Positions 1-64,000 of a stretch of DNA of 64,000 nucleotides are shown here, piece by piece; within the stretch, counting starts at the first letter, position 1; each line of letters starts with the position of its first letter. The notes beneath the pieces were generated by a model, which did no database searches, was not told the origin of the DNA, and saw only the letters and a program-made list of their open reading frames with translations. Source of the stretch: Candidatus Avoscillospira avicola (lineage in GTDB: Bacteria; Bacillota; Clostridia; Oscillospirales; Oscillospiraceae). The stretch spans positions 1-64,000 of the forward strand of contig DVHE01000014.1 in assembly GCA_018712245.1 (NCBI GenBank), written 5' to 3'. The position numbers were made by a program, and so were the translations under genes.

Positions 1-130
1 AGCCCCTCGTGAGAGGGGCTAGCCAGTAAAAACACTGCGATTGGCGAATCTTTCGTACGCCTTAAGGCGTTGCTGGCACAAGACCCTTATAGGGTCTACT
101 CAAGCCACCGGCTATGCCGGTGGTCTTGAC
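1..130. repeat. Cluster of short palindromes, possible right end of an IS200/IS605-type element
   Basis: Several hairpins sit side by side in 130 bases: 1-8/13-20 (AGCCCCTC/GAGGGGCT), a 14-base perfect palindrome at 57-70 (ACGCCTTAAGGCGT), 81-87/91-97 (AGACCCT/AGGGTCT) and 105-112/116-123 (CCACCGGC/GCCGGTGG) followed by TCTTGAC. An outer pair 79-85/122-128 (CAAGACC/GGTCTTG) could enclose the last two. A subterminal GC hairpin followed by TTGAC resembles, from memory, the right ends of IS200/IS605/TnpB elements in Clostridia. No transposase is inside the window, so the body would lie to the left or be missing. The alternative is a terminator array for the kinase gene that ends here; only a weak T-run is seen on the minus strand. 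Confidence 0.5.
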
Positions 131-2829
131 TAACCGGTGACGGTGAAGGTGATGGCTTTGCCGGTTTCCACCAGCTTGCCGTTGAAGTAGATCTCCAGGG
201 TATAGGAGCCTGCGGTTTCAGGCATCCGGGACAGCTCGCCGACGTACATATCGTTGGACCACATATCGCTCCAGACAGCTTCGCCGCTGTAGTGATCGAC
301 TACGTTGCCGTCGCTGTCGCGAACCACCAGGAGTGTGGTGACGGTGTCGTCACTGCTCTGGATGTTGCCCAGGGTCTCGCAGGCGAAGGCCAAAATCTCA
401 CCGGGGCCGAAGCTGGTACGGGTGGTGCCGAGATTGCGGTAGGTCCAGTCGTCGTTGGACGGGCGGAGCCAGGTGCTGACGTAGGCAGTGGTAAAGCCGT
501 AGTCCTTGAAGCTCTCGGCCTGGGGCATGGTGTAGTCCAGCGTGGTCTCGCCAGCCACGGCCTTGCCGGTGGCCTCCTGAATCTCGATGGTGTAAGTGCT
601 GTTGGGGATCAACCCATTCAAGGTGACAGTTGTCTCAGAGGCCTGCTCCACGGCATTGGTTTCCTGCCCCTTCACGCCGTAGACCACCAGCCACTGGGTG
701 TCGTCCGAGCTGACTTCGCAGTTCCAGGAGACGGTCAGGCCGCCGGTTTCGTTGGGCGTGGCAGTCAAATCCGTGATGGTGAGATCATCGGGGGTGATCT
801 CCGTGCTGACGGCCCGGGCCATGCTGTCGGAAGTGATGAGAATGGTATAGGTCTCGCCGGCCTTGAGGTTTTCCAGCGTAGCGGTGCTTTCCGTAACGGT
901 TTGGGTGTCGGAATAGCCGTCCGTGCCGGTGATGTTCAAGGTCCAGCTCTCCGGCTTGTCACCGGTGAATTCCCAAGTGAGGGTGGCGGTGGAGCCGGGG
1001 ATGAAAGCGCGGATATCGGTGATGGTGACGGAGGGGATGGTCTTGCCGGTGGCGGTAGTGGCGCCGGTCAGCTGCAAGTCATCGGGGTCCATCAGCGTCA
1101 CGGTGTATTCCGTGTCGGGGTCCAGGCCGGTGAGGGTGACGGTGTGGCCGGTAAAGACCTTGGTCTCCGTCTCGCCGCCGGTGGGGCCGTAAGCCACGGT
1201 CCACTCCTCCGGTTCGCTGCCGTCTACCACAAAGGAAAGCTCAATCTCGCTGACGGTTTCACGGTTGACGGTGAAGCTCACAATGTTGGTGGTGGACTTG
1301 GTGGAGGTGATAAAGGAGGAGACACCGGCAATGGTCTCCCGCTCAAAGCCCTCCACAGAGATGGTGTACTGGGTGCCGGCGGCCAGATCGGAGAATACAT
1401 TGGGTTCTCCGGTGTAGGGCTGCCGGGTGACATTGCCGTAGGCGTCGGTGCAGACAACCTCCAGCTTGTCCGGCGATTCCTGAGTGGTGATGGACACGGT
1501 GATGGAGTCCACCGTCCGCTCCAGTGCCTCGATGCTGTCGATGGTCAGGGTATCGGTGCGGATGAAGAAGAACCATACCGCTGCACCCGCCAGGCCCAGC
1601 ACCACCAGCACAGCCAGAATGGTGGGGGCCCATTTGGCGAATTTTTTTCGTTTTCGGGGTTTTTCGCCGCTGCCCTCCAGCGGGACATCGTCCTCCGGCG
1701 GTTCTAGGGAGCGTCCGGCGTCGTAGTCCTGGTCAATGTCCCGGTGAACGGATTCGATCAGGGCGTTGAGCATTTCGTTGTCGGGCGTGAAGTTCTCCTT
1801 GAAGGTCTCGTCCATTTCCTCGGTATTGGCGAACTGTACCGGCTCCACCGCTTCCTCGGCAGCCTCCTGATCGACGGAGACGTCATCGGCAACAATGGGC
1901 GGGGTAATGGGGTCGTCTCCCACTTGGTTGCGCATCATGTAAGAGGAAATGGCCTCTTTCAGCTCCGCGGGTGTCTGGTAGCGGTCCTCGGGTTTGAAGG
2001 CACAGGCCTTGCCGATGATCTCCGCCATTTCATAGTCCGCGAACATGGGTGCCGGCAGCGCCTGTCCGGTGATCCGCAGCTTGTCTGCGGATTTGGCGGA
2101 GGTCTTTTCGTCCTCCAGCGGCGCGTGGTTGCCGTTGTAGATGCGGTAGAGGATCAAGCCTACGGCGTAGAGGTCAATGGTCTCATTGACGTTGGCCATC
2201 AGCTCAAACAGCTCCGGGGCAGAGAAGGGACTGAGCATCCCCTCGGGCATGGAGCAGTATTTGAGATCCTCGATCTTAGCCAATCCCATGTCACCCAGCA
2301 TGAAGTGGCCCTGGGGGCTGAGATAGATGTTGCTGGGCTTGACGTCCCGGTGGATGAGACCGGCCTCCCGCAGGTCCGCCAGGGCGTTGCACAGATCCAT
2401 CGCCAAGTTGACGGCACTGGTGTGGGTGATGTCCGTCTTGAGCAGGTACTGCTCCAGGGTGGTGCGGAATTCTGCCAACAGAAACACGTCGAAGCCGACG
2501 CCATCCTCCTTGGGGCGGATCTCATAGCTGCGGAAACAATCCAGATTGGGGCTGTTGGAGAGGGACTCCATCTGCTCCAGCTCTGCCTGGTAATCGGCCA
2601 CCACCTGCTGGTAATAGGCTTGCGCCGCCTCCTGGTCCGACGCGGCGCCGGTGAAGATCAGAGCCTCCACCTGCTTCTGCGATTCGGGAACCGAGATATG
2701 CTTGAGAACGTAGAGCTGTTCGGACCGGGTGCTTTTTACGGAGTAGACGCTGGTGCCGCCCCGACGGCCCAGACACTCCTGCACCTCCATATTGGTCAGT
2801 AGCGCTGTATTGAGTTCAAATTCTGCCAA
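130..2829 (-). CDS. Membrane Ser/Thr protein kinase with extracytoplasmic FnIII-like repeats
   Basis: The 899-residue product has an N-terminal Hanks-type kinase domain of about 300 residues: VLKH with Lys43, catalytic HRDVKPSN (160-167), DMG in place of DFG (180-182) and APE (204-206). An acidic linker and a basic stretch lead to one membrane helix (about 401-422). The outer half, about 475 residues, is a run of roughly five beta-sandwich repeats of fibronectin-III type, with recurring patterns such as LTGLDPDTEYTV and LNGLIPNSTYTI. Known clostridial PrkC kinases carry PASTA repeats here instead; none is seen. Cytoplasmic phosphorylation driven by an outside signal is inferred. The start is taken as TTG at 2829 because AAGGAGG (2838-2844) lies 8 bases upstream; an upstream TTG at 2847 would swallow that site. 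The stop codon abuts the palindrome cluster. Confidence 0.88.
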   Translation of the reverse strand: MAEFELNTALLTNMEVQECLGRRGGTSVYSVKSTRSEQLYVLKHISVPESQKQVEALIFTGAASDQEAAQAYYQQVVADYQAELEQMESLSNSPNLDCFRSYEIRPKEDGVGFDVFLLAEFRTTLEQYLLKTDITHTSAVNLAMDLCNALADLREAGLIHRDVKPSNIYLSPQGHFMLGDMGLAKIEDLKYCSMPEGMLSPFSAPELFELMANVNETIDLYAVGLILYRIYNGNHAPLEDEKTSAKSADKLRITGQALPAPMFADYEMAEIIGKACAFKPEDRYQTPAELKEAISSYMMRNQVGDDPITPPIVADDVSVDQEAAEEAVEPVQFANTEEMDETFKENFTPDNEMLNALIESVHRDIDQDYDAGRSLEPPEDDVPLEGSGEKPRKRKKFAKWAPTILAVLVVLGLAGAAVWFFFIRTDTLTIDSIEALERTVDSITVSITTQESPDKLEVVCTDAYGNVTRQPYTGEPNVFSDLAAGTQYTISVEGFERETIAGVSSFITSTKSTTNIVSFTVNRETVSEIELSFVVDGSEPEEWTVAYGPTGGETETKVFTGHTVTLTGLDPDTEYTVTLMDPDDLQLTGATTATGKTIPSVTITDIRAFIPGSTATLTWEFTGDKPESWTLNITGTDGYSDTQTVTESTATLENLKAGETYTILITSDSMARAVSTEITPDDLTITDLTATPNETGGLTVSWNCEVSSDDTQWLVVYGVKGQETNAVEQASETTVTLNGLIPNSTYTIEIQEATGKAVAGETTLDYTMPQAESFKDYGFTTAYVSTWLRPSNDDWTYRNLGTTRTSFGPGEILAFACETLGNIQSSDDTVTTLLVVRDSDGNVVDHYSGEAVWSDMWSNDMYVGELSRMPETAGSYTLEIYFNGKLVETGKAITFTVTG

Positions 2830-2860
2830 GCGTTTCGCCTCCTTCAACTCATACAGCTTT

Positions 2861-2889
2861 ATTCTAGGCGATTTTGGTTAAAATTGCAA
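2861..2889 (-). promoter_or_regulatory. Sigma-A promoter of the kinase gene
   Basis: Minus-strand TTGCAA (2884-2889), 17-base spacer, TAGAAT (2861-2866), followed by AAGGAGG at 2838-2844. It fires away from the zinc-ribbon gene promoter. Confidence 0.65.
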
Positions 2890-3069
2890 TACAATTTTCC
2901 TTCGAAGGCCATTTGCTGGCAAATTTCATGCCGAAAAAATAAATCGAAAAAACTGGAACCGGATGCCATATTTAATTCGTCTTAATTACTATGGCGCCCA
3001 AAAGACTGTTTCCGACGGTCAGACGTTCTCCGGCCACAGCGAAGAGACGCCATCGGCGTGAGAAAGAAG

Positions 3070-3098
3070 TTGGAATCTGACGAAAGTTATGGTATGAT
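3070..3098 (+). promoter_or_regulatory. Sigma-A promoter of the zinc-ribbon/BIG2 gene
   Basis: TTGGAA (3070-3075), 17-base spacer, TATGAT (3093-3098). A good AGGAGGT site (3119-3125) precedes the ATG at 3132. Confidence 0.6.
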
Positions 3099-3131
3099 GG
3101 GAACGGTAATTTCATTCAGGAGGTCCAGGCA

Positions 3132-4379
3132 ATGAAACTCAAAACCTGTGAATATTGCGGCACGGAATATAGTAGTGAACTGCGTACGTGCCCACTCTGC
3201 GGAAAGGTGGGTGCCTCCGACCAGGGGCCCCAGGCGCCGCAGGCGCGGTCTGGGCGCAAAGGCGACAGCCGGGGGAAATCCCGCAAGGCGCCTCCGCCGG
3301 ATCAAGACAAAATTCCCCGTTGGATGTGGGCTATGATTTGTGTGATCCTGGGTCTGGCTGTGCTGCTGGGTGCCGGCTACTTTGCCTATGTCATGGGCTT
3401 TTTCGGCAGCGGCTCCACTACGTCCCAGACGCAGATCAGCGACACTCAGACCACAGAGCCGGAGGATACCCAGACAGATATTACCCCGGAGACGGACGAG
3501 ACCGAGGACAGCCAGCCCGAGGAAGACGACACCGCAGCTACCAGCGGCGTGCCCTGCACCTCGCTGACGCTGAGTCAGGATTCCATTACCCTGGATGAGG
3601 CGGGCGGCCATATCTTCCTGACGGCGGTGTCCCGTCCCGCCGACTGCACGGACAAGATTACCTACCAGAGCAGCGACGACTCCATCGTCACCATCAATGA
3701 AAACGGCATGATTACGGCGGTGGCGCCGGGTGAGGTGGAGATCATCGTCACCTGCGGCAGCATCACGGAGCGGTGCAGCGTTCTCTGTGACTTTGAAGCT
3801 GCCACGACGGAGCCGGACACGGACACCCCGGATGACAACGACAGCGATACCCAGCAGCCGGACGTCTCTGCCTCCGACGGGTCTGACGCGTCTCTCAGTT
3901 CCACTGACTTCACCCTCTTCCGTCCGGGCGAGAAGACCACACTGACGGTACACAATGCCCCCGCCGGTGCGACAATCACCTATGTCTCCTCGGACGCCAG
4001 CGTGGTTACCGTCACCAATACCGGTGAAGTGACTGCGGTGGGCAGCGGTACGGCCACCATCACCGTTACAGTGAATTCCACCAAGCTCACCTGCATCGCC
4101 CGCTGCAATCTGGGTGACAGCGCGGAGACCGGTGATACCGGCGACAGCGACGTGACTTACAGCCTCAGCCATACCGACGTCACGCTCTTCAGCAGCGGTG
4201 AATCCTTCCAGATCACGGTCAGCCCCACACCGGGCAGCGTGTCCTGGTCTACTTCCAACAGTGCGGTCTGCTCTGTGGACGGCAGCGGCAATGTCACCGC
4301 AGTCGGCTCCGGCACCGCCAATGTGACCGCCACCATCGGCGGCAAGACTTACACCTGCATCGTCCGCTGCGGCTTCTGA
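3132..4379 (+). CDS. Zinc-ribbon, single-pass membrane protein with three Ig-like (BIG2) domains
   Basis: The 415-residue product begins with a four-cysteine zinc ribbon (Cys6, Cys9, Cys20, Cys23), then a basic linker, one membrane helix (about residues 62-90) and an acidic Thr/Glu-rich spacer. Three Ig-like repeats of the BIG2 type follow, each with an 'S(S/N)(D/S)xxVxxVxxxGxVTAVxxGxAxIT' core and ending in Cys-x-x-Cys-like strands (Cys pairs may form disulphides). The ribbon should be inside the cell and the Ig-like part outside. No enzyme domain is seen. It is divergent from the kinase gene, which has the same plan of cytoplasmic head, one helix and outer beta-sandwiches, so a shared surface or sensing role is plausible but unproven. 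Confidence 0.8.
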   Translation: MKLKTCEYCGTEYSSELRTCPLCGKVGASDQGPQAPQARSGRKGDSRGKSRKAPPPDQDKIPRWMWAMICVILGLAVLLGAGYFAYVMGFFGSGSTTSQTQISDTQTTEPEDTQTDITPETDETEDSQPEEDDTAATSGVPCTSLTLSQDSITLDEAGGHIFLTAVSRPADCTDKITYQSSDDSIVTINENGMITAVAPGEVEIIVTCGSITERCSVLCDFEAATTEPDTDTPDDNDSDTQQPDVSASDGSDASLSSTDFTLFRPGEKTTLTVHNAPAGATITYVSSDASVVTVTNTGEVTAVGSGTATITVTVNSTKLTCIARCNLGDSAETGDTGDSDVTYSLSHTDVTLFSSGESFQITVSPTPGSVSWSTSNSAVCSVDGSGNVTAVGSGTANVTATIGGKTYTCIVRCGF

Positions 4380-4413
4380 CGCTGCACGCTTCGGGCGCTG
4401 TCAGAAGGAAACA

Positions 4414-4452
4414 GAAAAAATGGCGGTGGGCAGAAACAACTGCCCGCCGCCA
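4414..4452 (-). terminator. Terminator of the DUF378 gene
   Basis: A 13-base stem, 4421-4433 with 4440-4452 (one G-T wobble), and on the minus strand a T-run complementary to the As at 4415-4420. Confidence 0.75.
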
Positions 4453-4463
4453 TAGCCGGGGAA

Positions 4464-4658
4464 TTACTCCTTGCTGTTTTTTCGAAACAGCAGCGTGATG
4501 CACCAAAGGCCTGCCAGACCAACCAGTGCGTAGATGATCCGGCTCACAACGGCAGTCTGACCGCCGAAAATCCAGGCAACCAGGTCAAATTTTGCAAGAC
4601 CCACCAGGCCCCAGTTGATTGCGCCGATGATAACCAGAATCAGAGATATGGTGTCCAA
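4464..4658 (-). CDS. DUF378 family small membrane protein (YuzA-like)
   Basis: A 64-residue protein with two hydrophobic helices (about 4-20 and 36-56) separated by a short loop. The N-terminal pattern LVIIGAINWGLVGL followed by FDLVAWIFG is the DUF378 signature. The function of the family is unknown. It is monocistronic, with its own terminator, convergent with the BIG2 gene. A TATAAT on the minus strand at 4711-4716 could be its -10, but no good -35 box accompanies it. Confidence 0.85.
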   Translation of the reverse strand: MDTISLILVIIGAINWGLVGLAKFDLVAWIFGGQTAVVSRIIYALVGLAGLWCITLLFRKNSKE

Positions 4659-4690
4659 TTTGATCCCTCCATTTCATTCGGGTTTTATCA

Positions 4691-4718
4691 TTGTGCGCAA
4701 TTTTAACCGCATTATACA
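4691..4718 (+). promoter_or_regulatory. Weak candidate promoter of apgM
   Basis: TTGTGC (4691-4696), 16-base spacer, TATACA (4713-4718). The same AT-rich block reads TATAAT on the minus strand (4711-4716), so it may serve both directions. Confidence 0.35.
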
Positions 4719-4772
4719 AACATAAGATCATCGCGCCGATGAAATCCCAATCCATGGAAAGCTGGAACGAAT

Positions 4773-6014
4773 ATGAAATACATTTTAGTGATCGGAGACG
4801 GCATGGCGGATAATCCGCTGCCGGAACTGGACGGAAAAACGCCGCTGGAAGCCGCGGTCAAGCCTGTGATCGACGCCTTGGCCCAGGCGGGAACGCTGGG
4901 AAGCGTCCGCACGGTACCGGAACTCCTGCCGCCCGGCAGCGACACAGCCATTCTGTCCATTTTCGGCTGCGACCCCAATCGGTATTTCACCGGCCGCAGT
5001 CCGCTGGAGGCCGCCGGCTGCGGCGTCTCTCTGGAGCCCGGCTGCGCCAGCTTCCGCTGCAACATGATCTGCGTGGAGGACGGCGACGGCCCCTTCGACG
5101 AGAAGCGGATTCTCTCTCACAACGCCGGTTCCATCGACGGTGAGACGTCCATGGCCATCATCCGGGAGCTTTGTGAAGAACCCGAGTTTCATGCTGCCAT
5201 GGAGAAGGCAGGCATGACCATTTCGCCCACGCCCTCCTTCCGGCATATCGCCCAGCAGAAGGGCGGCGACATCCGCGGCCTGGTGGCCACGCCGCCTCAC
5301 GACATTCTGGGCCAGCAGGTGGGCGACTATGCCTTCTCCGGCAATGACAACGCCGCCACACTGTGGAGCCTGATGGAGCTGGCCAACCGCAAGCTGGAGC
5401 ATCTGCCCTGCAACGAAGCCCGACGCGCCCAGGGGAAGAAGCCGGCCAACGGAATCTGGTTCTGGGCCGAGGGAACGGCGGTTGCTCTGCCCAATTTTGT
5501 GGAACGCTATGGCCACGGCGGCAGCGTCATCAGCGCGGTGCCGCTGGTCCACGGAATCGGCGCCCTGACCGGCCTCAAGCCTGTCACTGTGGAGGGAGCC
5601 ACCGGCGAGGTGGATACCAACTACGCCGGCAAGCTCCAGGCGGCCAAGGACGCCTTGGCCGGCGGCGACGAATTTTTGTGCCTTCACTTGGAGGCGCCGG
5701 ACGAATCCACCCACAACGGAAGTCTTCCGGATAAACTGCTGGCCATTCACCAGCTGGACAGCCTGATTGTCGCGCCGCTGCTACAGTGGCTCCAGGAGCA
5801 GAAGATGGACTACCGGCTGCTGCTCCTCAGTGACCATAAGACTCTGATGTCCACCCGCACCCATGACGGCGATCCGGTGCCGTTCCTCCTCTACGACAGC
5901 ACGGCGCCCCGGTCCGACGGTCTCAGCTATACCGAGGCCAACGGTGAAAAGGGACCCTTTGTAGAGCATGGCACTGATCTTATGGCGCTCCTATTTGGGA
6001 AGAAAACTCTGTAA
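4773..6014 (+). CDS. apgM: Cofactor-independent phosphoglycerate mutase, archaeal (ApgM) type
   Basis: This 413-residue member of the alkaline phosphatase superfamily interconverts 3- and 2-phosphoglycerate in glycolysis, using two metal ions. The N-terminus carries the metal-site motif VIGDGMAD; GSDTAILSIFGCDP (from residue 55) holds the likely catalytic Ser56, followed by GRSPLEAAGCG. C-terminal metal ligands are suggested by HLEAPDESTHNG and SDHKTLMSTRTHDGDPVPF. The family was once proposed to be a homoserine kinase, so that alternative name may appear. The Shine-Dalgarno site is weak. The DUF1015 gene follows after 54 bases. Confidence 0.9.
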   Translation: MKYILVIGDGMADNPLPELDGKTPLEAAVKPVIDALAQAGTLGSVRTVPELLPPGSDTAILSIFGCDPNRYFTGRSPLEAAGCGVSLEPGCASFRCNMICVEDGDGPFDEKRILSHNAGSIDGETSMAIIRELCEEPEFHAAMEKAGMTISPTPSFRHIAQQKGGDIRGLVATPPHDILGQQVGDYAFSGNDNAATLWSLMELANRKLEHLPCNEARRAQGKKPANGIWFWAEGTAVALPNFVERYGHGGSVISAVPLVHGIGALTGLKPVTVEGATGEVDTNYAGKLQAAKDALAGGDEFLCLHLEAPDESTHNGSLPDKLLAIHQLDSLIVAPLLQWLQEQKMDYRLLLLSDHKTLMSTRTHDGDPVPFLLYDSTAPRSDGLSYTEANGEKGPFVEHGTDLMALLFGKKTL

Positions 6015-6068
6015 CCCTCGTTTTTGGACTTGAACAATACACCATCCATACAGAAAGGAGACCTGACC

Positions 6069-7307
6069 ATGCAAGCATTTTTGCCAGCCGACATTCTGCT
6101 GCCCCAGGTGAAATCCATGGAGCAGTGGGCGGTGATCGCCTGTGACCAGTTTTCCTCTCAGCCGGCCTATTGGGACCGGGTCCGTGAGAACGCAGCAGGT
6201 GCGCCGTCCACCATCAACCTGATTCTGCCGGAGGCGGAGCTGGGCACGCCCCAGGAGGCTGCCCACACCGCACTCATCAACGAGACCATGGCCCGCTATC
6301 TGGCGGACGGCGTCTTCCGGACGTATCCTCGCTCCTTTGTCTATGTGGAGCGGACCCTGGAGAGCGGCGCCATCCGCAAGGGCCTGGTGGGCATGGTGGA
6401 TTTGGAGGCGTACGACTATTCCGTCGGCTCCACCTCGGCCATCCGTGCCACAGAGAAGACCGTGGTGGAGCGCATTCCGCCCCGGATGCGGGTTCGGAAG
6501 GACGCGCCCATTGAACTTCCGCACATTCTGATGCTCTGTGACGACCACGACAAGGTGCTGATCGAACCGGTGGCCGCCCAGAAGGACGCCCTGCCCAAGC
6601 TCTATGACTTTGAACTGATGGAGGGCGGCGGCCACATCACCGGCTGGCTGGTGCAGGGTATGGCGGTGGACGACTTCGAGGCCCGCCTGGCCGACTACAC
6701 GGCCCATGTGGGGGAGAAGTATCAGGGCCTTCCCGGTGTGCCCATGGTTTTCGCCGTGGGCGACGGCAACCACTCCCTGGCCACGGCGAAGGCTTGCTAT
6801 GAGGCACGCAAGGAAGCCCATCCCGGCGAGGACCTCTCTCAGCACCCGGCTCGGTTTGCCCTGGTGGAGCTGGAGAACATCCACGATGAGGCTCAAGTCT
6901 TTGAGCCCATCCACCGCGTCGTCACCCACACCGATCCCAGGGCGATGCTGGAGGCCCTGGTGCCCTGGTGCGCCTCCGAAGGCTTCCCGGTGGAGTGGCA
7001 CATCGGCGAAGAGTCTGGCACGGTGTACCTGGACAAGAACCGCAGTCAGCTGGCTGTGGGCGTGCTCCAGGCATTCCTGGATCAGTACCTGGCCGACCAT
7101 CCCGGCGAGATCGACTATATTCACGGCGACAGTGACCTCAAGGAGCTGGCGGCCCAGGAAAACGCCATCGGCTTCCTACTCCCGGCCATGGAAAAGAGCC
7201 AGCTGTTCCGCGGTGTTATCGCCGACGGCATCCTGCCCCGCAAGACCTTCTCCATGGGCCATGCCCGAGAAAAACGATACTATCTGGAAGGACGCGCCAT
7301 CAAGTGA
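6069..7307 (+). CDS. DUF1015 family protein
   Basis: The 412-residue product starts MQAFLPADILLP. The ATG at 6069 is chosen because AAAGGAGA lies just upstream (about 6055-6062); an in-frame ATG at 6024 lacks such a site. Motifs typical of DUF1015 are visible: DQFSSQPAYWDRV near the start, RSFVYVERT and the conserved VGDGNHSLATAKACYE in the middle, and ending in GILPRKTFSMGHAREKRYYLEGR. No biochemical role is established for the family; neighbours in other clostridia are often serine or central-carbon genes. Here it lies between apgM and ispE and overlaps ispE by four bases (GTGA), so co-translation is likely. Confidence 0.88.
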   Translation: MQAFLPADILLPQVKSMEQWAVIACDQFSSQPAYWDRVRENAAGAPSTINLILPEAELGTPQEAAHTALINETMARYLADGVFRTYPRSFVYVERTLESGAIRKGLVGMVDLEAYDYSVGSTSAIRATEKTVVERIPPRMRVRKDAPIELPHILMLCDDHDKVLIEPVAAQKDALPKLYDFELMEGGGHITGWLVQGMAVDDFEARLADYTAHVGEKYQGLPGVPMVFAVGDGNHSLATAKACYEARKEAHPGEDLSQHPARFALVELENIHDEAQVFEPIHRVVTHTDPRAMLEALVPWCASEGFPVEWHIGEESGTVYLDKNRSQLAVGVLQAFLDQYLADHPGEIDYIHGDSDLKELAAQENAIGFLLPAMEKSQLFRGVIADGILPRKTFSMGHAREKRYYLEGRAIK

Positions 7308-8173
7308 TTACGTTACAGCAAAAGGCCTACGCCAAATTGAATTTGACTTTGGACGTGCTGGGCAAGCGGCCCGACGGCTACCATGAGATCGAATCGGTGA
7401 TGCAGCTGGTGAGCCTGGCAGACGACCTGGAGATCGACCTGGAGACCGGCGAGGACTGGCGCCTGGAGTGCGATATGCCGGGCGTTCCCACCGACGGGGA
7501 GAACCTGGCCTGGAAGGCCGTTGGGCTCTACTACAAGACGCTGGGCAAGGACCCCCAGGGTGTCACCATCCGCCTGACGAAGCGAATCCCCAGCGGCGCC
7601 GGATTGGGCGGCGGCAGCGCCGATGCGGCGGCTGTGCTGCTGGCCCTCAACCGCCATGAGGGCGGCGCTCTCTCGGAGCGGCAGCTCTTGAAGCTGGCCG
7701 CCAAGCTGGGCAGCGACGTGCCCTTCTGCCTCACCGGCGGCACGCAGATGGCCCGGGGCAGGGGAGAGGAACTCTCCAAGCTGCCCGCCATGCCGGACTG
7801 CTTTTTCCTGATTGTCAAGCCCGGCTTTTCCGTCTCGACGCCAGTTCTCTATGAAGCCATTGACGCGGAGGAGTCAGTTCTCCACCCCAACACTCGTGCC
7901 ATGGAAGCGGCGCTTCGCAAGGGCGAGCTGCTGGAGGTGGCCGGGTACCTGGGCAACAGCTTTGAACCTCTGGTGTCCCGGGCCAGGCCGGAGCTGCTGG
8001 CAATCCGCGCCATGATGGAGGACTGCGGTGCCCTTGGTGTGGCCATGACCGGCTCTGGCTCTGCCCTCTTCGGTGTCTTCGACGCCTTTGACATGGCTGC
8101 CATGGGCAGCATGAAGCTGATGGAACACCATCAGACCTTCCTGGCCCGCAACCTCAAGGCCGAAGAACTGTAA
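7304..8173 (+). CDS. ispE: 4-diphosphocytidyl-2-C-methyl-D-erythritol kinase
   Basis: This 289-residue GHMP-family kinase phosphorylates CDP-methylerythritol in the MEP isoprenoid pathway. It shows the N-terminal AYAKLNLTLDVLGKRPDGYHEI block, the ATP-binding glycine loop PSGAGLGGGSADAAA (about 95-109) and the C-terminal MTGSGSALFG. The start is GTG, overlapping the stop of the DUF1015 gene. Two other MEP genes, dxr and ispG, are in the 14.8-25.4 kb cluster, so ispE is separated from them. A terminator follows at once. Confidence 0.95.
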   Translation: MITLQQKAYAKLNLTLDVLGKRPDGYHEIESVMQLVSLADDLEIDLETGEDWRLECDMPGVPTDGENLAWKAVGLYYKTLGKDPQGVTIRLTKRIPSGAGLGGGSADAAAVLLALNRHEGGALSERQLLKLAAKLGSDVPFCLTGGTQMARGRGEELSKLPAMPDCFFLIVKPGFSVSTPVLYEAIDAEESVLHPNTRAMEAALRKGELLEVAGYLGNSFEPLVSRARPELLAIRAMMEDCGALGVAMTGSGSALFGVFDAFDMAAMGSMKLMEHHQTFLARNLKAEEL

Positions 8174-8185
8174 AATACGTTCTTT

Positions 8186-8216
8186 ACCCGGACCGATGAA
8201 AATCGGCCCGGGTTTT
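8186..8216 (+). terminator. Terminator after ispE
   Basis: Stem ACCCGG-A-CCGAT with ATCGG-C-CCGGGT (8186-8197/8202-8213), GAAA tetraloop, then TTTC. Confidence 0.8.
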
Positions 8217-8289
8217 CTGGAATTATGCAACCTTTCCGGGCGGCAAGGTGTCATATTGGGTAGAAGCCTTTTTGAAAGGAGGATGCCCT

Positions 8290-10299
8290 ATGAAAAAGCT
8301 GTGGCTGCTGCTGTCGCTCCTGCTCCTGACCGGATGTCAGGTCCGGCAGCCGATTGAAATGCCGGACGTCGGGCTGGAACCGGCGGTTGAAACTGCGGAG
8401 GCAGAGAAAAAGGCGGGGGAAGAGGCGGAGGACCCTGTGTTCCTGTTGGCGGACGCGGATGGTGTTACTGTGGGAGAGATCCCATCGAACATAGTGTGTA
8501 GCGAGGCGGAGCCGACGGAGTGCCTGGAGCTGCTCACGGTGCAAGCCAACCCAGAGGGCGCGTCGATCTTCGGGCCCATGGCGCAGACTGACGATTCCTA
8601 CCGTTTCTATTGCTATATGGCAGTGGCTCCGGACGGGGAGGACCTGGCCCTGTCCGTGGCGTGCCGAGCGGACGAGGCGGTGGTGAGCGCCCACTGTCCC
8701 GGCGACCAGAAACCCTATCTCCTGCTGGAAACGCCGGAGGGCCAGATTTTGCAGCTGCCGGACGATGAGCAGCGCATTTCCCTGGCAGAGCTATGGGACG
8801 GAGAGGCACGGTGGCTGGTGGGCTCGGCGGACGGTTTGCTGGCGCTCAGTGCCGACGGGCAGGCGGCGGCCTTCGATCTGAAGGGGCAGCTGCTTTGGAC
8901 TGAGGTCTTTTCCGGGACCATGGAGGCCGCTTATGTCACCGCCTCCAACGAAATCCGGGTGCTGACCCGGTGGGAATCCCTGCCCATGCTCCAGGCGGTG
9001 GACCTGGCCAGCGGCCAACTGACACCGGTGGGCGCTGTGCCTGAAGCGCTGTGCCAATGCCGCCTCTACCCCGGCGACCGGTGGGGCTATGACCTGTTGG
9101 CCCTGGACGGAAAGGCGATTTTCGGCTGGCGCGCCGGCGAGAACACCGTTTACCGCCTCTGCACCTTGTCCGATGTGTCGCTGGAAGCCGACCAGATCAA
9201 AGGACTGGCCTGCCTGGCGGAGGATTCCCTGCTGATTCTCTGTGAGACCGAAAATGGGGGAGTCTCGCGTATGTTCCTCTGGGCGTCGCCGGTGACGATG
9301 GAGCCGGTGGAGACGGCCAAGATTGTCCCTCTGGAGGAGGCTGCCTCCTACGACAAATCCACTGCCGTCGTCAAACGGGAGGAGGAGCTGGGACTCACCA
9401 TGGAAGTGCCGGAGGCCTATGCCTGGGACCTGATGTGCAACCTGTCGCCCCATGAACTCTTTTCCTTCTATGACGGCGAGACCCGGGCTGCCGCCACCGA
9501 GGAGCTGGAGGGTTACGGCTGGTGCTGGAGCGTAACGGCCTACACGCGGGAGGAGTATGAGTCCTTGTATGGGCGGGAGTTTGATACCTGGGTGGAGGGC
9601 GGACTGCTGCCGACAGCCCGCCAGCTGGGGCGAAATGACAGCTATATGTACCTATTCGAGTTTCCCAGCGATGTCCGCTATGACGCGACGTCTCCTGCAT
9701 CTGTGGAGTCCTATTATTTGCATTGGCTCAGCGGCTACGCCATGCTGACGGATTTCATGGCCCGGAATGACATTACCCCCAGCCCCGATTGGGACGCCGC
9801 CTACCGGAGGGAACTTATGGGAAAGTCCTCCTGCAATGGCGACTTTGAGATCATAGAATTTGGCTATGGTGACACGTCGGGTGCGGAACCGGCGCTCCTG
9901 GAGCTGGCCGCCCGCGTTCCCAATCTGTGCTGCTACGATGATGACGTGGCCCTCACCTGGCAGGACGCGCTGGTCTACCGTCTCAACTGTGCCTATCTGT
10001 CCAGCGATGTGGGCTGTTCCGAGGAAGAGAAGGCGCGGATTCTGGACTACGCCCGACCTGTACATATATACTCCATCTATTATAGTGAGCCCGGGTCCAA
10101 CAAGTCCACGGCCCTGTCCGCGCTCTATGACTTCACGGCCCAGCTGCAAGAGGAACCCACGCTGGCCGAAGCCTGTCAGTCGGAGGCCTGGGTCATCTAT
10201 GCCGCCGGGGATTACTGGTATCTGTCCTGGCCCGGCGGACGCTTGAAAACCAGTCCGCTGGAGGTTGAGGCGGAAATTCTGGAGAACTACGAGCCGTAA
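8290..10299 (+). CDS. Large lipoprotein of unknown function, partly beta-propeller-like
   Basis: The 669-residue product begins with a lipoprotein signal peptide, MKKLWLLLSLLLLTGC, with Cys16 as the lipidated residue. The ATG at 8290 is chosen because AAAGGAGG precedes it. Residues about 150-330 contain repeated short strands such as ADGQAAAFDLKGQLLWTEVF and VDLASGQLTPVG that recall PQQ/WD-type propeller blades. The C-terminal 300 residues are rich in Tyr, Trp and acidic residues and contain 'GYGWCWSVTAYTREEYESLYG'-like segments I cannot place in a family. It probably sits on the outer face of the membrane. It stands alone between two terminators, just upstream of spoIIR. Confidence 0.75.
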   Translation: MKKLWLLLSLLLLTGCQVRQPIEMPDVGLEPAVETAEAEKKAGEEAEDPVFLLADADGVTVGEIPSNIVCSEAEPTECLELLTVQANPEGASIFGPMAQTDDSYRFYCYMAVAPDGEDLALSVACRADEAVVSAHCPGDQKPYLLLETPEGQILQLPDDEQRISLAELWDGEARWLVGSADGLLALSADGQAAAFDLKGQLLWTEVFSGTMEAAYVTASNEIRVLTRWESLPMLQAVDLASGQLTPVGAVPEALCQCRLYPGDRWGYDLLALDGKAIFGWRAGENTVYRLCTLSDVSLEADQIKGLACLAEDSLLILCETENGGVSRMFLWASPVTMEPVETAKIVPLEEAASYDKSTAVVKREEELGLTMEVPEAYAWDLMCNLSPHELFSFYDGETRAAATEELEGYGWCWSVTAYTREEYESLYGREFDTWVEGGLLPTARQLGRNDSYMYLFEFPSDVRYDATSPASVESYYLHWLSGYAMLTDFMARNDITPSPDWDAAYRRELMGKSSCNGDFEIIEFGYGDTSGAEPALLELAARVPNLCCYDDDVALTWQDALVYRLNCAYLSSDVGCSEEEKARILDYARPVHIYSIYYSEPGSNKSTALSALYDFTAQLQEEPTLAEACQSEAWVIYAAGDYWYLSWPGGRLKTSPLEVEAEILENYEP

Positions 10300-10325
10300 C
10301 GGCGGCAGCCAACAGGATAAAGGCT

Positions 10326-10354
10326 GTATAAACCCGCAAAAAACCGTCCATAAT
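10326..10354 (+). promoter_or_regulatory. Candidate sigma-F promoter of spoIIR
   Basis: GTATA (10326-10330), 15-base spacer, GTCCATAAT (10346-10354). This fits the sigma-F pattern GYATA-N15-GGNNANAH-T closely (second -10 base differs). In Bacillus spoIIR is a known sigma-F gene, which supports the call. Confidence 0.55.
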
Positions 10355-10385
10355 CCAGATATCTACTCTGGAAATGGACGGTTTT
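10340..10385 (+). terminator. Strong terminator after the lipoprotein gene, overlapping the spoIIR leader
   Basis: A 12-base perfect stem, 10340-10351 with 10374-10385, with an inner CCAGA/TCTGG pair (10355-10359/10367-10371); the T-run is the end of the 3' arm. The 3' arm also contains GGACGG (10376-10381), the only candidate ribosome site for spoIIR at 10390. Confidence 0.7.
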
Positions 10386-10389
10386 ACTT

Positions 10390-11001
10390 ATGGTACTTAC
10401 GAAATCGAAAAAAGTGATTTTGGCCCTGGCTCTGGCTTTGGCAGCCACGGCCATCGCGGCGACGGCATTGCTGCGGGAACAGCAGGCCCTCTCTGAAAAG
10501 CTCATTCGACTGCACGTGGTGGCAAACTCCGATTCAGAGGCCGATCAGGCCGTCAAGCTCCGGGTCCGCGATGCTGTCTTGGCCGTGACGGAGCCCCTGA
10601 TGGAGGGGGCGGAGGACCCCTATGCGGCCTTGTCTGATGCACTGCCGGAGATTGAGTCGGCGGCAGTCAACTGCCTGGCGGCGCTGGGCGTGGCCGATCC
10701 CGTCACCGTCACCCTGGGGCAGGAGGCGTATCCCACCCGGGTCTACGAGAGCTTCTCCCTGCCGGCGGGGCAGTATACCTCCCTGCGGGTGACCATCGGG
10801 GCAGGGGAGGGCCGCAACTGGTGGTGCGTGGTGTTCCCCTCCCTTTGCTTTGCTGCCACTTCCTCGGACCTGGAGCGTGCCGCCGCCACGGCTGGCTTCA
10901 GCGACGGCGAGGTGCAGCTCATCACCGAGCCGGATTCGTACCAGCTGAAATTCAAAGCCATGGAGTGGGTGGAACAGCTGCGCCAATGGTTGCTGGGCTG
11001 A
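10390..11001 (+). CDS. spoIIR: Stage II sporulation protein R
   Basis: SpoIIR is the forespore-made signalling protein that triggers SpoIIGA processing of pro-sigma-E in the mother cell. The 203-residue product has an N-terminal hydrophobic export segment (about 9-28) followed by the family block LIRLHVVANSDSEADQAVKLRVRDAVL. The C-terminal half has ESFSLPAGQYTSLRVTIGAGEGRNWWCVVFPSLCF, also characteristic. Length is normal. Its stop codon is directly followed by the stop of the convergent antiporter gene, with no spacer. The likely sigma-F promoter upstream indicates forespore expression. Confidence 0.93.
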   Translation: MVLTKSKKVILALALALAATAIAATALLREQQALSEKLIRLHVVANSDSEADQAVKLRVRDAVLAVTEPLMEGAEDPYAALSDALPEIESAAVNCLAALGVADPVTVTLGQEAYPTRVYESFSLPAGQYTSLRVTIGAGEGRNWWCVVFPSLCFAATSSDLERAAATAGFSDGEVQLITEPDSYQLKFKAMEWVEQLRQWLLG

Positions 11002-11934
11002 TTATTTCAGCAGCAGATACGCGAAATATCCGCCGTAGGACAAGAGCATCAGCGCGCCGTGCCACCAGACCAGCTTGCCCCGAAGGCCGCACAGCCACAG
11101 CAGGACGCCGGCGCCGATGGCTACCAGTGTGTCGATGCGGAAGGCCGCGGCAAAGGGTACCGGGATGATGATGGCGGATAGGCCCACCACAAAGAGAATG
11201 TTGAAGATGTTGCTGCCGACAATGTTGCCGATGGCGATGTCGGCATTGCCCTTGCGGGCGGCCATCACCGAGGTGAACAGCTCCGGCAGCGAGGTGCCCA
11301 GCGCGACGATGGTCAAACCGATGAACCGCTCGCTGAGGCCGAGGATGCGCGCGATGGCGGTGGCGGCGTCGATGGCCAGGTTGCTGCCCAGAATGATCAG
11401 GCCCAGGCCCAGCACAGTCCAGAAGAGACACTTGGGCAGGGAAAGGTCCCGAACGAACTCATAGCCGTTGGGGTCCGGGTGCTTCTTGGCGTTATAGAGC
11501 AGGTAGCCGATGTAGCCGATGAACAGTACGGCCATAATCAGGCCATCTCCCAGGGATACGGTGCCGTCCCAGCCCAGGGCCAGCAGTACGCCGGAGATCA
11601 GCAGCATAAAGGGGATGTCCAACTTGATCGTCGCCTTGGCCACGGCCACCGGGACGATCAGGGAAGAAAGTCCCAGGATGATCAGAATGTTGAGAATGTT
11701 GCTGCCGACGATGTTGCCGATGGTGATGTCGGCGCTGCCCTTCAGGGCGGCGGAGATGCTGACGGCGGCCTCCGGCGCGCTGGTGCCCATGGCCACGATG
11801 GTCAGTCCGATCACCAGCTGCGGGATGCGGAACTTCCGGGCGATGCCGGCGGCGCCGTCCACAAACCAGTCGGCGCCCTTGACCAGCAGTACGAAGCCCA
11901 GGGCCAAGAGCAATAATTCCAGAATCATTTGCAT
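11002..11934 (-). CDS. Cation/Ca2+ exchanger of the CaCA family (YrbG type)
   Basis: The 310-residue membrane protein has two inverted Na_Ca_ex repeats, each with the ion-binding signature: GTSAPEAAVSISAALKGSAD with GNIVGSNILN in the first half and GTSLPELFTSVMAARKGNAD with GNIVGSNIFN in the second. About ten helices are expected. The family exchanges Ca2+ (or other divalent ions) for Na+ or H+. The ATG at 11934 has GAGGG seven bases upstream. The long leader looks like a manganese riboswitch, which suggests that Mn2+ export is the true or an additional role here; that substrate assignment is inference. Confidence 0.9.
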   Translation of the reverse strand: MQMILELLLLALGFVLLVKGADWFVDGAAGIARKFRIPQLVIGLTIVAMGTSAPEAAVSISAALKGSADITIGNIVGSNILNILIILGLSSLIVPVAVAKATIKLDIPFMLLISGVLLALGWDGTVSLGDGLIMAVLFIGYIGYLLYNAKKHPDPNGYEFVRDLSLPKCLFWTVLGLGLIILGSNLAIDAATAIARILGLSERFIGLTIVALGTSLPELFTSVMAARKGNADIAIGNIVGSNIFNILFVVGLSAIIIPVPFAAAFRIDTLVAIGAGVLLWLCGLRGKLVWWHGALMLLSYGGYFAYLLLK

Positions 11935-11964
11935 GTGTTTCCCTCTTTTCCTTGATAAAGCCGT

Positions 11965-12005
11965 GAAAAGCGAGACTTTGCTGCGAATAACAGCAAAGTC
12001 TCGCT
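11965..12005 (-). terminator. Riboswitch-linked terminator in the antiporter leader
   Basis: A perfect 15-base stem, 11969-11983 with 11991-12005, 7-base loop, then TTTTC on the minus strand (complement of 11965-11968). It stands between the promoter and the coding start, so it must be read through for expression. Confidence 0.85.
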
Positions 12006-12091
12006 ACTTCGTTATAGGCCGGATCTATATAAGAACGTCATGACGGCGCTATACCCACGGGGCAGACCCATGGAAGCTACTCCCTAAGCGA
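12006..12091 (-). ncRNA. Probable yybP-ykoY (Mn2+) riboswitch aptamer
   Basis: The minus-strand leader contains UUAGGGAGUAGCUUCC (about 12073-12088), close to the hallmark GGGGAGUAG loop of yybP-ykoY, and further on CCGUCAUGACGUUC, matching in place the CGUCAAC-type second loop of known examples. CUUCG (12089-12093) and CGAAG (12007-12011) can close the element, the first arm partly upstream of the predicted start site. A strong promoter lies just upstream and an intrinsic terminator just downstream, the usual design for Mn2+-induced read-through. Controlled genes of this class are Mn2+ exporters or related cation transporters, which fits the antiporter. I could not run a covariance model. 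Confidence 0.7.
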
Positions 12092-12096
12092 AGAAT

Positions 12097-12125
12097 ATTA
12101 TACACAGCCTGTCCCGGCCCGTCAA
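12097..12125 (-). promoter_or_regulatory. Strong sigma-A promoter of the riboswitch/antiporter transcript
   Basis: Minus-strand TTGACG (12120-12125), 17-base spacer, TATAAT (12097-12102); predicted start near 12090. Confidence 0.85.
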
Positions 12126-12160
12126 GGGGAAAAATGGGTGGTTTTGCAGGAAGCAAAATA

Positions 12161-12189
12161 GGAAAATCCCCGCCCGGCAGCGGGCGGGG
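12161..12189 (-). terminator. Terminator of glnS
   Basis: Nine-base GC stem CCCCGCCCG/CGGGCGGGG (12168-12176/12181-12189), GCAG loop, T-rich tract on the minus strand (complement of 12163-12167). The plus strand also has a T-run (12195-12199). Confidence 0.8.
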
Positions 12190-12200
12190 CAGTGTTTTTC

Positions 12201-13880
<1,680 letters not shown>

Positions 13881-13917
13881 GGACACATCCTCCTAGGTAC
13901 AACATTTCTGAAATGCA

Positions 13918-13946
13918 ATTATACCTTATTTTTCCCGCCGGCGCAA
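13918..13946 (-). promoter_or_regulatory. Sigma-A promoter of glnS
   Basis: Minus-strand TTGCGC (13941-13946), 17-base spacer, TATAAT (13918-13923). Confidence 0.75.
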
Positions 13947-13975
13947 CGACTTTTGCGGCTTTTTTCTGCTCTGTG

Positions 13976-14005
13976 AAAAAACTGGTGCGGGGCGATTCAT
14001 CCCGC
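13976..14005 (-). terminator. Terminator overlapping the end of the GNAT gene
   Basis: GCGGG/CCCGC stem (13987-13991/14001-14005) followed on the minus strand by ACCAG and six Ts (complement of 13976-13981). The stem includes the stop codon region. Confidence 0.55.
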
Positions 14006-14572
14006 CGCGCCGTGGCCGCCGGACATCTCGCTGCGATACAGGATACTGACCTCGCTCCGTTCCACCGTGCCGCAGCTTGTCTCATAGGGAACGGTCTTAT
14101 AGTAGTGCAGGCCGCATTTTTCGGCGACCCGGGCAGACTGGCGATTCCAGTCGAAATGGCCGATCAGAATGAAATCCAGGCCCGCAGCGGTGAAGAGATA
14201 GTCCAAAACGGCCTTGACCGCCTCGGGCATCAGCCCCTGTCCCCAGTAGTCCTTGGAGAGAACGTACCCCAGAGACCGGCCCTTGAGATCGTCCAGTTCG
14301 GGGAACTGGGCCTCGCTGTAGGCTTCAACGCCCACGGAACCGATGACCTTGCCCTGGTACTCCAGCGCGAAGGTTTTCTTATTCTCAATAAAGCGGCCAA
14401 GGATGCGCCGTGATTCATCCCGACTGCGGTGGGGCGTCCAGCCGGCCATCTGGCCGACACCGTCTACGCTGGCATAGGCGTAGAAATCCTCCAGGTCCGT
14501 TTCCCGCCAGGGACGCAGGGTGAGCCGCGCCGTGCGCAGTGTCACCCGGGAGAGATCGATCGCGGGGTTCAT
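13997..14572 (-). CDS. GNAT N-acetyltransferase (RimJ/RimL-like)
   Basis: The 191-residue product has the RimJ/RimL-type layout: RLTLRPWRETDLEDFYAY at the N-terminus, IGSVGVEAYS in the core strand, and the acetyl-CoA loop region LGYVLSKDYWGQGLMPEAVKAVLDYLF, ending RVAEKCGLHYYK. Members acetylate ribosomal protein N-termini, amino groups of antibiotics or small molecules; the substrate cannot be read from sequence. The ATG at 14572 is chosen because GAGGAGG lies seven bases upstream; an in-frame ATG at 14620 has no such site and overlaps the promoter. Confidence 0.88.
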   Translation of the reverse strand: MNPAIDLSRVTLRTARLTLRPWRETDLEDFYAYASVDGVGQMAGWTPHRSRDESRRILGRFIENKKTFALEYQGKVIGSVGVEAYSEAQFPELDDLKGRSLGYVLSKDYWGQGLMPEAVKAVLDYLFTAAGLDFILIGHFDWNRQSARVAEKCGLHYYKTVPYETSCGTVERSEVSILYRSEMSGGHGAAG

Positions 14573-14602
14573 ATCGCTTCCTCCTCGCATAATATTGAAA
14601 AG

Positions 14603-14631
14603 AGTATAGCATAGCCGCACGACGCGGTCAA
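14603..14631 (-). promoter_or_regulatory. Sigma-A promoter of the GNAT gene
   Basis: Minus-strand TTGACC (14626-14631), 17-base spacer, TATACT (14603-14608). Confidence 0.8.
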
Positions 14632-14722
14632 GGCGGCGGGCTTGGATGCGAGACGGCTCTGCCGCCGGGCCGCGCAGACGCCGCGGCTCCCATTGGAAGA
14701 ATATGAAGAAACTGAAAATTCG

Positions 14723-14763
14723 GCGCCGATTTGAAAATTAAGGCTATGCAAATCGGCGCTTTT
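14723..14763 (+). promoter_or_regulatory. Terminator-like hairpin ahead of pyrH
   Basis: An 11-base perfect stem GCGCCGATTTG/CAAATCGGCGC (14723-14733/14749-14759), 15-base loop, then TTTTC. No plus-strand gene lies upstream, so this is either a leader attenuator for the pyrH operon or shields it from stray transcription. A possible -10 (TAGAAT, 14768-14773) follows, without a clear -35. The rest of the 14632-14833 gap is GC-rich and shows nothing else. Confidence 0.5.
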
Positions 14764-14833
14764 CATATAGAATAGATACCAGCATACGACGGGGGCGCTG
14801 CCTCCCGGTGGAGCAAAAGGAGTGTATCCTGTG

Positions 14834-15559
14834 ATGAACCAACCCAAATATAAGCGCGTGCTTTTAAAAATCAGCGGTGAAGCGCTGGCCGGTCAGCAGC
14901 ACCGAGGCCTGGACTTCCAGGTGATCGGCGAGGTGTGCGACGTGGTCAAAAAATGCGTGGAGCTGGGCGTCCAGGTGGGCATCGTCGTGGGCGGCGGAAA
15001 CTTCTGGCGCGGCCTCAAGGACGGCGGAGACCGGATGGAGCGTACCCGGGCCGACCATATGGGAATGCTGGCCACGGTTATCAACGCCCTGGCCGTGGCG
15101 GATTGCCTGGAGCAGCGGGGCGTGGAGGTCCGCGTCCAGACGGCCATCGCCATGAACGCCATTGCGGAGCCATACATTCGCGGCAAGGCCATCCGCCATC
15201 TGGAAAAGGGTCGCGTGGTGATCTTCGGTTGCGGCACCGGCAACCCCTATTTCTCCACGGATACCGGCGCTGTGCTGCGGGCTGCGGAGATCGAGGCGGA
15301 CGCCATCCTCCTGGCCAAGAACATCGACGGCGTCTACAGCGCTGATCCCATGAAGGACCCCACCGCCGTCAAGTTTGACGAGATCACCTATGACGAGATT
15401 CTCGCCCGGCATTTGATGGTAATGGACTCCACGGCCACCTCGCTGTCTATGGACAACCATATCCCCATTGTTTTGTTTGCACTGAAAGATCCCGAAAATA
15501 TTCTGCGCGTCGTGATGGGCGAGCAGGTTGGAACAATCGTGAAGGAGGCACTTTCGTAA
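14834..15559 (+). CDS. pyrH: UMP kinase
   Basis: Bacterial UMP kinase of the amino-acid-kinase fold makes UDP for nucleic acid and wall precursors. The 241-residue product shows [14 protein letters not shown] at the start, the nucleotide site [25 protein letters not shown], and the C-terminal [23 protein letters not shown] block. AAGGAG (14817-14822) precedes both GTG at 14831 and ATG at 14834; the ATG is taken. It is the first gene of the long plus-strand cluster and shares one base with frr. Confidence 0.95.
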
Positions 15560-16110
15560 TGGCTGATTTTCAGGAATTCACCCGTAAAATGGAAAAGACC
15601 CTGGAGGTGCTGGGCAGTCAGTTCGGCTCCGTCCGGGCAGGCCGGGCCAACGCCCAGGTGCTGGATCGAATCACCGTCTCTTATTATGGTCAGGATACAC
15701 CCGTCGGCCAGGTAGCCAGCATTTCCTCTCCCGATCCCCGGACGCTGGTAATTCAGCCCTGGGACAGCAGCCTTTTGAAGCCCATTGAGAAGGCCATCCA
15801 GCTCTCCGACCTGGGTATCAACCCCCAGAATGACGGCAGAATCATTCGCCTGGTCTTCCCGCAGCTCACTGAGGAGCGCCGCAAGGACCTCACCAAGCAG
15901 GTGAAAAAGTACGCGGAGGACGCCAAAGTGGCCGTCCGCAACATCCGCCGGGACGGCATGGACGCCCTCAAGAAGCAGCTCAAGAAGAGCGAGATCACCG
16001 AGGACGATCAGAAGAAGGGGGAAAAAGACCTCCAGGAGCTGACGGACAAGTATATCAAAAAGGTCGACGACCTCTGCGCCAAAAAAGAAAAAGAACTGAT
16101 GGAGATCTAA
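15559..16110 (+). CDS. frr: Ribosome recycling factor
   Basis: RRF releases ribosomes from mRNA after termination together with EF-G. The 183-residue product has the normal length and landmarks: M(E)KTLEVLGSQFGSVRAGRANAQVLDRI at the N-terminus, the hinge region with VASISSPDPRTLVIQPWD, and the helical tail of charged residues ending in DDLCAKKEKELMEI. Its ATG overlaps the pyrH stop (TAATG). A very stable hairpin follows before uppS. Confidence 0.97.
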   Translation: MADFQEFTRKMEKTLEVLGSQFGSVRAGRANAQVLDRITVSYYGQDTPVGQVASISSPDPRTLVIQPWDSSLLKPIEKAIQLSDLGINPQNDGRIIRLVFPQLTEERRKDLTKQVKKYAEDAKVAVRNIRRDGMDALKKQLKKSEITEDDQKKGEKDLQELTDKYIKKVDDLCAKKEKELMEI

Positions 16111-16115
16111 ATCTC

Positions 16116-16148
16116 CCGCTTAAAAGCCGCCTTCGGCGGCTTTTAAGC
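16116..16148 (+). terminator. Perfect 15-base hairpin between frr and uppS
   Basis: Stem 16116-16130 with 16134-16148 and a TTC loop; the T-run is inside the 3' arm. It may partly terminate or stabilise the upstream message, since uppS lacks an obvious promoter of its own. Confidence 0.6.
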
Positions 16149-16167
16149 GCATATAAGGAAGAGAACC

Positions 16168-16905
16168 ATGCCACTTTTTAAGAAAAAAACGACTTCGGCG
16201 GCGCAGCTGCCGCCGCCCAGGCATATCGCCATCATCATGGACGGCAACGGACGCTGGGCCACACGGAAGGGACTGCCCAGAACGGCGGGCCATGCCGCCG
16301 GCAGCGAGGTGTTTCGGCGGATTGCCACCTATTGCCGGGACATCGGCGTAGAGTACCTGACGGTCTATGCCTTTTCCACAGAGAACTGGAAGCGCTCGGA
16401 GGAAGAGGTCAGCGCCATCATGGGGCTTTTGAAGCAGTACCTCTTTGAGGCCCTGGAGAAGATGGAGCGGGATAAGATCCGTTTGAAGTTCTTCGGCGAC
16501 CTGCGCCGCCTCTCTCCGGAGCTGCTGGAACTCATTGACCGCACCGACAAGACTTCGGCCAAGTACCAGGGCTTCCAGGCCAACATCTGCCTCAACTACG
16601 GCGGACGGGACGAGATCGTCCATGCCGCCAGGGCCTTTGCCCAGGCCTGTACCACCGGAGAGGCCAAGCCGGAGGATTTGACGGAGTCTGTTTTCTCCGA
16701 CTATCTCTACTCCGCCGGCATCCCGGACCCGGACCTCATCATTCGCCCCAGCGGCGAGATTCGAATTTCTAATTTTTTGTTATGGCAGTCGGCCTATGCG
16801 GAATACTATTTTACAGACGTTCTCTGGCCCGACTTTACCCCCGCGGAACTTGACAAGGCCATTGCCGCCTTCCATAGGCGCAATCGCCGGTTTGGAGGCG
16901 TGTAA
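16168..16905 (+). CDS. uppS: Undecaprenyl diphosphate synthase (isoprenyl transferase)
   Basis: The cis-prenyltransferase builds the C55 lipid carrier for peptidoglycan from FPP and IPP. The 245-residue product has the catalytic loop HIAIIMDGNGRWA (about 19-31), YLTVYAFSTENWKR, and the C-terminal PDPDLIIRPSGEIRISNFLLWQ with the Arg and Ser residues that bind diphosphate, then the dimer segment FTDVLWPDF. It sits in the usual place between frr and cdsA. A short Lys-rich N-terminus precedes the domain. Confidence 0.97.
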   Translation: MPLFKKKTTSAAQLPPPRHIAIIMDGNGRWATRKGLPRTAGHAAGSEVFRRIATYCRDIGVEYLTVYAFSTENWKRSEEEVSAIMGLLKQYLFEALEKMERDKIRLKFFGDLRRLSPELLELIDRTDKTSAKYQGFQANICLNYGGRDEIVHAARAFAQACTTGEAKPEDLTESVFSDYLYSAGIPDPDLIIRPSGEIRISNFLLWQSAYAEYYFTDVLWPDFTPAELDKAIAAFHRRNRRFGGV

Positions 16906-16908
16906 GCT

Positions 16909-17733
16909 GTGAAAACCAGAATTATTGTCGCGGCAGTGGGACTCCCGCTGCTGCTGGTGGTGCTGCTGGTGCTGCCGCCGGTGGCCACGGCGATCCTGGT
17001 GGGCGCCATGTCGGTCATTGCTGTGTATGAGCTGATGTACCAGACGGGCCTGGCCCGCAATCTCTATCTCATGGTTCTCTCCGGGGTGATGGCGCTGGCT
17101 GTCTCGCTGTGGAGCTGCGGCGGCTGCGAGTGGACCCCGGCGCTGGTGGGAATCTGGGTCTATCTGACTGCCATGGCGGCGGTGATGCTGGCCTCCCACA
17201 CGGCACTGAAATTTGAGACTGTCTGTGTGAGTATGTTTGCCGGAATCGTCATTCCGCTGATGCTCTCCTCCCTCACGCGGCTGCTCTTCCTGGAGTATGG
17301 CCGTTTCTACATCCTGATCCCGCTGATCCTGGCCTTTTCCGCTGATACCGGTGCGTATTTTGTGGGCTGTGCCTTCGGCCGCCACAAGCTGGCGCCGGTC
17401 ATCAGCCCCAAAAAGACCTGGGAGGGCGTGGCCGGCGGCGTGGCCGCGGCGGTGGTAATGATGCTCCTCTATGCTGTCATCCTGGATCTGGCCTTCTCCT
17501 TTGAAGTCAGCCTGGGCGCCGCGCTGCTCTATGGCCTCCTGGGCTCCACCGTCAGCGTGGTGGGGGATTTGACCTTCTCAGTCATCAAGCGCCAGACCGG
17601 GATCAAGGACTTCGGCTTCCTGCTGCCCGGCCACGGCGGCATTTTGGACCGGTTTGACAGTATGATTTTTGTGGCGCCCCTGGCGGAGAGCCTTCTTCTT
17701 CTGCTGCCGCTGATCGTGGGAGAAGCAGCATGA
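16909..17733 (+). CDS. cdsA: Phosphatidate cytidylyltransferase (CDP-DAG synthase)
   Basis: CdsA makes CDP-diacylglycerol for membrane phospholipids. The 274-residue product is strongly hydrophobic with about eight helices and carries the family signature near its C-terminus, GSTVSVVGDLTFSVIKRQTGIKDFG...LPGHGGILDRFDS, including the metal-binding acidic residues. The start is GTG, with GGAGG ten bases upstream inside the uppS end. It overlaps dxr by four bases (ATGA). Confidence 0.95.
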   Translation: MKTRIIVAAVGLPLLLVVLLVLPPVATAILVGAMSVIAVYELMYQTGLARNLYLMVLSGVMALAVSLWSCGGCEWTPALVGIWVYLTAMAAVMLASHTALKFETVCVSMFAGIVIPLMLSSLTRLLFLEYGRFYILIPLILAFSADTGAYFVGCAFGRHKLAPVISPKKTWEGVAGGVAAAVVMMLLYAVILDLAFSFEVSLGAALLYGLLGSTVSVVGDLTFSVIKRQTGIKDFGFLLPGHGGILDRFDSMIFVAPLAESLLLLLPLIVGEAA

Positions 17734-18899
17734 GCCGCGTGATTTCCGTCCTGGGCTCCACCGGCTCCATCGGGCGGCAGACCTTGGACGTGGCGGAAAA
17801 GCTGGGACTCCGGGTCGCGGCGCTGACCTGCGGCACACAGCTCCAGCGGATGGAGGCGCAGTGCCGGACGTTTCGGCCCTTGCTGGCCGTGATGGCCGAC
17901 GAGACTTTGGCCCGGCAGCTTCGGGACCGCCTTTCTGATCTGCCAGGCATCCGCGTTGCCTCCGGCGAGGCGGGGCTTCTGGAGGCTGCCAGCCTGCCGG
18001 AGGCCGACACAGTCATCACGGCGGTGGTGGGAATGCTGGGCCTCAAGCCCACGCTGGCCGCCATTCGGGCTGGAAAGCGAATCGGCCTTGCCAACAAGGA
18101 AACCCTGGTCTGCGCCGGAGAACTGGTGATGGCTGAGGCAGAGCGCTGCGGCGCAGAGATCATCCCGGTGGATTCGGAGCATTCCGCCATCTTCCAGTGC
18201 CTGATGGGGAATCAGGACCGGGGCGAGGTGAAGCGGCTGATCCTTACGGCTTCGGGCGGCGCCTTCTATGGCTGGACCCGGGCACAGCTGCAAACCGCCA
18301 CTAAGGACCAGGCTCTGCGCCACCCCAACTGGACCATGGGCCCCAAGATCACGGTGGACTGCGCCACGCTGGTCAATAAGGGCCTGGAGTTCATCGAGGC
18401 CATGCGGCTCTACGATATGACGCCGGAGCAGATCTCCATTGTCATTCACCGGCAGAGCATCGTCCATTCCCTGGTGGAGTACCGGGATGGGGCGATGCTG
18501 GCCCAGCTGGGCGTGCCGGATATGCGGATCCCCATCCAGCTGGCGCTGACGTATCCCCACCGGCAGGAGAACCCGGCCCAGGCGCTGGACCTTCTGAGCT
18601 GCGGTCCGCTGACCTTCGCCGCGCCGGACCTGGAGACATTTCCGTGTCTGGGGCTGGCCATGGACGCCGCCCGAGTGGGCGGTACAGCCTGCGCCATCCT
18701 GAACGGCGCCAATGAGGTGGCTGCGGCTGCGTATCTCCGCGATAAAATCGGCTTTTATGATATTTCCGACGGAATCTCCGCGGCGCTGGACCAGGTTCCC
18801 GCCGTCCAGGACACCTCGCTGGAGGCGGCGCTGGACGCGGACCGGCAGGCCCGGGCCGCTGTGGAGGCCTATTACCGCCGGATCGGAAAGGTGATTTGA
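17730..18899 (+). CDS. dxr: 1-deoxy-D-xylulose 5-phosphate reductoisomerase
   Basis: This enzyme performs the committed step of the MEP isoprenoid pathway, DXP to methylerythritol phosphate, with NADPH. The 389-residue product has the dinucleotide motif LGSTGSIGRQTLDV at the start, NKETLVCAGELVM, and the active-site block IIPVDSEHSAIFQCL with metal ligands, then a flexible loop and a helical C-terminal domain (residues about 290-389). Length is normal. It overlaps cdsA and is followed at once by rseP. Confidence 0.97.
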   Translation: MSRVISVLGSTGSIGRQTLDVAEKLGLRVAALTCGTQLQRMEAQCRTFRPLLAVMADETLARQLRDRLSDLPGIRVASGEAGLLEAASLPEADTVITAVVGMLGLKPTLAAIRAGKRIGLANKETLVCAGELVMAEAERCGAEIIPVDSEHSAIFQCLMGNQDRGEVKRLILTASGGAFYGWTRAQLQTATKDQALRHPNWTMGPKITVDCATLVNKGLEFIEAMRLYDMTPEQISIVIHRQSIVHSLVEYRDGAMLAQLGVPDMRIPIQLALTYPHRQENPAQALDLLSCGPLTFAAPDLETFPCLGLAMDAARVGGTACAILNGANEVAAAAYLRDKIGFYDISDGISAALDQVPAVQDTSLEAALDADRQARAAVEAYYRRIGKVI

Positions 18900-19958
18900 T
18901 TGTATATTCTTCTGGCAATTCTCATTTTCGGCGTGCTGATCTTCACCCATGAGCTGGGCCACTTCCTGGTGGCCAAGGCCTTTCACGTGCGGGTCAACGA
19001 GTTTGCCCTTTTCATGGGCCCGGCCCTCTGGAAGCGGGAAGTGGGGGAGACCACCTACTCCATCCGCTGCATCCCCATCGGCGGCTACTGCGCCATGGAG
19101 GGCGAGGACGGCGAGAGCGACGACCCCCGGTCCTTTACGGCGGCATCGGCCTGGAAGCGGGCTCTGATCCTGGTGGCCGGCGCGGCCTTCAACTTCCTCA
19201 CGGGTCTGATCGCCCTGGTGATTCTCTACTCCACCGTCTTCGGCTTTTCCACGCCGCAGATCGTTGACTTTTATGAGGGCTGCCCGCTGGAGAGCGAGAG
19301 CGGCCTTCAGGTGGGCGACACGCTTTACAGCATTGACGGCGAGCGGGTCTATCTCTACTCCGACGTCTCCATGCTCCTGAGCCGCAACAGCACCGGCGTC
19401 TATGACCTGGTGGTCCGCCGGGACGGCAAGCTGGTGGAGCTGAAGGACTTCGAGATGACCCAGCAGGCCTACGAGGAGAACGGCCAGACGGTCTATCGGT
19501 ACGGCCTCTATTTCGGCTCCGAGGGGAAGAACGTAGGGACCGTACTGAAAAACAGCTGGCTGACGGCGGTGGATATCGTGCGCATTGTGCGGATGTCCCT
19601 CCAGGACCTGGTGACGGGCTTTGTGTCCATCGACGAGATGAGCGGCCCGGTGGGCATTGTCTCTGTGATCGCCGACACCGGCGAGCAGTCGGAAAACGCC
19701 GCTGCCGCGGCGCTCAATATCACGTATCTGGCGGCCTTTATTGCCGTCAACCTGGCGGTGGTGAACCTCCTGCCAATTCCGGCCCTGGACGGCGGTCGGA
19801 TCTTCTTCCTGATCGTCACCTGGGTGGCGGAGAAGCTCCTGCGGCGGAAGATCGACCCCAAGTACGAAAATTATATCCACGCCGCGGGCATGATTTTGCT
19901 GCTTTTGTTTATAGCCTTCATCACCTTTAAGGACATTGGAAAGCTGATCGGTGGGTAA
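18900..19958 (+). CDS. rseP: Site-2 (RIP) zinc metalloprotease
   Basis: The membrane protease cleaves substrates within the bilayer, such as anti-sigma factors and signal peptides. The 352-residue product has HELGH (about 17-21) in the first helix, a PDZ domain in the middle (GLQVGDTLYSIDGERV), and the second zinc-site motif NLLPIPALDGGR near the C-terminus. It starts with TTG directly after the dxr stop, preceded by AAAGGTGA; no ATG is near. It is followed by ispG with one base between. Confidence 0.95.
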   Translation: MYILLAILIFGVLIFTHELGHFLVAKAFHVRVNEFALFMGPALWKREVGETTYSIRCIPIGGYCAMEGEDGESDDPRSFTAASAWKRALILVAGAAFNFLTGLIALVILYSTVFGFSTPQIVDFYEGCPLESESGLQVGDTLYSIDGERVYLYSDVSMLLSRNSTGVYDLVVRRDGKLVELKDFEMTQQAYEENGQTVYRYGLYFGSEGKNVGTVLKNSWLTAVDIVRIVRMSLQDLVTGFVSIDEMSGPVGIVSVIADTGEQSENAAAAALNITYLAAFIAVNLAVVNLLPIPALDGGRIFFLIVTWVAEKLLRRKIDPKYENYIHAAGMILLLLFIAFITFKDIGKLIGG

Positions 19959-19959
19959 T

Positions 19960-20997
<1,038 letters not shown>

Positions 20998-21088
20998 GGG
21001 CGGCGATCATCGCGCGTCCGCTGCACGCGGCGGCCTGCATGTGCCGTAGGGACGGCTCTGCTTGTGAACTTTCTGAATGAGGAACACC
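20998..21088. other. GC-rich spacer with repeat-like boilerplate
   Basis: The spacer between ispG and polC starts TGTAGGGGCGGCGATCATCG and ends GTAGGGACGGCTC, two related phrases. From memory such GTAGGGGCGGC blocks recur between genes in Oscillospiraceae. No promoter is evident. Confidence 0.3.
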
Positions 21089-24000
21089 ATGAACGATACT
21101 GTTTATCTATTGGATCTCTTCTCCGCCTGCCCTCTCTCCGAGGACAGGCGCGACGTCTTTTCTCGGGTGGAGGTCCTGGGCGCCGACATCGACCCTCAGG
21201 AGCGCCGTGTGGAGGTCTCTCTCTGCGCGCCCGTCTATATTTCCGCGGAGCAGCTGACCAAGTTTCAGGATGCTGTCCGGGAGAGCTACAGCCTGGGAAC
21301 GCTGCGGCTGCGCTGTACCTTTCCACCGGAGGCCGTCTCTGGTGCCGACCACCGGGATTTCTGCGATGTCCTTTGCGCTGTCTATCCGCCTGCCCGGGCC
21401 ATCCTGGCAGGCAGCCGCTGGGACTTGAGCACCGAGGCCGTCACCATCCACCTGGTGGCCAACGGCAAGGACCAGCTGGAGCCATATCTCCCGGAGCTCC
21501 AGCGTCATCTTCAGGACCATTTCGGTATCAGCCCCACGCTCACCATTGAGGCCCACAGCGCTCTGACCGGCGAAGCCCTCTATTCTGAGACGGCCCGCAT
21601 CCGCGAGGCGGCTCTGAAAGCGATGCCGGCGCAGCCTGCCCCGGCGTCCGCCGGCAGCGCGTCCAAGGCGCCCGCTGCGGACGGAAATTCCGAGCAGATT
21701 TTTGGACGGCCCTTCTTCGGAGAGCCCACGTCCATGGCGGACCTGGACCTGGATATGTTCAAGGTGGTGGTCAAGGGACAAGTATTTGCCATCAACCACA
21801 AGGAACTGAAAAAGCGCAATGCCTGGATCATTTCCTTTGATATGACTGATTTCACCGGCTCTGTGCGGATCAACCAGTTCATGGAGCCGGACAAGGCCAA
21901 GCCCATTCTGGAGCGGCTCAAAGTGGGCATGTGGATCGCCGTCCAGGGCAAGATGACCTTTGACCGCTACGACAATGAGATGGTCATGCAGCCCCTGGGC
22001 ATCATGTTGGCCAGCCAGCCCAAGCGGGTGGACCGGGCGGCGGAGAAACGGGTGGAGCTGCACCTCCACACCAGAATGTCCAGCATGGACGCTTTGACCG
22101 ATGTGGCCAAGGTGGTGGCCCAGGCCGCGGCCTGGGGCCATAAGGCCATCGCCATCACCGACCACGGTACCACCCAGTCCTTCCCCGACGCCCTCAAGGC
22201 CAGCAAAAACAAGGTGGCTGGAACCGACCAGCCCATCAAAATTCTCTACGGCTGTGAGGCCTACTTTGTCAACGACGTGGATGACCGCATCGTGGTCCAC
22301 GGCAGCGGCGCTCACTCGCTGGACGACGCCTTCGTGGCTTTCGACCTGGAGACCACCGGCCTTTCTGCCCAGAACGACGTCATCACCGAGATTGGGGCGG
22401 TGATCTACCAGAACGGCGAGATTTTGGACCGCTTCCAGTCCTTCGTCAATCCCCACCGGCCCTTGAGTCAGAAGATCATCGACCTCACCGGCATCACCGA
22501 CGAAATGCTGGCCGACGCGCCGGATATCTCCGAGGTGCTGCCGGCCTTCCTGGAGTTCTGCGGAGATCGTCCCCTGGCGGCCCACAATGCTGACTTTGAC
22601 GTGGGCTTTATCCTGGCGGCCTGCCGCAAGCTGGGGATCGACTACGACCCCACCTATGTGGATACGCTGATTCTGGCCCAGAATCTGCTGCCCGATCTCA
22701 AAAACCATAAGCTGAACATTGTGGCGGACGCGCTGAGCCTGCCGGAGTTCAACCACCACCGGGCTGTGGACGACGGTGTCACCGTGGCCCATATGCTCCG
22801 TCGTTTTTTTGAAATGCTCAAAGAGCAGGGGATTTCCGCTCTGCCGGACATCAACCCCAAAATGGCGGCGCTTCGCGCCGGCGGCCACATCCTGGATCGG
22901 CAGGCCCGGCATATGCTGCTCTTTGCCAAGAACCAGACGGGCCTTCGGAATCTATACCGGCTGGTGTCCTATTCCAATCTAAAATACTTCCGCCGCGTGC
23001 CGCGCATCCCCAAGTCAGAGCTGCAGCAGTGGCGCGAGGGTATCCTAGTGGGCTCCGCCTGCGAGGCCGGTGAGCTATTCCAGGCCATCGTGGCCCACAA
23101 GAGCCACGGTGAGCTGTTGCGAATCGCCTCGTTCTACGACTTCCTGGAGATTCAGCCCCTTTGCAACAACGCCTTTATGCTGGCCAAGGGCCTGGCGGAA
23201 GACGAAGAGGAGCTGCGGGAGTTCAACCGTACCGTGGTGCGGCTGGGCCAGGAATTGGGCAAACCTGTGGTGGCCACTGGCGACGTCCACTTCCAGAACC
23301 CCGAGGATGAGATCTACCGGAGGCTTCTGCTGGCCTCCAAGGGCTTTGAGGACTGCGACCGCCCGCTGCCCCTCTACTTCCGTACCACCGATGAGATGCT
23401 GGAGGAGTTCTCCTACCTGGGGGAGGAGACCGCCCGGGCCGTGGTGGTGGAGGCGCCCAACTTGATCGCCGATATGTGCGACACCATCCGCCCCGTGCCC
23501 CACAACCTCTTTGCCCCCTCCATTGAAAACTCCGTGGAGGACCTCAAGCGGCTGGTTTACGGCAAGCTCCACCGGCTCTACGGCGAAAACCCGCCGGAAC
23601 TCATCACCAAGCGCGTGGAGACCGAGATGCACGACATCATCTCCTGCCACTATGATGTCATCTATATGTCTGCCCAGAAACTGGTCCAGAATTCCCTGGA
23701 GCATGGCTATCTGGTTGGCTCCCGCGGCTCCGTCGGCTCGTCCATTGTGGCGTATATGTCCGGCATCACCGAGGTCAATTCTTTTCCGCCCCACTACCGC
23801 TGCCCGGAATGTAAATACACCACCTTTGAGGTCCCGGCGGGCATCGCCTGCGGCGCTGACCTCCCCGACGCTTACTGCCCGAAATGCGGGGCCAAATTCG
23901 CCAAAGAGGGCTTCAACATCCCCTTCGAGACCTTCCTGGGCTTCGGCGGCGACAAGGTGCCGGATATCGATCTGAACTTCTCCGGTGAGTACCAGTCCCG

Positions 24001-25387
24001 GGCGCACGCCTACTGCGTGGAGATGTTTGGAGCGTCCCACGTGTTCCGGGCCGGCACCATCGGCACCGTGGCGGAGAAGACGGCCTTCGGCTATGTCAAG
24101 AACTACCTCCGAGAGCGGGACAAGACCGTCTCACGGGCTGAGGAAAACCGGCTAGCCGCCGGGTGCGTCGGCGTCAAGCGCACTACGGGCCAGCACCCCG
24201 GCGGCCTGGTCGTCATCCCCCAGGAGAACGAGATCTGGGACTTCTGCCCGGTGCAGCACCCGGCGGACGATCCCCGCTCCGACATCATCACCACCCAGTT
24301 TGAATACCACTCCATGGAGGAAAACCTCCTGAAGCTGGATATGCTGGGCCACGATGACCCCACCATGATCCGCATGATGGAGGATCTCACCGGCGTCAAC
24401 GCCCAGGAGATTCCCCTGGACGACAAGGACACCATGTCCATCTTCTGCTCCAGCAAGGTCCTGGGCTTTGAAGACGACCCCATCCTGGGCCCCACCGGCG
24501 CCTGCGCCATCCCGGAGTTCGGCACCAGCTTTGTCCGTGGAATGCTGCTGGATACCAAGCCGGACAAGTTTGATATCCTGGTCCGCCTATCCGGCTTCTC
24601 CCACGGCACCGACGTGTGGCTGGGCAACGCCAAGGACCTGATCGTCTCCGGTACCGCTTCGGTCTCTCAGGCCATCGGCTGCCGCGACGACATCATGCTC
24701 TATCTCATCTCCTGCGGAATGCCGGAAAAGCGCTCCTTCAAGATCATGGAGTCAGTCCGAAAGGGGAGGGGCCTGCCTGAAGGCGCCGAGGATGAAATGC
24801 GACAGGCCGGCGTGCCGGAGTGGTACATCGGCTCGTGCAAAAAGATCAAGTACCTCTTCCCCAAGGCCCACGCCGTGGCCTACGTGATGATGGCTTTCCG
24901 AATCGCCTGGTTCAAGGTCCACCATCCGCTGGCCTTTTACGCGGCTTACTTCTACCGCCGCAGCCAGAAGGACGGCTTCGATGCCGCCATGATGACTGGT
25001 GGCCTGGAGTCGGTCCGGGAAAAAATCAAGGAGATCCAGAGCAATCCCGACGCCTCCGGCAAGGAAGAGGACCTGCTGACGACGCTGGAGGTCTGCTATG
25101 AGTTTTACCTCCGCGGCTTTTCCTTCGCGCCCATCGACATCTACGAATCCGAGGCGCTGCGCTTCCGCATCCAGGACGGAAAGCTGCTGCCGCCCTTCGT
25201 GGCGGTGGCGGGCCTGGGCGAGACGGCGGCGCTGGATATCGTCGAGGGCCGCAAGGGCAAGCGGTTTATCTCCATTGAGGAATTTTCCGCCGCCTGCCCC
25301 AAGGTCTCTAAGACGCACATTGAAAATCTCCGCCAGGCCGGCGCGTTCCGGGACCTGCCGGAGACCAGCCAGGTGACGCTCTTTTAG
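21089..25387 (+). CDS. polC: DNA polymerase III alpha subunit, Gram-positive PolC type
   Basis: PolC is the replicative polymerase of low-GC Gram-positives. In order, the 1432-residue product has an N-terminal OB/adaptor region, an OB-fold (VVVKGQVFAINHKEL), a PHP domain beginning RVELHLHTRMSSMDALT, an inserted DnaQ-like proofreading exonuclease (FVAFDLETTGLSAQNDVITEIGAV to NHHRAVDDG), a zinc-binding motif (CPECKYTTFE...CPKCGAKF), and the polymerase core (PDIDLNFSGEYQSRAHAY, with catalytic Asp residues, and HPGGLVVIP). ATG at 21089 has GAGGAA four bases upstream; an in-frame ATG at 21077 has no site. The stop overlaps the convergent TauE gene by four bases. Confidence 0.97.
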   Translation: MNDTVYLLDLFSACPLSEDRRDVFSRVEVLGADIDPQERRVEVSLCAPVYISAEQLTKFQDAVRESYSLGTLRLRCTFPPEAVSGADHRDFCDVLCAVYPPARAILAGSRWDLSTEAVTIHLVANGKDQLEPYLPELQRHLQDHFGISPTLTIEAHSALTGEALYSETARIREAALKAMPAQPAPASAGSASKAPAADGNSEQIFGRPFFGEPTSMADLDLDMFKVVVKGQVFAINHKELKKRNAWIISFDMTDFTGSVRINQFMEPDKAKPILERLKVGMWIAVQGKMTFDRYDNEMVMQPLGIMLASQPKRVDRAAEKRVELHLHTRMSSMDALTDVAKVVAQAAAWGHKAIAITDHGTTQSFPDALKASKNKVAGTDQPIKILYGCEAYFVNDVDDRIVVHGSGAHSLDDAFVAFDLETTGLSAQNDVITEIGAVIYQNGEILDRFQSFVNPHRPLSQKIIDLTGITDEMLADAPDISEVLPAFLEFCGDRPLAAHNADFDVGFILAACRKLGIDYDPTYVDTLILAQNLLPDLKNHKLNIVADALSLPEFNHHRAVDDGVTVAHMLRRFFEMLKEQGISALPDINPKMAALRAGGHILDRQARHMLLFAKNQTGLRNLYRLVSYSNLKYFRRVPRIPKSELQQWREGILVGSACEAGELFQAIVAHKSHGELLRIASFYDFLEIQPLCNNAFMLAKGLAEDEEELREFNRTVVRLGQELGKPVVATGDVHFQNPEDEIYRRLLLASKGFEDCDRPLPLYFRTTDEMLEEFSYLGEETARAVVVEAPNLIADMCDTIRPVPHNLFAPSIENSVEDLKRLVYGKLHRLYGENPPELITKRVETEMHDIISCHYDVIYMSAQKLVQNSLEHGYLVGSRGSVGSSIVAYMSGITEVNSFPPHYRCPECKYTTFEVPAGIACGADLPDAYCPKCGAKFAKEGFNIPFETFLGFGGDKVPDIDLNFSGEYQSRAHAYCVEMFGASHVFRAGTIGTVAEKTAFGYVKNYLRERDKTVSRAEENRLAAGCVGVKRTTGQHPGGLVVIPQENEIWDFCPVQHPADDPRSDIITTQFEYHSMEENLLKLDMLGHDDPTMIRMMEDLTGVNAQEIPLDDKDTMSIFCSSKVLGFEDDPILGPTGACAIPEFGTSFVRGMLLDTKPDKFDILVRLSGFSHGTDVWLGNAKDLIVSGTASVSQAIGCRDDIMLYLISCGMPEKRSFKIMESVRKGRGLPEGAEDEMRQAGVPEWYIGSCKKIKYLFPKAHAVAYVMMAFRIAWFKVHHPLAFYAAYFYRRSQKDGFDAAMMTGGLESVREKIKEIQSNPDASGKEEDLLTTLEVCYEFYLRGFSFAPIDIYESEALRFRIQDGKLLPPFVAVAGLGETAALDIVEGRKGKRFISIEEFSAACPKVSKTHIENLRQAGAFRDLPETSQVTLF

Positions 25388-25758
25388 GGACTTTTGGGCT
25401 TTCGGAAAAACTCCAGCACGCCCACTACCAGCAAAAAGCCGCCGAAGAGTTTCCGCAGCAGCCCTACCTCCATCCCCACAGCCAGCGCGGCGGAGCAGGC
25501 CGCGGCCGCGGCGCCGCCGATGGCGGCCGGGATCACGGCCTGCCAGCAGATTTTCTTGTTGCGGATGTGGAAGATCAGCGCCCCCAGAGAGGTTGGCAGA
25601 AAGTATAAAAGGTTGATGCCCTGGGCCACGGGCTGCTCCATCGCGACGGCGGCGGTCAGCCAAACCATCAGCAGGGAACCGCCGCCGATGCCGAACCCCG
25701 AGAGGACGCCGCAGGCCAGGCCCACAATGGCGGCGACCCAGGGGGAACCGAGGCTCAC
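25384..25758 (-). CDS. TauE/SafE-type permease, C-terminal half protein
   Basis: A 124-residue membrane protein with about four helices and the TauE glycine motif GVLSGFGIGGGSLLMVWL near its start. It begins with GTG overlapping the stop of the upstream half-gene (GTGA), so the two are translationally coupled. A full TauE/SafE transporter, which exports sulfite, sulfoacetate or related organic anions, normally has two such halves in one chain of about 250 residues. Here they are two proteins, presumably forming a heterodimer. No extra bases or broken frames suggest a recent frameshift, since the first half has its own clean stop. Confidence 0.8.
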   Translation of the reverse strand: MSLGSPWVAAIVGLACGVLSGFGIGGGSLLMVWLTAAVAMEQPVAQGINLLYFLPTSLGALIFHIRNKKICWQAVIPAAIGGAAAAACSAALAVGMEVGLLRKLFGGFLLVVGVLEFFRKPKSP

Positions 25759-26117
25759 AGCAGCAGCCGCAGTCCGCCCCAGACGATGACCGCGCCGAAG
25801 ACGCGGTGCAGCAGCTGCGGCGGCACGCGGCGAAAGAGCAGGCCGCCCAGCAGCCCGCCCAGCAGCCCACCGGCCAGATAGGGCAGGGCAGGGGCCAGGG
25901 GAAGCTGCCCCTCCAGGCCGTAGACGACCAGCGATACGACGCAAAGGGGTAGGATGATCGCGATGGAGGAGGCAAAAGCGCGCTTGTCCTCCAATTTCCC
26001 CCAGTGAATCAAAAGCGGCAGCAGTACCATGCCGCCGCCCGCGCCGAATAGCCCGTTGACGATCCCGGCGGCAGCGCCGGAGAGGCCAAAGGGCAGCCAA
26101 GTTTTTACGTGTTTCAA
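25755..26117 (-). CDS. TauE/SafE-type permease, N-terminal half protein
   Basis: A 120-residue membrane protein starting with TTG, eight bases after GGAGGG (26126-26131). It carries the first TauE repeat motif GAAAGIVNGLFGAGGGMVLLPLL and about four helices, ending IVWGGLRLLL. It pairs with the downstream half. The Shine-Dalgarno site lies in the 3' arm of a hairpin on the minus strand (26121-26132/26149-26160), which may limit its translation. The substrate is unknown. Confidence 0.8.
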   Translation of the reverse strand: MKHVKTWLPFGLSGAAAGIVNGLFGAGGGMVLLPLLIHWGKLEDKRAFASSIAIILPLCVVSLVVYGLEGQLPLAPALPYLAGGLLGGLLGGLLFRRVPPQLLHRVFGAVIVWGGLRLLL

Positions 26118-26120
26118 AGC

Positions 26121-26160
26121 AATCGCCCTCCGATGGCAGTTTGTCCACCGGAGGGCGGTT
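26121..26160. promoter_or_regulatory. Hairpin covering the ribosome site of the TauE N-half gene
   Basis: Twelve-base stem (26121-26132/26149-26160, one wobble). On the minus strand the 3' arm holds the GGAGGG site; on the plus strand it is followed by TTTT and would look like a terminator. Confidence 0.5.
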
Positions 26161-26171
26161 TTATGCGCATA

Positions 26172-26858
26172 TCATTGCTTGGCCAGCTCGCGCACTATGT
26201 GCCCCGCCATCATCAGACCGGCGCAGCTGGGGACCCAGGCAACGGAGCCGGGGACGGTGGCGCCGGGGACGCGGATGGGCAGCTCTGTGGAATAGATCAC
26301 CTGGTGGTGGACGATGCCGTGCTTTTTCAGCTCCCGGCGCATCACCCGGGCCAGCGGGCAGACCGAGGTCTCGGCCAGATCGGTGAGAACCAGCCGGGAG
26401 GGGTCCAGCTTGTTGCCGGTGCCCATGGCGCTGAGGATGGGGATTTCCCGGGAAATGGCCGTGGCGATCAGATCCGTCTTGCAGGGGACGGAGTCGATGC
26501 AGTCGGCCGCATAGTGAAGCGGCTCCTGGAAAAAAGTATCCCGCGTCTCCGGGGTGTAGCGAAGCGGGAATACCGTCAGGCGGCACTGAGGTGCGATATC
26601 CCGGATGCGCTCTGCCATCACCTCCGCCTTGGGGCGGCCCAGGGTGGAGTGGAGGGCAATCAGCTGGCGGTTGAGATTGCTCTCGGCCACGGTGTCGTCG
26701 TCCACCAGGGTCAGCGCGCCGACGCCGCTGCGGGCCAAGGCCTCCGCGCAGAAGCTCCCCACGCCGCCCAGGCCGAACACAGCCACGTGGGATGCAGCCA
26801 GACGTTCCATTGCTTTATCGCCCAGCAGCATGGCGCTGCGAATCAGTGCTTCATTCAT
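26172..26858 (-). CDS. tcdA: tRNA threonylcarbamoyladenosine dehydratase (TcdA/CsdL)
   Basis: This E1-like ThiF-fold enzyme converts t6A37 of tRNA to the cyclic form with ATP. The 228-residue product has the nucleotide-binding loop HVAVFGLGGVGSFCAEALARSGVG, LVDDDTVAESNLNRQ, the DCIDSVPCKTDLI segment typical of the TcdA branch, and SAMGTGNKLDPSRL. ATG at 26858 has AAAGGAGA ten bases upstream; the upstream in-frame ATG at 26906 lies inside the preceding terminator. No moaD or thiS partner is nearby, which favours TcdA over ThiF or MoeB. Confidence 0.9.
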   Translation of the reverse strand: MNEALIRSAMLLGDKAMERLAASHVAVFGLGGVGSFCAEALARSGVGALTLVDDDTVAESNLNRQLIALHSTLGRPKAEVMAERIRDIAPQCRLTVFPLRYTPETRDTFFQEPLHYAADCIDSVPCKTDLIATAISREIPILSAMGTGNKLDPSRLVLTDLAETSVCPLARVMRRELKKHGIVHHQVIYSTELPIRVPGATVPGSVAWVPSCAGLMMAGHIVRELAKQ

Positions 26859-26891
26859 GGCGGGTATTTCTCCTTTCGAGTCAATTTGCCC

Positions 26892-26926
26892 AGAAAAAAT
26901 CCCCAAGAGGCGATGGCCTCTTGGGG
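26892..26926 (-). terminator. Terminator of the PpiC-type foldase gene
   Basis: Perfect 11-base stem 26901-26911/26916-26926, GATG loop, six Ts on the minus strand (complement of 26894-26899). Confidence 0.9.
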
Positions 26927-26936
26927 ACCAAAAATC

Positions 26937-28448
26937 TTATTTGCTGGTGAAGCGCATGCCGAAGCTGTTGGTGGTGTAGCTGACCTCACCCACAACGCCC
27001 TCTTCCCAGGCGTTGTAGTCGTTGGTGCGGAGGGTGGATTCCACCAGGTAATCCCGGTAGGTGGAACCGTAGCCGCAGAAGTACATCACATGGTAACCGT
27101 AGGAGGTCTCCACGATGCCGGTGTCGCCGGCCTGGCGGCTGGCGTCGAAGCTCCAATCCTCAAAGGCTTCTTCCATGTAGCCGGGCAGCACATTCTCATA
27201 GAGACCGCCCTCCGCGGAGTCATCAGACTTCTCATCGGCCAGGGCCGCGAAGGCTTCCTCGGTGGCGTCGCCGGCCAGGAAATCGTCCAGGATCTGCTGA
27301 GCCTCGGCCTTGGCCTCAGCCATGGCTTTCTCATCGGAGGTGTCGCTGGCCGAAACGAGAATATGCCGCACGTTGGGCAGCGAGATGGTGCGGTCATACT
27401 GGCCGATGTAGTAAAGGACGTAGTAGCCGGTCTCGCCGTTGGCGATATAGGTGGTGTCGCCGGCCTGACGGGCGTCGTCAGCCAGCCAGTCCCGGTAGAG
27501 TTCGTCGCAGCTGCTGATGGTGTAGTCTTCCCGCAGGGTGGCAGTGTCGTCCTCGTAGGTCTCCTTGGAGTCCTCGTCGGCATACTCCACGGTGTAGTCC
27601 AGGTAGGCCTGCTCGTCGCCCTGGGAGGCTTCGGCCATCTCCTTGGCCTTGGTCTCGCACTCGGCCAGGGCGGCCTCCGTGTCCACTTCCTCTTCCTCTT
27701 CGTCGGTGGAAGTGGGGACGTTGATGGAATAGACACGGAAGTTCACGCCGTCAAAGTCGTCGGTGTGTTCTTCGTAATAAGCGCTGATGTCGTCGGCAGT
27801 GTAAGTAAAGCTGTCTTCCATCTGCTGGGAATATTCGCTGGCGGTCATGGAGAGCGTGAGATATTCCCGATAGCTTTCGATGGTGCTGCCGGTACCGTAG
27901 TTTGCAGCCAGATAGGCCTGGCCGCTGGTGAAGCCGCTCATGGTGCCGTAGGCATCCAGCATGGCGATCTCATTGTCAATGGCGTCCAGACTTTCCTGGG
28001 AGAGGGCAAAATCGTTGGCAACCGCTTCGTCGTAGATAGCATAGACCTCATGAGCGCCCTTCAGAGCAGAATCCAGGAGGTAGTCGTACCAGGTGTCAAA
28101 CTCATCCGACATATAGGCCTGTTCGTCGAGGGGCTTCGTCGTGTCGATGAACATGCCGAGATAATCGCCGTAGGTGTTGGCGACCTGCTGGTAAGCAGAA
28201 TAGAAGAAATAGTTTACCATAGCAGGGGACAGCGTGTGTCCGCCCACGGTGGCGGCTACGGTATTGGTGACGAAAAAGCCGGTGCTGACCAGGGCGAAGA
28301 AGACGATGATTGCCACGACCAGAATGGCCGCCACAATGCTCAAAGCCGTCTTGGTGGTTTTGCTCATGCCTTTTTGTCCGGCATGGGCCTGGGTCATGTC
28401 CGCATCGGTCACAGTCTGACGCTTTTTCTTTTCGCGAGATGCGCTCAT
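26937..28448 (-). CDS. Membrane-anchored peptidyl-prolyl isomerase/foldase (SurA_N + PpiC)
   Basis: The 503-residue product has a charged N-terminus, one membrane anchor (about residues 28-50, TALSIVAAILVVAIIVFFALV), a long helical chaperone-like region with SurA_N/PrsA features (VGGHTLSPAMVNYFFYSAY) and two stretches that read as parvulin parts: LPNVRHILVSASDTSDEKA...FAALADEKSDDSAEGGLYE and the closing SYGYHVMYFCGY. It likely folds secreted or surface proteins outside the membrane, as PrsA does, but is anchored by a helix and not by lipid. ATG at 28448 has AGAGG upstream. It has its own promoter and strong terminator. Confidence 0.88.
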   Translation of the reverse strand: MSASREKKKRQTVTDADMTQAHAGQKGMSKTTKTALSIVAAILVVAIIVFFALVSTGFFVTNTVAATVGGHTLSPAMVNYFFYSAYQQVANTYGDYLGMFIDTTKPLDEQAYMSDEFDTWYDYLLDSALKGAHEVYAIYDEAVANDFALSQESLDAIDNEIAMLDAYGTMSGFTSGQAYLAANYGTGSTIESYREYLTLSMTASEYSQQMEDSFTYTADDISAYYEEHTDDFDGVNFRVYSINVPTSTDEEEEEVDTEAALAECETKAKEMAEASQGDEQAYLDYTVEYADEDSKETYEDDTATLREDYTISSCDELYRDWLADDARQAGDTTYIANGETGYYVLYYIGQYDRTISLPNVRHILVSASDTSDEKAMAEAKAEAQQILDDFLAGDATEEAFAALADEKSDDSAEGGLYENVLPGYMEEAFEDWSFDASRQAGDTGIVETSYGYHVMYFCGYGSTYRDYLVESTLRTNDYNAWEEGVVGEVSYTTNSFGMRFTSK

Positions 28449-28504
28449 GTGGTTCATTCCTCTCATACAGTTACTTCACGTTTCGCCTAAGGCGATACCA
28501 AGCC

Positions 28505-28533
28505 ATTATAGCGAAATTTGCGCTGGGTTGCAA
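28505..28533 (-). promoter_or_regulatory. Sigma-A promoter of the foldase gene
   Basis: Minus-strand TTGCAA (28528-28533), 17-base spacer, TATAAT (28505-28510). Confidence 0.8.
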
Positions 28534-28635
28534 GTAGGAACAGAAATTTTCCCGGGATGTCATAGAAATTTTACAACGTTCTGGTCTATTTTTGAAAAGA
28601 CACCGTTGCCTTTGGAGAGAAATCGCACCGTGTGC

Positions 28636-28664
28636 TTGCTCAATGGGACAGAAGGCTGTATAAT
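28636..28664 (+). promoter_or_regulatory. Sigma-A promoter of purB
   Basis: TTGCTC (28636-28641), 17-base spacer, TATAAT (28659-28664). The 75-base leader to the purB start holds no recognisable riboswitch; AAGGAGGAG stands before the ATG. Confidence 0.75.
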
Positions 28665-28745
28665 GAAAAAAGAAAGAAAATCCTGCCGTTCCGCAGTGTG
28701 GTTGATCGATCACGGTGCCGGAGCCATATAGAAGGAGGAGTCCCC

Positions 28746-30182
28746 ATGCCAACGAACACCTATGAAAGCCCCCTCTCCAGCCGCTACGCCAGCCCGGAAA
28801 TGCTCTATATTTTCTCGGCGGACAAGAAGTTCACCACCTGGCGGCGGCTGTGGATCGCGCTGGCCCGGGCAGAGATGCAGCTGGGATTGCCCATCACCCA
28901 GGCTCAGATTGACGAGATGGAGGCCCACAAGGATGAGATCAACTACGCCGCCGCGGCTCAGTATGAACGGCAGCTGCGGCACGACGTCATGGCCCATATC
29001 CACGCCTATGGTGATCTCTGCCCCAACGCGATGCCCATCATCCACCTGGGCGCCACCAGCTGCTACGTGGGGGACAACACGGATGTCATCCTGATGCGGG
29101 AGGGCTTGCTCCTGCTGCAGAAGAAGCTGGTCAACCTGATTGACCGCCTTACCAAGTTTGCCATGGAGTACCGCGGCCTTCCTACTCTGGGCTTTACCCA
29201 CTTCCAGCCGGCGCAGCTGACCACCGTGGGCAAGCGGGCCACCCTCTGGGCCAACGAACTGGTGATGGACCTGGAGGAGTTGAACCACCGGATCGATACG
29301 CTGCAGTTCCGGGGCGTCAAGGGCACCACCGGTACCCAGGCCAGCTTCTTGGAGCTATTTGGCGGTGACCACGAAAAGGTGCGCACTCTGGAAAAGCTGG
29401 TCTCTGCGGAGATGGGCTTTGAGAAGGTGGTACCGGTCTGCGGCCAGACCTACTCCCGCAAGATGGACGCCAACGTCCTGGCTACACTCTCGGCCATTGC
29501 CCAGTCCGCCGGCAAATTTGCCACGGATCTGCGGCTCCTGTCTCACTTGAAAGAAATGGAGGAGCCCTTCCAGGATAAGCAGATCGGCTCTTCGGCGATG
29601 CCCTATAAGCGCAACCCCATGCGCTGTGAGCGCATTTGTTCCCTGGCCCGGTACGTGATTGCCGACGCTATGAATCCAGCCTTTACCGCCTACAATCAGT
29701 GGTTTGAGCGGACGCTGGACGATTCGGCCAACAAGCGCATCTCGATTCCCGAGGCATTCCTGGCTGTGGACGCTATTTTGGAGATCTATCTTAACGTCAC
29801 CGATGGCTTGAAGGTCTATCCTAAGGTCATTGAGCGGCACCTCCGGGAAGAACTGCCGTTTATGGCTACGGAGAACATCATGATGGATGCCGTCAAGCGC
29901 GGCGGAGACCGCCAGGCTCTCCATGAGCGCATCCGCGTTCACTCCGTCGCGGCGGGTAAGGTGGTCAAGGAAGAGGGCGGCCAGAACGACCTGGTGGACC
30001 GGATTGCCGCAGACCCGGCTTTCGGCCTCACCAAGGAGGAGATTTTGGCCCACATGGACCCCAAGGCCTACATTGGCCGGTGCGAGGCCCAGGTGGAGGA
30101 ATTTTCCGCCCTGGTGGTCGACCCCACCCGTGCCCAATGGGCTTCGCTTCTGACCGACGAGCAGCCGGAACTGAAGGTTTAA
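28746..30182 (+). CDS. purB: Adenylosuccinate lyase
   Basis: PurB cleaves SAICAR in de novo purine synthesis and adenylosuccinate on the way to AMP. The 478-residue product has the superfamily signature SSAMPYKRNPMRCERICSLAR with the flexible active-site loop, HLGATSCYVGDNTDV in conserved region 1 and TLGFTHFQPAQLTTVGKR with the catalytic His in region 2. It is monocistronic, between a strong promoter and a strong terminator. Its length fits the longer PurB subgroup (human-like) better than the 430-residue bacterial form. Confidence 0.95.
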   Translation: MPTNTYESPLSSRYASPEMLYIFSADKKFTTWRRLWIALARAEMQLGLPITQAQIDEMEAHKDEINYAAAAQYERQLRHDVMAHIHAYGDLCPNAMPIIHLGATSCYVGDNTDVILMREGLLLLQKKLVNLIDRLTKFAMEYRGLPTLGFTHFQPAQLTTVGKRATLWANELVMDLEELNHRIDTLQFRGVKGTTGTQASFLELFGGDHEKVRTLEKLVSAEMGFEKVVPVCGQTYSRKMDANVLATLSAIAQSAGKFATDLRLLSHLKEMEEPFQDKQIGSSAMPYKRNPMRCERICSLARYVIADAMNPAFTAYNQWFERTLDDSANKRISIPEAFLAVDAILEIYLNVTDGLKVYPKVIERHLREELPFMATENIMMDAVKRGGDRQALHERIRVHSVAAGKVVKEEGGQNDLVDRIAADPAFGLTKEEILAHMDPKAYIGRCEAQVEEFSALVVDPTRAQWASLLTDEQPELKV

Positions 30183-30247
30183 TCAAAAAGAATAACAGGA
30201 TACCGACGATTTTTCTGCCTCCGGCCGCTGGCCGGAGAGGACTTCCA

Positions 30248-30307
30248 GCCGGCTTTTCCAGTGCCGAACATATCAGGCGCCCCGGGAAAGCCGGCTTCGT
30301 TTGTTTG
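30248..30307 (+). terminator. Terminator of purB
   Basis: GCCGGCTTT/AAAGCCGGC stem (30248-30256/30287-30295) with a structured loop, followed by TTCGTTTGTTT. Confidence 0.75.
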
Positions 30308-30341
30308 TGTGAAATTTATTGGTGAAATGTTGGTTTCATGG

Positions 30342-30370
30342 TTGACATCTGGATTGGCTTGCCGTACAAT
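30342..30370 (+). promoter_or_regulatory. Near-consensus promoter of the dehydrogenase-complex operon
   Basis: TTGACA (30342-30347), 17-base spacer, TACAAT (30365-30370). This is among the strongest promoters in the window. The 90-base leader shows no clear operator. Confidence 0.9.
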
Positions 30371-30465
30371 ACAGATGAACAAATATAAAACAACATAAAT
30401 CGTATCAAATCACAGATTACCCAGACGCCGCCGGCCGATGGGACAGAAGAAAGGAAGACAAACGC

Positions 30466-31725
30466 ATGAAGACAAAAGCGGTGCGCATTCATGGAAAAAT
30501 GGATCTTCGTCTGGAGGAGATTGACCTTCCTGAGGTCGGCCCGGATGATGTGCAGGTCAAAATTATTTCTGACAGCATTTGTATGAGTACCTATAAAGCC
30601 GCTGTCGAGGGTGCCGAGCATAAGCGTGTGCCTGACAACGTGGCGGAAAACCCCACCATCGTGGGCCACGAGTTCTGCGGTGTCATCCATGCCGTGGGCG
30701 AGAACTGGAAGCACAAGTATAAGCCCGGCGACGGCTTCGCCATTCAGCCCGCCCACTTCTATAAGGGCTCTCAGATGGCTCCCGGCTACTCCTACCCCTA
30801 CTGCGGCGGCGACAGCCAATATGCCAATGTCCCCATTGAGACGCTGCTGACCGACAACCTCCTCCACTACGATTCCGATACATATTTCTACGGTTCTCTC
30901 TCCGAGCCCATGAGCTGCATCATCGGCACCTTCCACGCCATGTACCACACCAAGGCCGGCTCCTACGAGCATGATATGGGCATCGTCGAAGGCGGCAAGA
31001 TGGCGCTGCTGGCCTCCGTGGGCCCCATGGGCCTGGGTGCCATCGACTACGCGCTCCACTGTGACCGCCGTCCCAGCCTGCTGGTCGTCACCGACATTGA
31101 CGATGAGCGCCTGGCCCGTGCCGAGAGTATCTACACCGTGGAACACGCCAAGTCCCTGGGCATTGAGCTGCACTACGTCAACACCGCCAAGGTGGACGAT
31201 CCGGTCAAGACCCTGCGTGACTTCACCGGCGGCACCGGCTACAACGACGTCATCTGCTTCGCACCTGTCAAGTCTGTTGTGGAGCAGGCCGACGCCATCC
31301 TGGGCTTTGACGGCTGCCTGAACTTCTTCGCCGGCCCCACCAACACCCAGTTCAAGGCCGAGTTCAACTTCTATAATGTCCACTACCTCTACACCCATCT
31401 GGTGGGCACCTCCGGCGGCAACACCGACGACATGAAGGAAGCCATCGCCATGATGACCAGCGGCAAAATCAACCCCGCCGCCATGGTGACGCACGTAGGC
31501 GGCCTGGATGCTGTGGTGGATACCACTTTGAATCTGCCCAACATCCGCGGCGGCAAGAAGCTGATCTACACCCAGATTGAAATGCCTCTGACGGCCATTG
31601 CCGACTTTGACAAGCTGGGCGAGACTGATCCCATGTTCAAGGAACTGGCGGAGATCACCCATCGCCACAACGGCCTTTGGAGCGCCGAGGCGGAGAAATA
31701 CCTCCTCTCCTGCAAGCAACACTAA
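30466..31725 (+). CDS. Zinc-binding MDR dehydrogenase, sorbose-1-phosphate reductase-like
   Basis: The 419-residue medium-chain dehydrogenase has the zinc-site GHEFCGVIHAVGENW (about 66-80), an expanded catalytic part (AIQPAHFYKGSQMAPGYSYPYCGGDSQY) and the Rossmann core GGKMALLASVGPMGLGAIDYALHCDRRPS with VVTDIDDERL. The glycine motif SVGPMGLG and the long loops resemble, from memory, L-sorbose-1-phosphate reductase (SorE) more than butanediol or sorbitol dehydrogenases. The C-terminal 40 residues (EMPLTAIADFDKLGETDPMFKELAEI) also fit that branch. First gene of the operon with E2, E3 and E1, so its keto product may feed, or its substrate may derive from, that complex. The reaction is unproven. 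Confidence 0.8.
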   Translation: MKTKAVRIHGKMDLRLEEIDLPEVGPDDVQVKIISDSICMSTYKAAVEGAEHKRVPDNVAENPTIVGHEFCGVIHAVGENWKHKYKPGDGFAIQPAHFYKGSQMAPGYSYPYCGGDSQYANVPIETLLTDNLLHYDSDTYFYGSLSEPMSCIIGTFHAMYHTKAGSYEHDMGIVEGGKMALLASVGPMGLGAIDYALHCDRRPSLLVVTDIDDERLARAESIYTVEHAKSLGIELHYVNTAKVDDPVKTLRDFTGGTGYNDVICFAPVKSVVEQADAILGFDGCLNFFAGPTNTQFKAEFNFYNVHYLYTHLVGTSGGNTDDMKEAIAMMTSGKINPAAMVTHVGGLDAVVDTTLNLPNIRGGKKLIYTQIEMPLTAIADFDKLGETDPMFKELAEITHRHNGLWSAEAEKYLLSCKQH

Positions 31726-31757
31726 AATCTAATTTATAATTTATAGGAGTGAATACG

Positions 31758-33722
31758 ATGGCACAAGGTGTTCTGATGCCCAAAGAGGGCATCACGGTAG
31801 AATCCTGTATCATTGGCGAATGGAAAAAGAATGTGGGCGACCAGGTCAATGTGGGCGACGTCCTGTTCACCTACGAAACCGACAAGGCTGAGTTTGAATG
31901 CGCCTCCACCGCTGCCGGCACGCTCCTGGCCAAGTTCTATGAAGACGGCGACGAGGTGCCCTGCCTGATCAACGTCTGCGCCGTGGGCAACCCCGGCGAG
32001 GAATTTGAGAGCCTGCGCGGCGTCGGTTCCGCCGGCGCTGCCGCGGCGCCCGCTGAGGCGCCTGCCGCGGCGCCCGCGCCTGCCACGGCTCCTGCCGCCG
32101 CTTCCGCCAACGTGGCCCAGGGCGTCATCATGCCCAAGGAAGGTATCACCGTCGAGTCCTGCATCATCGGCGAGTGGCAGAAGAACGTGGGCGACCAGGT
32201 CAATGTAGGCGATATCCTCTTCACCTATGAGACCGATAAGGCCGAGTTTGAATGCGCCTCCACCGCTGCCGGTACGCTCCTCGCCAAGTTCTATGAGAAC
32301 GGCGACGAGGTGCCCTGCCTTATTAACGTGTGCGCTGTGGGTCAGCCCGGCCAGGAATTTGAGTGCCTGCGGGGCATTGGCGGGACGCCCGCCGCTGCCG
32401 CCCCTGCCGAGGCTGCCGCACCCGCCGCAGCTCCCGCCGCGGCGCCCGCGCCTGTCGCAGCTGCCGGCCCTGTGGCCACCGCTGTGGTCATGCCCAAGGA
32501 AGGCATCACCGTCGAATCCTGCCTGATCGGCGAGTGGCAGAAGAATGTGGGCGACCAGGTCAATGTGGGCGACGTCCTCTTTACTTACGAGACCGACAAG
32601 GCTGAGTTTGAATGCACTTCCACCGCCGCCGGCACGCTGCTGGCTAAGTTCTACGAGAACGGCGACGAAGTGCCCTGCCTGATCAATGTCTGCGCCGTGG
32701 GCAAGCCCGGTGACGCCTTTGAGTGCCTGCGGGGCATCAGCGGCAATCCCGCCGTTGCCCCTGCCGCCGCGCCTGCCGAGGCGGAGGACAGCTCTGACGA
32801 CGGCTCTCCCATCTCGCCCAGAGCCAGAGCCCTGGCCGCCAAGTCCAATGTCAACCTCTCCGGCGCCAAGGGCACTGGCCCCAATGGCCGGATCATCGAG
32901 CGCGATGTGCGCCGCCTGATGGAAGAAGGCGCCTTCAAGAAGGCGCCTGTGGCCGCCGAGGCCGCGGCACCGGCCCCGGCAGCCGCCGCAGCACCGGCTC
33001 CGGCCCCCGCCGCGCCTGCTGCCGAGGCCGACTATGTGGACGTCAAGTTCAACGCTGTCCGTAAGGCCACGGCCAAGTCCATGATGAAGTCCCTCAGCAC
33101 CATGGCCCAGCTGACCCAGCAATTCAGCTTCGACGCCACCCAGCTCCAGGCCTACCGGAAGATGCTCAAGGCTATGGACGGCCCCATGGGCAAGATCTCC
33201 CTCAACGACATGGTGATGTTCGCCGTCAGCCGCACGGTGCTTTCCTGCCCGGACCTCAACGCCAATATGCTGGAGGAAAACATGGTTCGGCAGTTCAAGA
33301 CCGTCAACCTGGGCTTCGCCTGCGACACGCCCAGAGGCTTGCTGGTGCCCGTGATTGCCAACGCCGAGAAGAAGTCTCTGCTGGAGATCTCCATGGAGGC
33401 CAAGGAACTGGCCGCTCTGGCGCGGGATGGCAAGCTGCCGGTGGACAAGATGAATGGCGGCACCTTCACGGTCACCAACATCGGCTCCTTCGGCTGCGAG
33501 GCCTTTACCCCTGTTATCAACCCGCCCCAGACCGGCATTCTGGGCGTCTGCAACATCCAGACCAAGATCAAGTCCGTCAAGGACGGCGTCATTGAGACGT
33601 ATCCGGCCATGGGTCTCAGTCTGACCTTTGACCACCGGGTGGTGGACGGCGCGCCGGCGGCCCGCTTTATGCAGGCCCTGTGCCAGAACCTGGAGAATTT
33701 CCTGACGCTGTTGGCAAAATAG
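31758..33722 (+). CDS. Dihydrolipoamide acyltransferase (E2) with three lipoyl domains
   Basis: The 654-residue E2 carries acyl groups on lipoyl-lysines and passes them to CoA. Three lipoyl domains cover residues about 1-88, 119-206 and 239-326, with lipoylated Lys43, Lys161 and Lys281 in the motif ETDKAEFEC. Ala/Pro linkers follow each. The peripheral-subunit-binding domain is at about 351-388 (SPRARALAAKSNVNL...GPNGRIIERDV), and the catalytic domain (428-654) ends with the active-site DHRVVDG. Most Gram-positive acetoin or pyruvate E2s have one or two lipoyl domains. ATG at 31758 follows AGGAGTG; GTG at 31749 is less likely. It is second in the operon. Confidence 0.92.
   Translation: MAQGVLMPKEGITVESCIIGEWKKNVGDQVNVGDVLFTYETDKAEFECASTAAGTLLAKFYEDGDEVPCLINVCAVGNPGEEFESLRGVGSAGAAAAPAEAPAAAPAPATAPAAASANVAQGVIMPKEGITVESCIIGEWQKNVGDQVNVGDILFTYETDKAEFECASTAAGTLLAKFYENGDEVPCLINVCAVGQPGQEFECLRGIGGTPAAAAPAEAAAPAAAPAAAPAPVAAAGPVATAVVMPKEGITVESCLIGEWQKNVGDQVNVGDVLFTYETDKAEFECTSTAAGTLLAKFYENGDEVPCLINVCAVGKPGDAFECLRGISGNPAVAPAAAPAEAEDSSDDGSPISPRARALAAKSNVNLSGAKGTGPNGRIIERDVRRLMEEGAFKKAPVAAEAAAPAPAAAAAPAPAPAAPAAEADYVDVKFNAVRKATAKSMMKSLSTMAQLTQQFSFDATQLQAYRKMLKAMDGPMGKISLNDMVMFAVSRTVLSCPDLNANMLEENMVRQFKTVNLGFACDTPRGLLVPVIANAEKKSLLEISMEAKELAALARDGKLPVDKMNGGTFTVTNIGSFGCEAFTPVINPPQTGILGVCNIQTKIKSVKDGVIETYPAMGLSLTFDHRVVDGAPAARFMQALCQNLENFLTLLAK
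31764..32735 (+). repeat. Three near-identical lipoyl-domain DNA repeats
   Basis: Units at about 31764-32021, 32115-32375 and 32475-32735 encode almost the same 86 residues (changes such as ASTAAG/TSTAAG, GNPGEE/GQPGQE/GKPGDA). The DNA is also highly alike, so unit number could change by recombination. Confidence 0.9.
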
Positions 33723-33742
33723 AATAGAAAGGTGAGAAGGCT

Positions 33743-35113
33743 GTGGAAAAATTCGATGTAATCGTAGTGGGTGGCGGCCCCGGCGGCTATCTTTGCGCAG
33801 AGCGCGCGGCCCAGGGTGGGCTGAAAGCCGCTGTGGTGGAAAAACGTTGGATGGGCGGTACTTGCCTGAACGAGGGCTGTGTTCCCACAAAGAGCCTTCT
33901 CTACTGTGCCAAGCAATATGCCGCGGCCCGGCATGGCGCCGATTACGGCGTCCATGCCGAGCAGGTGGCCATTGACCATGCAAAAGTGGTGCAGCGCAAG
34001 AACCAGGTGGTCAAGACGCTGGTCAACGGCGTGAAAGGCACCATGCGCAGCCACGGCATCGCCGTCTACATGGCGGAGGCCAAGGTGCTGGGCCGGAATG
34101 CCGACGGCGATTTCCTGGTCCAGGCCGGCGACACGCAGCTCACCGGCAAGCGGCTGGTGGTTGCAACCGGCTCCGTCACAGCGGTGCCGCCGGTACCTGG
34201 CCTGAAAGAGGGCCTGGAGAGCGGCTTTGTGGTGACGAACCGCGAGATTCTCGACCTGACGGAGCTACCCAAAAAGCTGGTGTGCATGGGCGGCGGCGTC
34301 ATCGGTCTGGAAATGGCCTGCTACTTCGCCAGCGTCGGCGTTCCGGTGACAGTCATCGAAATGATGCCCAAGATCGCCGGCGCCACTGACCAGGAGATCT
34401 GCGACACTCTGATGCGTACTTATCAGAAGGAGGGCATGGAGTTCAAGCTCAATGCCAAGCTCCTGGAAGTGGGGGAGGACTCCGTCACGTATGAGGATGC
34501 CGACGGGAAACACACCCTCATCTGTGACAAGATGCTGCTCTCCGCCGGACGGCGGGCCAACATCCAGGGCCTCAATCTGGAGGCGCTGCAGGTGGAGACG
34601 AACCGCGGCGCCGTCGTCACAGACCGGCATATGTGCACCAACGTGCCCGGCGTCTATGCCGTAGGCGACTGCAACGGCAAGCTGATGCTGGCTCACACCG
34701 CCTACCGCGAGGCAGAGGTGGCCGTGAACCATATGCTGGGTATCCCGGACGAGATGCGCTATGAGGCCATCCCCTCAGTCATCTACACCAACCCCGAGGT
34801 GGCCTGCGTGGGCGAGACGCAGCAGTCCGCAGAGGCCAAGGGAATGCGCGTCAAGATGGTCAAAGTGCCGATGATGTACGCCGGCCGCTACGTGGCCGAG
34901 ACCCTCAACGGCGACGGCTTTTGCAAGCTGGTCTATGATCTCGAGCACAACCGCCTGGTAGGCGTGCAGATGATTGGCGCCTATGCCTCGGAGATGATCT
35001 ACGGCGCAGCGCTGATGCTGGAGACCGAGCTGCCCCTGAGCCAGCTCAAGAAGCTGGTCTTCCCCCATCCCACTGTCAGTGAAGTGATTCGGGAAGGATT
35101 GTTCATGCTGTAA
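33743..35113 (+). CDS. lpdA: Dihydrolipoyl dehydrogenase (E3)
   Basis: The FAD/NAD enzyme reoxidises dihydrolipoamide on E2. The 456-residue product has FAD motif VIVVGGGPGGYLCAERAA, the redox disulphide GGTCLNEGCVPTKSLLY, the NAD motif CMGGGVIGLEMACYFASVGVPVTVIE, GVYAVGDCNG, and the C-terminal HPTVSE with the catalytic His-Glu pair. It starts with GTG after AAAGGTGAGAAGG. It has no lipoyl domain of its own. Third in the operon. Confidence 0.95.
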   Translation: MEKFDVIVVGGGPGGYLCAERAAQGGLKAAVVEKRWMGGTCLNEGCVPTKSLLYCAKQYAAARHGADYGVHAEQVAIDHAKVVQRKNQVVKTLVNGVKGTMRSHGIAVYMAEAKVLGRNADGDFLVQAGDTQLTGKRLVVATGSVTAVPPVPGLKEGLESGFVVTNREILDLTELPKKLVCMGGGVIGLEMACYFASVGVPVTVIEMMPKIAGATDQEICDTLMRTYQKEGMEFKLNAKLLEVGEDSVTYEDADGKHTLICDKMLLSAGRRANIQGLNLEALQVETNRGAVVTDRHMCTNVPGVYAVGDCNGKLMLAHTAYREAEVAVNHMLGIPDEMRYEAIPSVIYTNPEVACVGETQQSAEAKGMRVKMVKVPMMYAGRYVAETLNGDGFCKLVYDLEHNRLVGVQMIGAYASEMIYGAALMLETELPLSQLKKLVFPHPTVSEVIREGLFML

Positions 35114-35162
35114 ACGTGCCCCATGGCACTGAAACGGAACATTTAGAAAGGAAGTTTTACTT

Positions 35163-37637
35163 ATGCCCAAGTCCTTGTTTGTGGATCCCGTAGCAACCAG
35201 AGCCTCCGGTTCCATCCATTTTGAGGATATCCCGGTCTGCACCTATAACAAGACCGTGGCCGAAGAGCGGAAGAACTACTCTGACGAAGACCTCATCCGT
35301 ATCTACCGCGATATCACCATTCTCCGCGAGTTTGAGCATATGCTAACCCTGATCAAGACCCAGGCCAACTACAACGGCATCGAGACCACATATCCCGGCC
35401 CCGCCCACCTGTCCCTGGGCCAGGAGGCCTCCTGTGTCGGCGAAGCGTATCTGTTGGACAAGGACGACATCATCTTCGGTTCTCACCGGTCTCACTCCGA
35501 AATTCTGGCCAAGAGCCTTTCCTGCATCGAGAAGATGTCCGACAAAGAACTGATGGACGTCATGGAGAACTTCCTGGGCGGCAAGACCCTGCGGGCCGTG
35601 GAGAAGTTCGGCAAGACCGACAACGTCAAGGAACTGGCCATCCGCTTCATCCTTTACGGTACGCTGGCTGAAATCTTCGCCCGGGAGAACGGCTTCCATC
35701 ACGGCATGGGCGGCTCCATGCACGCCTTCTTCCTGCCCTTCGGCGTCTATCCCAACAACGCCATCGTCGGTGGCTCCGCCACCATCGCAGCCGGCGCTGC
35801 CCTCTATAAGAAGAACAACGACAAGAAGGGCATGGTCGTCTGCAACATTGGCGACGCGTCCCTGGGCTGCGGCCCCGTGTGGGAAGCCTTCAACTTCGCC
35901 GCCATGGATCAGTACAAGACCCTGTGGGAAGAGGGCCGCAAGGGCGGTCTGCCGGTGATCTTCAATGTCTTCAATAACTCCTACGGCATGGGCGGCCAGA
36001 CCCGCGGCGAGACCATGGCCTATGACCTGCTGGCTCGGATCGGCGCCGGCATCACCCCCGATCAGATGCACGCCGAGCGTGTGGACGGCTGGAACCCCCT
36101 GGCTGTCATCGACGCCTATCGCCGCAAGAAGGAACTGATCGCCAATGGCGATGGCCCTGTGCTGCTGGACGTTGTCACCTACCGTCTGGTGGGCCACTCC
36201 ACCTCCGACCAGAACGCCTACCGTACCAAGGAGGAGATCGAAGCCTGGCGCTCTTACGATCCCATCATCACCTACCGCAAGGCTCTGGTGGACGCCGGCG
36301 TCGCGCCCGACAGCAAGTTTGAGGAGATCCTCAAGGAGACCAGCGAGCGTATGACCATGGTCTGCCGCGCTGCTTCCGATAAGGAGATCAGCCCCTATGT
36401 GGACTTCCACAAGAACCCCGACTATGTGGCCAACCTGATGTTCTCCAACGAGACCGTCCGCTCCATGGACCCCAACGGCGAGATTCGCGTCACCGGTCCC
36501 AAGGAGAGCTGCAAGCGCTATGCCGACCTGGCCAAGAAGGAGCACTCCGCTTTCGATGCCGACGGCAAGCCCTTCTCCAAGATGAAGGTCTACAACATCC
36601 GCGACGCTATCTTTGAGCCGCTGATCAACAAGTATTATGAAGATCCCACACTGGTCGCCTATGGCGAGGACGTCCGCGACTGGGGCGGCGCCTACGCCGT
36701 GTACCGCGGCCTGATGGACGTGATTCCCTATAGCCGTCTCTTCAACTCCCCGATTTCCGAGGCTGCCATCGTAGGCTCCGCCGTTGGCTATTGCATGTGC
36801 GGTGGCCGCGCCGTCGTGGAGCTGATGTACTGCGACTTCCTGGGCCGCGCCGGTGACGAGGTCTTCAACCAGATGTCCAAGTGGCAGGCCATGTCTGCCG
36901 GCATCCTGAAGATGCCCATGATCCTGCGTATGTCCGTTGGCGCTAAGTACGGTGCCCAGCACTCTCAGGACTGGGCCGCGCTGATGGCCCACATCCCTGG
37001 CCTGAAGGTCTTCTTCCCCGCGACGCCTTACGAGGCCAAGGGCATTATGCAGGCTGCCCTCAACGGCACCGACCCCTGCGTCATCATGGAGTCCCAGAGA
37101 ATTTACGACAAGGGCGAGGAATTCCACCAGGGCGGCGTGCCCACCGAGGAGTACGAGTGGAAGCCCGGTGCGGTCAATAAGGTTCGCGACGGCAAGGATC
37201 TTTCCATCTTCACCATCGGCGCCACCCTCTACCGCGCCATGGACGCCGCCAAGGAGCTCTCTGAGAAGTACGGCTTGGAGGCCGACGTTATCAGCATGCC
37301 CTCTCTGGTGCCGCTGGACTATACCGAACTGGTGGAGTCCGTCAAGAAGACGGGCCGTGTGGTGCTGGCCTCCGACGCCTGCGCCCGTGGCAGCTTCCTC
37401 AATGACATTGCGCAGAACCTCTCCACGCTCTGCTTCGATTATCTGGATGCGCCGGTGGTGGTCATTGGCGCCAAGAACTGGATCACGCCTCCCTACGAGT
37501 TTGACGAGTTCTTCTTCCCGCAGGCCGAGTGGATCGTGGACGCTGTCAATGCCCGGATCGTGCCGCTGGAGGGCTATGTCTCCAAGACGACGCCTACCGA
37601 GGCTGAGATCATTCGCACCGCGAAGGCCGGCGTGTAA
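35163..37637 (+). CDS. Fused E1 alpha-beta component of a 2-oxoacid/acetoin-type dehydrogenase
   Basis: The 824-residue thiamine-diphosphate enzyme joins the E1 alpha and beta subunits in one chain. The alpha part (about 1-450) has GSHRSHSEILAKSL, the ThDP site GDASLGCGPVWEAFNFAA and FNNSYGMGGQTRGET. The beta part starts at about residue 473 (KMKVYNIRDAIFEPLINKYY) and has the E1-beta landmarks SEAAIVGSAVGYCMCG, QHSQDWAALMAHIPGLKV and VLASDACARGSF. Acetoin, pyruvate and branched-chain E1s are normally separate subunits; fusions are known in some bacteria. The substrate cannot be fixed from sequence. AAAGGAAG precedes the ATG. Codon use is strongly biased, suggesting high expression. Confidence 0.9.
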   Translation: MPKSLFVDPVATRASGSIHFEDIPVCTYNKTVAEERKNYSDEDLIRIYRDITILREFEHMLTLIKTQANYNGIETTYPGPAHLSLGQEASCVGEAYLLDKDDIIFGSHRSHSEILAKSLSCIEKMSDKELMDVMENFLGGKTLRAVEKFGKTDNVKELAIRFILYGTLAEIFARENGFHHGMGGSMHAFFLPFGVYPNNAIVGGSATIAAGAALYKKNNDKKGMVVCNIGDASLGCGPVWEAFNFAAMDQYKTLWEEGRKGGLPVIFNVFNNSYGMGGQTRGETMAYDLLARIGAGITPDQMHAERVDGWNPLAVIDAYRRKKELIANGDGPVLLDVVTYRLVGHSTSDQNAYRTKEEIEAWRSYDPIITYRKALVDAGVAPDSKFEEILKETSERMTMVCRAASDKEISPYVDFHKNPDYVANLMFSNETVRSMDPNGEIRVTGPKESCKRYADLAKKEHSAFDADGKPFSKMKVYNIRDAIFEPLINKYYEDPTLVAYGEDVRDWGGAYAVYRGLMDVIPYSRLFNSPISEAAIVGSAVGYCMCGGRAVVELMYCDFLGRAGDEVFNQMSKWQAMSAGILKMPMILRMSVGAKYGAQHSQDWAALMAHIPGLKVFFPATPYEAKGIMQAALNGTDPCVIMESQRIYDKGEEFHQGGVPTEEYEWKPGAVNKVRDGKDLSIFTIGATLYRAMDAAKELSEKYGLEADVISMPSLVPLDYTELVESVKKTGRVVLASDACARGSFLNDIAQNLSTLCFDYLDAPVVVIGAKNWITPPYEFDEFFFPQAEWIVDAVNARIVPLEGYVSKTTPTEAEIIRTAKAGV

Positions 37638-37643
37638 TACCAT

Positions 37644-38309
37644 ATGGATATTCAAAAGGTAAAAGCCGCCATATTTGACTTGGACGGCACCCTTTTGGAT
37701 ACGTTGGGCGATATCGGCACAGCCGCCAACGAGGCGCTGTGCCGGTATGGCTTGCCTGCGCATCCAATTTCGGAGTACCGCAGCTTGGTGGGCCACGGCA
37801 TTCGGACGCTGTTCCGTCAAGCCGTCCCCGCGAATACATCCGAGGAACTATATGACAAGGCGCTGTCGTTCTATCTCGGCTATTATCCGGAGCATTGCAT
37901 CGTTCACACGGCGTATTTCCCCGGCGTGCAGGAATTTCTGAAGAAACTGGACGCCAGGGGGATCCGCCTGGCCGTGATCTCCAACAAAACCGAAGCCACC
38001 AGCCATAAGATCATCTCGCACTTTTTCCCGGATACCCAGTGGGCCTTTGTCTGGGGGAATAATGGTTCGCGGCCGCTGAAGCCCGCGCTGGACGCGGGGC
38101 GGCTGGCCTGCGAGACGCTGCGGCTGAATCCGGAGGAGATTCTCTATGTGGGCGACGGCGACACGGATATGGAGTTTGCCTCCAAGATGGGCTTCATTGC
38201 CGCCGGCGTCACCTGGGGTTACCGGGACGCGGACGTGCTGCTGGCTGCCGGCGCTGACTTCCTGTCCGGTTCTTTCCGGGCGCTGGAAGAGAAGCTGGGC
38301 CTGATTTAG
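37644..38309 (+). CDS. HAD-family phosphatase (phosphoglycolate phosphatase-like)
   Basis: The 221-residue HAD hydrolase has the nucleophile motif AIFDLDGTLLDT (Asp12, Asp14), a helical cap (about 20-95), motif II VISNKTEA, motif III Lys in RPLKPALD, and motif IV YVGDGDTDMEFA. It resembles Gph or beta-phosphoglucomutase relatives; the substrate is probably a small sugar phosphate or phosphoglycolate-like compound. It follows E1 by six bases and precedes the operon terminator, so it is co-transcribed with the dehydrogenase complex. The Shine-Dalgarno site is weak, so translation may be coupled. Confidence 0.9.
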   Translation: MDIQKVKAAIFDLDGTLLDTLGDIGTAANEALCRYGLPAHPISEYRSLVGHGIRTLFRQAVPANTSEELYDKALSFYLGYYPEHCIVHTAYFPGVQEFLKKLDARGIRLAVISNKTEATSHKIISHFFPDTQWAFVWGNNGSRPLKPALDAGRLACETLRLNPEEILYVGDGDTDMEFASKMGFIAAGVTWGYRDADVLLAAGADFLSGSFRALEEKLGLI

Positions 38310-38338
38310 GCGTTGCAAGCATCCTGCGCATTCAAACA

Positions 38339-38380
38339 TTCGGCAGCGGAGTTGCGGCTCTGCTGCCGAAATCTTTGTTT
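38339..38380 (+). terminator. Terminator of the dehydrogenase-complex operon
   Basis: TTCGGCAGC/GCTGCCGAA stem (38339-38347/38362-38370) followed by ATCTTTGTTT. Confidence 0.8.
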
Positions 38381-38402
38381 ACAAAATTGCTACAATATTC
38401 CC

Positions 38403-38431
38403 TTTCATTTCCGGAAAAAATCGTGTATCAT
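38403..38431 (+). promoter_or_regulatory. Possible promoter of the sulfatase gene
   Basis: TTTCAT (38403-38408), 17-base spacer, TATCAT (38426-38431); weak. Confidence 0.35.
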
Positions 38432-38487
38432 AATGTCTAATGCTTCGCCCGGAATTTGACCTGCGTCGAGGGGAACCGGAATTCTCT

Positions 38488-38505
38488 ATGCCTGCTTGCA
38501 GGCAT
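38488..38505 (+). promoter_or_regulatory. Leader hairpin just before the sulfatase ribosome site
   Basis: ATGCCTGC/GCAGGCAT perfect eight-base stem with a two-base turn. GGAGGG (38510-38515) begins four bases after it, so the hairpin may affect ribosome access. Confidence 0.5.
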
Positions 38506-38521
38506 TCCTGGAGGGAAACGT

Positions 38522-40981
38522 TTGAAACGGTTGCGCTTGTCCTTTGCCTTTTGGCTGGGAACGATTTTGTTTTGGGAACTGACGCTGCATCTGGCAGTGT
38601 TCCAGAGTCTTTCCCGCGGTTTGCCGATGGTGGGCTTTTCCATTGCCGCTGCGGCGCTGGTGTGCCTGCTGACGGCGCTGCCCCGCTGGCCGGGAAAACT
38701 CTTTGCCTGGATCTTGCCGCCGGTTTTGTATTTGGTCTATGCAGTGCAGCTGGTCTATGAAGAGATTTTTGGCTCCCTATTGTCTGTCGCTTTCGTCTCC
38801 ATGGGCGGAGAGGCCATCACGGCCTTTTGGTCCATTTTGATTGCCGCGTTGTGGAAGCGTCTGTGGCTGCTGCTCTTGATGGCGCTGCCGCTGGTGGCGT
38901 TTTACGTGCTGCGGGCGAAAAAACGCTTTCCCACAGCGGAGAGCTGGATGGACTTGGGCGTCGTGCTGGTTGTGGCGGTGGTGGCTGCAGTGGGTACTTG
39001 GGCGGTCCTGCCGCAGTTTGGACCGGGCATCAACGACCCTGCGGCACTCTTCCGCAATCCCACCGCCACGGTGGACCGTTGGACGGAGAACTTTGGCGTG
39101 CTGACTGCCAGCGTGCTGGATGTCAAGCGGCAGGGGAGTGCGGCCCGCGGGGAGATGACAGCCGAACTGACCGATGCTGTGAATCTCGAAGCGGAGGAGT
39201 CACCGGAAGTGGAGCGGAATATCCTGGAGGAAATCGACTTTGATGCGCTGAACGCCGCCACGGACGAAGAGAGCCTCCAGACACTCAACCGCTATTTCTC
39301 ATCCCTGACCGGAACGGCCAAGCACGAATACACCGGATATTTTGAAGGCTACAACCTGATTGTGATCTGCGCGGAGGCGTTCTCCAACTATCTCATCGAT
39401 CCGGAGCTGACGCCCACGCTCTACCGCATGAGCCAGGAGGGCTTCGTCTTTGAAAACTTTTATAATAGCTTTCCCAATCTGACGACCAACGGCGAGTATT
39501 CCCTCTGCATGGGGATGATGCCGGACCTGAGCCGGATGAGCTTCGCTGTGTCCGTGCAGAATTACCTGCCTTATTGTCTGGGAAATGTCTATCAGGCACA
39601 GGGCCTGCCTGCCTATGCCTACCACAACAACGTGGGAACCTTCTATAACCGAATCAACACCCATACCAATATGGGCTACGAGTTCAAGGCCTTGGACTTC
39701 GGCCTGGACATGGAGCCCGGAACGCCGACTTCTGACCTGGAGATGCTGGAGAAGACCGTGGACGACTATCTGACCCAAGAACCCTTCCACGCTTACTATA
39801 TGACTTACTCAGGCCACGCCGAGTACAACTTCACCGACAACGATATGTCGGTGCAGAACGAGGCACTGGTAGAGGGCATCGAGGGCTCCGAAGGCCTTCG
39901 CGCGTATCTCGCCTGCCAGCTGGAGCTGGAGAAGGCCATGACGTATCTTCTGGAGCGGCTGGAGGAGGCCGGGATTGCCGATCGGACCGTGGTGGTTCTG
40001 ACAGGCGATCACATGCCCTACGGCCTCTCGGACGAGGACTATGCCGCGCTGGCCGGCGATGCGACGGAAGAGCCCTTCTGGCAGTATCGCAACAGCTTTA
40101 TCTGCTGGAATGGCGGCATGGACGAGCCGGTGGTGGTGGAGGACTACTGCTGTACCCAGGATATCCTGCCGACGGTTCTCAACTTGATGGGCCTGCCCTA
40201 TGATTCCCGGCTCCTCACCGGACGCGATGTACTGGCACCCGGCACGCACTTGGCTGTTTTGAAGGACAGCAGCTTCCTTACCGATTCCGTGATCTACGAC
40301 GCTGCCTCAGGCACCTTTACCTGGAACGGGGAAGAGGACGAGGCGCTGGCGGAGCAGCTGCTCCAGTCGGTGAGCAATCAGTTTGCCGTGGCCTCGGCCA
40401 TTTTGAGTACCGATTACTACGGCTATGTTTACGACACCCTGGGCCTTGCGAAAGTGGAGGAGACAGGACCGACCTACGCCAGCTACGCCGATATCGAGGG
40501 CAAGTGGTATGAAGATTCGGTGGAACTGCTGACGCTCTATGGCGCTCTCAGCGGCGGCGGCACCGGTAGCTTTGAAGGCGACGAGCCGGCCAGCCGGGCC
40601 GATTTTGTCACCATGATCGCCCGGGCGCTGGGGCAGGGCAGCTCTGCGGACGACGGCGAAATTCCCTTCACCGACGTGCCGGCGGATGCCTGGTACTTTG
40701 CGCCGGTCCAGCTGGCCTGGAAATCCGGCTGGCTGGAGGAGCAGGAGACCTTCCGTCCCCTGGAGACCATCACGGCCAAGGAGGCATGGGGTTTTCTGGC
40801 TACCGTGGGAGAATCCTGCGGCATTGACGACAGTCTCACCTGGGCGCAAGAGGTCTGGGCCGAGGCCGAGGCGCAGCAGCAGGCGGCGCTCCCGGATTGG
40901 GACAATTCCCTTGTCACCCGCGGCGCGGCGGCTTATCTGGCTGCGGCTTTGGTGGAAGTTTTGAACGAAAATGCCATGTAA
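38522..40981 (+). CDS. LtaS-like membrane sulfatase with C-terminal SLH-type region
   Basis: The 819-residue product has about five N-terminal membrane helices (first ~165 residues), then an extracytoplasmic sulfatase/phosphoglycerol transferase domain of the LTA synthase type. Visible landmarks are VICAEAFSNY, the likely nucleophile region NLTTNGEYSLCMGMMPDLS and the metal site LTGDHMPYGL. LTA synthases move glycerophosphate from phosphatidylglycerol to a growing surface polymer. The last 140 residues contain SLH-like repeats (PASRADFVTMIARAL, FTDVPADAWYFAPVQLAWKSGWLE), which bind secondary wall polymers. It starts with TTG six bases after GGAGGG (38510-38515); no ATG fits. Function in wall polymer synthesis is inferred. 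Confidence 0.85.
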   Translation: MKRLRLSFAFWLGTILFWELTLHLAVFQSLSRGLPMVGFSIAAAALVCLLTALPRWPGKLFAWILPPVLYLVYAVQLVYEEIFGSLLSVAFVSMGGEAITAFWSILIAALWKRLWLLLLMALPLVAFYVLRAKKRFPTAESWMDLGVVLVVAVVAAVGTWAVLPQFGPGINDPAALFRNPTATVDRWTENFGVLTASVLDVKRQGSAARGEMTAELTDAVNLEAEESPEVERNILEEIDFDALNAATDEESLQTLNRYFSSLTGTAKHEYTGYFEGYNLIVICAEAFSNYLIDPELTPTLYRMSQEGFVFENFYNSFPNLTTNGEYSLCMGMMPDLSRMSFAVSVQNYLPYCLGNVYQAQGLPAYAYHNNVGTFYNRINTHTNMGYEFKALDFGLDMEPGTPTSDLEMLEKTVDDYLTQEPFHAYYMTYSGHAEYNFTDNDMSVQNEALVEGIEGSEGLRAYLACQLELEKAMTYLLERLEEAGIADRTVVVLTGDHMPYGLSDEDYAALAGDATEEPFWQYRNSFICWNGGMDEPVVVEDYCCTQDILPTVLNLMGLPYDSRLLTGRDVLAPGTHLAVLKDSSFLTDSVIYDAASGTFTWNGEEDEALAEQLLQSVSNQFAVASAILSTDYYGYVYDTLGLAKVEETGPTYASYADIEGKWYEDSVELLTLYGALSGGGTGSFEGDEPASRADFVTMIARALGQGSSADDGEIPFTDVPADAWYFAPVQLAWKSGWLEEQETFRPLETITAKEAWGFLATVGESCGIDDSLTWAQEVWAEAEAQQQAALPDWDNSLVTRGAAAYLAAALVEVLNENAM

Positions 40982-40986
40982 GAAAA

Positions 40987-41022
40987 AGAACCCGGCCCAG
41001 CGCAAAAGCGCCGCCGGGTTCT
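40987..41022. terminator. Hairpin after the sulfatase gene
   Basis: AGAACCCGGC/GCCGGGTTCT outer stem (40987-40996/41013-41022) with an inner GCGC-AAAA-GCGC. There is no T-run on the plus strand; its outer arms are repeated in the hairpin at 41185-41219. Confidence 0.55.
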
Positions 41023-41194
41023 GAGACTGTCAAAAAACTATGATATAGAGCGCTGCAACAGAGCAGCGGGGGGTGTGTGCGGGGGGCAAAGGGCCCCCTG
41101 CGCGTTCAATCAGGTCGTTTTTGCAACTTTTTGAAGTTGCAAAAACGGGGGACAGCGGGGCGAAAATACTTTTTCGACACGCTGAGAACCCGGC
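41013..41194. repeat. MITE-like element with inverted terminal repeats
   Basis: The ends GCCGGGTTCTGAGACTGTCA (from 41013) and, inverted, GCCGGGTTCTCAGCGTGTCG (from 41194 leftwards) match in about 16 of 20 bases and continue AAAAA on both sides. Between them are a perfect 13-base hairpin (41117-41129/41134-41146), a G-rich/C-rich pair near 41075-41093 and no coding capacity. It joins two copies of the same terminator stem, suggesting that it inserted into, or carries, the terminator. Confidence 0.55.
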
Positions 41195-41223
41195 GGCGCG
41201 AAGAGCGCCGCCGGGTTCTTTGG
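41185..41223 (+). terminator. Terminator downstream of the MITE-like repeat
   Basis: Perfect 15-base stem (41185-41199/41205-41219), GAAGA loop, then TTGG; likely the working end of the sulfatase transcript. Confidence 0.65.
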
Positions 41224-41419
41224 CATCTAGCTTTCTATGGCGTTTAGGGCCGCTTCAAAGAACGACTCCCGCATAGCGGGGGCTGCTTTGCATATGAGGG
41301 CCGCCGTCTCTGGCAGCCTGGGGCAGTCCATGCCGCCGTGTCCGCTGCGGCTGTGGGCGGCGGCGGTGATGACGCCGGGGGGGGCGGTTGTCCGGAAAGG
41401 CCCACATAACGCGCCCTCC
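41224..41419. other. GC-rich stretch without a supported gene
   Basis: Between the two terminators lies about 200 bases of GC-rich sequence. A 64-codon minus-strand frame (41227-41421) is open, with only a TTG start that overlaps its own ribosome site, and it lies after the pyk terminator. I see no promoter and no family, so it may be a gene remnant or chance. Confidence 0.4.
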
Positions 41420-41448
41420 AAAAAATGGGGCCGAAGCGTATCGGCCCC
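41420..41448 (-). terminator. Terminator of pyk
   Basis: GGGGCCGA/TCGGCCCC stem (41427-41434/41441-41448), six-base loop, six Ts on the minus strand (complement of 41420-41425). Confidence 0.85.
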
Positions 41449-41462
41449 GAAAATTAGGAAAC

Positions 41463-42878
41463 TCAGGTGTATTGCTCCACCTTGATGAGGTTGGTATTGC
41501 CGGAGGTGCCATTGGTAACGCCGCCGGTGATGACGATTCGGTCCCCGGTAGTCAGCCCCAAGGCGGATTGGGCCAGCTTCTTGGCCGTGTAGAACAGCAC
41601 CTCCGTGGAGGGAAGCTCCTCACACATGATGGGTGTGACGCCCCAGGAGAGGGCCAGCTTCCGCCAGGTCTTCTTGTTGGTAGTCAGGCCCACGATGTCC
41701 ATCGGGGGCCGGAACCGGGAGACCAGCCGTACCGTGCCGCCGGAGAGGGAGCAGGCTACGATGGCCTTGGCGTTGATGTCGATGGCCATGCCGCAGGTGG
41801 CGTGGGAGATGGCGTCGATGATGTTGTGAATCTCAAACTGGTTGGAGTGGAAGCGGCTCTTGAAGTCGATGGCCTGCTCTGTCCACTCGGCGATTTTGGA
41901 CATGGTAGCCACGGCCTCCACGGGATATTTGCCCATGGCGCTCTCGCCGGAGAGCATGATGGCGCTGGTTCCGTCGTACACGGCGTTGGCTACGTCGGAA
42001 ATCTCAGCCCGAGTGGGGCGGGGGTTGTAGATCATGCTCTCGAGCATTTCCGTGGCGGTAATGACCCGCTTGCCCAGCAGGCGGCACTTGGTGATGAGCT
42101 GCTTCTGGATGGCGGGAAGCTGCTCAAAGGGAATTTCCACGCCCATATCGCCGCGGCCGATCATAATGCCCTCGCAGCGCTGGCAGATTTCCTCGATGTT
42201 GTCTACACCGGGCTGGTTTTCGATCTTGGCGATCAGGGCGATGTCGTCGCCGCCGTTGGCGCGGAGGAAGTCACGAACCGCGTCCAGATCCTTGGCGCAG
42301 GAGACGAAGGAGCAGGCGATATAGTCTACCTCGTTGGCTATGCCGAAGAGGATATCCTGCTTGTCCTGTTCGCTGAGGTAGGGCTGGCTGAGAATTTTAC
42401 CAGGGAAACTCATGCTCTTGCGGTCAGAGAGGACGCCGCCGATCTTGGTGGTGCAGTGGATATCTTTGCCCTGAATCTTCTCCACCTGGAAGGAGAGAAG
42501 TCCGTTGTTGAGCAGGATGGTGTCGCCCACCTCCAGGTCGTTTACCAGACCGGGATAGGAGATGGAGACCTCCTTCTGGCTGCCTTTTACGTCCCGAGCC
42601 GTGAAGGTAAAGGGATCGCCGTCCTGCAAGGTAATTTTGCCGCCTTCGAAGGTCTTGATGCGGAATTCAGGACCCTTGGTATCCAGCATGATGGCAATTG
42701 GCAAATTCAAGGCTTCCCGCACCTTTTTGATGGTGCTCATCTTTTTGAAATGTTCCTCGTGGGAACCGTGGGAGAAGTTCAGCCGCGCCACGTTCATGCC
42801 GGCGAGGCATAACTTGGTGAGAACCGCTTCACTTTCACTGGCGGGACCGATGGTGCAGATAATCTTGGTTTTTCGCAT
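41463..42878 (-). CDS. pyk: Pyruvate kinase
   Basis: Pyk makes pyruvate and ATP from PEP. The 471-residue product has KIICTIGPAS at the N-terminus, MNVARLNFSHGSHEEH, the catalytic-lysine/metal block ALIAKIENQPGVDNIEEI, GRGDMGVEIP, and ATEMLESMIYNPRPTRAE. Length fits the compact form; the extra C-terminal PEP-utiliser-like domain found in Bacillus and some clostridia is absent. The start is supported by CAGGAGG seven bases upstream. It is monocistronic between terminators. Confidence 0.96.
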   Translation of the reverse strand: MRKTKIICTIGPASESEAVLTKLCLAGMNVARLNFSHGSHEEHFKKMSTIKKVREALNLPIAIMLDTKGPEFRIKTFEGGKITLQDGDPFTFTARDVKGSQKEVSISYPGLVNDLEVGDTILLNNGLLSFQVEKIQGKDIHCTTKIGGVLSDRKSMSFPGKILSQPYLSEQDKQDILFGIANEVDYIACSFVSCAKDLDAVRDFLRANGGDDIALIAKIENQPGVDNIEEICQRCEGIMIGRGDMGVEIPFEQLPAIQKQLITKCRLLGKRVITATEMLESMIYNPRPTRAEISDVANAVYDGTSAIMLSGESAMGKYPVEAVATMSKIAEWTEQAIDFKSRFHSNQFEIHNIIDAISHATCGMAIDINAKAIVACSLSGGTVRLVSRFRPPMDIVGLTTNKKTWRKLALSWGVTPIMCEELPSTEVLFYTAKKLAQSALGLTTGDRIVITGGVTNGTSGNTNLIKVEQYT

Positions 42879-42936
42879 AGAGGTGCCTCCTGAACTTCGA
42901 TGTACGGGTATTTTGACAGAGCGTAGCCGCCTATAT

Positions 42937-42945
42937 ATTATGCCA
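42937..42945 (-). promoter_or_regulatory. Possible extended -10 promoter of pyk
   Basis: Minus-strand TGG-CATAAT (42937-42945); no good -35 seen. Confidence 0.35.
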
Positions 42946-42998
42946 CAAAATGAGGCGGTTGGGGAGATGAAAAACGGAAAAATATGTTAAGAAAGTGC

Positions 42999-43034
42999 AA
43001 AAAATGGCCTGGAACGAAATCCCAGGCCATTTTT
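42999..43034. terminator. Terminator of the aminotransferase gene, symmetrical
   Basis: AAAAATGGCCTGG/CCAGGCCATTTTT-type stem (43000-43012/43022-43034) with A-run and T-run in the arms, so it can act in both directions. It serves the minus-strand gene ending at 43039. Confidence 0.85.
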
Positions 43035-43038
43035 CCGG

Positions 43039-44235
43039 TCAGAGAATTGCTTTCTGATAGGCCTTGATTCCCAGCGCCAGCAAATCCATGGCACGCGAAA
43101 GGTCTTCTTCTTTGAGAACGTATGCGATGCGGACTTCATTGACGCCGTTGCCGGGTGTTGCGTAGAAGGAGTGCCCGGGAGAGAACATCACAGTCTCTCC
43201 GTGATCTTCAAAGTCGGTCAGAAGCCACTGCTGGAATCGATCCGCGTCGTCGATGGGAAGCGCAGCCATCAGGTAGAAGGCGCCGTCGGGGGTACGGCAT
43301 GTGACGCCGGGGATGGTGCGAAGCTTTTCCATCACGGTGTCCCGCCGGCGCTGGTATTCCAGGCGCATTTCGTCAAAGTAGTGCTGGTCCACCGTGTAAA
43401 GGGCGGCGGCGGCAACTTGATCCAGCGTGGCGACGGACAGGCGGGCCTGGCAGAACTTCATTGCCTCGGCCATCAGAGCCTTGTTTTTGGAGATCAGGCA
43501 GCCAATTCTGGCGCCGCAGGCGGAGAAACGCTTGGAGACCGAGTCAATGATGACCAGGTTCCCGTTGGGATCGTCCAGCGCTCCCATGGTGACAAGGCCC
43601 TCGCCGTTGTAGAAGAACTCCCGGTAGACCTCGTCGCAGATGAGATAGATATCATGTTCCCGGGCGACATCCAGCAGCATCTGCCGCTCCTCCGCCGTCA
43701 GCGTCACGCCGGTGGGGTTGGAGGGGTTGGTAATCATGATGGCTCTGGTGTTTTCGTGGATCAAGGCCTCGATTTTTGCCCGATCGGCGTAGTGATAGCC
43801 CTCCTCCGGGGATGTGGGGATGGGGCAGACGCGGCCGCAGGCCGCGCGGATGAAGGTGGCGTAGTTTGGATAGTAGGGCTCTGGAATCAGCACTTCACTG
43901 CCGGGATCCAGGATGCACTGCATTACAATGCTCAGCGCCTCGGAGCCGCCGGTGGTGGCGAGAATTTCCGACTCGTCGTAATGGGCGCCAAGGCGGGCAT
44001 AGTAAGCCTGTACCGCGTGGAGGTAAGAGGGGACGCCGGGCGACTCGGCATATTCCAACACAGGATCGGCAAAATTGCGCACGGCGTCAAAGTAAACCTG
44101 GGGCGTGGCGATGTCCGGCTGTCCGATATTCAGATGATAAATCTTGCGGCCCTTGGCCTGTGCCTCTACCGCGAAGGGATGGAATTTCCGCATAGGGGAG
44201 AGTTCACAGGTTTGAACGCGCTGAGAGAGTTTCAT
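43039..44235 (-). CDS. Class I/II pyridoxal-phosphate aminotransferase
   Basis: The 398-residue fold-type I enzyme resembles aspartate/aromatic aminotransferases of the AspC/PatA group. It shows YHLNIGQPDIATP at the N-terminus, LATTGGSEALSIVMQCI for PLP phosphate binding, ITNPSNPTGV, ICDEVYREFFYNG, the PLP-lysine block IIDSVSKRFSACGARIG, and the C-terminal substrate Arg in EVRIAYVL. The exact amino donor cannot be decided. GGAGGAACCGCT stands before the ATG. It has its own promoter and a symmetrical terminator and lies downstream of rnfB, from which some read-through is possible. Confidence 0.92.
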   Translation of the reverse strand: MKLSQRVQTCELSPMRKFHPFAVEAQAKGRKIYHLNIGQPDIATPQVYFDAVRNFADPVLEYAESPGVPSYLHAVQAYYARLGAHYDESEILATTGGSEALSIVMQCILDPGSEVLIPEPYYPNYATFIRAACGRVCPIPTSPEEGYHYADRAKIEALIHENTRAIMITNPSNPTGVTLTAEERQMLLDVAREHDIYLICDEVYREFFYNGEGLVTMGALDDPNGNLVIIDSVSKRFSACGARIGCLISKNKALMAEAMKFCQARLSVATLDQVAAAALYTVDQHYFDEMRLEYQRRRDTVMEKLRTIPGVTCRTPDGAFYLMAALPIDDADRFQQWLLTDFEDHGETVMFSPGHSFYATPGNGVNEVRIAYVLKEEDLSRAMDLLALGIKAYQKAIL

Positions 44236-44288
44236 AGCGGTTCCTCCTTAGGGTCACGCCGCACTGCGGCGCAACGCGATTAAGGATC

Positions 44289-44317
44289 ATTATACACCAT
44301 GGAGGAAGGATTTGCAA
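44289..44317 (-). promoter_or_regulatory. Sigma-A promoter of the aminotransferase gene
   Basis: Minus-strand TTGCAA (44312-44317), 17-base spacer, TATAAT (44289-44294). The -35 lies in a small inverted repeat TGCAATT/AATTGCA (44313-44319/44332-44338). Confidence 0.8.
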
Positions 44318-44342
44318 TTGTCTGCGGGAAGAATTGCAGATT

Positions 44343-45131
44343 TTAGCACAGTTTGTAAAGGCAGCCCATCGGGCAGGCCTCCACGCAGGCGCCGCAGCCG
44401 GTGCAGCGGCCCGAATCGAGAACCGCCAGATTGTTTTTCACGGTAATGGCGCCGCTGGAACAGGCCTTTTCACATTTTTTGCACCCGATGCAGCCGACGC
44501 CGCAGGCCATCTTGGCAACGGCGCCCTTGTCCTGGCTGCTGCATCCTACCACGATCTTGGCTGCGGCGGGAATCAGGGAAATGAGATGATTGGGGCAGAC
44601 CTTCGTGCAGATGCCGCAGCCGGTGCAGAGCGTCCGGCTGACGCTGGCCAGGCCTTCCGCCACGGAGATGGCGCCGTTGGGGCAGGCCTTGGCGCAGTCG
44701 CCGTAACCAAGGCAGCCGTAGGAGCAGCGTCCGTCGCCGGCAAACATCAAGTTCACGCCGGCGCATGTGGCGATGCCAGCATACTCGCATTTTTTCCCCG
44801 AATGAACCAGGCCGCCGTGGCAGCCGATATAGGCCCGCACCTCTGTCACGTCGCCGGCGTCCACCCCCAGCACAGCCGCCACGGCCGCAGCGGCGTCAGC
44901 CCCGCCGGGCACGCAGAGATTGGGGGCCGCCTCTCCCGCGGCAAGCGCCTGGGCATAGCCGTCGCAGCCGGCAAAGCCGCAGGCGCCGCAGTTGGCACCG
45001 GGGAGGCAGGCGCGAACCTGGACATAGGTTTCGTCCACCGGGACGGCCATAAACTTGGAGGCTGCCACCAGCATCCCAGCGGCCAGCAGGCCGATGACGG
45101 TGACGGCGATCACGGGAATGAGAATTTCCAT
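44343..45131 (-). CDS. rnfB: Rnf complex ferredoxin-like subunit RnfB
   Basis: RnfB takes electrons from reduced ferredoxin and passes them through iron-sulfur clusters. The 262-residue product has an N-terminal membrane anchor (about 4-24), the Fe4-type CLPGANCGACGFAGCDGYA motif, and several CxxCxxCxxxC ferredoxin motifs (CSYGCLGYGDCAKACP, CTGCGICTKVCP, CIGCKKCEKACS, CTGCGACVEACP), for a rich cluster chain. Last gene of the Rnf operon. Confidence 0.96.
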   Translation of the reverse strand: MEILIPVIAVTVIGLLAAGMLVAASKFMAVPVDETYVQVRACLPGANCGACGFAGCDGYAQALAAGEAAPNLCVPGGADAAAAVAAVLGVDAGDVTEVRAYIGCHGGLVHSGKKCEYAGIATCAGVNLMFAGDGRCSYGCLGYGDCAKACPNGAISVAEGLASVSRTLCTGCGICTKVCPNHLISLIPAAAKIVVGCSSQDKGAVAKMACGVGCIGCKKCEKACSSGAITVKNNLAVLDSGRCTGCGACVEACPMGCLYKLC

Positions 45132-45143
45132 CCTGTCGCCCCC

Positions 45144-45737
45144 TTATCCGAAGAGATTGGTGATGATTCCGGCGAAACCAAAGAAGGAGAGGGACACGAT
45201 GGCCGCGGAGATCAGCGTGATGGGCAGACCTTCAAAGGACTTGGGCGGTTTCGCCACGGCCACCCGGGAGCGAACACCGGAGAAGAGGACCATGGCCAGG
45301 AAGAAGCCCAGGCCGCAGCCCAGCGAGGTCAGCATGGAGTCTATAAAGCCGAGGCCGTCGCGGATGTTGTTGACCGTGACGCCCAGCACGGCGCAGTTGG
45401 TGGTGATGAGCGGGAGATACACGCCCAGGGAGGCGTGTAGTGCCGGGAGATAGCGCTTGAGAATGATCTCCACCAGCTGCACCAGCGCCGCGATGACCAG
45501 AATGAAGACCACCGTCTCCATGTACGTAAAGTCGATCCAGCCGCTGAGCAGGTAGTGGTAGATGGGCCAGGTGACGGCGGTGGCCAGGAGCTGGACGAAG
45601 ATGACGGCCAGAGACATCCCGGTAGCCTGATCCAGCTTTTTGGACACGCCCAGGAAGGGACAGATACCCAGGAACTTCACCAACACATAGTTGTTGGTGA
45701 TGGCGGCGGTGAGGATGGTGACAAGCACGGCCTTCAC
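45144..45737 (-). CDS. rnfA: Rnf complex membrane subunit RnfA
   Basis: The 197-residue protein has six membrane helices, with RnfA/E features ITNNYVLVKFLGICPFLGVSK near the start and LPLITTNCAVLGV in the fourth helix; the two Cys residues bind the membrane [2Fe-2S] cluster shared with RnfE. It starts with GTG overlapping the rnfE stop (GTGA) and is twelve bases from rnfB. Confidence 0.96.
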   Translation of the reverse strand: MKAVLVTILTAAITNNYVLVKFLGICPFLGVSKKLDQATGMSLAVIFVQLLATAVTWPIYHYLLSGWIDFTYMETVVFILVIAALVQLVEIILKRYLPALHASLGVYLPLITTNCAVLGVTVNNIRDGLGFIDSMLTSLGCGLGFFLAMVLFSGVRSRVAVAKPPKSFEGLPITLISAAIVSLSFFGFAGIITNLFG

Positions 45738-46402
45738 TTCGCTTCACACTCCTTTCCCTGGCAGCCTTCGGCGGCGGGGCAGCCGGCGCAGCCGCCCTGA
45801 GGCTTCTTTTTCCCGTGGGTCAGCTTGTTGACCAGGGCGATCATGCAGCCGAAGATGCAGAAGCCGCCGGGCGCCATGGAGAGAATCGAGATTGGGTTGT
45901 CGGAGAGCCAGGGAATGGGGTATCCCAGGAAGCTGCCGCTGCCGAAGACCTCGCGGATGGCGGCCATGGCCGTCAGTGCGAGGGTGAAGCCCAGGCCCAT
46001 GCCGACGCCGTCCAGAGCGGAATCCAGAACGGTGTTCTTGCTGGCAAACATCTCCGCCCGTCCCAGGATGATGCAGTTGACCACGATCAGCGAAAGGTAG
46101 ACGCCCAGCGCTTCGTAGAGGCTGTAGGCGTAGGCCTCCAGCAGCATGGAGACCACTGAGACGAAACCCGCGATCAATACGATGTAGCAGGGGATGCGCA
46201 CTTGCTCGGGAATGGCCCGGCGCAGGGCGGAAATGGCCGCATTGGAGCAGATCAGCACCGCCGTGGCGGCCAGTCCCATGCCGATGGCGGCGGAGACCGA
46301 AGTGGAGATAGCCAGCGTGGGGCAGGTGCCCAGCACCAGCACCAGGACCGGGTTTTCCCGGACAAGGCCCCGAATGAGAATAGACAGTTTGGAACGCTTC
46401 AT
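45734..46402 (-). CDS. rnfE: Rnf complex membrane subunit RnfE, with Cys-rich tail
   Basis: RnfE is the partner of RnfA; the 222-residue product has RENPVLVLVLGTCPTLAISTS and LIVVNCIILGRAEMFAS in the matching places. After the sixth helix there is a 25-residue tail with four cysteines (GGCAGCPAAEGCQGKEC) that I do not recall from the core family and that could bind metal. It follows rnfG by three bases. Confidence 0.95.
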   Translation of the reverse strand: MKRSKLSILIRGLVRENPVLVLVLGTCPTLAISTSVSAAIGMGLAATAVLICSNAAISALRRAIPEQVRIPCYIVLIAGFVSVVSMLLEAYAYSLYEALGVYLSLIVVNCIILGRAEMFASKNTVLDSALDGVGMGLGFTLALTAMAAIREVFGSGSFLGYPIPWLSDNPISILSMAPGGFCIFGCMIALVNKLTHGKKKPQGGCAGCPAAEGCQGKECEAK

Positions 46403-46405
46403 GCC

Positions 46406-46939
46406 TCATCCCCCTTTCACCGCGTCAAAGGCGGCAAAGCAGTCGCGGACGCAGCCCTCATAGGCATCCGAGGTGATGGTGGCGCCGGAGATGGCGTCCA
46501 CGGCGGAGAGGGAGCTGTCCTGCCCGATGTACTGGCCGGTGTAGCCGGCGTAGGCGGTCTGCCCGCCGAGGGTCTTGGTCTCGCTGGTGACGTCGATGGT
46601 GGCCACTTGGACGATGACGCCGGTGGGATCGATGGCGGCCATTACGGTGATGTCGCCGTCAAATCCGCGGCCTTGAGCGGTGAAGACGTAACCCACAACA
46701 TGCCCGGCGCCATCCAGCCCCGCATAGGCGGCGGTGACGGTTTCCGGCAAGGCGTCGGAGGGGAGAACCTCAAAGGCCGCCGCCTGGGGCAGCACAGCCC
46801 GGCGGCTGGCATCCTCCCGGGTCTGGGCGGCGGCGGTGATGATCGGCGCGGTGAAATGGTTCACCACGGCCAGGGCGGCAGAGGTGACGAGGCAGATGGC
46901 CGCCAGCACCACGATGCTCTTGATACCGACCTTTTTCAA
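46406..46939 (-). CDS. rnfG: Rnf complex flavoprotein RnfG
   Basis: RnfG carries FMN covalently bound to threonine. The 177-residue product has one N-terminal membrane helix and an outside FMN-binding domain; the flavinylation motif is DAISGATITS near the C-terminus. It starts with TTG: GGGAGGTG lies seven bases upstream, and TTGA overlaps the rnfD stop. ApbE, encoded first in the operon, would attach the FMN. Confidence 0.94.
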   Translation of the reverse strand: MKKVGIKSIVVLAAICLVTSAALAVVNHFTAPIITAAAQTREDASRRAVLPQAAAFEVLPSDALPETVTAAYAGLDGAGHVVGYVFTAQGRGFDGDITVMAAIDPTGVIVQVATIDVTSETKTLGGQTAYAGYTGQYIGQDSSLSAVDAISGATITSDAYEGCVRDCFAAFDAVKGG

Positions 46940-47859
46940 TGCGCGGCACCTCCCAACGGCTTGGATCTGGTCCATTTGGAGAGATAAGGCGTGAGGATAT
47001 TCATAAAGAGAATGGCGAAGGAGACGCCCTCGGCGTAGCTGCCCCACTGGCGGATCAGCACCGTGAAGAGGCCGCACCCCAGCCCGAAGAGGACCCGGCC
47101 CCAATTGGTGGAGGGAGTGGTGGCGTAGTCGGTGGCCATGAAGATGGCGCCCAGCAGCAGGCCGCCCGAGAGAATCTGATAGAGGGCGTAGGAGAGCGAG
47201 CCGCTCAGGGGCCAGGAGAGGAGGAACACCACGGCCACGAACACCACCGGCGTGTGCCAGGAGATCACCTTGCGAATCAGCAGGTACGCAAAGCCCAGCA
47301 GCAGCGCCAGGCCGCTGACCTCGCCCAGGCAACCGCCCTTGAGGCCCAGGAACATATGCCACAGGGAGGGCAAGGCGCTCATGTCTCCGGCCCGCATCAG
47401 CGCCAGAGGCGTGGCGGAGGAGACGGCGTCGGGGAATTGCCAGGCCGTCATGGCCTGGGAAAAGGAGAGAAACAGCACGATCCGTCCCACGATGGCCGGG
47501 TTGGCGAAGTTGCGGCCGATGCCGCCGAAGAGCTGCTTGACCACCAGAATGGCGATGATGCTGCCCAGGGCGGCCTGCCACAGCGGGATCGTCGCCGGCA
47601 GATTGAAGGCCAGCAGCACGCCGGTCACAGCGGCGGAGCAGTCCCCGATGGTGATGTCCCGGCCCACGGCCTTTTCAAAGAGATACTCCGTCAAAACCGC
47701 CGCGGCCACGGCCACCGCCGTCACCAGCAGGGCGCGCCAGCCGAAGAGCCAGACGGCCGCCGCCAGGGCGGGGACCAGGGCGATGAGGACGTCCCGCATC
47801 AGCACGCTCGTGGTGGTGCGGGTGAACATGTGCGGCGAGGAGGATACCAGGAGCTTCAT
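46936..47859 (-). CDS. rnfD: Rnf complex membrane subunit RnfD
   Basis: RnfD is a multi-helix subunit with a second covalent FMN. The 307-residue product begins MKLLVSSSPHMFTRTTTSVLMRDVLIALVPAL, typical for RnfD, and has the flavinylation segment DAVSSATPLAL (a Thr with SSA in place of the usual SGA or TGA). ATG overlaps the rnfC stop (ATGA) with GGGAGG upstream. It helps couple electron flow to ion export. Confidence 0.95.
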   Translation of the reverse strand: MKLLVSSSPHMFTRTTTSVLMRDVLIALVPALAAAVWLFGWRALLVTAVAVAAAVLTEYLFEKAVGRDITIGDCSAAVTGVLLAFNLPATIPLWQAALGSIIAILVVKQLFGGIGRNFANPAIVGRIVLFLSFSQAMTAWQFPDAVSSATPLALMRAGDMSALPSLWHMFLGLKGGCLGEVSGLALLLGFAYLLIRKVISWHTPVVFVAVVFLLSWPLSGSLSYALYQILSGGLLLGAIFMATDYATTPSTNWGRVLFGLGCGLFTVLIRQWGSYAEGVSFAILFMNILTPYLSKWTRSKPLGGAAH

Positions 47860-49196
47860 TTTTTCACCGCCTCCCTTTGCTGTCTGGCCCGGAGATAGGG
47901 CGCCACCAGCGCCTTGGCCAGGCGGTTGGTCTGCACCAGGGGCCGGTGGGCCGGGCAGATGTAGCTGCAGCAGCCGCATTCCATGCAGAGGTTGACCTTC
48001 AGGGCGGCCAGGGCCTCCACGTCGCCGGCGGCGTAGGCGTCCTCCACCTCGGCAGGCATCAGCCGCAGGGGACAGTGGCCGATGCAGCGGCCGCAGCGGA
48101 TGCAGGCCGTGGGCTTGGGCGGGACGGAGTCCGCCTCGGCGAAGGCCAGCACCGCGTTGGTATTTTTGAGAATCGGCTCGCTGAGTTCCGGTACGGCGAT
48201 GCCCATCATCGGCCCGCCGTAGAGGACCTTTTTCGGCTCTGCCTTGAAGCCGCCGCAGAAGGCGAAGACGTCGGCCAGCGACGCGCCGATGGGGGCGACC
48301 AGGTTTTGGGGATTTCGGACGGCGCTGCCGTCCACGGTGACGCACTTTCGCACCAGCGGCAGCCCCAGCTCCAGATACCGGGCGATGGAGGCCAGGGTGG
48401 TGACATTGATGACGATGGCGCCCACGTCGACGGGCAGCTTCCCCTCGGGGACCAGGCGGCCCATGGTGTGGTAGATCAGCACCTTTTCACCGCCCTGGGG
48501 GTACATGGAGGGCAGAGAGCAGACCTCCATGGCGGTCTCGTGCCGGCAGAGGGATTCAAAGAGGGAGATGCACGCCGGCTTGTTGTCCTCAATGGCGAAG
48601 AGAATTCTCGGCGCCCGGAGGTAGGTTTGGAGCAGCCTTGCCCCGTCCATCACCAGCCGGGACTGATCCAACATGGTGCGGGTGTCGGAGGTGATGTAAG
48701 GCTCGCATTCGGCGCCGTTGACGATGACTGCGTCGATCTTGACCATGTTTTTCACCGTCAGCTTCACCGAGGTGGGGAAGCCCGCGCCGCCCAGGCCGAC
48801 GATGCCGCTGTCGGTCAGGGCCTGGAGGAACTCCTCCTGGCTGTGGATTACCGGCGGGCGGAGCGTCTCGCACCGGGCCATCAGTCCGTCGGATTCAATG
48901 GTGATGGCGGGCATCCGGCGTCCGCTGGAGGCGAGAAAGCTGTCGATCCGCTTGACAGTGCCGGAAATGGAGGCGTGGACCGGGGAGGAGACGAAGCCGT
49001 CGGCTTCGGCGATCCGCTGGCCCATCTTCACGTAATCGCCCACCTTGACCAGGGGCCTCGCCGGCGTGCCGATGTGCATGGACATGGGGATGGTGACGGA
49101 TTGGGGGCAGTCCATGATCCTGGCGGCCATGGAGGCGGTGTTTTTGCGGTGAGGAACGTGGACGCCGTGCATCTTCATTTGCAGCCAGAGCTTCAT
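47856..49196 (-). CDS. rnfC: Rnf complex NADH-binding subunit RnfC
   Basis: RnfC reduces NAD+ at the end of the chain. The 446-residue product has a barrel-like N-terminal part, the flavin/NADH site GLGGAGFPTSVKLT with NGAECEPYITSD, and two [4Fe-4S] motifs, CIRCGRCIGHCP and CMECGCCSYICP. The length is typical for clostridial RnfC without the long C-terminal extension of proteobacteria. It starts in an ATGA overlap with the Gx gene. Confidence 0.96.
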   Translation of the reverse strand: MKLWLQMKMHGVHVPHRKNTASMAARIMDCPQSVTIPMSMHIGTPARPLVKVGDYVKMGQRIAEADGFVSSPVHASISGTVKRIDSFLASSGRRMPAITIESDGLMARCETLRPPVIHSQEEFLQALTDSGIVGLGGAGFPTSVKLTVKNMVKIDAVIVNGAECEPYITSDTRTMLDQSRLVMDGARLLQTYLRAPRILFAIEDNKPACISLFESLCRHETAMEVCSLPSMYPQGGEKVLIYHTMGRLVPEGKLPVDVGAIVINVTTLASIARYLELGLPLVRKCVTVDGSAVRNPQNLVAPIGASLADVFAFCGGFKAEPKKVLYGGPMMGIAVPELSEPILKNTNAVLAFAEADSVPPKPTACIRCGRCIGHCPLRLMPAEVEDAYAAGDVEALAALKVNLCMECGCCSYICPAHRPLVQTNRLAKALVAPYLRARQQREAVKK

Positions 49197-49720
49197 CTCC
49201 CATCGACCTTCCTTTCCTTCTTGCGCTGATCTGCCTTGAGACGTTTGATTACTAGCTGCGCGGCCAGGCCGGTCAGAGAGCCGGCGGCCATGGCGGCCAG
49301 CAGCATGACGGGGAGGTACCAAAATACGGCGCGGCTTTGGAGAATCAGGGCCGCCGCGGCCAGTTGGCCCACCTGGTGGGCCATGGCGCTGAAGACGCTG
49401 AGAATCCAGAGCTGCCCCGGGGCGAAGCACTGCCGCAGCAGCGCCAGGACGGCAAAGGCCAAGAGGCCGCCTGAGAGACTGTAGGCGATGGCGGACACCT
49501 GGCCGGTCAGGGTGCAGCCCAGCAAAATCCGCACCAGCAGCAGCGCCAGCGCCGCCGGCGGGTCCAGATAGACGTAGGTGAAGAGGGTGAAGATGTTGCT
49601 GAGTCCCAGCTTGATGCCCGGAATCGGGGCCAAGGGCGGCAGCTGGGCCTCCAGCAGATAGACGCACAGGGAGGCGGCGGTGAGCAGGGCCAGGGCGGCC
49701 AGCCGCCGGGTGCGGCTCAC
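49193..49720 (-). CDS. Gx transporter family (heptaprenyl diphosphate synthase component I-like) membrane protein
   Basis: A 175-residue protein with about five helices and the family core PIPGIKLGLSNIFTLFTYVYL followed by LLVRILLGCTL and SGGLLAFAVLALL. Relatives are found beside NusG_II and rnf or apbE genes in many clostridia; the function is not settled and the enzyme name is historical. The start is taken as GTG at 49720, which makes the same four-base overlap (GTGA) seen at most junctions in this operon; ATG at 49735 is possible. Confidence 0.82.
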   Translation of the reverse strand: MSRTRRLAALALLTAASLCVYLLEAQLPPLAPIPGIKLGLSNIFTLFTYVYLDPPAALALLLVRILLGCTLTGQVSAIAYSLSGGLLAFAVLALLRQCFAPGQLWILSVFSAMAHQVGQLAAAALILQSRAVFWYLPVMLLAAMAAGSLTGLAAQLVIKRLKADQRKKERKVDGR

Positions 49721-50061
49721 GAGCCGTCGGCCCATCGGACGATGAGCCGGTGGGGGAGGCACGTGATCGGCGTGCTGCCGGACTGCAGCGGGCCGTGCTG
49801 GACGCAGACCTGGTTGTCACAGTCGGCCTCCGAGACATAGACGGTCTCCGGGGTGATGGTCAGCACGTTATAACCCCCTTCCCAGGGAATGGTGATGGTG
49901 TAGGGCGACGAGACCTGCGAGAGGTCCAGGGTGTACAGAAGCTGCCCGTCCTGGCTCACCAGCACAGTGGGGCCGTGGCCGCGCCGGGCCATCCAGAGGA
50001 TGGCCGTCAGGGAGAGCGCCGCGATCAGGCCGAGAATCAGAAGATACCAACGGGTCTTCAT
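49717..50061 (-). CDS. NusG domain II-containing small exported protein
   Basis: The 114-residue product has a membrane or signal segment (about 6-24) and a single small beta domain with VLVSQDGQLLYTLDLS, NVLTITPETVYVSEADCDNQVCVQHGPL and ITCLPHRLIVRW. The two Cys in DCDNQVC and a third in TCLP are typical. The family occurs next to Gx and rnf genes; the role is unknown and may concern assembly. It overlaps apbE by four bases. Confidence 0.85.
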   Translation of the reverse strand: MKTRWYLLILGLIAALSLTAILWMARRGHGPTVLVSQDGQLLYTLDLSQVSSPYTITIPWEGGYNVLTITPETVYVSEADCDNQVCVQHGPLQSGSTPITCLPHRLIVRWADGS

Positions 50062-51041
50062 TGGGCGATCACCTCATAGTCCTCCGAACAATGGAATCGC
50101 CCGTCCAGCCCTTCGGTGATGGATATGCCGTCGTCGGTCAAAAAGACCGCCTCAAAGTCCACGGGGCAGCTGCGCCAGAGCGCCGCGCCGTTCTGAAGGC
50201 CCAGGACGAAGAGGGCTGTGGAGAGGCCGTCGGCCCAGGTGTCGTCCTCGCAGAGGACTGTCACGGACTGCAGGCCTGTCTCGGCGGAGCAGCCGGTCTC
50301 CGGGTCGAAGATGTGGTGGTAGGTCTTCCCATCCTGGGAGAAATAACGCTGATAGTCGCCGGACGTCACCACGGCGCAGTCCGTGACCTCCACGGTGCCG
50401 CAGTAGCCGCCCGGATTATCCGGGTCGGCGATGCCCACGACCCAGGGGCTGCCGTCGGGCTTGGCGCCGACGGCCCGGATATTGCCGCCGAGATTGAGCA
50501 GGGCGGAGGTGACGCCCTGGTCCCGCAGGACCATTGCCGCGCTGCCGGCGGCGTAGCCCTTGGCGATGCCGCCCAGGTCCACGGCCATGCCGGGCGTCTC
50601 CAGCGTGGCCTCCAGCCCCTCCAGGCGCAGGCGTTCAAAATCCACCAGCGCCAGGGCCGCCGCCAGCTCCGCCGCGTCCGGTACGGCGGGGGCGCCGTCG
50701 TACCAGCCCCACAGGCGGACCACCGGGCCGATGGTGATGTCCAGGGCCCCGCCGGAGGCCAAGGAAATCTCCCGGGCCGCAGCCAGCAGCGCCGCCGTCT
50801 CTGGCGAGAGGGTCAGCGCCCCCTGGGCGTTGAGCCGGGCGACGTCGCTCTGGGGATTCCCGATGGAAAAGAGCTGCTCCAGCCGGAGAATTTCCGCCTG
50901 CGCGGCGTCCAGCGCGGCGCTGTCGCCGTAGGCCTCCAGGGTGATGACGGTGTCCATGGCGAAGAACTCCCGCCGCACCGGTTCGGCGGCGCAGCTACAG
51001 AGAACGGAGAGGAGCAGCACACAAAGAATCCACTTTCGCAT
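50058..51041 (-). CDS. apbE: FAD:protein FMN transferase, lipoprotein
   Basis: ApbE attaches FMN to Thr residues of RnfG and RnfD. The 327-residue product has a lipoprotein-like signal (ILCVLLLSVLCSC) and the ApbE landmarks FFAMDTVITLEAYGD, the central VDLGGIAKGYAAGSA, LLNLGGNIRAVG and HHIFDPETG. ATG at 51041 is chosen for AGAGGTGG six bases upstream; an earlier ATG at 51065 would overlap that site. First gene of the Rnf operon, so cofactor insertion and complex are made together. Confidence 0.94.
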   Translation of the reverse strand: MRKWILCVLLLSVLCSCAAEPVRREFFAMDTVITLEAYGDSAALDAAQAEILRLEQLFSIGNPQSDVARLNAQGALTLSPETAALLAAAREISLASGGALDITIGPVVRLWGWYDGAPAVPDAAELAAALALVDFERLRLEGLEATLETPGMAVDLGGIAKGYAAGSAAMVLRDQGVTSALLNLGGNIRAVGAKPDGSPWVVGIADPDNPGGYCGTVEVTDCAVVTSGDYQRYFSQDGKTYHHIFDPETGCSAETGLQSVTVLCEDDTWADGLSTALFVLGLQNGAALWRSCPVDFEAVFLTDDGISITEGLDGRFHCSEDYEVIAQ

Positions 51042-51084
51042 GGCACGCCACCTCTCCGGGAACATGATTTACGATATTAAACTA

Positions 51085-51112
51085 ATCATAACAGATTGCG
51101 GGGAAAAGTCAA
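51085..51112 (-). promoter_or_regulatory. Promoter of the Rnf operon
   Basis: Minus-strand TTGACT (51107-51112), 16-base spacer, TATGAT (51085-51090) with an extended TG (TGTTATGAT). Confidence 0.8.
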
Positions 51113-51163
51113 TAAAATATCTGCGGATGAATTGGGGAATACTAGTTAAAATCTATAAAAAAT

Positions 51164-52777
51164 TTAACGCGCTGCTGTATAAAATGCTAGATCTGCCACC
51201 ACGGCCTCGGCACAGCGCATCCCGTCCACCGCGGCGGATAGGATGCCGCCGGCGTAGCCGGCGCCCTCTCCGCAGGGGTAGAGGCCGGACACGGCGGAGC
51301 GGCAGTTTTCATCCCGCACGATGCGCACCGGGGAGGAGCTTCTGGTCTCCGGCGCGGTGAGAACGGCGTCGGGGGTGCAGAAGCCGCGGAGCTTTTTGTC
51401 CAGGGCGGGGATGGCCTGCTCCAAAACGGCGGTGATGGCCTCCGGCAGCACCTGGTGGAGATCGCACAGCGTGACGCCGGGGCGATAGGTGGGCTTGACG
51501 CGGCCCAGAGCCTGGCTGGGGCGCTTTTGCAGAAAATCCCCCACCAGCTGGGCCGGGGCGCGGTAGCTGCCGCCGCCGGCGGCAAAGGCCCTGGCCTCCA
51601 GCTCCCGCTGCCAGTACATCCCGCCCAGGGGCGAGGAATCGGGGAAGTCTTCGGGGTGCAGTGTCACCAACAGGGCGGCGTTGGCGTTTTCGCCGTCCCG
51701 GGCGGCGTTGCTCATGCCGTTGGTGACGACCCGGCCCGGCTCGGAGGCGGCGGCCACTACCTGTCCGCCGGGGCACATACAGAAGGTGTAGGCGGAGCTG
51801 CCGTCGGGGAGGCGGACGTTGAGCTTGTAGTCCGCCGGCGGCAGCAGGCCGGTCTCGGCCATGGGGCCGTATTGGCTCCGGTCAATCAGCGTCTGGGGAT
51901 GCTCGATCCGCACGCCCATGGAGAAGGGCTTCGGCTCCATGGGGACGCCCAGACTGTGGAGCGTCTCAAAGGTATCCCGGGCGCTGTGGCCGATGGCCAG
52001 AATCACCTGGTCGCAGGGGAGAAGCGCCGTCTCGCCGCCTTGGCGCACCCAGAGGCCGGTGAGCCGCCCATCCGCCAGGGCGAGGGACGTCACCTTCGCG
52101 CCGAAGCGCACTTCGCCGCCCAGCTCCAGAATCCTGGCCCGGAGGCGCTGCACCACCTGGAGCAGCACGTCGGTGCCCACATGGGGCTTGGCGTCATAGC
52201 AGATTTCCTCCCCGGCTCCGGCGGCGGCGAATTGCTCCAGCACCCACTGGCAGCGGGGATTGTGGATGCCGGAATTGAGCTTGCCGTCGGAGAAGGTGCC
52301 GGCCCCGCCCTCGCCGAACTGCACGTTGCTCTCCGGGTCCAGCTGGCCGGTGCGCCAGAAGTGTTCCACCTGCTCGTGGCGGGTCTGGGCGTCCCGGCCC
52401 CGCTCCAGCACCAGGGGCTTTAAGCCTGCCTGGGCCAGCACCAGCGCCGCGAACATTCCGCCGGGGCCGAAGCCCACGACCACCGGACGGCGCCGGGGCG
52501 TCACAGCCGGCTGGGGCAGCTGGTAGACATAATCTTCCGCCAGAGAAAGCCTGGGGTGTTTCAGCCTTTTGAGCAGGGCCTGCTCGTCCTGCCGCAGCGC
52601 CACATCCACGGTGTAGACGATGCGGATATCCTGCTTTTTCCGGGCGTCGATGGAGCGGCGGCGGATTTTCAACGCGGTGATCTCCCCGGGCCGGAGCTTC
52701 AAGAGCTTGGCGCAGCGCGCCGGCAATTGATCCTGGCTTTCCCCGGGGGAGAGAACGATATCCCGAACGCGAATCAT
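51164..52777 (-). CDS. FAD-dependent oxidoreductase (COG2509-type)
   Basis: The 537-residue flavoprotein has an N-terminal RNA-binding-like alpha/beta region (about 1-90), the FAD motif PVVVGFGPGGMFAALVLAQAGLKPLVLERG, a FGEGGAGTFSDGKLN segment and CGEGAGYAGGILSAAVDG for FAD near the end. This subgroup is annotated as uncharacterised FAD-dependent dehydrogenases, common in clostridia. ATG at 52777 has AAAGGAGG before it and overlaps the upstream gene by four bases. The substrate is unknown. Confidence 0.9.
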   Translation of the reverse strand: MIRVRDIVLSPGESQDQLPARCAKLLKLRPGEITALKIRRRSIDARKKQDIRIVYTVDVALRQDEQALLKRLKHPRLSLAEDYVYQLPQPAVTPRRRPVVVGFGPGGMFAALVLAQAGLKPLVLERGRDAQTRHEQVEHFWRTGQLDPESNVQFGEGGAGTFSDGKLNSGIHNPRCQWVLEQFAAAGAGEEICYDAKPHVGTDVLLQVVQRLRARILELGGEVRFGAKVTSLALADGRLTGLWVRQGGETALLPCDQVILAIGHSARDTFETLHSLGVPMEPKPFSMGVRIEHPQTLIDRSQYGPMAETGLLPPADYKLNVRLPDGSSAYTFCMCPGGQVVAAASEPGRVVTNGMSNAARDGENANAALLVTLHPEDFPDSSPLGGMYWQRELEARAFAAGGGSYRAPAQLVGDFLQKRPSQALGRVKPTYRPGVTLCDLHQVLPEAITAVLEQAIPALDKKLRGFCTPDAVLTAPETRSSSPVRIVRDENCRSAVSGLYPCGEGAGYAGGILSAAVDGMRCAEAVVADLAFYTAAR

Positions 52778-53988
52778 GTGCCCTCCTTTTGGCCCAGCAG
52801 CCCGGCCAGGCGGCCGGAACTCCAGGCCCATTGCAGGTTGTAGCCGCCGCAGTCGCCGTCCACGTCCAGCACCTCGCCGCAGGCGAAGAGGCCGGGACAA
52901 AGGCAGCTTTCCAGCGTGTCTGCCCGGAACTGGGAAGTGTCCGCGCCGCCGGCGGTGACTTGGGCCTGGTCAAAGCCCATGGGCCCGGTCACTTCCAGCG
53001 GGAAGTGCTTTATAAGCCGCAGTACCTCGCAAATCGCCGCTTCATCCAGACTGCCGCTGGGCGCGCCCAGGGAGAGCCCGGCCTGTTTGAGGACCACGCG
53101 TCCCAGGCGGTTGTGGAGCGTGCCGGTGAGAAAGTCCTCCAGCGGCAGCGCCGGGCAAGCGTCCCGGCGGCGGAGCAGGTGCCTGCGCAGCGTGTCCGCG
53201 TCCCAGGGGCGAAGGAAGTCCAGGAGCAGGGTCTCTCCCTGGCCGGTGACCTCCCGGGAGAGTTCAAAAATGGCCGGGCCGCTGACGCCGAAGTCGGTGA
53301 ACTGCACTTCGCCGCCGCCCTCTGCCACAGTCTGCCCCTGCCGCTTCAAGACGATTCCGGCATCTGCCCGCACGCCCTTGAGGCCCCGGATGGGACCGGT
53401 TTCTGTGCGAAGCTGTACCAGCGCCGGTTTCAGTGGCGTGATCCGGTGGCCCAGGGCTTCCAAAAGCCGGTAGCCCAGGTCGGTGCCGCCCAGCTTGCCT
53501 CCAGCCACGCCGCCGCAGGCCAGGATGACCTTGTCGCCGTAGTAGCTCTTTTCCCTGGTTTTGGCGCTGTAGCCCCGGGCCTTTTTCCCCAGGGAGAGGA
53601 CCTCCGCGCCCAGTACCACTTCGATCCCTGCCGCCTCCAGGGCCAGCCGCAGCACGTCCACCACGCTGTTGGCCTGGTCGGAGAAGGGGTAGACTCTGCC
53701 GCTGGGTTCCTCCGCCGTGAGAAGCCCCAGGGCCTCAAAGTATTGAAGCGTCTCCTCCATCGGGAAGCGCTCCAGCGCCGGGCGGACGAATGCCGGCGGC
53801 GCGCCGTGGTAATGCGAAAACGCGATATGGCGGTTGGTGAGGTTGCAGCGCCCGTTGCCGGTGGCGAGCAGCTTGCGCCCTACCCGGGCCTGCCGCTCCA
53901 GGAGCGTCACCTGGGCGCCGGGCAGACGGGCCGCCGTCAAGGCGGCTGCCATGCCGCTGGCGCCGCCGCCGATGACCAATACCTTCAT
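52774..53988 (-). CDS. NAD(P)/FAD-dependent oxidoreductase, HI0933/YhiN family
   Basis: The 404-residue flavoprotein has LVIGGGASGMAAALTAARL at the N-terminus, the family block VGRKLLATGNGRCNLTN, EVQFTDFGVSGPAIFELSR and the C-terminal GLFACGEVLDVDGDCGGYNLQWAWSSG, all HI0933-like. The role is unknown. AAAGGAG precedes the ATG. It is the promoter-proximal gene of a two-gene flavoprotein operon. Confidence 0.93.
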   Translation of the reverse strand: MKVLVIGGGASGMAAALTAARLPGAQVTLLERQARVGRKLLATGNGRCNLTNRHIAFSHYHGAPPAFVRPALERFPMEETLQYFEALGLLTAEEPSGRVYPFSDQANSVVDVLRLALEAAGIEVVLGAEVLSLGKKARGYSAKTREKSYYGDKVILACGGVAGGKLGGTDLGYRLLEALGHRITPLKPALVQLRTETGPIRGLKGVRADAGIVLKRQGQTVAEGGGEVQFTDFGVSGPAIFELSREVTGQGETLLLDFLRPWDADTLRRHLLRRRDACPALPLEDFLTGTLHNRLGRVVLKQAGLSLGAPSGSLDEAAICEVLRLIKHFPLEVTGPMGFDQAQVTAGGADTSQFRADTLESCLCPGLFACGEVLDVDGDCGGYNLQWAWSSGRLAGLLGQKEGT

Positions 53989-54015
53989 GGGATAACTCCT
54001 TTGATGTTTTCTTCC

Positions 54016-54044
54016 AGTATAATATAGATTTCATCCTGTCACAA
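54016..54044 (-). promoter_or_regulatory. Promoter of the two-flavoprotein operon
   Basis: Minus-strand TTGTGA (54039-54044), 17-base spacer, TATACT (54016-54021). Confidence 0.65.
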
Positions 54045-54050
54045 GAAGCA

Positions 54051-54078
54051 TTGCAATTTTTTGAAAATGTGGTACTAT
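54051..54078 (+). promoter_or_regulatory. Promoter placing the start of transcription at the S4-gene ATG
   Basis: TTGCAA (54051-54056), 16-base spacer, TACTAT (54073-54078); seven bases on is the A of ATG at 54085, so the mRNA may be leaderless. TATAAA (54076-54081) is an alternative -10. Confidence 0.5.
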
Positions 54079-54084
54079 AAAACT

Positions 54085-54870
54085 ATGGATAAACAAACGA
54101 TGATCGGCCGGGTGGCGGAAACAGGGGAAGACCGGCTGCTGCTGGCCCGGCTCTATGACAAGCTGACCGCGGCGGAGCGGCGCTGCGTCCCAGGCTATAC
54201 CGCGTTTCTGGCTCCGAGAGAGCAAATCTTGCTCCGGCGGCTCTTGCCGGAGCTGCCGATCTGCTTTTTCGGCGGCCACCCCGAGGCGGAGCGGGCTGTG
54301 GCCTGCTATCTGCCGGACTACCTGGCGGCGGACTGGCTTTCCGGGCCGGAGGGGCCTGTGGCGGCTGTCCGGGCTTCCTTTTATGAAAAAGACGCGCTGA
54401 CCCACCGGGATTTTCTCGGCAGCCTGATGGGCTGCGGCATTAAACGGGAGACCGTGGGGGACATCTACGTAGCGAAAGGCAGCTGTGACATTCTGGTGAC
54501 GCGTGAGATTCTGCCCTATGTGCTGGACCAGCTGACCAGCGCCGGGAGAACGCGCCTGTCTGTGCGGGCGCTGCCGCTTCAAGAGGTCAGCGGGCCGTGC
54601 TATACCCTCAAGACTCTCCGGGACACAGTGGCTTCCCTCCGGCTGGACGCGTTGGTGGGCGCCGGCTTTTCCATGGCCCGGGGCAAGGCAGCGGAGCTGA
54701 TCGCGGCGGGCAAGGTCTCGCTGGACGGCATGCCCTGCCTAAAACCGGACAAGCTGGTGGAGGAGGGGGCCAAGATTTCCGCCCGAGGCTACGGAAAATT
54801 AGTGCTGTCCCAGATCAACGGACGGACGAAAAAAGACAGAATCTCCATTGTATTGGAGAAATACCAATAA
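54085..54870 (+). CDS. S4-domain RNA-binding protein, YlmH-like
   Basis: The 261-residue product has the YlmH layout: an N-terminal domain with YTAFLAPREQILLRRLLP, a middle block (ALTHRDFLGSLMGCGIKRETVGDIYV), and a C-terminal S4 domain (LRLDALVGAGFSMARGKAAELIAAGKVSLDGMP). YlmH binds ribosomal complexes and, in Gram-positives, is near the division genes; here it stands alone with DUF896. There is no Shine-Dalgarno site before either ATG (54085, 54100), consistent with a leaderless message. A start at 54061 lies inside the promoter. Confidence 0.88.
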   Translation: MDKQTMIGRVAETGEDRLLLARLYDKLTAAERRCVPGYTAFLAPREQILLRRLLPELPICFFGGHPEAERAVACYLPDYLAADWLSGPEGPVAAVRASFYEKDALTHRDFLGSLMGCGIKRETVGDIYVAKGSCDILVTREILPYVLDQLTSAGRTRLSVRALPLQEVSGPCYTLKTLRDTVASLRLDALVGAGFSMARGKAAELIAAGKVSLDGMPCLKPDKLVEEGAKISARGYGKLVLSQINGRTKKDRISIVLEKYQ

Positions 54871-54879
54871 GGAGTCAAT

Positions 54880-55080
54880 ATGGAGCAGGCAAAAATTGAC
54901 CGGATCAATGTTTTGGCCCGGAAATCCAAGGCAGAGGGCCTCACGGAAGCGGAACGGGAGGAGCAGGCAGCCCTCCGTCGGGAATATGTGGCCGCCGTCA
55001 AGCGAAATCTGACCGCCCAGCTGGAGCAGACCTACGTGGTGGATCCCCAGGGCAACAAGCATAAGCTGCGGCATAAATGA
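54880..55080 (+). CDS. DUF896 family protein (YnzC-like)
   Basis: The 66-residue protein has the family pattern KIDRINVLARKSKAEGLTEAEREEQAALRREYVAAVKRNL, two helices in a hairpin, and a short C-terminus. YnzC of Bacillus is linked to the SOS operon; its action is unknown. AAGGAG precedes the ATG, nine bases after the S4 gene, so they are co-transcribed. Confidence 0.93.
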   Translation: MEQAKIDRINVLARKSKAEGLTEAEREEQAALRREYVAAVKRNLTAQLEQTYVVDPQGNKHKLRHK

Positions 55081-55084
55081 CCGG

Positions 55085-55110
55085 GGCGGCAGTATTCTGC
55101 CGCCTCGTTT
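55085..55110 (+). terminator. Terminator after DUF896
   Basis: GGCGGCAG/CTGCCGCC stem (55085-55092/55097-55104), TATT loop, then TCGTTT. Confidence 0.75.
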
Positions 55111-55118
55111 GGCATTTT

Positions 55119-56099
55119 CTATGGCTGATATTGCTCCAAGGACGGCTGGAGCAAGCGCCGGTACGCCTCGATGACCCAGTCCGGCGACAGGATCGTGGCG
55201 TCGGCGCCGAAGCCGGCCAGCCAGCCCAAAAACAGCGGCGATACCGCGATGTCCATGGTGAAGGCGAAGTGGTCCGGCCCGTCTGGGATGAGCATGGTGT
55301 CCGGCCCGAACCGGTCCAGCACCACGCCGGCCAGCCGGTTGTGAAAGCGCATATGGACCTGGGCCGTCTCGCCGCTGAACATCCCGAAGACATTGCGCCC
55401 GTAGGCGGCAGCGGAGAGCTTGCGCACCTCCGGCGAGATGAACCGGGGCTTGCCTGTGGAGCGGATGTCGGCCATCTTGTCCACGCGATAGTGGGTGATG
55501 CCGTGGCGCTGGGAGTGGGCAACCAGATAGTAATTTTCGTTGTCCCAAACCAGGGCATAGGGGCTTGCCTCATAGCTGCCCGGGCGGAAATGGCGCCGAC
55601 CGTCCACCCCCCATTCAAAATAGCGGAAGGAGATCCGGCTGTTTTGGGAAATGGCTTCCTGGAGCTGGTCCACCAGGTAGTAGATGCTCTCCACCATGGT
55701 CTTTACCCGGCCTGAGACCACCACCTGCCGCTTGAGGCTGCCAGCCTCGTGGATGCTGGCCAGACGGCCCAGCTTTTCGATCAGCTCCAGGGACTTCTTA
55801 GTCGTCAGGAAACGGGAGGACTGCACCGCGTCCACCAGAAGCTTCAGCTCCGGCATCTCGAAGTCCCGGGATGCGAGATAGTATCCGCCGTTTTTCCCGC
55901 GCTTGTGGAGGATGTCCAGCCCGAAGTCCTGCAAGCAGGCAATATCGTTGTAAATGGCCTTGCGTTCGGCCTGGATGCCCTGGGCGCTGAGATAGTCCAG
56001 AATGCGCTGGGCCGTGAGAGGATGCTGCTCATCGGACTGCTCCTCCAGCAGTGCCTTCAAATAGAGGAGCTTGAGCTTTTGCCGTTCGGATCTCGCCAT
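55119..56099 (-). CDS. WYL-domain transcriptional regulator
   Basis: The 326-residue product has an N-terminal winged helix-turn-helix (about 1-85, QRILDYLSAQGIQAERKAIYNDIACLQDFG), a WYL ligand domain (about 140-220, RISFRYFEWGVDGRRHFRPGSYEASPYALVWDNENYYLVAHS) and a WCX C-terminal dimer region. The canonical W-Y-L residues appear as ALVWDNENYYLVA. WYL proteins sense nucleic acid or nucleotide ligands. It is divergent from the C5-epimerase-like lipoprotein gene, and a palindromic site lies in its own promoter. Confidence 0.92.
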   Translation of the reverse strand: MARSERQKLKLLYLKALLEEQSDEQHPLTAQRILDYLSAQGIQAERKAIYNDIACLQDFGLDILHKRGKNGGYYLASRDFEMPELKLLVDAVQSSRFLTTKKSLELIEKLGRLASIHEAGSLKRQVVVSGRVKTMVESIYYLVDQLQEAISQNSRISFRYFEWGVDGRRHFRPGSYEASPYALVWDNENYYLVAHSQRHGITHYRVDKMADIRSTGKPRFISPEVRKLSAAAYGRNVFGMFSGETAQVHMRFHNRLAGVVLDRFGPDTMLIPDGPDHFAFTMDIAVSPLFLGWLAGFGADATILSPDWVIEAYRRLLQPSLEQYQP

Positions 56100-56145
56100 G
56101 GAGAACCCCTCCTTTGCTGCTCACTGTCTCCAGAATACCACAAAC

Positions 56146-56174
56146 ACTGTACCATAATTCGTACATCAAATCAA
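56146..56174 (-). promoter_or_regulatory. Promoter of the WYL gene with an inverted-repeat operator candidate
   Basis: Minus-strand TTGATT (56169-56174), 17-base spacer, TACAGT (56146-56151). The inverted repeat TGTAC-N8-GTACA (56148-56165) covers the spacer and part of the -10, a good place for autoregulation by the WYL protein. Confidence 0.5.
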
Positions 56175-56190
56175 GGATAGGAGAATCCCA

Positions 56191-57750
56191 TTGAAGCTGC
56201 ATTTCCCGTTCCGAGTGATTTTGCCGCTGGCGGCATTTCTGATGCTGCTGTGCGGCTGCCAAAAAGAGGCAGGAGAACTGCCGGAAGACTTATCGCTTTC
56301 CGACATATATCTCCAGGAGACGGAGGAAAAAGATCCCCCGCCGGAGACGCCGGAGGAAGCGGCCCCGCCGGATGCGGGCGAAACACCCGAGACCGACGAA
56401 CCGGCTGAACCGGAACCCATCTGGCAGATCAAGCTGCTGGACGGTACCGTTGACCTCTATTCCGAGGAACTTGCCCTGGGCCGCGGCGTTCAGACCGTCA
56501 ACCGCTACGTCTACTCCGCCGGCGATACGGTGGAGATGGGCCGTGTGTCGGCGGACGGCGGTCCGGTGACAGTCTGGACCCAGCGGGTGGGAAGCGGCAC
56601 CATGAAGTGCTACGACCCGGAGACCGGAACCTGGTCGGAGACGGCGTTGGCGGCGGGGGAGTATCGGTTCAACTGGGCCGCGCTCTCTTTTGCGGACGGC
56701 AGCTCCACGCTGGTGTACCTTCCCAAGGTATACCGGGAGCGGGGACAGTCGTCGCTGGAGTATCTGCCGGACTTTGACGGCGTTCTCCGGGTGGCAGCCG
56801 ACGGGGCTGGATTTACCCTCTCTCTGGAGGTGACGCTCCCGGAGGAGGCGGTGGTGGCGGACTATATGGCTGTGACCTCGCCCACGGCCCTTTGGGACTG
56901 GGCCGACCCGGAAGGGGAGACGCTCTGGCGGGACTGCCTCAAAGAGAGCGTTGGGATGTGGTGCCTGGACGGCTTTTACCGCGCCACGCCGGAGGACTAC
57001 GTGCCCACCGGGGAAAACTACTTCTACCGCTGCCCCGCCACGTATCTGGTCAAGGAGATACTGGAAATTGCCGAGGCCGGCCAATACGGCGGCAAGATTC
57101 TCTCCATCGCCATGCTGGACGCGGTGGCGCGGCAGCAAAACGCCTACGGCTTTTGGGAGACCGCGCCGCAGAGCGGCTGGCTCTCGCGGGACTATGGCCT
57201 GGCGGCGGGATTCTACGATACCCGCTTCAATACCGACCTTCAAGAGCTGTTCCTCCGGTGCTACCATGCCTTCGGCGGAGACCGCTTCCTGGAGACGCTG
57301 GAGCGCTACAGCGACTTCTTCCTTTGGTACAGTGAAAAATACCACTTTGAGACCGAGAACGGCTGGTTTGTGGAGGACTACTATCACCCCGACGGCGGAC
57401 AGCCCACCCACTGCTCCCTGAACCACCAGGCGGCGGAGTGCAGCCTCCTTTACGACCTGGCCGACACGCTGGAGCGGCCGGAACTCAAAGAGCGGGCAGA
57501 TTTGATGGTCAACGCCATCCGCGATACCGGTACGGCCTGGGTGATGGACGACAGCGACCTATACTACTGCATCTATCCCGACGGCAGCTATGGCCGGGAC
57601 GACTACCCTTACCTCACTTACAACGATCTCCTGACCTTGCAGGGCGACCTGGAGCGGCAGTACGGCGCCCGGGACGCGACGATTCAGGCGATCATGGACG
57701 CAAAGAAAATATGGATGGACAAGAACGGCGTAACAGGCTACTGGACGTAA
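56191..57750 (+). CDS. Lipoprotein with D-glucuronyl C5-epimerase-like C-terminal region
   Basis: The 519-residue product has a lipoprotein signal (PLAAFLMLLCGC), an acidic Pro-rich spacer (about 30-75), a beta-rich middle part with ELALGRGVQTVNRYVYSAGDTV, and a helical C-terminal half. The segment GWFVEDYYHPDGGQPTHCSL, then NHQAAECSLLYDLADTLERPELKERA, and 'DLYYCIYPDGSYGRDDYPYLTYNDL' recall the D-glucuronyl C5-epimerase C-terminal fold. A surface sugar-related role is likely; the catalytic residues were not checked. It starts with TTG seven bases after AGGAG. The gene is 25 bases before guaD. Confidence 0.72.
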   Translation: MKLHFPFRVILPLAAFLMLLCGCQKEAGELPEDLSLSDIYLQETEEKDPPPETPEEAAPPDAGETPETDEPAEPEPIWQIKLLDGTVDLYSEELALGRGVQTVNRYVYSAGDTVEMGRVSADGGPVTVWTQRVGSGTMKCYDPETGTWSETALAAGEYRFNWAALSFADGSSTLVYLPKVYRERGQSSLEYLPDFDGVLRVAADGAGFTLSLEVTLPEEAVVADYMAVTSPTALWDWADPEGETLWRDCLKESVGMWCLDGFYRATPEDYVPTGENYFYRCPATYLVKEILEIAEAGQYGGKILSIAMLDAVARQQNAYGFWETAPQSGWLSRDYGLAAGFYDTRFNTDLQELFLRCYHAFGGDRFLETLERYSDFFLWYSEKYHFETENGWFVEDYYHPDGGQPTHCSLNHQAAECSLLYDLADTLERPELKERADLMVNAIRDTGTAWVMDDSDLYYCIYPDGSYGRDDYPYLTYNDLLTLQGDLERQYGARDATIQAIMDAKKIWMDKNGVTGYWT

Positions 57751-57775
57751 GACCAGGACCGGAAAGGAGCGCGAC

Positions 57776-59047
57776 ATGGCCAGCTTCATATGGAAAGGAC
57801 AGATCTGTGACAGCCAGGACAGAAACACCCTGCGAGTGCGGGAAAATCACTACCTGGTGTGCGTGGAGGACCGATGCATGGGGGTGTTTCCCACCTTGCC
57901 GGAGCAGTACCGCGCCTTGCCTCTGGAGGACATGGGGGACCGGCTGATTATCCCCGGGATGACGGACCTCCACATCCACGCGCCGCAGTTTTCCTTCCGG
58001 GGCCTGGGCATGGACATGGAGCTTTTGGACTGGCTCAACACCCACACCTTCCCGGAGGAGAGCAAGTACCGCGATCTGGACTATGCCCGCCGGGCCTATA
58101 GCCAGTTCACGGCGCATCTGCGCCGCAGCGAGACCACCCGGGCGTGTGTCTTCGCCACGGTCCACGTGCCGGCCACCACGCTTCTGATGGAGTTGTTGGA
58201 GGAATCCGGCCTCGTCAGCTACGTGGGCAAGGTGAACATGAACCGCAACGGCCCGCTCTACCTGATCGAGCCGTCCACCATCGCCTCGGTGCGGGAGACC
58301 CGGCGGTGGCTGGAGGATACGGCGGGGCGCTTCGCTCGCACCAAGCCCATCCTGACGCCCCGGTTCATCCCCTCCTGCACCGATGATTTGCTCTATCGCC
58401 TGGCGGATCTCCGGGCGGAGTTCGGCGTGCCGGTCCAGAGCCACCTCTCGGAGAACCTGGGGGAGATCGCCTGGGTCAGGGAGCTGGTTCCCACGGCCCA
58501 AAACTACGGCGACGCCTACCGGAAGTTCGGCCTCCTGGGGGGCGAGACGCCCTGCATCATGGCCCACTGCGTGTACTCCGACGAGGCGGAGATGGAGCTG
58601 CTGCGCGACGGCGGCGTCTTCATCGCCCACAGCCCGGAATCCAATATGAACATCGCCTCCGGCGTCGCGCCGGTCAACCGATTCCTGGACCTGGGCATCC
58701 CCACGGGCCTGGCGACGGATGTGGCCGGCGGCAGCCATGAGAGCCTCTTCCGGGCCATGACCCACGCCATCCAGGCCTCCAAGCTCCGCTGGCGGCTGCT
58801 GGATCAGTCCGTCCCGCCGCTGACCTTCGATACGGCGTTCTATCTGGCCACCCGGGGCGGCGGCGCGTTCTTTGGGGACGTGGGCGCCTTTGACCCAGGC
58901 TTCGCCCTGGACGCCCTGGTTTTGGACGACGGCAATCTGGACCATCCCCAGCCCCTCTCCGTCCGGGAGCGGCTGGAGCGGGCGGCGTACCTGGGCGACG
59001 AGCGGAATATCTATGCCAAGGTGGTCAACGGTCTCCGGCTCTTCTAG
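57776..59047 (+). CDS. guaD: Guanine deaminase
   Basis: The zinc amidohydrolase turns guanine into xanthine. The 423-residue product has the metal motif PGMTDLHIHAPQFSFRGLGMDMELLDWLNTHTFPEE (in parts), VQSHLSENLGE, IMAHCVYSDEAEMELL and GLATDVAGGSHESL with the last metal Asp. AAAGGAG precedes the ATG. It is co-directional with the lipoprotein gene. Its purine link fits salvage by a gut fermenter. Confidence 0.93.
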   Translation: MASFIWKGQICDSQDRNTLRVRENHYLVCVEDRCMGVFPTLPEQYRALPLEDMGDRLIIPGMTDLHIHAPQFSFRGLGMDMELLDWLNTHTFPEESKYRDLDYARRAYSQFTAHLRRSETTRACVFATVHVPATTLLMELLEESGLVSYVGKVNMNRNGPLYLIEPSTIASVRETRRWLEDTAGRFARTKPILTPRFIPSCTDDLLYRLADLRAEFGVPVQSHLSENLGEIAWVRELVPTAQNYGDAYRKFGLLGGETPCIMAHCVYSDEAEMELLRDGGVFIAHSPESNMNIASGVAPVNRFLDLGIPTGLATDVAGGSHESLFRAMTHAIQASKLRWRLLDQSVPPLTFDTAFYLATRGGGAFFGDVGAFDPGFALDALVLDDGNLDHPQPLSVRERLERAAYLGDERNIYAKVVNGLRLF

Positions 59048-59117
59048 TCGGGGCGATAAGGCGGCATAACAGACTTGGGGTGAATTGAAACAAAGTAACA
59101 GCAAAGGAGGATACGGT

Positions 59118-61304
59118 ATGCAGCTCATCATTGTGTTGGTTGTCTTTGCGGCCGGCTTGGCGCTGGCCTTCGCGGCGTTCAACTTTTTCGGCGTCCGGAA
59201 ATTACCCGAGGGCAATGAAAAAATGCAGGAGATCGCTGCCGCCATTCGCGTCGGCGCCAATGCCTTCATTGCCTATGAGTACCAGGTTCTCCTGCTGGTC
59301 ATCGCCATCGTGGCTGTGATTCTGGCCCTTGTCACCATGTGGCAGGCGGCGGTGGCGCTGGTGGTGGGCGCGGTGATGTCCGGCTGCGCCGGATTTGTGG
59401 GAATGCGAATCGCCACCTACGCCAATGTCCGGGTGGCCAACAAGGCCCGGGAAACCCATGACATCGGCCAGACCGTCCAGGTGGCCTTCCGGGGCGGCTC
59501 GGTGATGGGCCTGTGCGTCGGCGGCTTTGCGCTGCTGGGTCTGGCGGCGGTCTACCTAGTCTTCGGCCTGGCCATGGGCCAGCTCTATATCGCGGAATCA
59601 AGTTATGTAAACTATCTTGGCCTGAGCTTCATTCCCTTTACCATGACGCTCTCGGGCTATGCCTTGGGCTGCTCCATCGTGGCCATGTTCAACCGCGTGG
59701 GCGGCGGCATCTACACCAAGGCCGCAGACATGGGCGCGGACCTGGTGGGCAAGACGGAGGCGCAGATTCCCGAGGACGATCCCCGCAACCCTGCCACCAT
59801 TGCCGACAATGTGGGCGACAACGTGGGAGACGTGGCTGGACTTGGCTCCGACCTGCTGGAGAGCTACGTGGGCGCCATTTCCTCTGGCATCATCCTGGCT
59901 TACCATATGTTTCTCCAGTCTTCGGCTCTTGGAACCGGCATGACGGAGACCATGCTGCAAAAGTGCGTGCTGTTCCCGTTGATTTTCGTCTCCATCGGTA
60001 TGCTGGCCTGCTGCATCGGCATCGCGTCGCTGCTGCTGAAGAAGCGGCTTTCCCAGGACCCCCGCAAAGAGCTGGACGGCGCCACTTATGTGGCCGCTGC
60101 CGCCACCATCGTGCTGGGCTTTCTGGCGGCGTGGCTGCTGTTCCGGGGAGAGGACAGCGCCGTCCTGAAAGCCGCCCTGGGCTTCTCGGCAGGGAGCCTG
60201 TCGCCTTGGATCGCCGCCACCATCGGCGTGGTGGCGGGCGTGGCCATCGGCATTCTGGCGGAGTACTATACGTCGGCGGACTACCAGCCGACGCTGCGGC
60301 TGGCCCGTACCGCCGAGGAAGGGTCCGCCCTGACCATCACCCAGGGCCTGGCGCTGGGGATGCGCTCATGCATGGCCCCGTGCATCGTCCTGGCCATTGG
60401 CATCATGACTTCCTACGCGGTTTCCGGGATGTACGGCGTCGCCATGGCCGCCATGGGGATGCTGTCCTTCGTCACGGTCACTGTCTCGGTGGATACCTAC
60501 GGCCCCATTTCCGACAATGCCGGCGGCATCGCGGAGATGAGCGAGCTGGAGCCGGAGGTGCGCAAAATCACCGACACCCTGGATTCGGTGGGCAATACCA
60601 CTGCCGCCATCGGCAAAGGCTTTGCAATCGGCTCCGGCGCCCTGGCCGCGCTGTCGCTGATGATCTCCTATCTCTACTCCTTCAATGAGGTGGGCACGGA
60701 GCTGGTCCTCAATATGATGACGCCTACGGTCCTGGCCGGCGCCATTGTCGGCGGGGCGCTGCCGTTCCTGTTCTCCGGTATGCTGATTGAGGCCGTGGCC
60801 AAGGCTGCCCGGAAGATGGTCAGCGAGGTGCGCCGCCAGTTCCGGGAGATTCCGGGCATCCTGGAGGGCACCGCCAAGCCGGACTACAAGACCTGCATCA
60901 GCATTTCCTATAAGGGCGCCATTGATGAGATGAAGCTGCCTTCGCTGCTGGCAATCGTGGTGCCGGTGGGCTGCGGCTTCCTCTTTGGCCCAGCATTTGT
61001 GGGCGGCCTGATCATCGGCTCTACCCTGGCCGCCATTATGATCGCCATTTTCTGCGGCAACGCCGGCGGCGCCTGGGATAACGGTAAGAAGTATATCGAG
61101 GCCGGCGGCGTCGAAGGTGCCGGGAAGGGAAGCGCTGCCCACAGCGCCGCCGTGGTGGGCGACACCGTGGGCGATCCGCTGAAGGACACCGTCGGCCCCT
61201 GCCTGGATATCTTCATTAAAATTATGTCAACTGTATCCCTGGTCATCAGTCCTGTTTTTGCCCAGTATAACCTGATCGGCTTCCTGAGCCGGCTGTTCTC
61301 CTGA
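59118..61304 (+). CDS. hppA: Membrane pyrophosphatase (K+-stimulated, H+ or Na+ pumping)
   Basis: The 728-residue membrane pump hydrolyses PPi to drive ion export and has about 16 helices. It has the substrate motif DMGADLVGKTEAQIPEDDPRN followed by ADNVGDNVGD, a second acid motif in VDTYGPISDNAGGIAEM, and GNTTAAIGKGFAIGSGALAAL, where Ala in GNTTA marks the K+-dependent branch (Lys in the K+-independent). The C-terminus has HSAAVVGDTVGDPLKDTVGP. ATG at 59118 follows AAAGGAGG; ATG or TTG-like starts upstream are unlikely. Whether H+ or Na+ is pumped is not decided by these motifs. Confidence 0.95.
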   Translation: MQLIIVLVVFAAGLALAFAAFNFFGVRKLPEGNEKMQEIAAAIRVGANAFIAYEYQVLLLVIAIVAVILALVTMWQAAVALVVGAVMSGCAGFVGMRIATYANVRVANKARETHDIGQTVQVAFRGGSVMGLCVGGFALLGLAAVYLVFGLAMGQLYIAESSYVNYLGLSFIPFTMTLSGYALGCSIVAMFNRVGGGIYTKAADMGADLVGKTEAQIPEDDPRNPATIADNVGDNVGDVAGLGSDLLESYVGAISSGIILAYHMFLQSSALGTGMTETMLQKCVLFPLIFVSIGMLACCIGIASLLLKKRLSQDPRKELDGATYVAAAATIVLGFLAAWLLFRGEDSAVLKAALGFSAGSLSPWIAATIGVVAGVAIGILAEYYTSADYQPTLRLARTAEEGSALTITQGLALGMRSCMAPCIVLAIGIMTSYAVSGMYGVAMAAMGMLSFVTVTVSVDTYGPISDNAGGIAEMSELEPEVRKITDTLDSVGNTTAAIGKGFAIGSGALAALSLMISYLYSFNEVGTELVLNMMTPTVLAGAIVGGALPFLFSGMLIEAVAKAARKMVSEVRRQFREIPGILEGTAKPDYKTCISISYKGAIDEMKLPSLLAIVVPVGCGFLFGPAFVGGLIIGSTLAAIMIAIFCGNAGGAWDNGKKYIEAGGVEGAGKGSAAHSAAVVGDTVGDPLKDTVGPCLDIFIKIMSTVSLVISPVFAQYNLIGFLSRLFS

Positions 61305-61342
61305 CAGGTTCCGCGGGAAGATAATCTGAAATATTTAGCAGC

Positions 61343-61378
61343 AAAGCGCCGGGCGTTTCTCAAACACCCGGCGCTTTT
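61343..61378. terminator. Terminator between hppA and the ABC genes
   Basis: AAAGCGCCGGG/CCCGGCGCTTT stem (61343-61353/61367-61377) with an inner GTTT/AAAC, then TTTTC on the plus strand. It can act for both convergent units. Confidence 0.85.
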
Positions 61379-61384
61379 CATGCG

Positions 61385-63256
61385 CTATTGGTTCACATAG
61401 TACTGCGCCTGGGCGTCCCAGAGCCGGCGGTAGAGGCCGGTCTCGTCGTGGAGGAGCGCTTCATGGCTGCCCCGCTGGACGATATGGCCCTGGTCAAAGA
61501 CGACGATCTCGTCGCAAAATTTGCAGGAGGAGAGGCGGTGGCTGATATAGATGGCCGTCCGGTCTCCGGCGATGTCGTTGAAGCGGCTGTAGATGTCGGC
61601 CTCGGCGATGGGGTCCAGGGCGGCGGTGGGCTCGTCGAGGATGATGAACGGCGCGTCCTTGTAGAGCGCCCGGGCGATGGCGATTTTCTGCGCTTCGCCG
61701 CCGGAGACCTCCACGCCATTCTCCCCGTAGTCTCTGTAGAGCTGGGTATCCAGCCCCTGGGGCATCGTGCGGAGCCGGTCGCCGAAGCCTGCATCCTCCA
61801 GCGCCCGGCGCACCCGTTTCCGGTCATAGTTCATAGCGCCGGCCACGTTGCTGCCGAGGCTCTGGGAGAGGAGCTGGAAGTCCTGGAAGACAACAGAGAA
61901 AATCTGCATGTAGTCCCGATAATTGTATTTTCGAATGTCGATGCCGTTCAGCAGTATCTGCCCCTCCTGGGGATCATAGAGGCGGCATAGCAGCTTGATA
62001 AAGGTGGTCTTGCCGGAGCCGTTCTGGCCCACGATGGCCAGCCGCTTTCCAATCTCGAATTTGAGGGACACATCCTTCAGCGCCCAGATGTCGCTTCCCG
62101 GGTAGCGGAAGGACACATGGCGGAACTCGACCGCATACTGCCGGTCAGAGCGTTTTTCGGTGGTGAGGCTGCCCTGATACATACCGTTGGGCAAATCCAG
62201 AAAGGTGAAGGTCTGGTCCAGATAGCCTGCGTTGGTTTTCATTTCTCCCACGCGGGCCCAGACGCCGTAGACATTCATGGCCAGCGCGGTGACGGCGCCT
62301 ACGTACTGCGTGACGGCACCGATATCAAACGCGCCGCCCCAGGCCTTGAGACATACGAAGACATAGATCAATCCGGTAAGAACTGCGAATATGGCCTGAC
62401 TGAGACCGGCATACATACCGGCTTTCCCCTTGGCCATGGCAGCTGCAATGGGCCCTTCACAGCCAAACACGGAATTGCCGTGCCAGTAGGCGTCCACCAG
62501 CCGCTGCTGATCGTAGATGCGCATATCGCCGGCCCGTTCGGAACGGAGACCGATGAAGCCAAAGAAGCCAAACAGACGATTGCCGAAGGTGGCCTTCTCT
62601 CGGACCGAGGACCAGCTATGCAGCACCCGGCTCTCCCAGCGGCCGCCCAGGGCGCTGATGCCCAGCAGAACGGCGGCCAGCAGAAAAACATAGAAAGGGC
62701 TGTTCAAGCAGGTGAGCCATCCGGCGGCGTCGGGTACCGGCTGGAGAAAGAGCGGGACGGTCAGTACAATGCCGCTGCAAATGCCGATGACGGCCTGGAC
62801 GCCTTCTTCAAAGATTTGGGGCGTGCGCATCAGGCCCCAGCCGGACCAGCCCTCATTCTGCTGAATCTGGGCACGGAGGTCCTGCGTCTCACGATCCTCC
62901 AGAGACGCGTAATCCATGGAAAACATTTTCTGGACAAAGAGGATGTCCTTTCGGTCAAATAGGTCATCCAGCAGTGTGTCCTTCCGCTGGCCCAAAAGGG
63001 CCTTGAGGATTTGGAGCAGTCCGACGACAGCAACCGTGACGGCAACCCAGGTCCAGAGGGCCTCTGCCCGCCGGGGGCCAGCCAGTTCGCTGAGAATCCT
63101 GGCGGAGCAGTAGACTGTGGCGTAGGGCGTGAGCGCTGCCGTCAGACAGTAGAGGGACAGGATAGGAAAGTACCCGGGACAGATGTGGTGCAGCAGCCGA
63201 ATGGCCCGCAGATGCTGTTTCAGGGCATGGGAAACAGTTGTTTTCTTGTCATCCAT
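61385..63256 (-). CDS. ABC exporter half-transporter (permease-ATPase)
   Basis: The 623-residue product has about six helices in the first 330 residues and an ATPase with Walker A GQNGSGKTT, signature VSGGEAQKIAIARAL, Walker B FIILDEPTAALD and the switch His in YISHRL. It is type I exporter architecture, heterodimer partner of the gene upstream, with one-base overlap (TGATG). Substrates of such pairs are peptides, lipids or drugs; nothing nearby narrows it. It is convergent with hppA. Confidence 0.93.
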   Translation of the reverse strand: MDDKKTTVSHALKQHLRAIRLLHHICPGYFPILSLYCLTAALTPYATVYCSARILSELAGPRRAEALWTWVAVTVAVVGLLQILKALLGQRKDTLLDDLFDRKDILFVQKMFSMDYASLEDRETQDLRAQIQQNEGWSGWGLMRTPQIFEEGVQAVIGICSGIVLTVPLFLQPVPDAAGWLTCLNSPFYVFLLAAVLLGISALGGRWESRVLHSWSSVREKATFGNRLFGFFGFIGLRSERAGDMRIYDQQRLVDAYWHGNSVFGCEGPIAAAMAKGKAGMYAGLSQAIFAVLTGLIYVFVCLKAWGGAFDIGAVTQYVGAVTALAMNVYGVWARVGEMKTNAGYLDQTFTFLDLPNGMYQGSLTTEKRSDRQYAVEFRHVSFRYPGSDIWALKDVSLKFEIGKRLAIVGQNGSGKTTFIKLLCRLYDPQEGQILLNGIDIRKYNYRDYMQIFSVVFQDFQLLSQSLGSNVAGAMNYDRKRVRRALEDAGFGDRLRTMPQGLDTQLYRDYGENGVEVSGGEAQKIAIARALYKDAPFIILDEPTAALDPIAEADIYSRFNDIAGDRTAIYISHRLSSCKFCDEIVVFDQGHIVQRGSHEALLHDETGLYRRLWDAQAQYYVNQ

Positions 63257-64000
63257 CAGAAATCCTTCCCCTCCCGATAGTAACGGCTTTGAACTTCAAA
63301 CAGTTGTGCGTATGCCCCACCGTCGGCCAGGAGACTCTCGTGGGTTCCTTCCTCGGCAATGCCTCCGTCGGACAAAAGGATGATTCGATCACAGAAGCGG
63401 GTGGAGGCCAGCCGGTGGGAAATAAATAGCGCCGTTTTGCCCCGGGTCATATCATTGTATTTGAGGTAAATGTCATTCTCCGCCAAGGGGTCCAAGGCTG
63501 CGGTGGGTTCGTCCAGGACAAGGATGGGACTGTCCTTGTAAAGCGCCCTGGCCAGCATCAGCCGCTGGGTCTCGCCGCCGGAGAAGAGGACGCCGTCCAG
63601 AAATACCTCCCTGCCCACGTAAGTCTTCACGCCTTGCGGCAGCTGCGCCACCGCTTGGGTCAGACCGGCCTGGTCGAGGCAGGCTTGCACCCGGGCGTCA
63701 TCGATGTCCTGGGCACATTGGGCGATGTTCTCCGCGATGGTCACGTTCAGGATGGAGAACTCCTGGAATACGGCGGAAAATAGCTCGTAGTATTCCTGCC
63801 GGTTGAAGAGCCGTACATCGATGCCGTTGAGGAGGACCCTACCTTCCGTGGGGTCCAGCAGGCCGCACAGCAGCTTGACCAATGTGGTTTTGCCCGCGCC
63901 GTTAAGGCCCACAATCGCCAGCTTTTCCCCCGGGTGGATGGTCAGATTCAAATGGTGGATGGTGTCGGCCTCCGCGCCGTCGTAGCGGAAGGAGACGTTT
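63256..64000 (-). CDS. ABC exporter half-transporter, ATPase part only (cut by window edge)
   Basis: The reading frame runs off the right edge; 247 codons are visible, all from the nucleotide-binding domain: VSFRYDGAEADTIHHLNL at the edge, Walker A GLNGAGKTTLVK, Q-loop FQEFSI, signature FSGGETQRLMLARAL, Walker B ILVLDEPTAALD, and FISHRLASTRFCDRI. The C-terminus is complete (ending SRYYREGKDF). Its permease half should lie to the right. It is expressed before the 61.4-63.3 kb partner. Confidence 0.92.
   Translation of the reverse strand, partial: NVSFRYDGAEADTIHHLNLTIHPGEKLAIVGLNGAGKTTLVKLLCGLLDPTEGRVLLNGIDVRLFNRQEYYELFSAVFQEFSILNVTIAENIAQCAQDIDDARVQACLDQAGLTQAVAQLPQGVKTYVGREVFLDGVLFSGGETQRLMLARALYKDSPILVLDEPTAALDPLAENDIYLKYNDMTRGKTALFISHRLASTRFCDRIILLSDGGIAEEGTHESLLADGGAYAQLFEVQSRYYREGKDF

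Follow-up and report, generated by a model that had tools for sequence, protein, structure and literature searches.

An exchanger gene of the CaCA family in Candidatus Avoscillospira avicola is preceded by an RNA element that is a genuine, so far unannotated member of the known yybP-ykoY riboswitch family. We consider it probable that this element is a transcription-ON riboswitch without a P4 arm, most likely activated by Mn2+, for a likely Mn2+ exporter. The element is located in the window, i.e., the whole stretch of 64,000 nucleotides that was analyzed (contig DVHE01000014.1, assembly GCA_018712245.1). Its anatomy, the covariation of its helices, its relation to the family, the overlap between aptamer and terminator, and its conserved placement before CaCA genes are direct observations. 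The features of the locus are as follows:

12125-11969, minus strand: riboswitch unit, from the promoter through the terminator
12097-12125, minus strand: sigma-70 type promoter, TTGACG (12125-12120)-N17-TATAAT (12102-12097), with 11 of 12 consensus matches
11988-12090, minus strand: yybP-ykoY-type aptamer in the three-way junction form, matched by model R1 (59.7 bits, E 1.3e-15)
12078-12083, minus strand: L1 5′ strand GGAGUA, with its 3′ partner GAGA at 11999-12002
12055-12073, minus strand: P2 hairpin CCAUGGG-UCUG-CCCCGUGG of the window fold, which covaries in relatives
12044-12053, minus strand: P3.1 5′ strand UAUAGCGCCG, with the 3′ strand CGGCCUAUA at 12013-12021
12037-12043, minus strand: L3, a U-type 7-base bulge UCAUGAC predicted to bind metal, the third base of which is an A equivalent to Llac A41 and Xory A48
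12022-12036, minus strand: P3.2 hairpin GUUCUUAUAUAGAUC, with one U-U mismatch in the window
11993-11998, minus strand: 3′ strand CUUUGC of the switch helix P1.1, pairing with 12084-12089 with two U-U mismatches
11969-12005, minus strand: terminator hairpin AGCGAGACUUUGCUG..CAGCAAAGUCUCGCU, 16 bp in the fold, −27 kcal/mol
11002-11934, minus strand: CaCA exchanger gene, 310 aa, a single-gene unit with TIGR00367 and PF01699 matches
12168-12189, minus strand: terminator-like hairpin after the preceding gene, which sets that gene apart from the riboswitch unit

The TTGACG-N17-TATAAT promoter described in an earlier sequence-only reading of this DNA is present on the minus strand, and one such pattern was found versus 0.3 expected from shuffles. 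The predicted transcript start at ~12090 coincides with the 5′ end of the aptamer, and the leader folds more stably than 200 of 200 shuffled versions (z −4.4). A GAGGG ribosome site is located between the terminator hairpin and the CaCA gene, which is convergent with the next gene on the plus strand. From a reading of the preceding ORF (12201-13886), we take it to encode a glutamine-tRNA ligase-like protein.

The aptamer has the two-leg yybP-ykoY layout, with the order P1.1, L1, P1.2, P2, P3.1, L3, and P3.2. The GGGAGTAGC loop (12084-12076) and the CCGTCATGACG segment (3′ end at 12036), to which the sequence-only reading had drawn attention, are both found on the minus strand. CCGUCAUGACG is also present; however, it does not form a hairpin but comprises the end of P3.1, the 7-base L3 bulge, and the first base of P3.2. 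As in other yybP-ykoY RNAs, L1 is an internal loop, formed by GGGGAGUA (12084-12077) and GAGA (12002-11999), and L3 is a 7-base bulge with an adenosine at position 3. Among 42 CaCA leaders, GGGAGUAG and AGACUU do not vary. A switch helix formed by CUUCG and CGAAG near both ends was considered and rejected; the relatives support AAAG/CUUU. A P4 arm, and with it a four-way junction, is absent from the window and from most clostridial relatives, and a P4-like hairpin was seen in loci L085 and L032, the second of which belongs to the same genus. L032 (1-193), a CaCA leader of Ca. Avoscillospira stercorigallinarum, has retained the terminator and a UCAACAC resembling L3, while its L1 is degenerate at the contig edge. 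Because a three-way junction is reportedly the form described by Martin in 2019 for the S. pneumoniae mgtA riboswitch, we did not treat P4 as obligatory.

Compared with the members of RF00080, including the crystallized L. lactis yoaB and X. oryzae RNAs, the window element shares L1 GGGGAGUA with GAGA, P3.1 with a 7-base L3 and its invariant adenosine, the C=G receptor pair, and a P1.1 switch helix that is shared with the terminator. It differs in that it has no P4, in that its L3 is UCAUGAC rather than the A-type ACAUACU of the Rfam consensus, and in that RF00080 misses it. Specifically, the check with the Rfam yybP-ykoY covariance model that the sequence-only reading had suggested gave no significant match, as RF00080 ("Manganese") matched nothing in the window at gathering, nothing in a 301-base stretch of it even with the E limit raised to 10, and nothing genome-wide at an E limit of 0.001. 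A strong relative was likewise unmatched under both the gathering and the E 10 settings, and of 197 genomes of the order, eight were matched, none of them above the cut-off. This miss is not decisive because RF00080 at gathering is an insensitive criterion: when the K-12 loci of the two established E. coli Mn2+ riboswitches, alx (L320) and mntP (L321), were searched with Rfam 15 at gathering, cspA was the only family reported, and neither riboswitch was recovered.

A second Rfam family, RF02617 SSRC10 ("Streptococcus sRNA 10"), matched the window with 19.6 bits (E 0.16), far under its gathering cut-off of 56 bits, and both this match and the miRNA matches in the window were set aside as weak or as originating from the terminator palindrome. 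The RF02617 consensus (GGGAGua, cCGUCaaUACGg, and GCgaGaC) has the layout of a U-type yybP-ykoY RNA, including the L3 UCaaUAC and a terminator, and it gives weak matches to several of the riboswitches described here. We think it probable that RF02617 represents a yybP-ykoY riboswitch that has been catalogued as an sRNA.

The relation to the family was established using CaCA homologues collected from 150 family genomes and the GTDB species set. Many relatives share a leader pattern consisting of AAAGGGAGUAGC, a hairpin, CGUCANNAC, a hairpin, CCGG, AGCGAGACUUU, and a terminator, and based on covariance-model and pattern matches, the element lies upstream of at least 59 of the 110 CaCA homologues. 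Model R1 was built on 15 CaCA leaders that align in register, with the window excluded (alignment A2). In A2, both partners vary in 24 of 32 pairs, and the covariation score is 0.497 versus 0.258 ± 0.017 in shuffled and at most 0.159 in slid alignments. The R1 match to the window is its only match in 64 kb. Among 101 further genome sequences retrieved with R1, the covariation score is 0.739 versus 0.216 shuffled and at most 0.126 slid; because this alignment is fitted to the model, these figures lean towards the model, and the margin is large. The helices P1.1, P2, P3.1, and P3.2 have covariation support, as do those of yybP-ykoY RNAs. The C=G pair in P3.1 that serves as the receptor of the L1-L3 A-minor contact is present in 99 of the 101 relatives, and the third L3 base is an A in 214 of 214 seven-base loops, the U-type ones included. 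Thus, the idea that the leader consists only of a promoter and an attenuator hairpin, with a chance resemblance to yybP-ykoY, deserves almost no weight: it could draw on the lack of an Rfam match and on the perfect terminator stem, the strongest local feature, but it is already refuted by the strong covariation, by the placement before at least 59 of 110 CaCA homologues, and by the R1 match (E 1.3e-15), obtained with a model from other genomes.

R1 also detects accepted members of the family. It finds all eight clostridial loci that lie below the RF00080 cut-off (E 2.6e-12 to 3.7e-6) and, in 20 kb of E. coli sequence, the mntP leader (E 0.005) and the L3 arm only of alx (E 0.024), the E. coli matches being weak. 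Together with the anatomy, this cross-detection of weak RF00080 loci, of mntP, and of part of alx bears out the yybP-ykoY assignment made in the sequence-only reading. With R1 matches in 104 of 245 genomes of the class, the family is far commoner in Clostridia than Rfam shows, and an annotation gap is thereby corrected. Two leaders carry tandem yybP-ykoY pairs (L161 151-247 plus 295-387 and L228 1491-1603 plus 1901-2013). The exact DNA pattern GGGAGTAGC..CCGTCATGACG occurs in the window alone among 150 family genomes because L3 positions 4-5 vary. The single distant blastn match to plasmids is due to chance.

A terminator stem before the gene had been noted previously; it is present, and its length in the fold is 16 rather than 15 bp. 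Its tail is only UUUU, the last stem base included, i.e., a weak U tract, which is why this minus-strand terminator is missing from a simple scan. The aptamer 3′ strand (P1.2, L1 GAGA, and P1.1) coincides exactly with the 5′ arm of the terminator, so that the terminator shares the P1.1 3′ strand as in other yybP-ykoY RNAs, with the weak U tract as the deviation. Aptamer and terminator overlap in this manner in 158 of 209 relatives versus 1 of 209 with the downstream sequence shuffled. For the same stretch, the folding energy is −48 kcal/mol in the terminator state versus −24 kcal/mol in the aptamer state, with metal and tertiary contacts uncounted. Because the terminator wins energetically, docking of the ligand must hold P1.1 during the passage of the polymerase, and we therefore infer an ON switch; for the L. 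lactis yybP-ykoY RNA, an ON switch has been shown (PMC11087558).

In the mechanism that we propose, the AGCGAGACUUUGCUG strand would be engaged in the strong terminator hairpin without the ligand, and transcription of the CaCA gene would stop. Docking of L1 (GGAGUA/GAGA) on L3 (UCAUGAC) via the third-position L3 adenosine would be brought about by a divalent ion, which is most likely Mn2+, the adjacent site being filled by Mg2+. In the docked state, P1.1/P1.2 would keep the AGCGAGACUUUGCUG strand, the terminator would not form, and the exchanger would be made and would then most likely export Mn2+. The dynamic range of this switch may be modest because of the UUUU tail and the two U-U mismatches in P1.1.

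The Ca2+/cation exchanger gene that the sequence-only reading placed behind the leader was confirmed by matches to TIGR00367 (calcium-sodium antiporter; 253 bits versus a cut-off of 179.65) and PF01699 (234 bits). The protein has GTSxPE in both alpha repeats, and the nearest solved structure is NCX_Mj. Based on the site residues of NCX_Mj, both glutamates and the equivalent of N81 are present, while the equivalent of D240 is N. This replacement says nothing about the substrate because it is equally common in riboswitch-linked (56 of 59) and other (48 of 51) CaCA homologues; similarly, a search for a substrate signature among the 110 homologues found none, the riboswitch-linked and the other homologues being alike. 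In B. pertussis, the CaCA protein BP3410 exports Mn; its gene is controlled by a yybP-ykoY switch with Mn-dependent read-through and is not induced by Ca (PMC8546581). The BP3410 switch has an Rfam E-value of 8.5e-15 (PMC8546581) and is therefore nearer to the Rfam consensus than the window element. By analogy with BP3410, we infer that the CaCA protein encoded in the window exports Mn2+. In this way, a large group of "calcium/sodium antiporters" gains a likely metal-export role.

Mn2+ is likely also the ligand of the window element, as suggested by its alx-type L3 and the invariant Mn-binding adenosine and by analogy with the Mn response of alx. Crystal structures show an L1 adenosine docked on the C=G pair in P3.1; the Mn2+ ligands are L1 and L3 phosphates together with N7 of the invariant L3 adenosine, the L3 loops being UCA41AUUC in Llac and ACA48UACU in Xory (PMC6754395). 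More broadly, L3 comes in two types: the A-type ACANNNY, which is also found in X. oryzae, E. coli mntP, and the Rfam consensus, and the U-type UCANNAC, to which UCAUGAC of the window belongs. The L. lactis loop UCAAUUC, which is Mn-bound in crystals, was classed as U-type. E. coli alx is likewise of the U-type (UCAUUAC) and shares the G-C pair closing L3 with the window element; it differs in having a P4 arm, a TerC-family gene, and L1 GGGGAGUAAC. The alx reporter rises with Mn, and alx and mntP respond jointly to Mn and pH (PMC9603457). Of 101 relatives, 74 have G-C and 25 have A-U as the pair closing L3 (in P3.1; A3 columns 85 and 153); by eye, G-C accompanies the U-type and A-U the A-type, possibly as a linked change.

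L3 types were surveyed in ~220 elements from samples of the class and the phylum, with the downstream genes taken from mechanical first-ORF calls and the families checked on representatives. Elements before genes for the Mn exporters MntP (14 A-type, 0 U-type) and GDT1 (12 A-type, 0 U-type) are jointly of the A-type in 26 of 26 cases. By contrast, elements before CaCA genes are mostly of the U-type (42 versus 6 A-type; Fisher p 1.4e-14 versus MntP plus GDT1, a value that is descriptive only because the genomes are related). The U-type also prevails before genes for OAD-beta (24 versus 1) and NhaD/CitMHS-like proteins (7 versus 0), giving U-type in 73 of 80 for CaCA, OAD-beta, and NhaD-like together; TerC/YjbE genes follow seven U-type and three A-type elements, and P-type ATPase genes 32 U-type and 30 A-type elements. 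In 12 genomes that have an MntP/GDT1 element plus another one, the element of the Mn exporter is always of the A-type and its partner of the U-type (12 of 12); one of these genomes has an additional A-type element before an ATPase gene. In genome G885, for instance, the CaCA gene follows a U-type element and the MntP gene an A-type one. R1 was trained on U-type CaCA leaders, and A-type elements are consequently under-sampled; this alone cannot create the exclusive pairing of MntP/GDT1 with the A-type.

This sorting of L3 by gene counts against the Mn2+ reading because it would be surprising for two types with a shared function; further points against it are the lack of an Rfam match, the U-U mismatches in P1.1, the UUUU tail, and the missing P4. 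Two natural yybP-ykoY subclasses, i.e., the A-type, reserved for the dedicated Mn2+ exporters MntP and GDT1, and the U-type, to which the window element belongs, before genes for CaCA exchangers, lone OAD-beta, NhaD-like antiporters, and membrane stress, with the U-type sensing a different signal such as Ca2+, Ca2+/Mn2+, or Mn2+/pH, are conceivable, but we regard this division as improbable. If it were true, bacteria would have a calcium-type riboswitch. More specifically, the U-type variant might sense Ca2+, or Ca2+ together with Mn2+, and control Ca2+ export by the CaCA protein, which we consider doubtful. Such a role would fit the sorting of L3 types with genes, also within the 12 genomes, and the published expectations that yybP variants for other divalent ions exist (PMC7266159, by Breaker and colleagues) and that Ca2+ is a likely undiscovered riboswitch ligand (PMC10043782). 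It would also fit the S. pneumoniae mgtA leader, a yybP-ykoY member that is termed "Mn/Ca2+-sensing" (PMC11434433); like the window element it controls an exporter, in its case a P-type ATPase. However, the soft-ligand adenosine is retained in every U-type element, the U-type alx responds to Mn, and BP3410 is unaffected by Ca. Moreover, TerC/YjbE genes are also preceded by U-type elements, and both L3 types occur within one clade of P-type ATPases (32 U-type versus 30 A-type), the tree implying a minimum of 7-10 switches. A clean ligand split of the P-type ATPase tree by L3 was rejected, as the types are clustered with many switches. In the set of papers searched, no calcium riboswitch was described. 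Altogether, we put Mn2+ first because of the invariant adenosine, alx, the L. lactis loop, the ATPases with either type, and the Bordetella CaCA exporter. The L3 dichotomy makes the published suspicion of yybP RNAs for other ions (PMC7266159, PMC10043782) directly testable.

It is considerably less probable than a Ca2+-sensing variant that the conserved leader, with its yybP-ykoY fold, responds to some other input, e.g., an alkaline pH, Na+, or another transition metal. U-type elements before genes for the lone OAD-beta subunit of a Na+ pump, NhaD-like antiporters, and Kup, and before htpX, lemA, pspA, hflK, and a flotillin-like gene speak for such an input, as does the response of the U-type alx to alkaline pH. 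However, alx and mntP, which represent both L3 types, respond to Mn and pH together (PMC9603457), and all bases of the metal site are conserved.

Several gene contexts of these elements were noted in addition. Of the 27 elements before a lone gene for OAD-beta, the beta subunit of a Na+-translocating decarboxylase, 24 are of the U-type, and at the OAD-beta loci (including L129, L131, L133, L142, L143, L149, and L150), a partner gene is almost never directly downstream. Elements at L152, L170, L226, L241/L242, L245/L296, L277, and L327, mostly of the U-type with L226 being of the A-type, precede genes for membrane-stress proteins (HflK, HtpX, FtsH-like, Zn_peptidase_2, LemA, PspA, and flotillin-like). 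In four genomes (L195, L200, L205, and L221), a U-type element precedes a gene for a secreted protein that is pectate-lyase-like by look and has no Pfam match. Finally, the genome of Ca. Avoscillospira avicola contains a second element outside the window (G000:C30:5065-5159, minus strand; L121 1501-1595), which is also missed by RF00080; it has the A-type L3 ACAAUCCC and its own terminator and precedes a gene for a P-type Ca2+/cation ATPase.

Follow-up and report, generated by a model that had tools for sequence, protein, structure and literature searches.

A fused E1 in a dehydrogenase-complex operon of Candidatus Avoscillospira avicola as a candidate ketol-cleaving enzyme of 6-deoxyhexose catabolism

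Which compound is cleaved or oxidised by an E1-E2-E3 complex whose genes lie between those for a sugar-phosphate-type dehydrogenase and a phosphatase? This question is raised by an operon in the window, i.e. the 64,000 nucleotides analysed here, which belong to contig C4 in a draft genome of 2.4 Mb with a completeness of 84%. The initial annotation had suggested that the operon converts a keto compound derived from a sugar or polyol into acyl-CoA, with the dehydrogenase and the phosphatase supplying or clearing the substrate.

Organization of the operon

The promoter, the five genes in a row and the terminator that had been described for this region are all present in the sequence on the + strand between positions 30342 and 38370. 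The sigma-70-type promoter-like site TTGACA-N17-TACAAT (30342..30370) matches 11/12 consensus positions and has the top score among five promoter-like sites in the region, for which shuffled sequences give a mean of 2.4 (sd 1.6). It is followed by the genes for a zinc MDR dehydrogenase (30466..31725; 419 aa), E2 (31758..33722; 654 aa), the dihydrolipoyl dehydrogenase E3 (33743..35113; 456 aa), a fused E1 (35163..37637; 824 aa) and a HAD phosphatase (37644..38309; 221 aa), with intergenic spacings of 32, 20, 49 and 6 bases, respectively. The terminator-like hairpin with a T-rich tail (38339..38370; 14 pairs) is the longest of three such sites; shuffled sequences yield more sites (mean 6.6), i.e. 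this class of match is within chance and the long stem alone stands out.

The MDR is 47.3–47.7% identical to three annotated SorE proteins over 99% of the protein; its identity to an E. coli protein with the annotation YggP is 54.7%. Together with the Pfam match, this upholds its earlier description as SorE-like, and the protein is a predicted ketose-1-phosphate/polyol-phosphate oxidoreductase. The five genes include neither a sorbose PTS nor other sor genes. In Pfam searches, E2 contains three lipoyl domains, which are near-identical (71–73 of 78 residues shared), an E3-binding domain and the common 2-oxoacid acyltransferase domain rather than the AcoC-type hydrolase fold. E3 scores 476 bits against TIGR01350 (cut-off 409), and the HAD protein belongs to a phosphoglycolate-phosphatase-like group with scores under the phosphoglycolate phosphatase cut-offs. 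The combination of E1, an E2 with lipoyl, E3-binding and acyltransferase domains and E3 in one operon is that of a 2-oxoacid-dehydrogenase-type complex.

The fused E1 and its family

The Pfam matches identify E1 as an alpha-beta fusion, and in an AlphaFold2 model (mean pLDDT 81.4) one half resembles solved E1 alpha chains, with Z up to 35, and the other solved E1 beta chains, with Z up to 37, in agreement with the fusion noted initially. In fold and in the general active-site motifs, which are retained in alignments to solved chains, this thiamine-diphosphate enzyme resembles the E1 of pyruvate (PDH) and branched-chain 2-oxoacid (BCKDH) dehydrogenases. It differs from them in that it is 20–33% identical to solved PDH/BCKDH-type chains in structural alignments and scores below four curated PDH E1 cut-offs (212 vs 321 bits for PRK09212, 192 vs 394 for TIGR03182, 144 vs 411 for TIGR03181 and 212 vs 454 for PRK11892). 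Reading the substrate off the active-site residues was given up, as the alignments to solved chains contain no difference that decides it.

In a tree of 33 rows, the E1 family (19 rows including the window) is split by a fully supported branch from PDH, BCKDH and acetoin-type rows. Only two rows, L199 (assigned by gene name) and L204 (assigned by an acetoin reductase neighbour), are of the acetoin type, and both lie outside the clade; several reference branches are long, for which the tool warns of false joins, and row L206, translated with table 11 and with 10 internal stops, was retained. In this tree, the fused E1 represents a clade separate from every PDH, BCKDH and acetoin-type row tested.

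Fused E1 is encoded by 48 of 147 genomes drawn from the window's order (50 matches minus the E1-beta-type hits without fusion in G032 and G052). Named-genome relatives, considered as the best 80 of 591, are mostly Clostridia MAGs together with some Bacteroidales and others. None of the nine other genomes of the window's family has a match to E1, MDR, SDR/aldolase or PHP, an observation that speaks against clean binning. A binning error as the source of the window's operon was thought unlikely, since this genome also has SDR and PHP, on a different contig.

Full-length homologues of E1 are also present on alphaproteobacterial plasmids (50.6–52.7% identity over 96–97%; the next rows listed are at ~32%). 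In 4/4 of these loci read, E1 is followed by genes for a lipoyl protein and for an alpha/beta hydrolase, and the annotation within 12 kb includes kinase and ABC-transporter genes for sugars. The best curated family for the hydrolase of locus L180 is the AcoC acyltransferase, of which it matches the C-terminal part (202 bits vs a cut-off of 307 for the fused whole). From its sequence, this split AcoC-like partner in alphaproteobacteria points to a chemistry of the ketol rather than the oxoacid kind. The TPP-dependent E1 with a lipoyl carrier is a feature shared with the acetoin dehydrogenase complex (AcoABC/AcoL), as may be, in locus L180, the hydrolase with its partial AcoC match; the system differs from that complex in the fusion of E1, its separate clade, the sugar-gene context and the 2-oxoacid acyltransferase domain of the window E2. 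To our knowledge, no activity is known for any member of this E1 family, and a search of the PMC literature, which leaves most subscription journals outside its coverage, found no report of activity for any E1-family complex or of a deoxy-sugar route with this complex.

Recurrent partners and deoxy-sugar genes

Across the 147 genomes of the order, MDR is found in 52, SDR/aldolase in 36 and PHP in 34, and all four partners including E1 occur together in 31. The 34 genomes with PHP contain E1 in 33 cases, SDR/aldolase in 34 and a rhamnulokinase-like kinase in 33 (vs 87/147 overall), in statistics that ignore shared ancestry. Proximity, likewise evaluated without regard to shared ancestry, points in the same direction: E1 and MDR are at most 12 kb apart in 25/38 genomes with both, SDR and PHP in 25/34, and the kinase lies within this distance of SDR in 13/34 and of E1 in 6/38 genomes, where ~0.5 would be expected by chance for each pairing under a rough uniform model of a 1.8-Mb genome and where 74/92 kinase places were used and second copies of the other genes left out. 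Given that 14/48 E1 genomes have no SDR/aldolase match and 10/48 no MDR match, E1 can occur apart from both. Conversely, 14/52 MDR genomes are without E1, and in some of these MDR lies beside mannitol-type PTS genes. The SDR/aldolase query matches a whole fusion in 23 of the 36 genomes (in G140 with an internal TAG), the SDR half only in 10 and the aldolase half only in three (G073, G081, G126).

A second set comprises 85 E1 loci, i.e. 80 named loci, the window and four plasmids. As the best 80 of 591 relatives were taken, all counts per 85 loci lean to close kin; many of the contigs are short, and the ORFs of neighbouring genes were selected by an ad hoc procedure instead of a gene finder. 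Some named loci repeat genomes of the order (L138 = G064, L153 = G027 and L158 = G020, among others), and the two sets are therefore not independent. Among these 85 loci (best 80 of 591 relatives, window and plasmids), MDR is present in 37, lipoate ligase in 25, PHP in 16 and lipoyl synthase in four. SDR is present in 31, and 13 have an aldolase of its group, giving 32 loci combined, after removal of L133 with a weak generic SDR only from a first cluster of 33. Seven loci of the set contain a second PHP-like cluster, which is related to PHP by BLAST and has no Pfam or NCBIfam match. The statement that the operon lacks a transporter or regulator is correct for the five genes and does not extend to the relatives, in which a DeoR-type regulator occurs in 36 of these 85 loci.

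The co-occurrence of MDR, E1 and HAD in homologous operons, which the initial annotation had proposed as a check, is supported for the first two and, as a general rule, not supported for the third: a HAD gene follows E1 in 7/85 loci, which are the window and six relatives, among the best 80 of 591, with an E1 that is 79–95% identical. HAD was accordingly rejected as a core component and is an addition of close relatives. The initial annotation had missed SDR and PHP, which lie on another contig in this genome, and the link to L-fucose and L-rhamnose.

This link is evident in nine E1 loci that also contain isomerase and kinase genes of L-rhamnose or L-fucose catabolism (L051, L056, L057, L058, L085, L086, L168, L171, L176). 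The gene order is MDR-SDR-E2-E3-E1-PHP-RhaA-aldolase-RhaB in L168 and L171, the latter starting inside MDR; FucI-FucK-FucP followed by E2-E3-E1-(PHP-like)-SDR-MDR in L176; and FucI-kinase-E2-E3-E1-MDR-SDR-PHP in L086, which belongs to genome G079. FucI, FucK and FucP of L176 and RhaA of L168 are above their NCBIfam cut-offs and FucI of L086 is confirmed by NCBIfam; in L086 and L168, the kinase resembles rhamnulokinase with a score under the cut-off (463 and 524 bits, respectively, vs 528). In total, there is good support for a linkage of the E1 family to MDR, SDR, PHP and genes for 6-deoxyhexoses.

A class II aldolase, SDR-fused or separate, is present in 7/9 of the isomerase-bearing loci, as the classical route to DHAP and lactaldehyde needs; this observation counts against the reading that we prefer below, and an aldolase-free route was rejected as a general rule. 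The operon of L176 contains none; its genome and that of the window contain other class II aldolase-family genes, in the latter case AraD and two others. The aldolase-free condition is clean in G079 only, which is 91% complete and has an AraD-like protein as its single class II aldolase match; a fuculose-phosphate aldolase of class II is thus not seen in this genome.

In the window's genome, SDR and PHP are adjacent on contig C68. This SDR shares 68% identity with the corresponding half of the fusion, lacks the fused aldolase half and scores 230 bits against sorbitol-6-phosphate dehydrogenase (cut-off 307) and 154 bits against the RhaEW-type fusion (TIGR02632). Sorbitol-6-phosphate dehydrogenase is the nearest curated family for the SDR; the score under its cut-off is a further observation against the preferred reading. 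FucI is encoded on C83, with a FucU-like gene and genes for an ABC transporter as neighbours (the latter two named by eye), a rhamnulokinase-like kinase (431 bits; cut-off 528) is encoded on C7, and RhaA has no match in this genome. FucI, the kinase and the SDR-PHP pair in a genome without a RhaA match make L-fucose the likelier substrate. A full-length pyruvate:ferredoxin oxidoreductase (PFOR) is encoded elsewhere in the genome, and the E1-E2-E3 complex therefore need not serve pyruvate.

A proposed route and its alternatives

Combining the genomic context with the comparisons of the proteins, we suggest that the complex probably serves 6-deoxyhexose catabolism together with MDR, SDR and PHP. 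That the operon encodes an acetoin-dehydrogenase-like, ketol-cleaving complex of this catabolism, acting here most likely on a derivative of L-fucose, is a proposition to which we give an even chance, its substrate being one that we infer. In this model, L-fucose (L-rhamnose in some relatives) would be isomerised and phosphorylated to a 6-deoxy-ketose-1-phosphate. Like SorE acting on L-sorbose-1-phosphate, MDR would reduce the C2 carbonyl adjacent to the phosphate end, giving a 6-deoxyhexitol phosphate. SDR would oxidise the hydroxyl that neighbours the methyl end, in the manner of sorbitol-6-phosphate dehydrogenase, which works at the far end of its own substrate. The net effect would be to move the carbonyl, resulting in a methyl ketone, 1-deoxyketose-6-phosphate (CH3-CO-CHOH-). 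This compound would carry the same alpha-ketol group as acetoin, and E1 would cut at that bond, with E2 and E3 handing the two-carbon unit to CoA to give acetyl-CoA, NADH and tetrose-4-phosphate. PHP, plus HAD in close relatives, may handle the tetrose phosphate. The exact chemistry of the carbonyl shift is tentative and, in our view, less likely than not, as is the wider proposal of a route for L-fucose and L-rhamnose in anaerobes that would proceed by a carbonyl shift and a direct cut to acetyl-CoA and tetrose-4-phosphate without lactaldehyde or 1,2-propanediol.

The two dehydrogenases have a parallel in the L-sorbose pathway, where SorE reduces L-sorbose-1-phosphate, yielding glucitol-6-phosphate that sorbitol-6-phosphate dehydrogenase oxidises at its other end; together the two enzymes shift the carbonyl along the ketose phosphate. 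In the present case, unlike in that pathway, MDR and SDR occur in linkage with 6-deoxyhexose genes and with those of an E1-E2-E3 complex. The only difference between L-fuculose and L-rhamnulose is at C4; since C4 becomes the aldehyde on cleavage, one module could serve derivatives of both. The classical aldolase cut shares this property, and the argument does not discriminate between the two.

Alternatively, classical cleavage would come first: from fuculose/rhamnulose-1-phosphate, an aldolase would generate DHAP and L-lactaldehyde, MDR and SDR would convert the lactaldehyde to a three-carbon alpha-dicarbonyl or ketol (e.g. methylglyoxal), and E1 would produce acetyl-CoA and formate (or another C1 unit). 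The class II aldolases of the isomerase-bearing loci and the fusion of aldolase to SDR in 23/36 genomes (one with an internal TAG) argue for this scheme, as does the precedent of RhaEW, which shares the aldolase-SDR architecture and makes DHAP and L-lactate according to PMC3870299; in several relatives the fusion has RhaA and RhaB nearby. According to PMC3870299 and PMC6384099, L-rhamnose follows the classical lactaldehyde route in Clostridium beijerinckii and C. phytofermentans, and the latter source describes the anaerobic Clostridium route from lactaldehyde to 1,2-propanediol. The system differs from RhaEW in that the fusion of L060 scores 264 bits against TIGR02632 (cut-off 568) and in the addition of an acyl-CoA complex, MDR and PHP. 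Against classical cleavage, SDR resembles a polyol-phosphate dehydrogenase more than it does the RhaEW model, and MDR is closer to SorE. Given also the AraD-like protein as the only class II aldolase of G079, the L176 operon without such an enzyme and the SDR of the window's genome without the aldolase half, we regard classical cleavage as rather unlikely.

A conventional dehydrogenase complex for pyruvate or another 2-oxoacid, co-regulated by chance with sugar genes, would account for the PDH/BCKDH-like fold and motifs of E1 and for an E2 and E3 of ordinary types, and with the usual motifs the sequence alone is compatible with pyruvate as substrate. We find this improbable: E1 lies beyond a fully supported branch and under the four PDH E1 cut-offs, the genome has PFOR, an AcoC-like partner occurs in alphaproteobacteria, and the linkage to SDR, PHP and MDR would be left unexplained. 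That same split AcoC-like partner would suit a plain acetoin dehydrogenase, which we consider more improbable still, given that both acetoin-type rows tested fall outside the E1 clade and that the context consists of sugar isomerases, sugar kinases and polyol-phosphate-type dehydrogenases.

For the ketol-cleaving complex that we prefer, the initial idea of a keto compound from a sugar or polyol is partly supported, being in line with the sugar-gene context and the SorE-like MDR; acyl-CoA formation is something we infer, and HAD was not supported as a general partner. In the gut, mucin and plant fibre supply fucose and rhamnose as carbon sources. A direct yield of acetyl-CoA would, if true, change the predicted fermentation products of many uncultured Clostridia and some Bacteroidales carrying these genes, and would represent a sugar-cleaving use of the E1-E2-E3 design; the gene sets of the named loci make the route directly testable.

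Two minor observations concern variants of the gene set. A gene resembling that for mannitol-1-phosphate dehydrogenase is no more than two genes away from E1 or MDR in eight loci, namely L041, L042, L044, L069, L082, L138 (which repeats L042), L153 and L165, and an SDR match is absent in three genomes with such a gene near E1 or MDR (G002, G046, G064). Aldolase-SDR and PHP genes lie with RhaA and RhaB away from E1 in L186, L187 and L197, and the same holds for L185, from a genome without an E1 match.

Distribution of the module and architecture of E2

The fused E1, the SorE-like zinc dehydrogenase (MDR), the SDR/aldolase and the PHP protein all lacked a match in each of the nine other genomes of the window's family (9/9). 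In this lineage the module, whose genes lie at window positions 30466-37637 and on contig C68 of the window's genome, may therefore have been acquired or lost as one unit.

The lipoyl domains are triplicated in the window E2 (31758-33722). By motif count over 68 E2 proteins, including that of the window, 43 have one such domain, 10 have two and 6 have three, while none was counted in 9, some of which are cut by contig ends.

Further aldolase-family proteins

On contig C68, a two-domain class II aldolase-family protein (L184:13239-14534) is encoded approximately 19 kb from the SDR-PHP pair; its top curated match, 3-oxo-tetronate-4-phosphate decarboxylase, scores 172 bits, below the cut-off of 250. 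A similar protein is present at locus L244, where the adjoining ORF appears kinase-like by eye and has no NCBIfam match at 1e-20. The fucose locus L176 includes a fructose-6-phosphate-aldolase-like protein (L176:5536-6195; 204 bits, below the cut-off of 246). Enzymes of this type handle 1-deoxyketose phosphates.

More distant E1 and MDR relatives

The Arthrobacter plasmid NZ_CP084551.1 encodes a fused E1 that is more divergent, at 31.5% identity (L208:758-2842). Its annotated neighbours in that record are a lone lipoyl protein, a sugar kinase of the FGGY family, a class II fructose-bisphosphate aldolase and a sugar-binding regulator; this E1 is perhaps a further sugar-linked one.

In three genomic regions from genomes without E1 (L070, L074 and L076), MDR relatives adjoin PTS genes of the mannitol type as well as a PfkB-type kinase; these neighbours were identified by eye and by clustering, with the PTS gene of L074 alone being confirmed by profile search.
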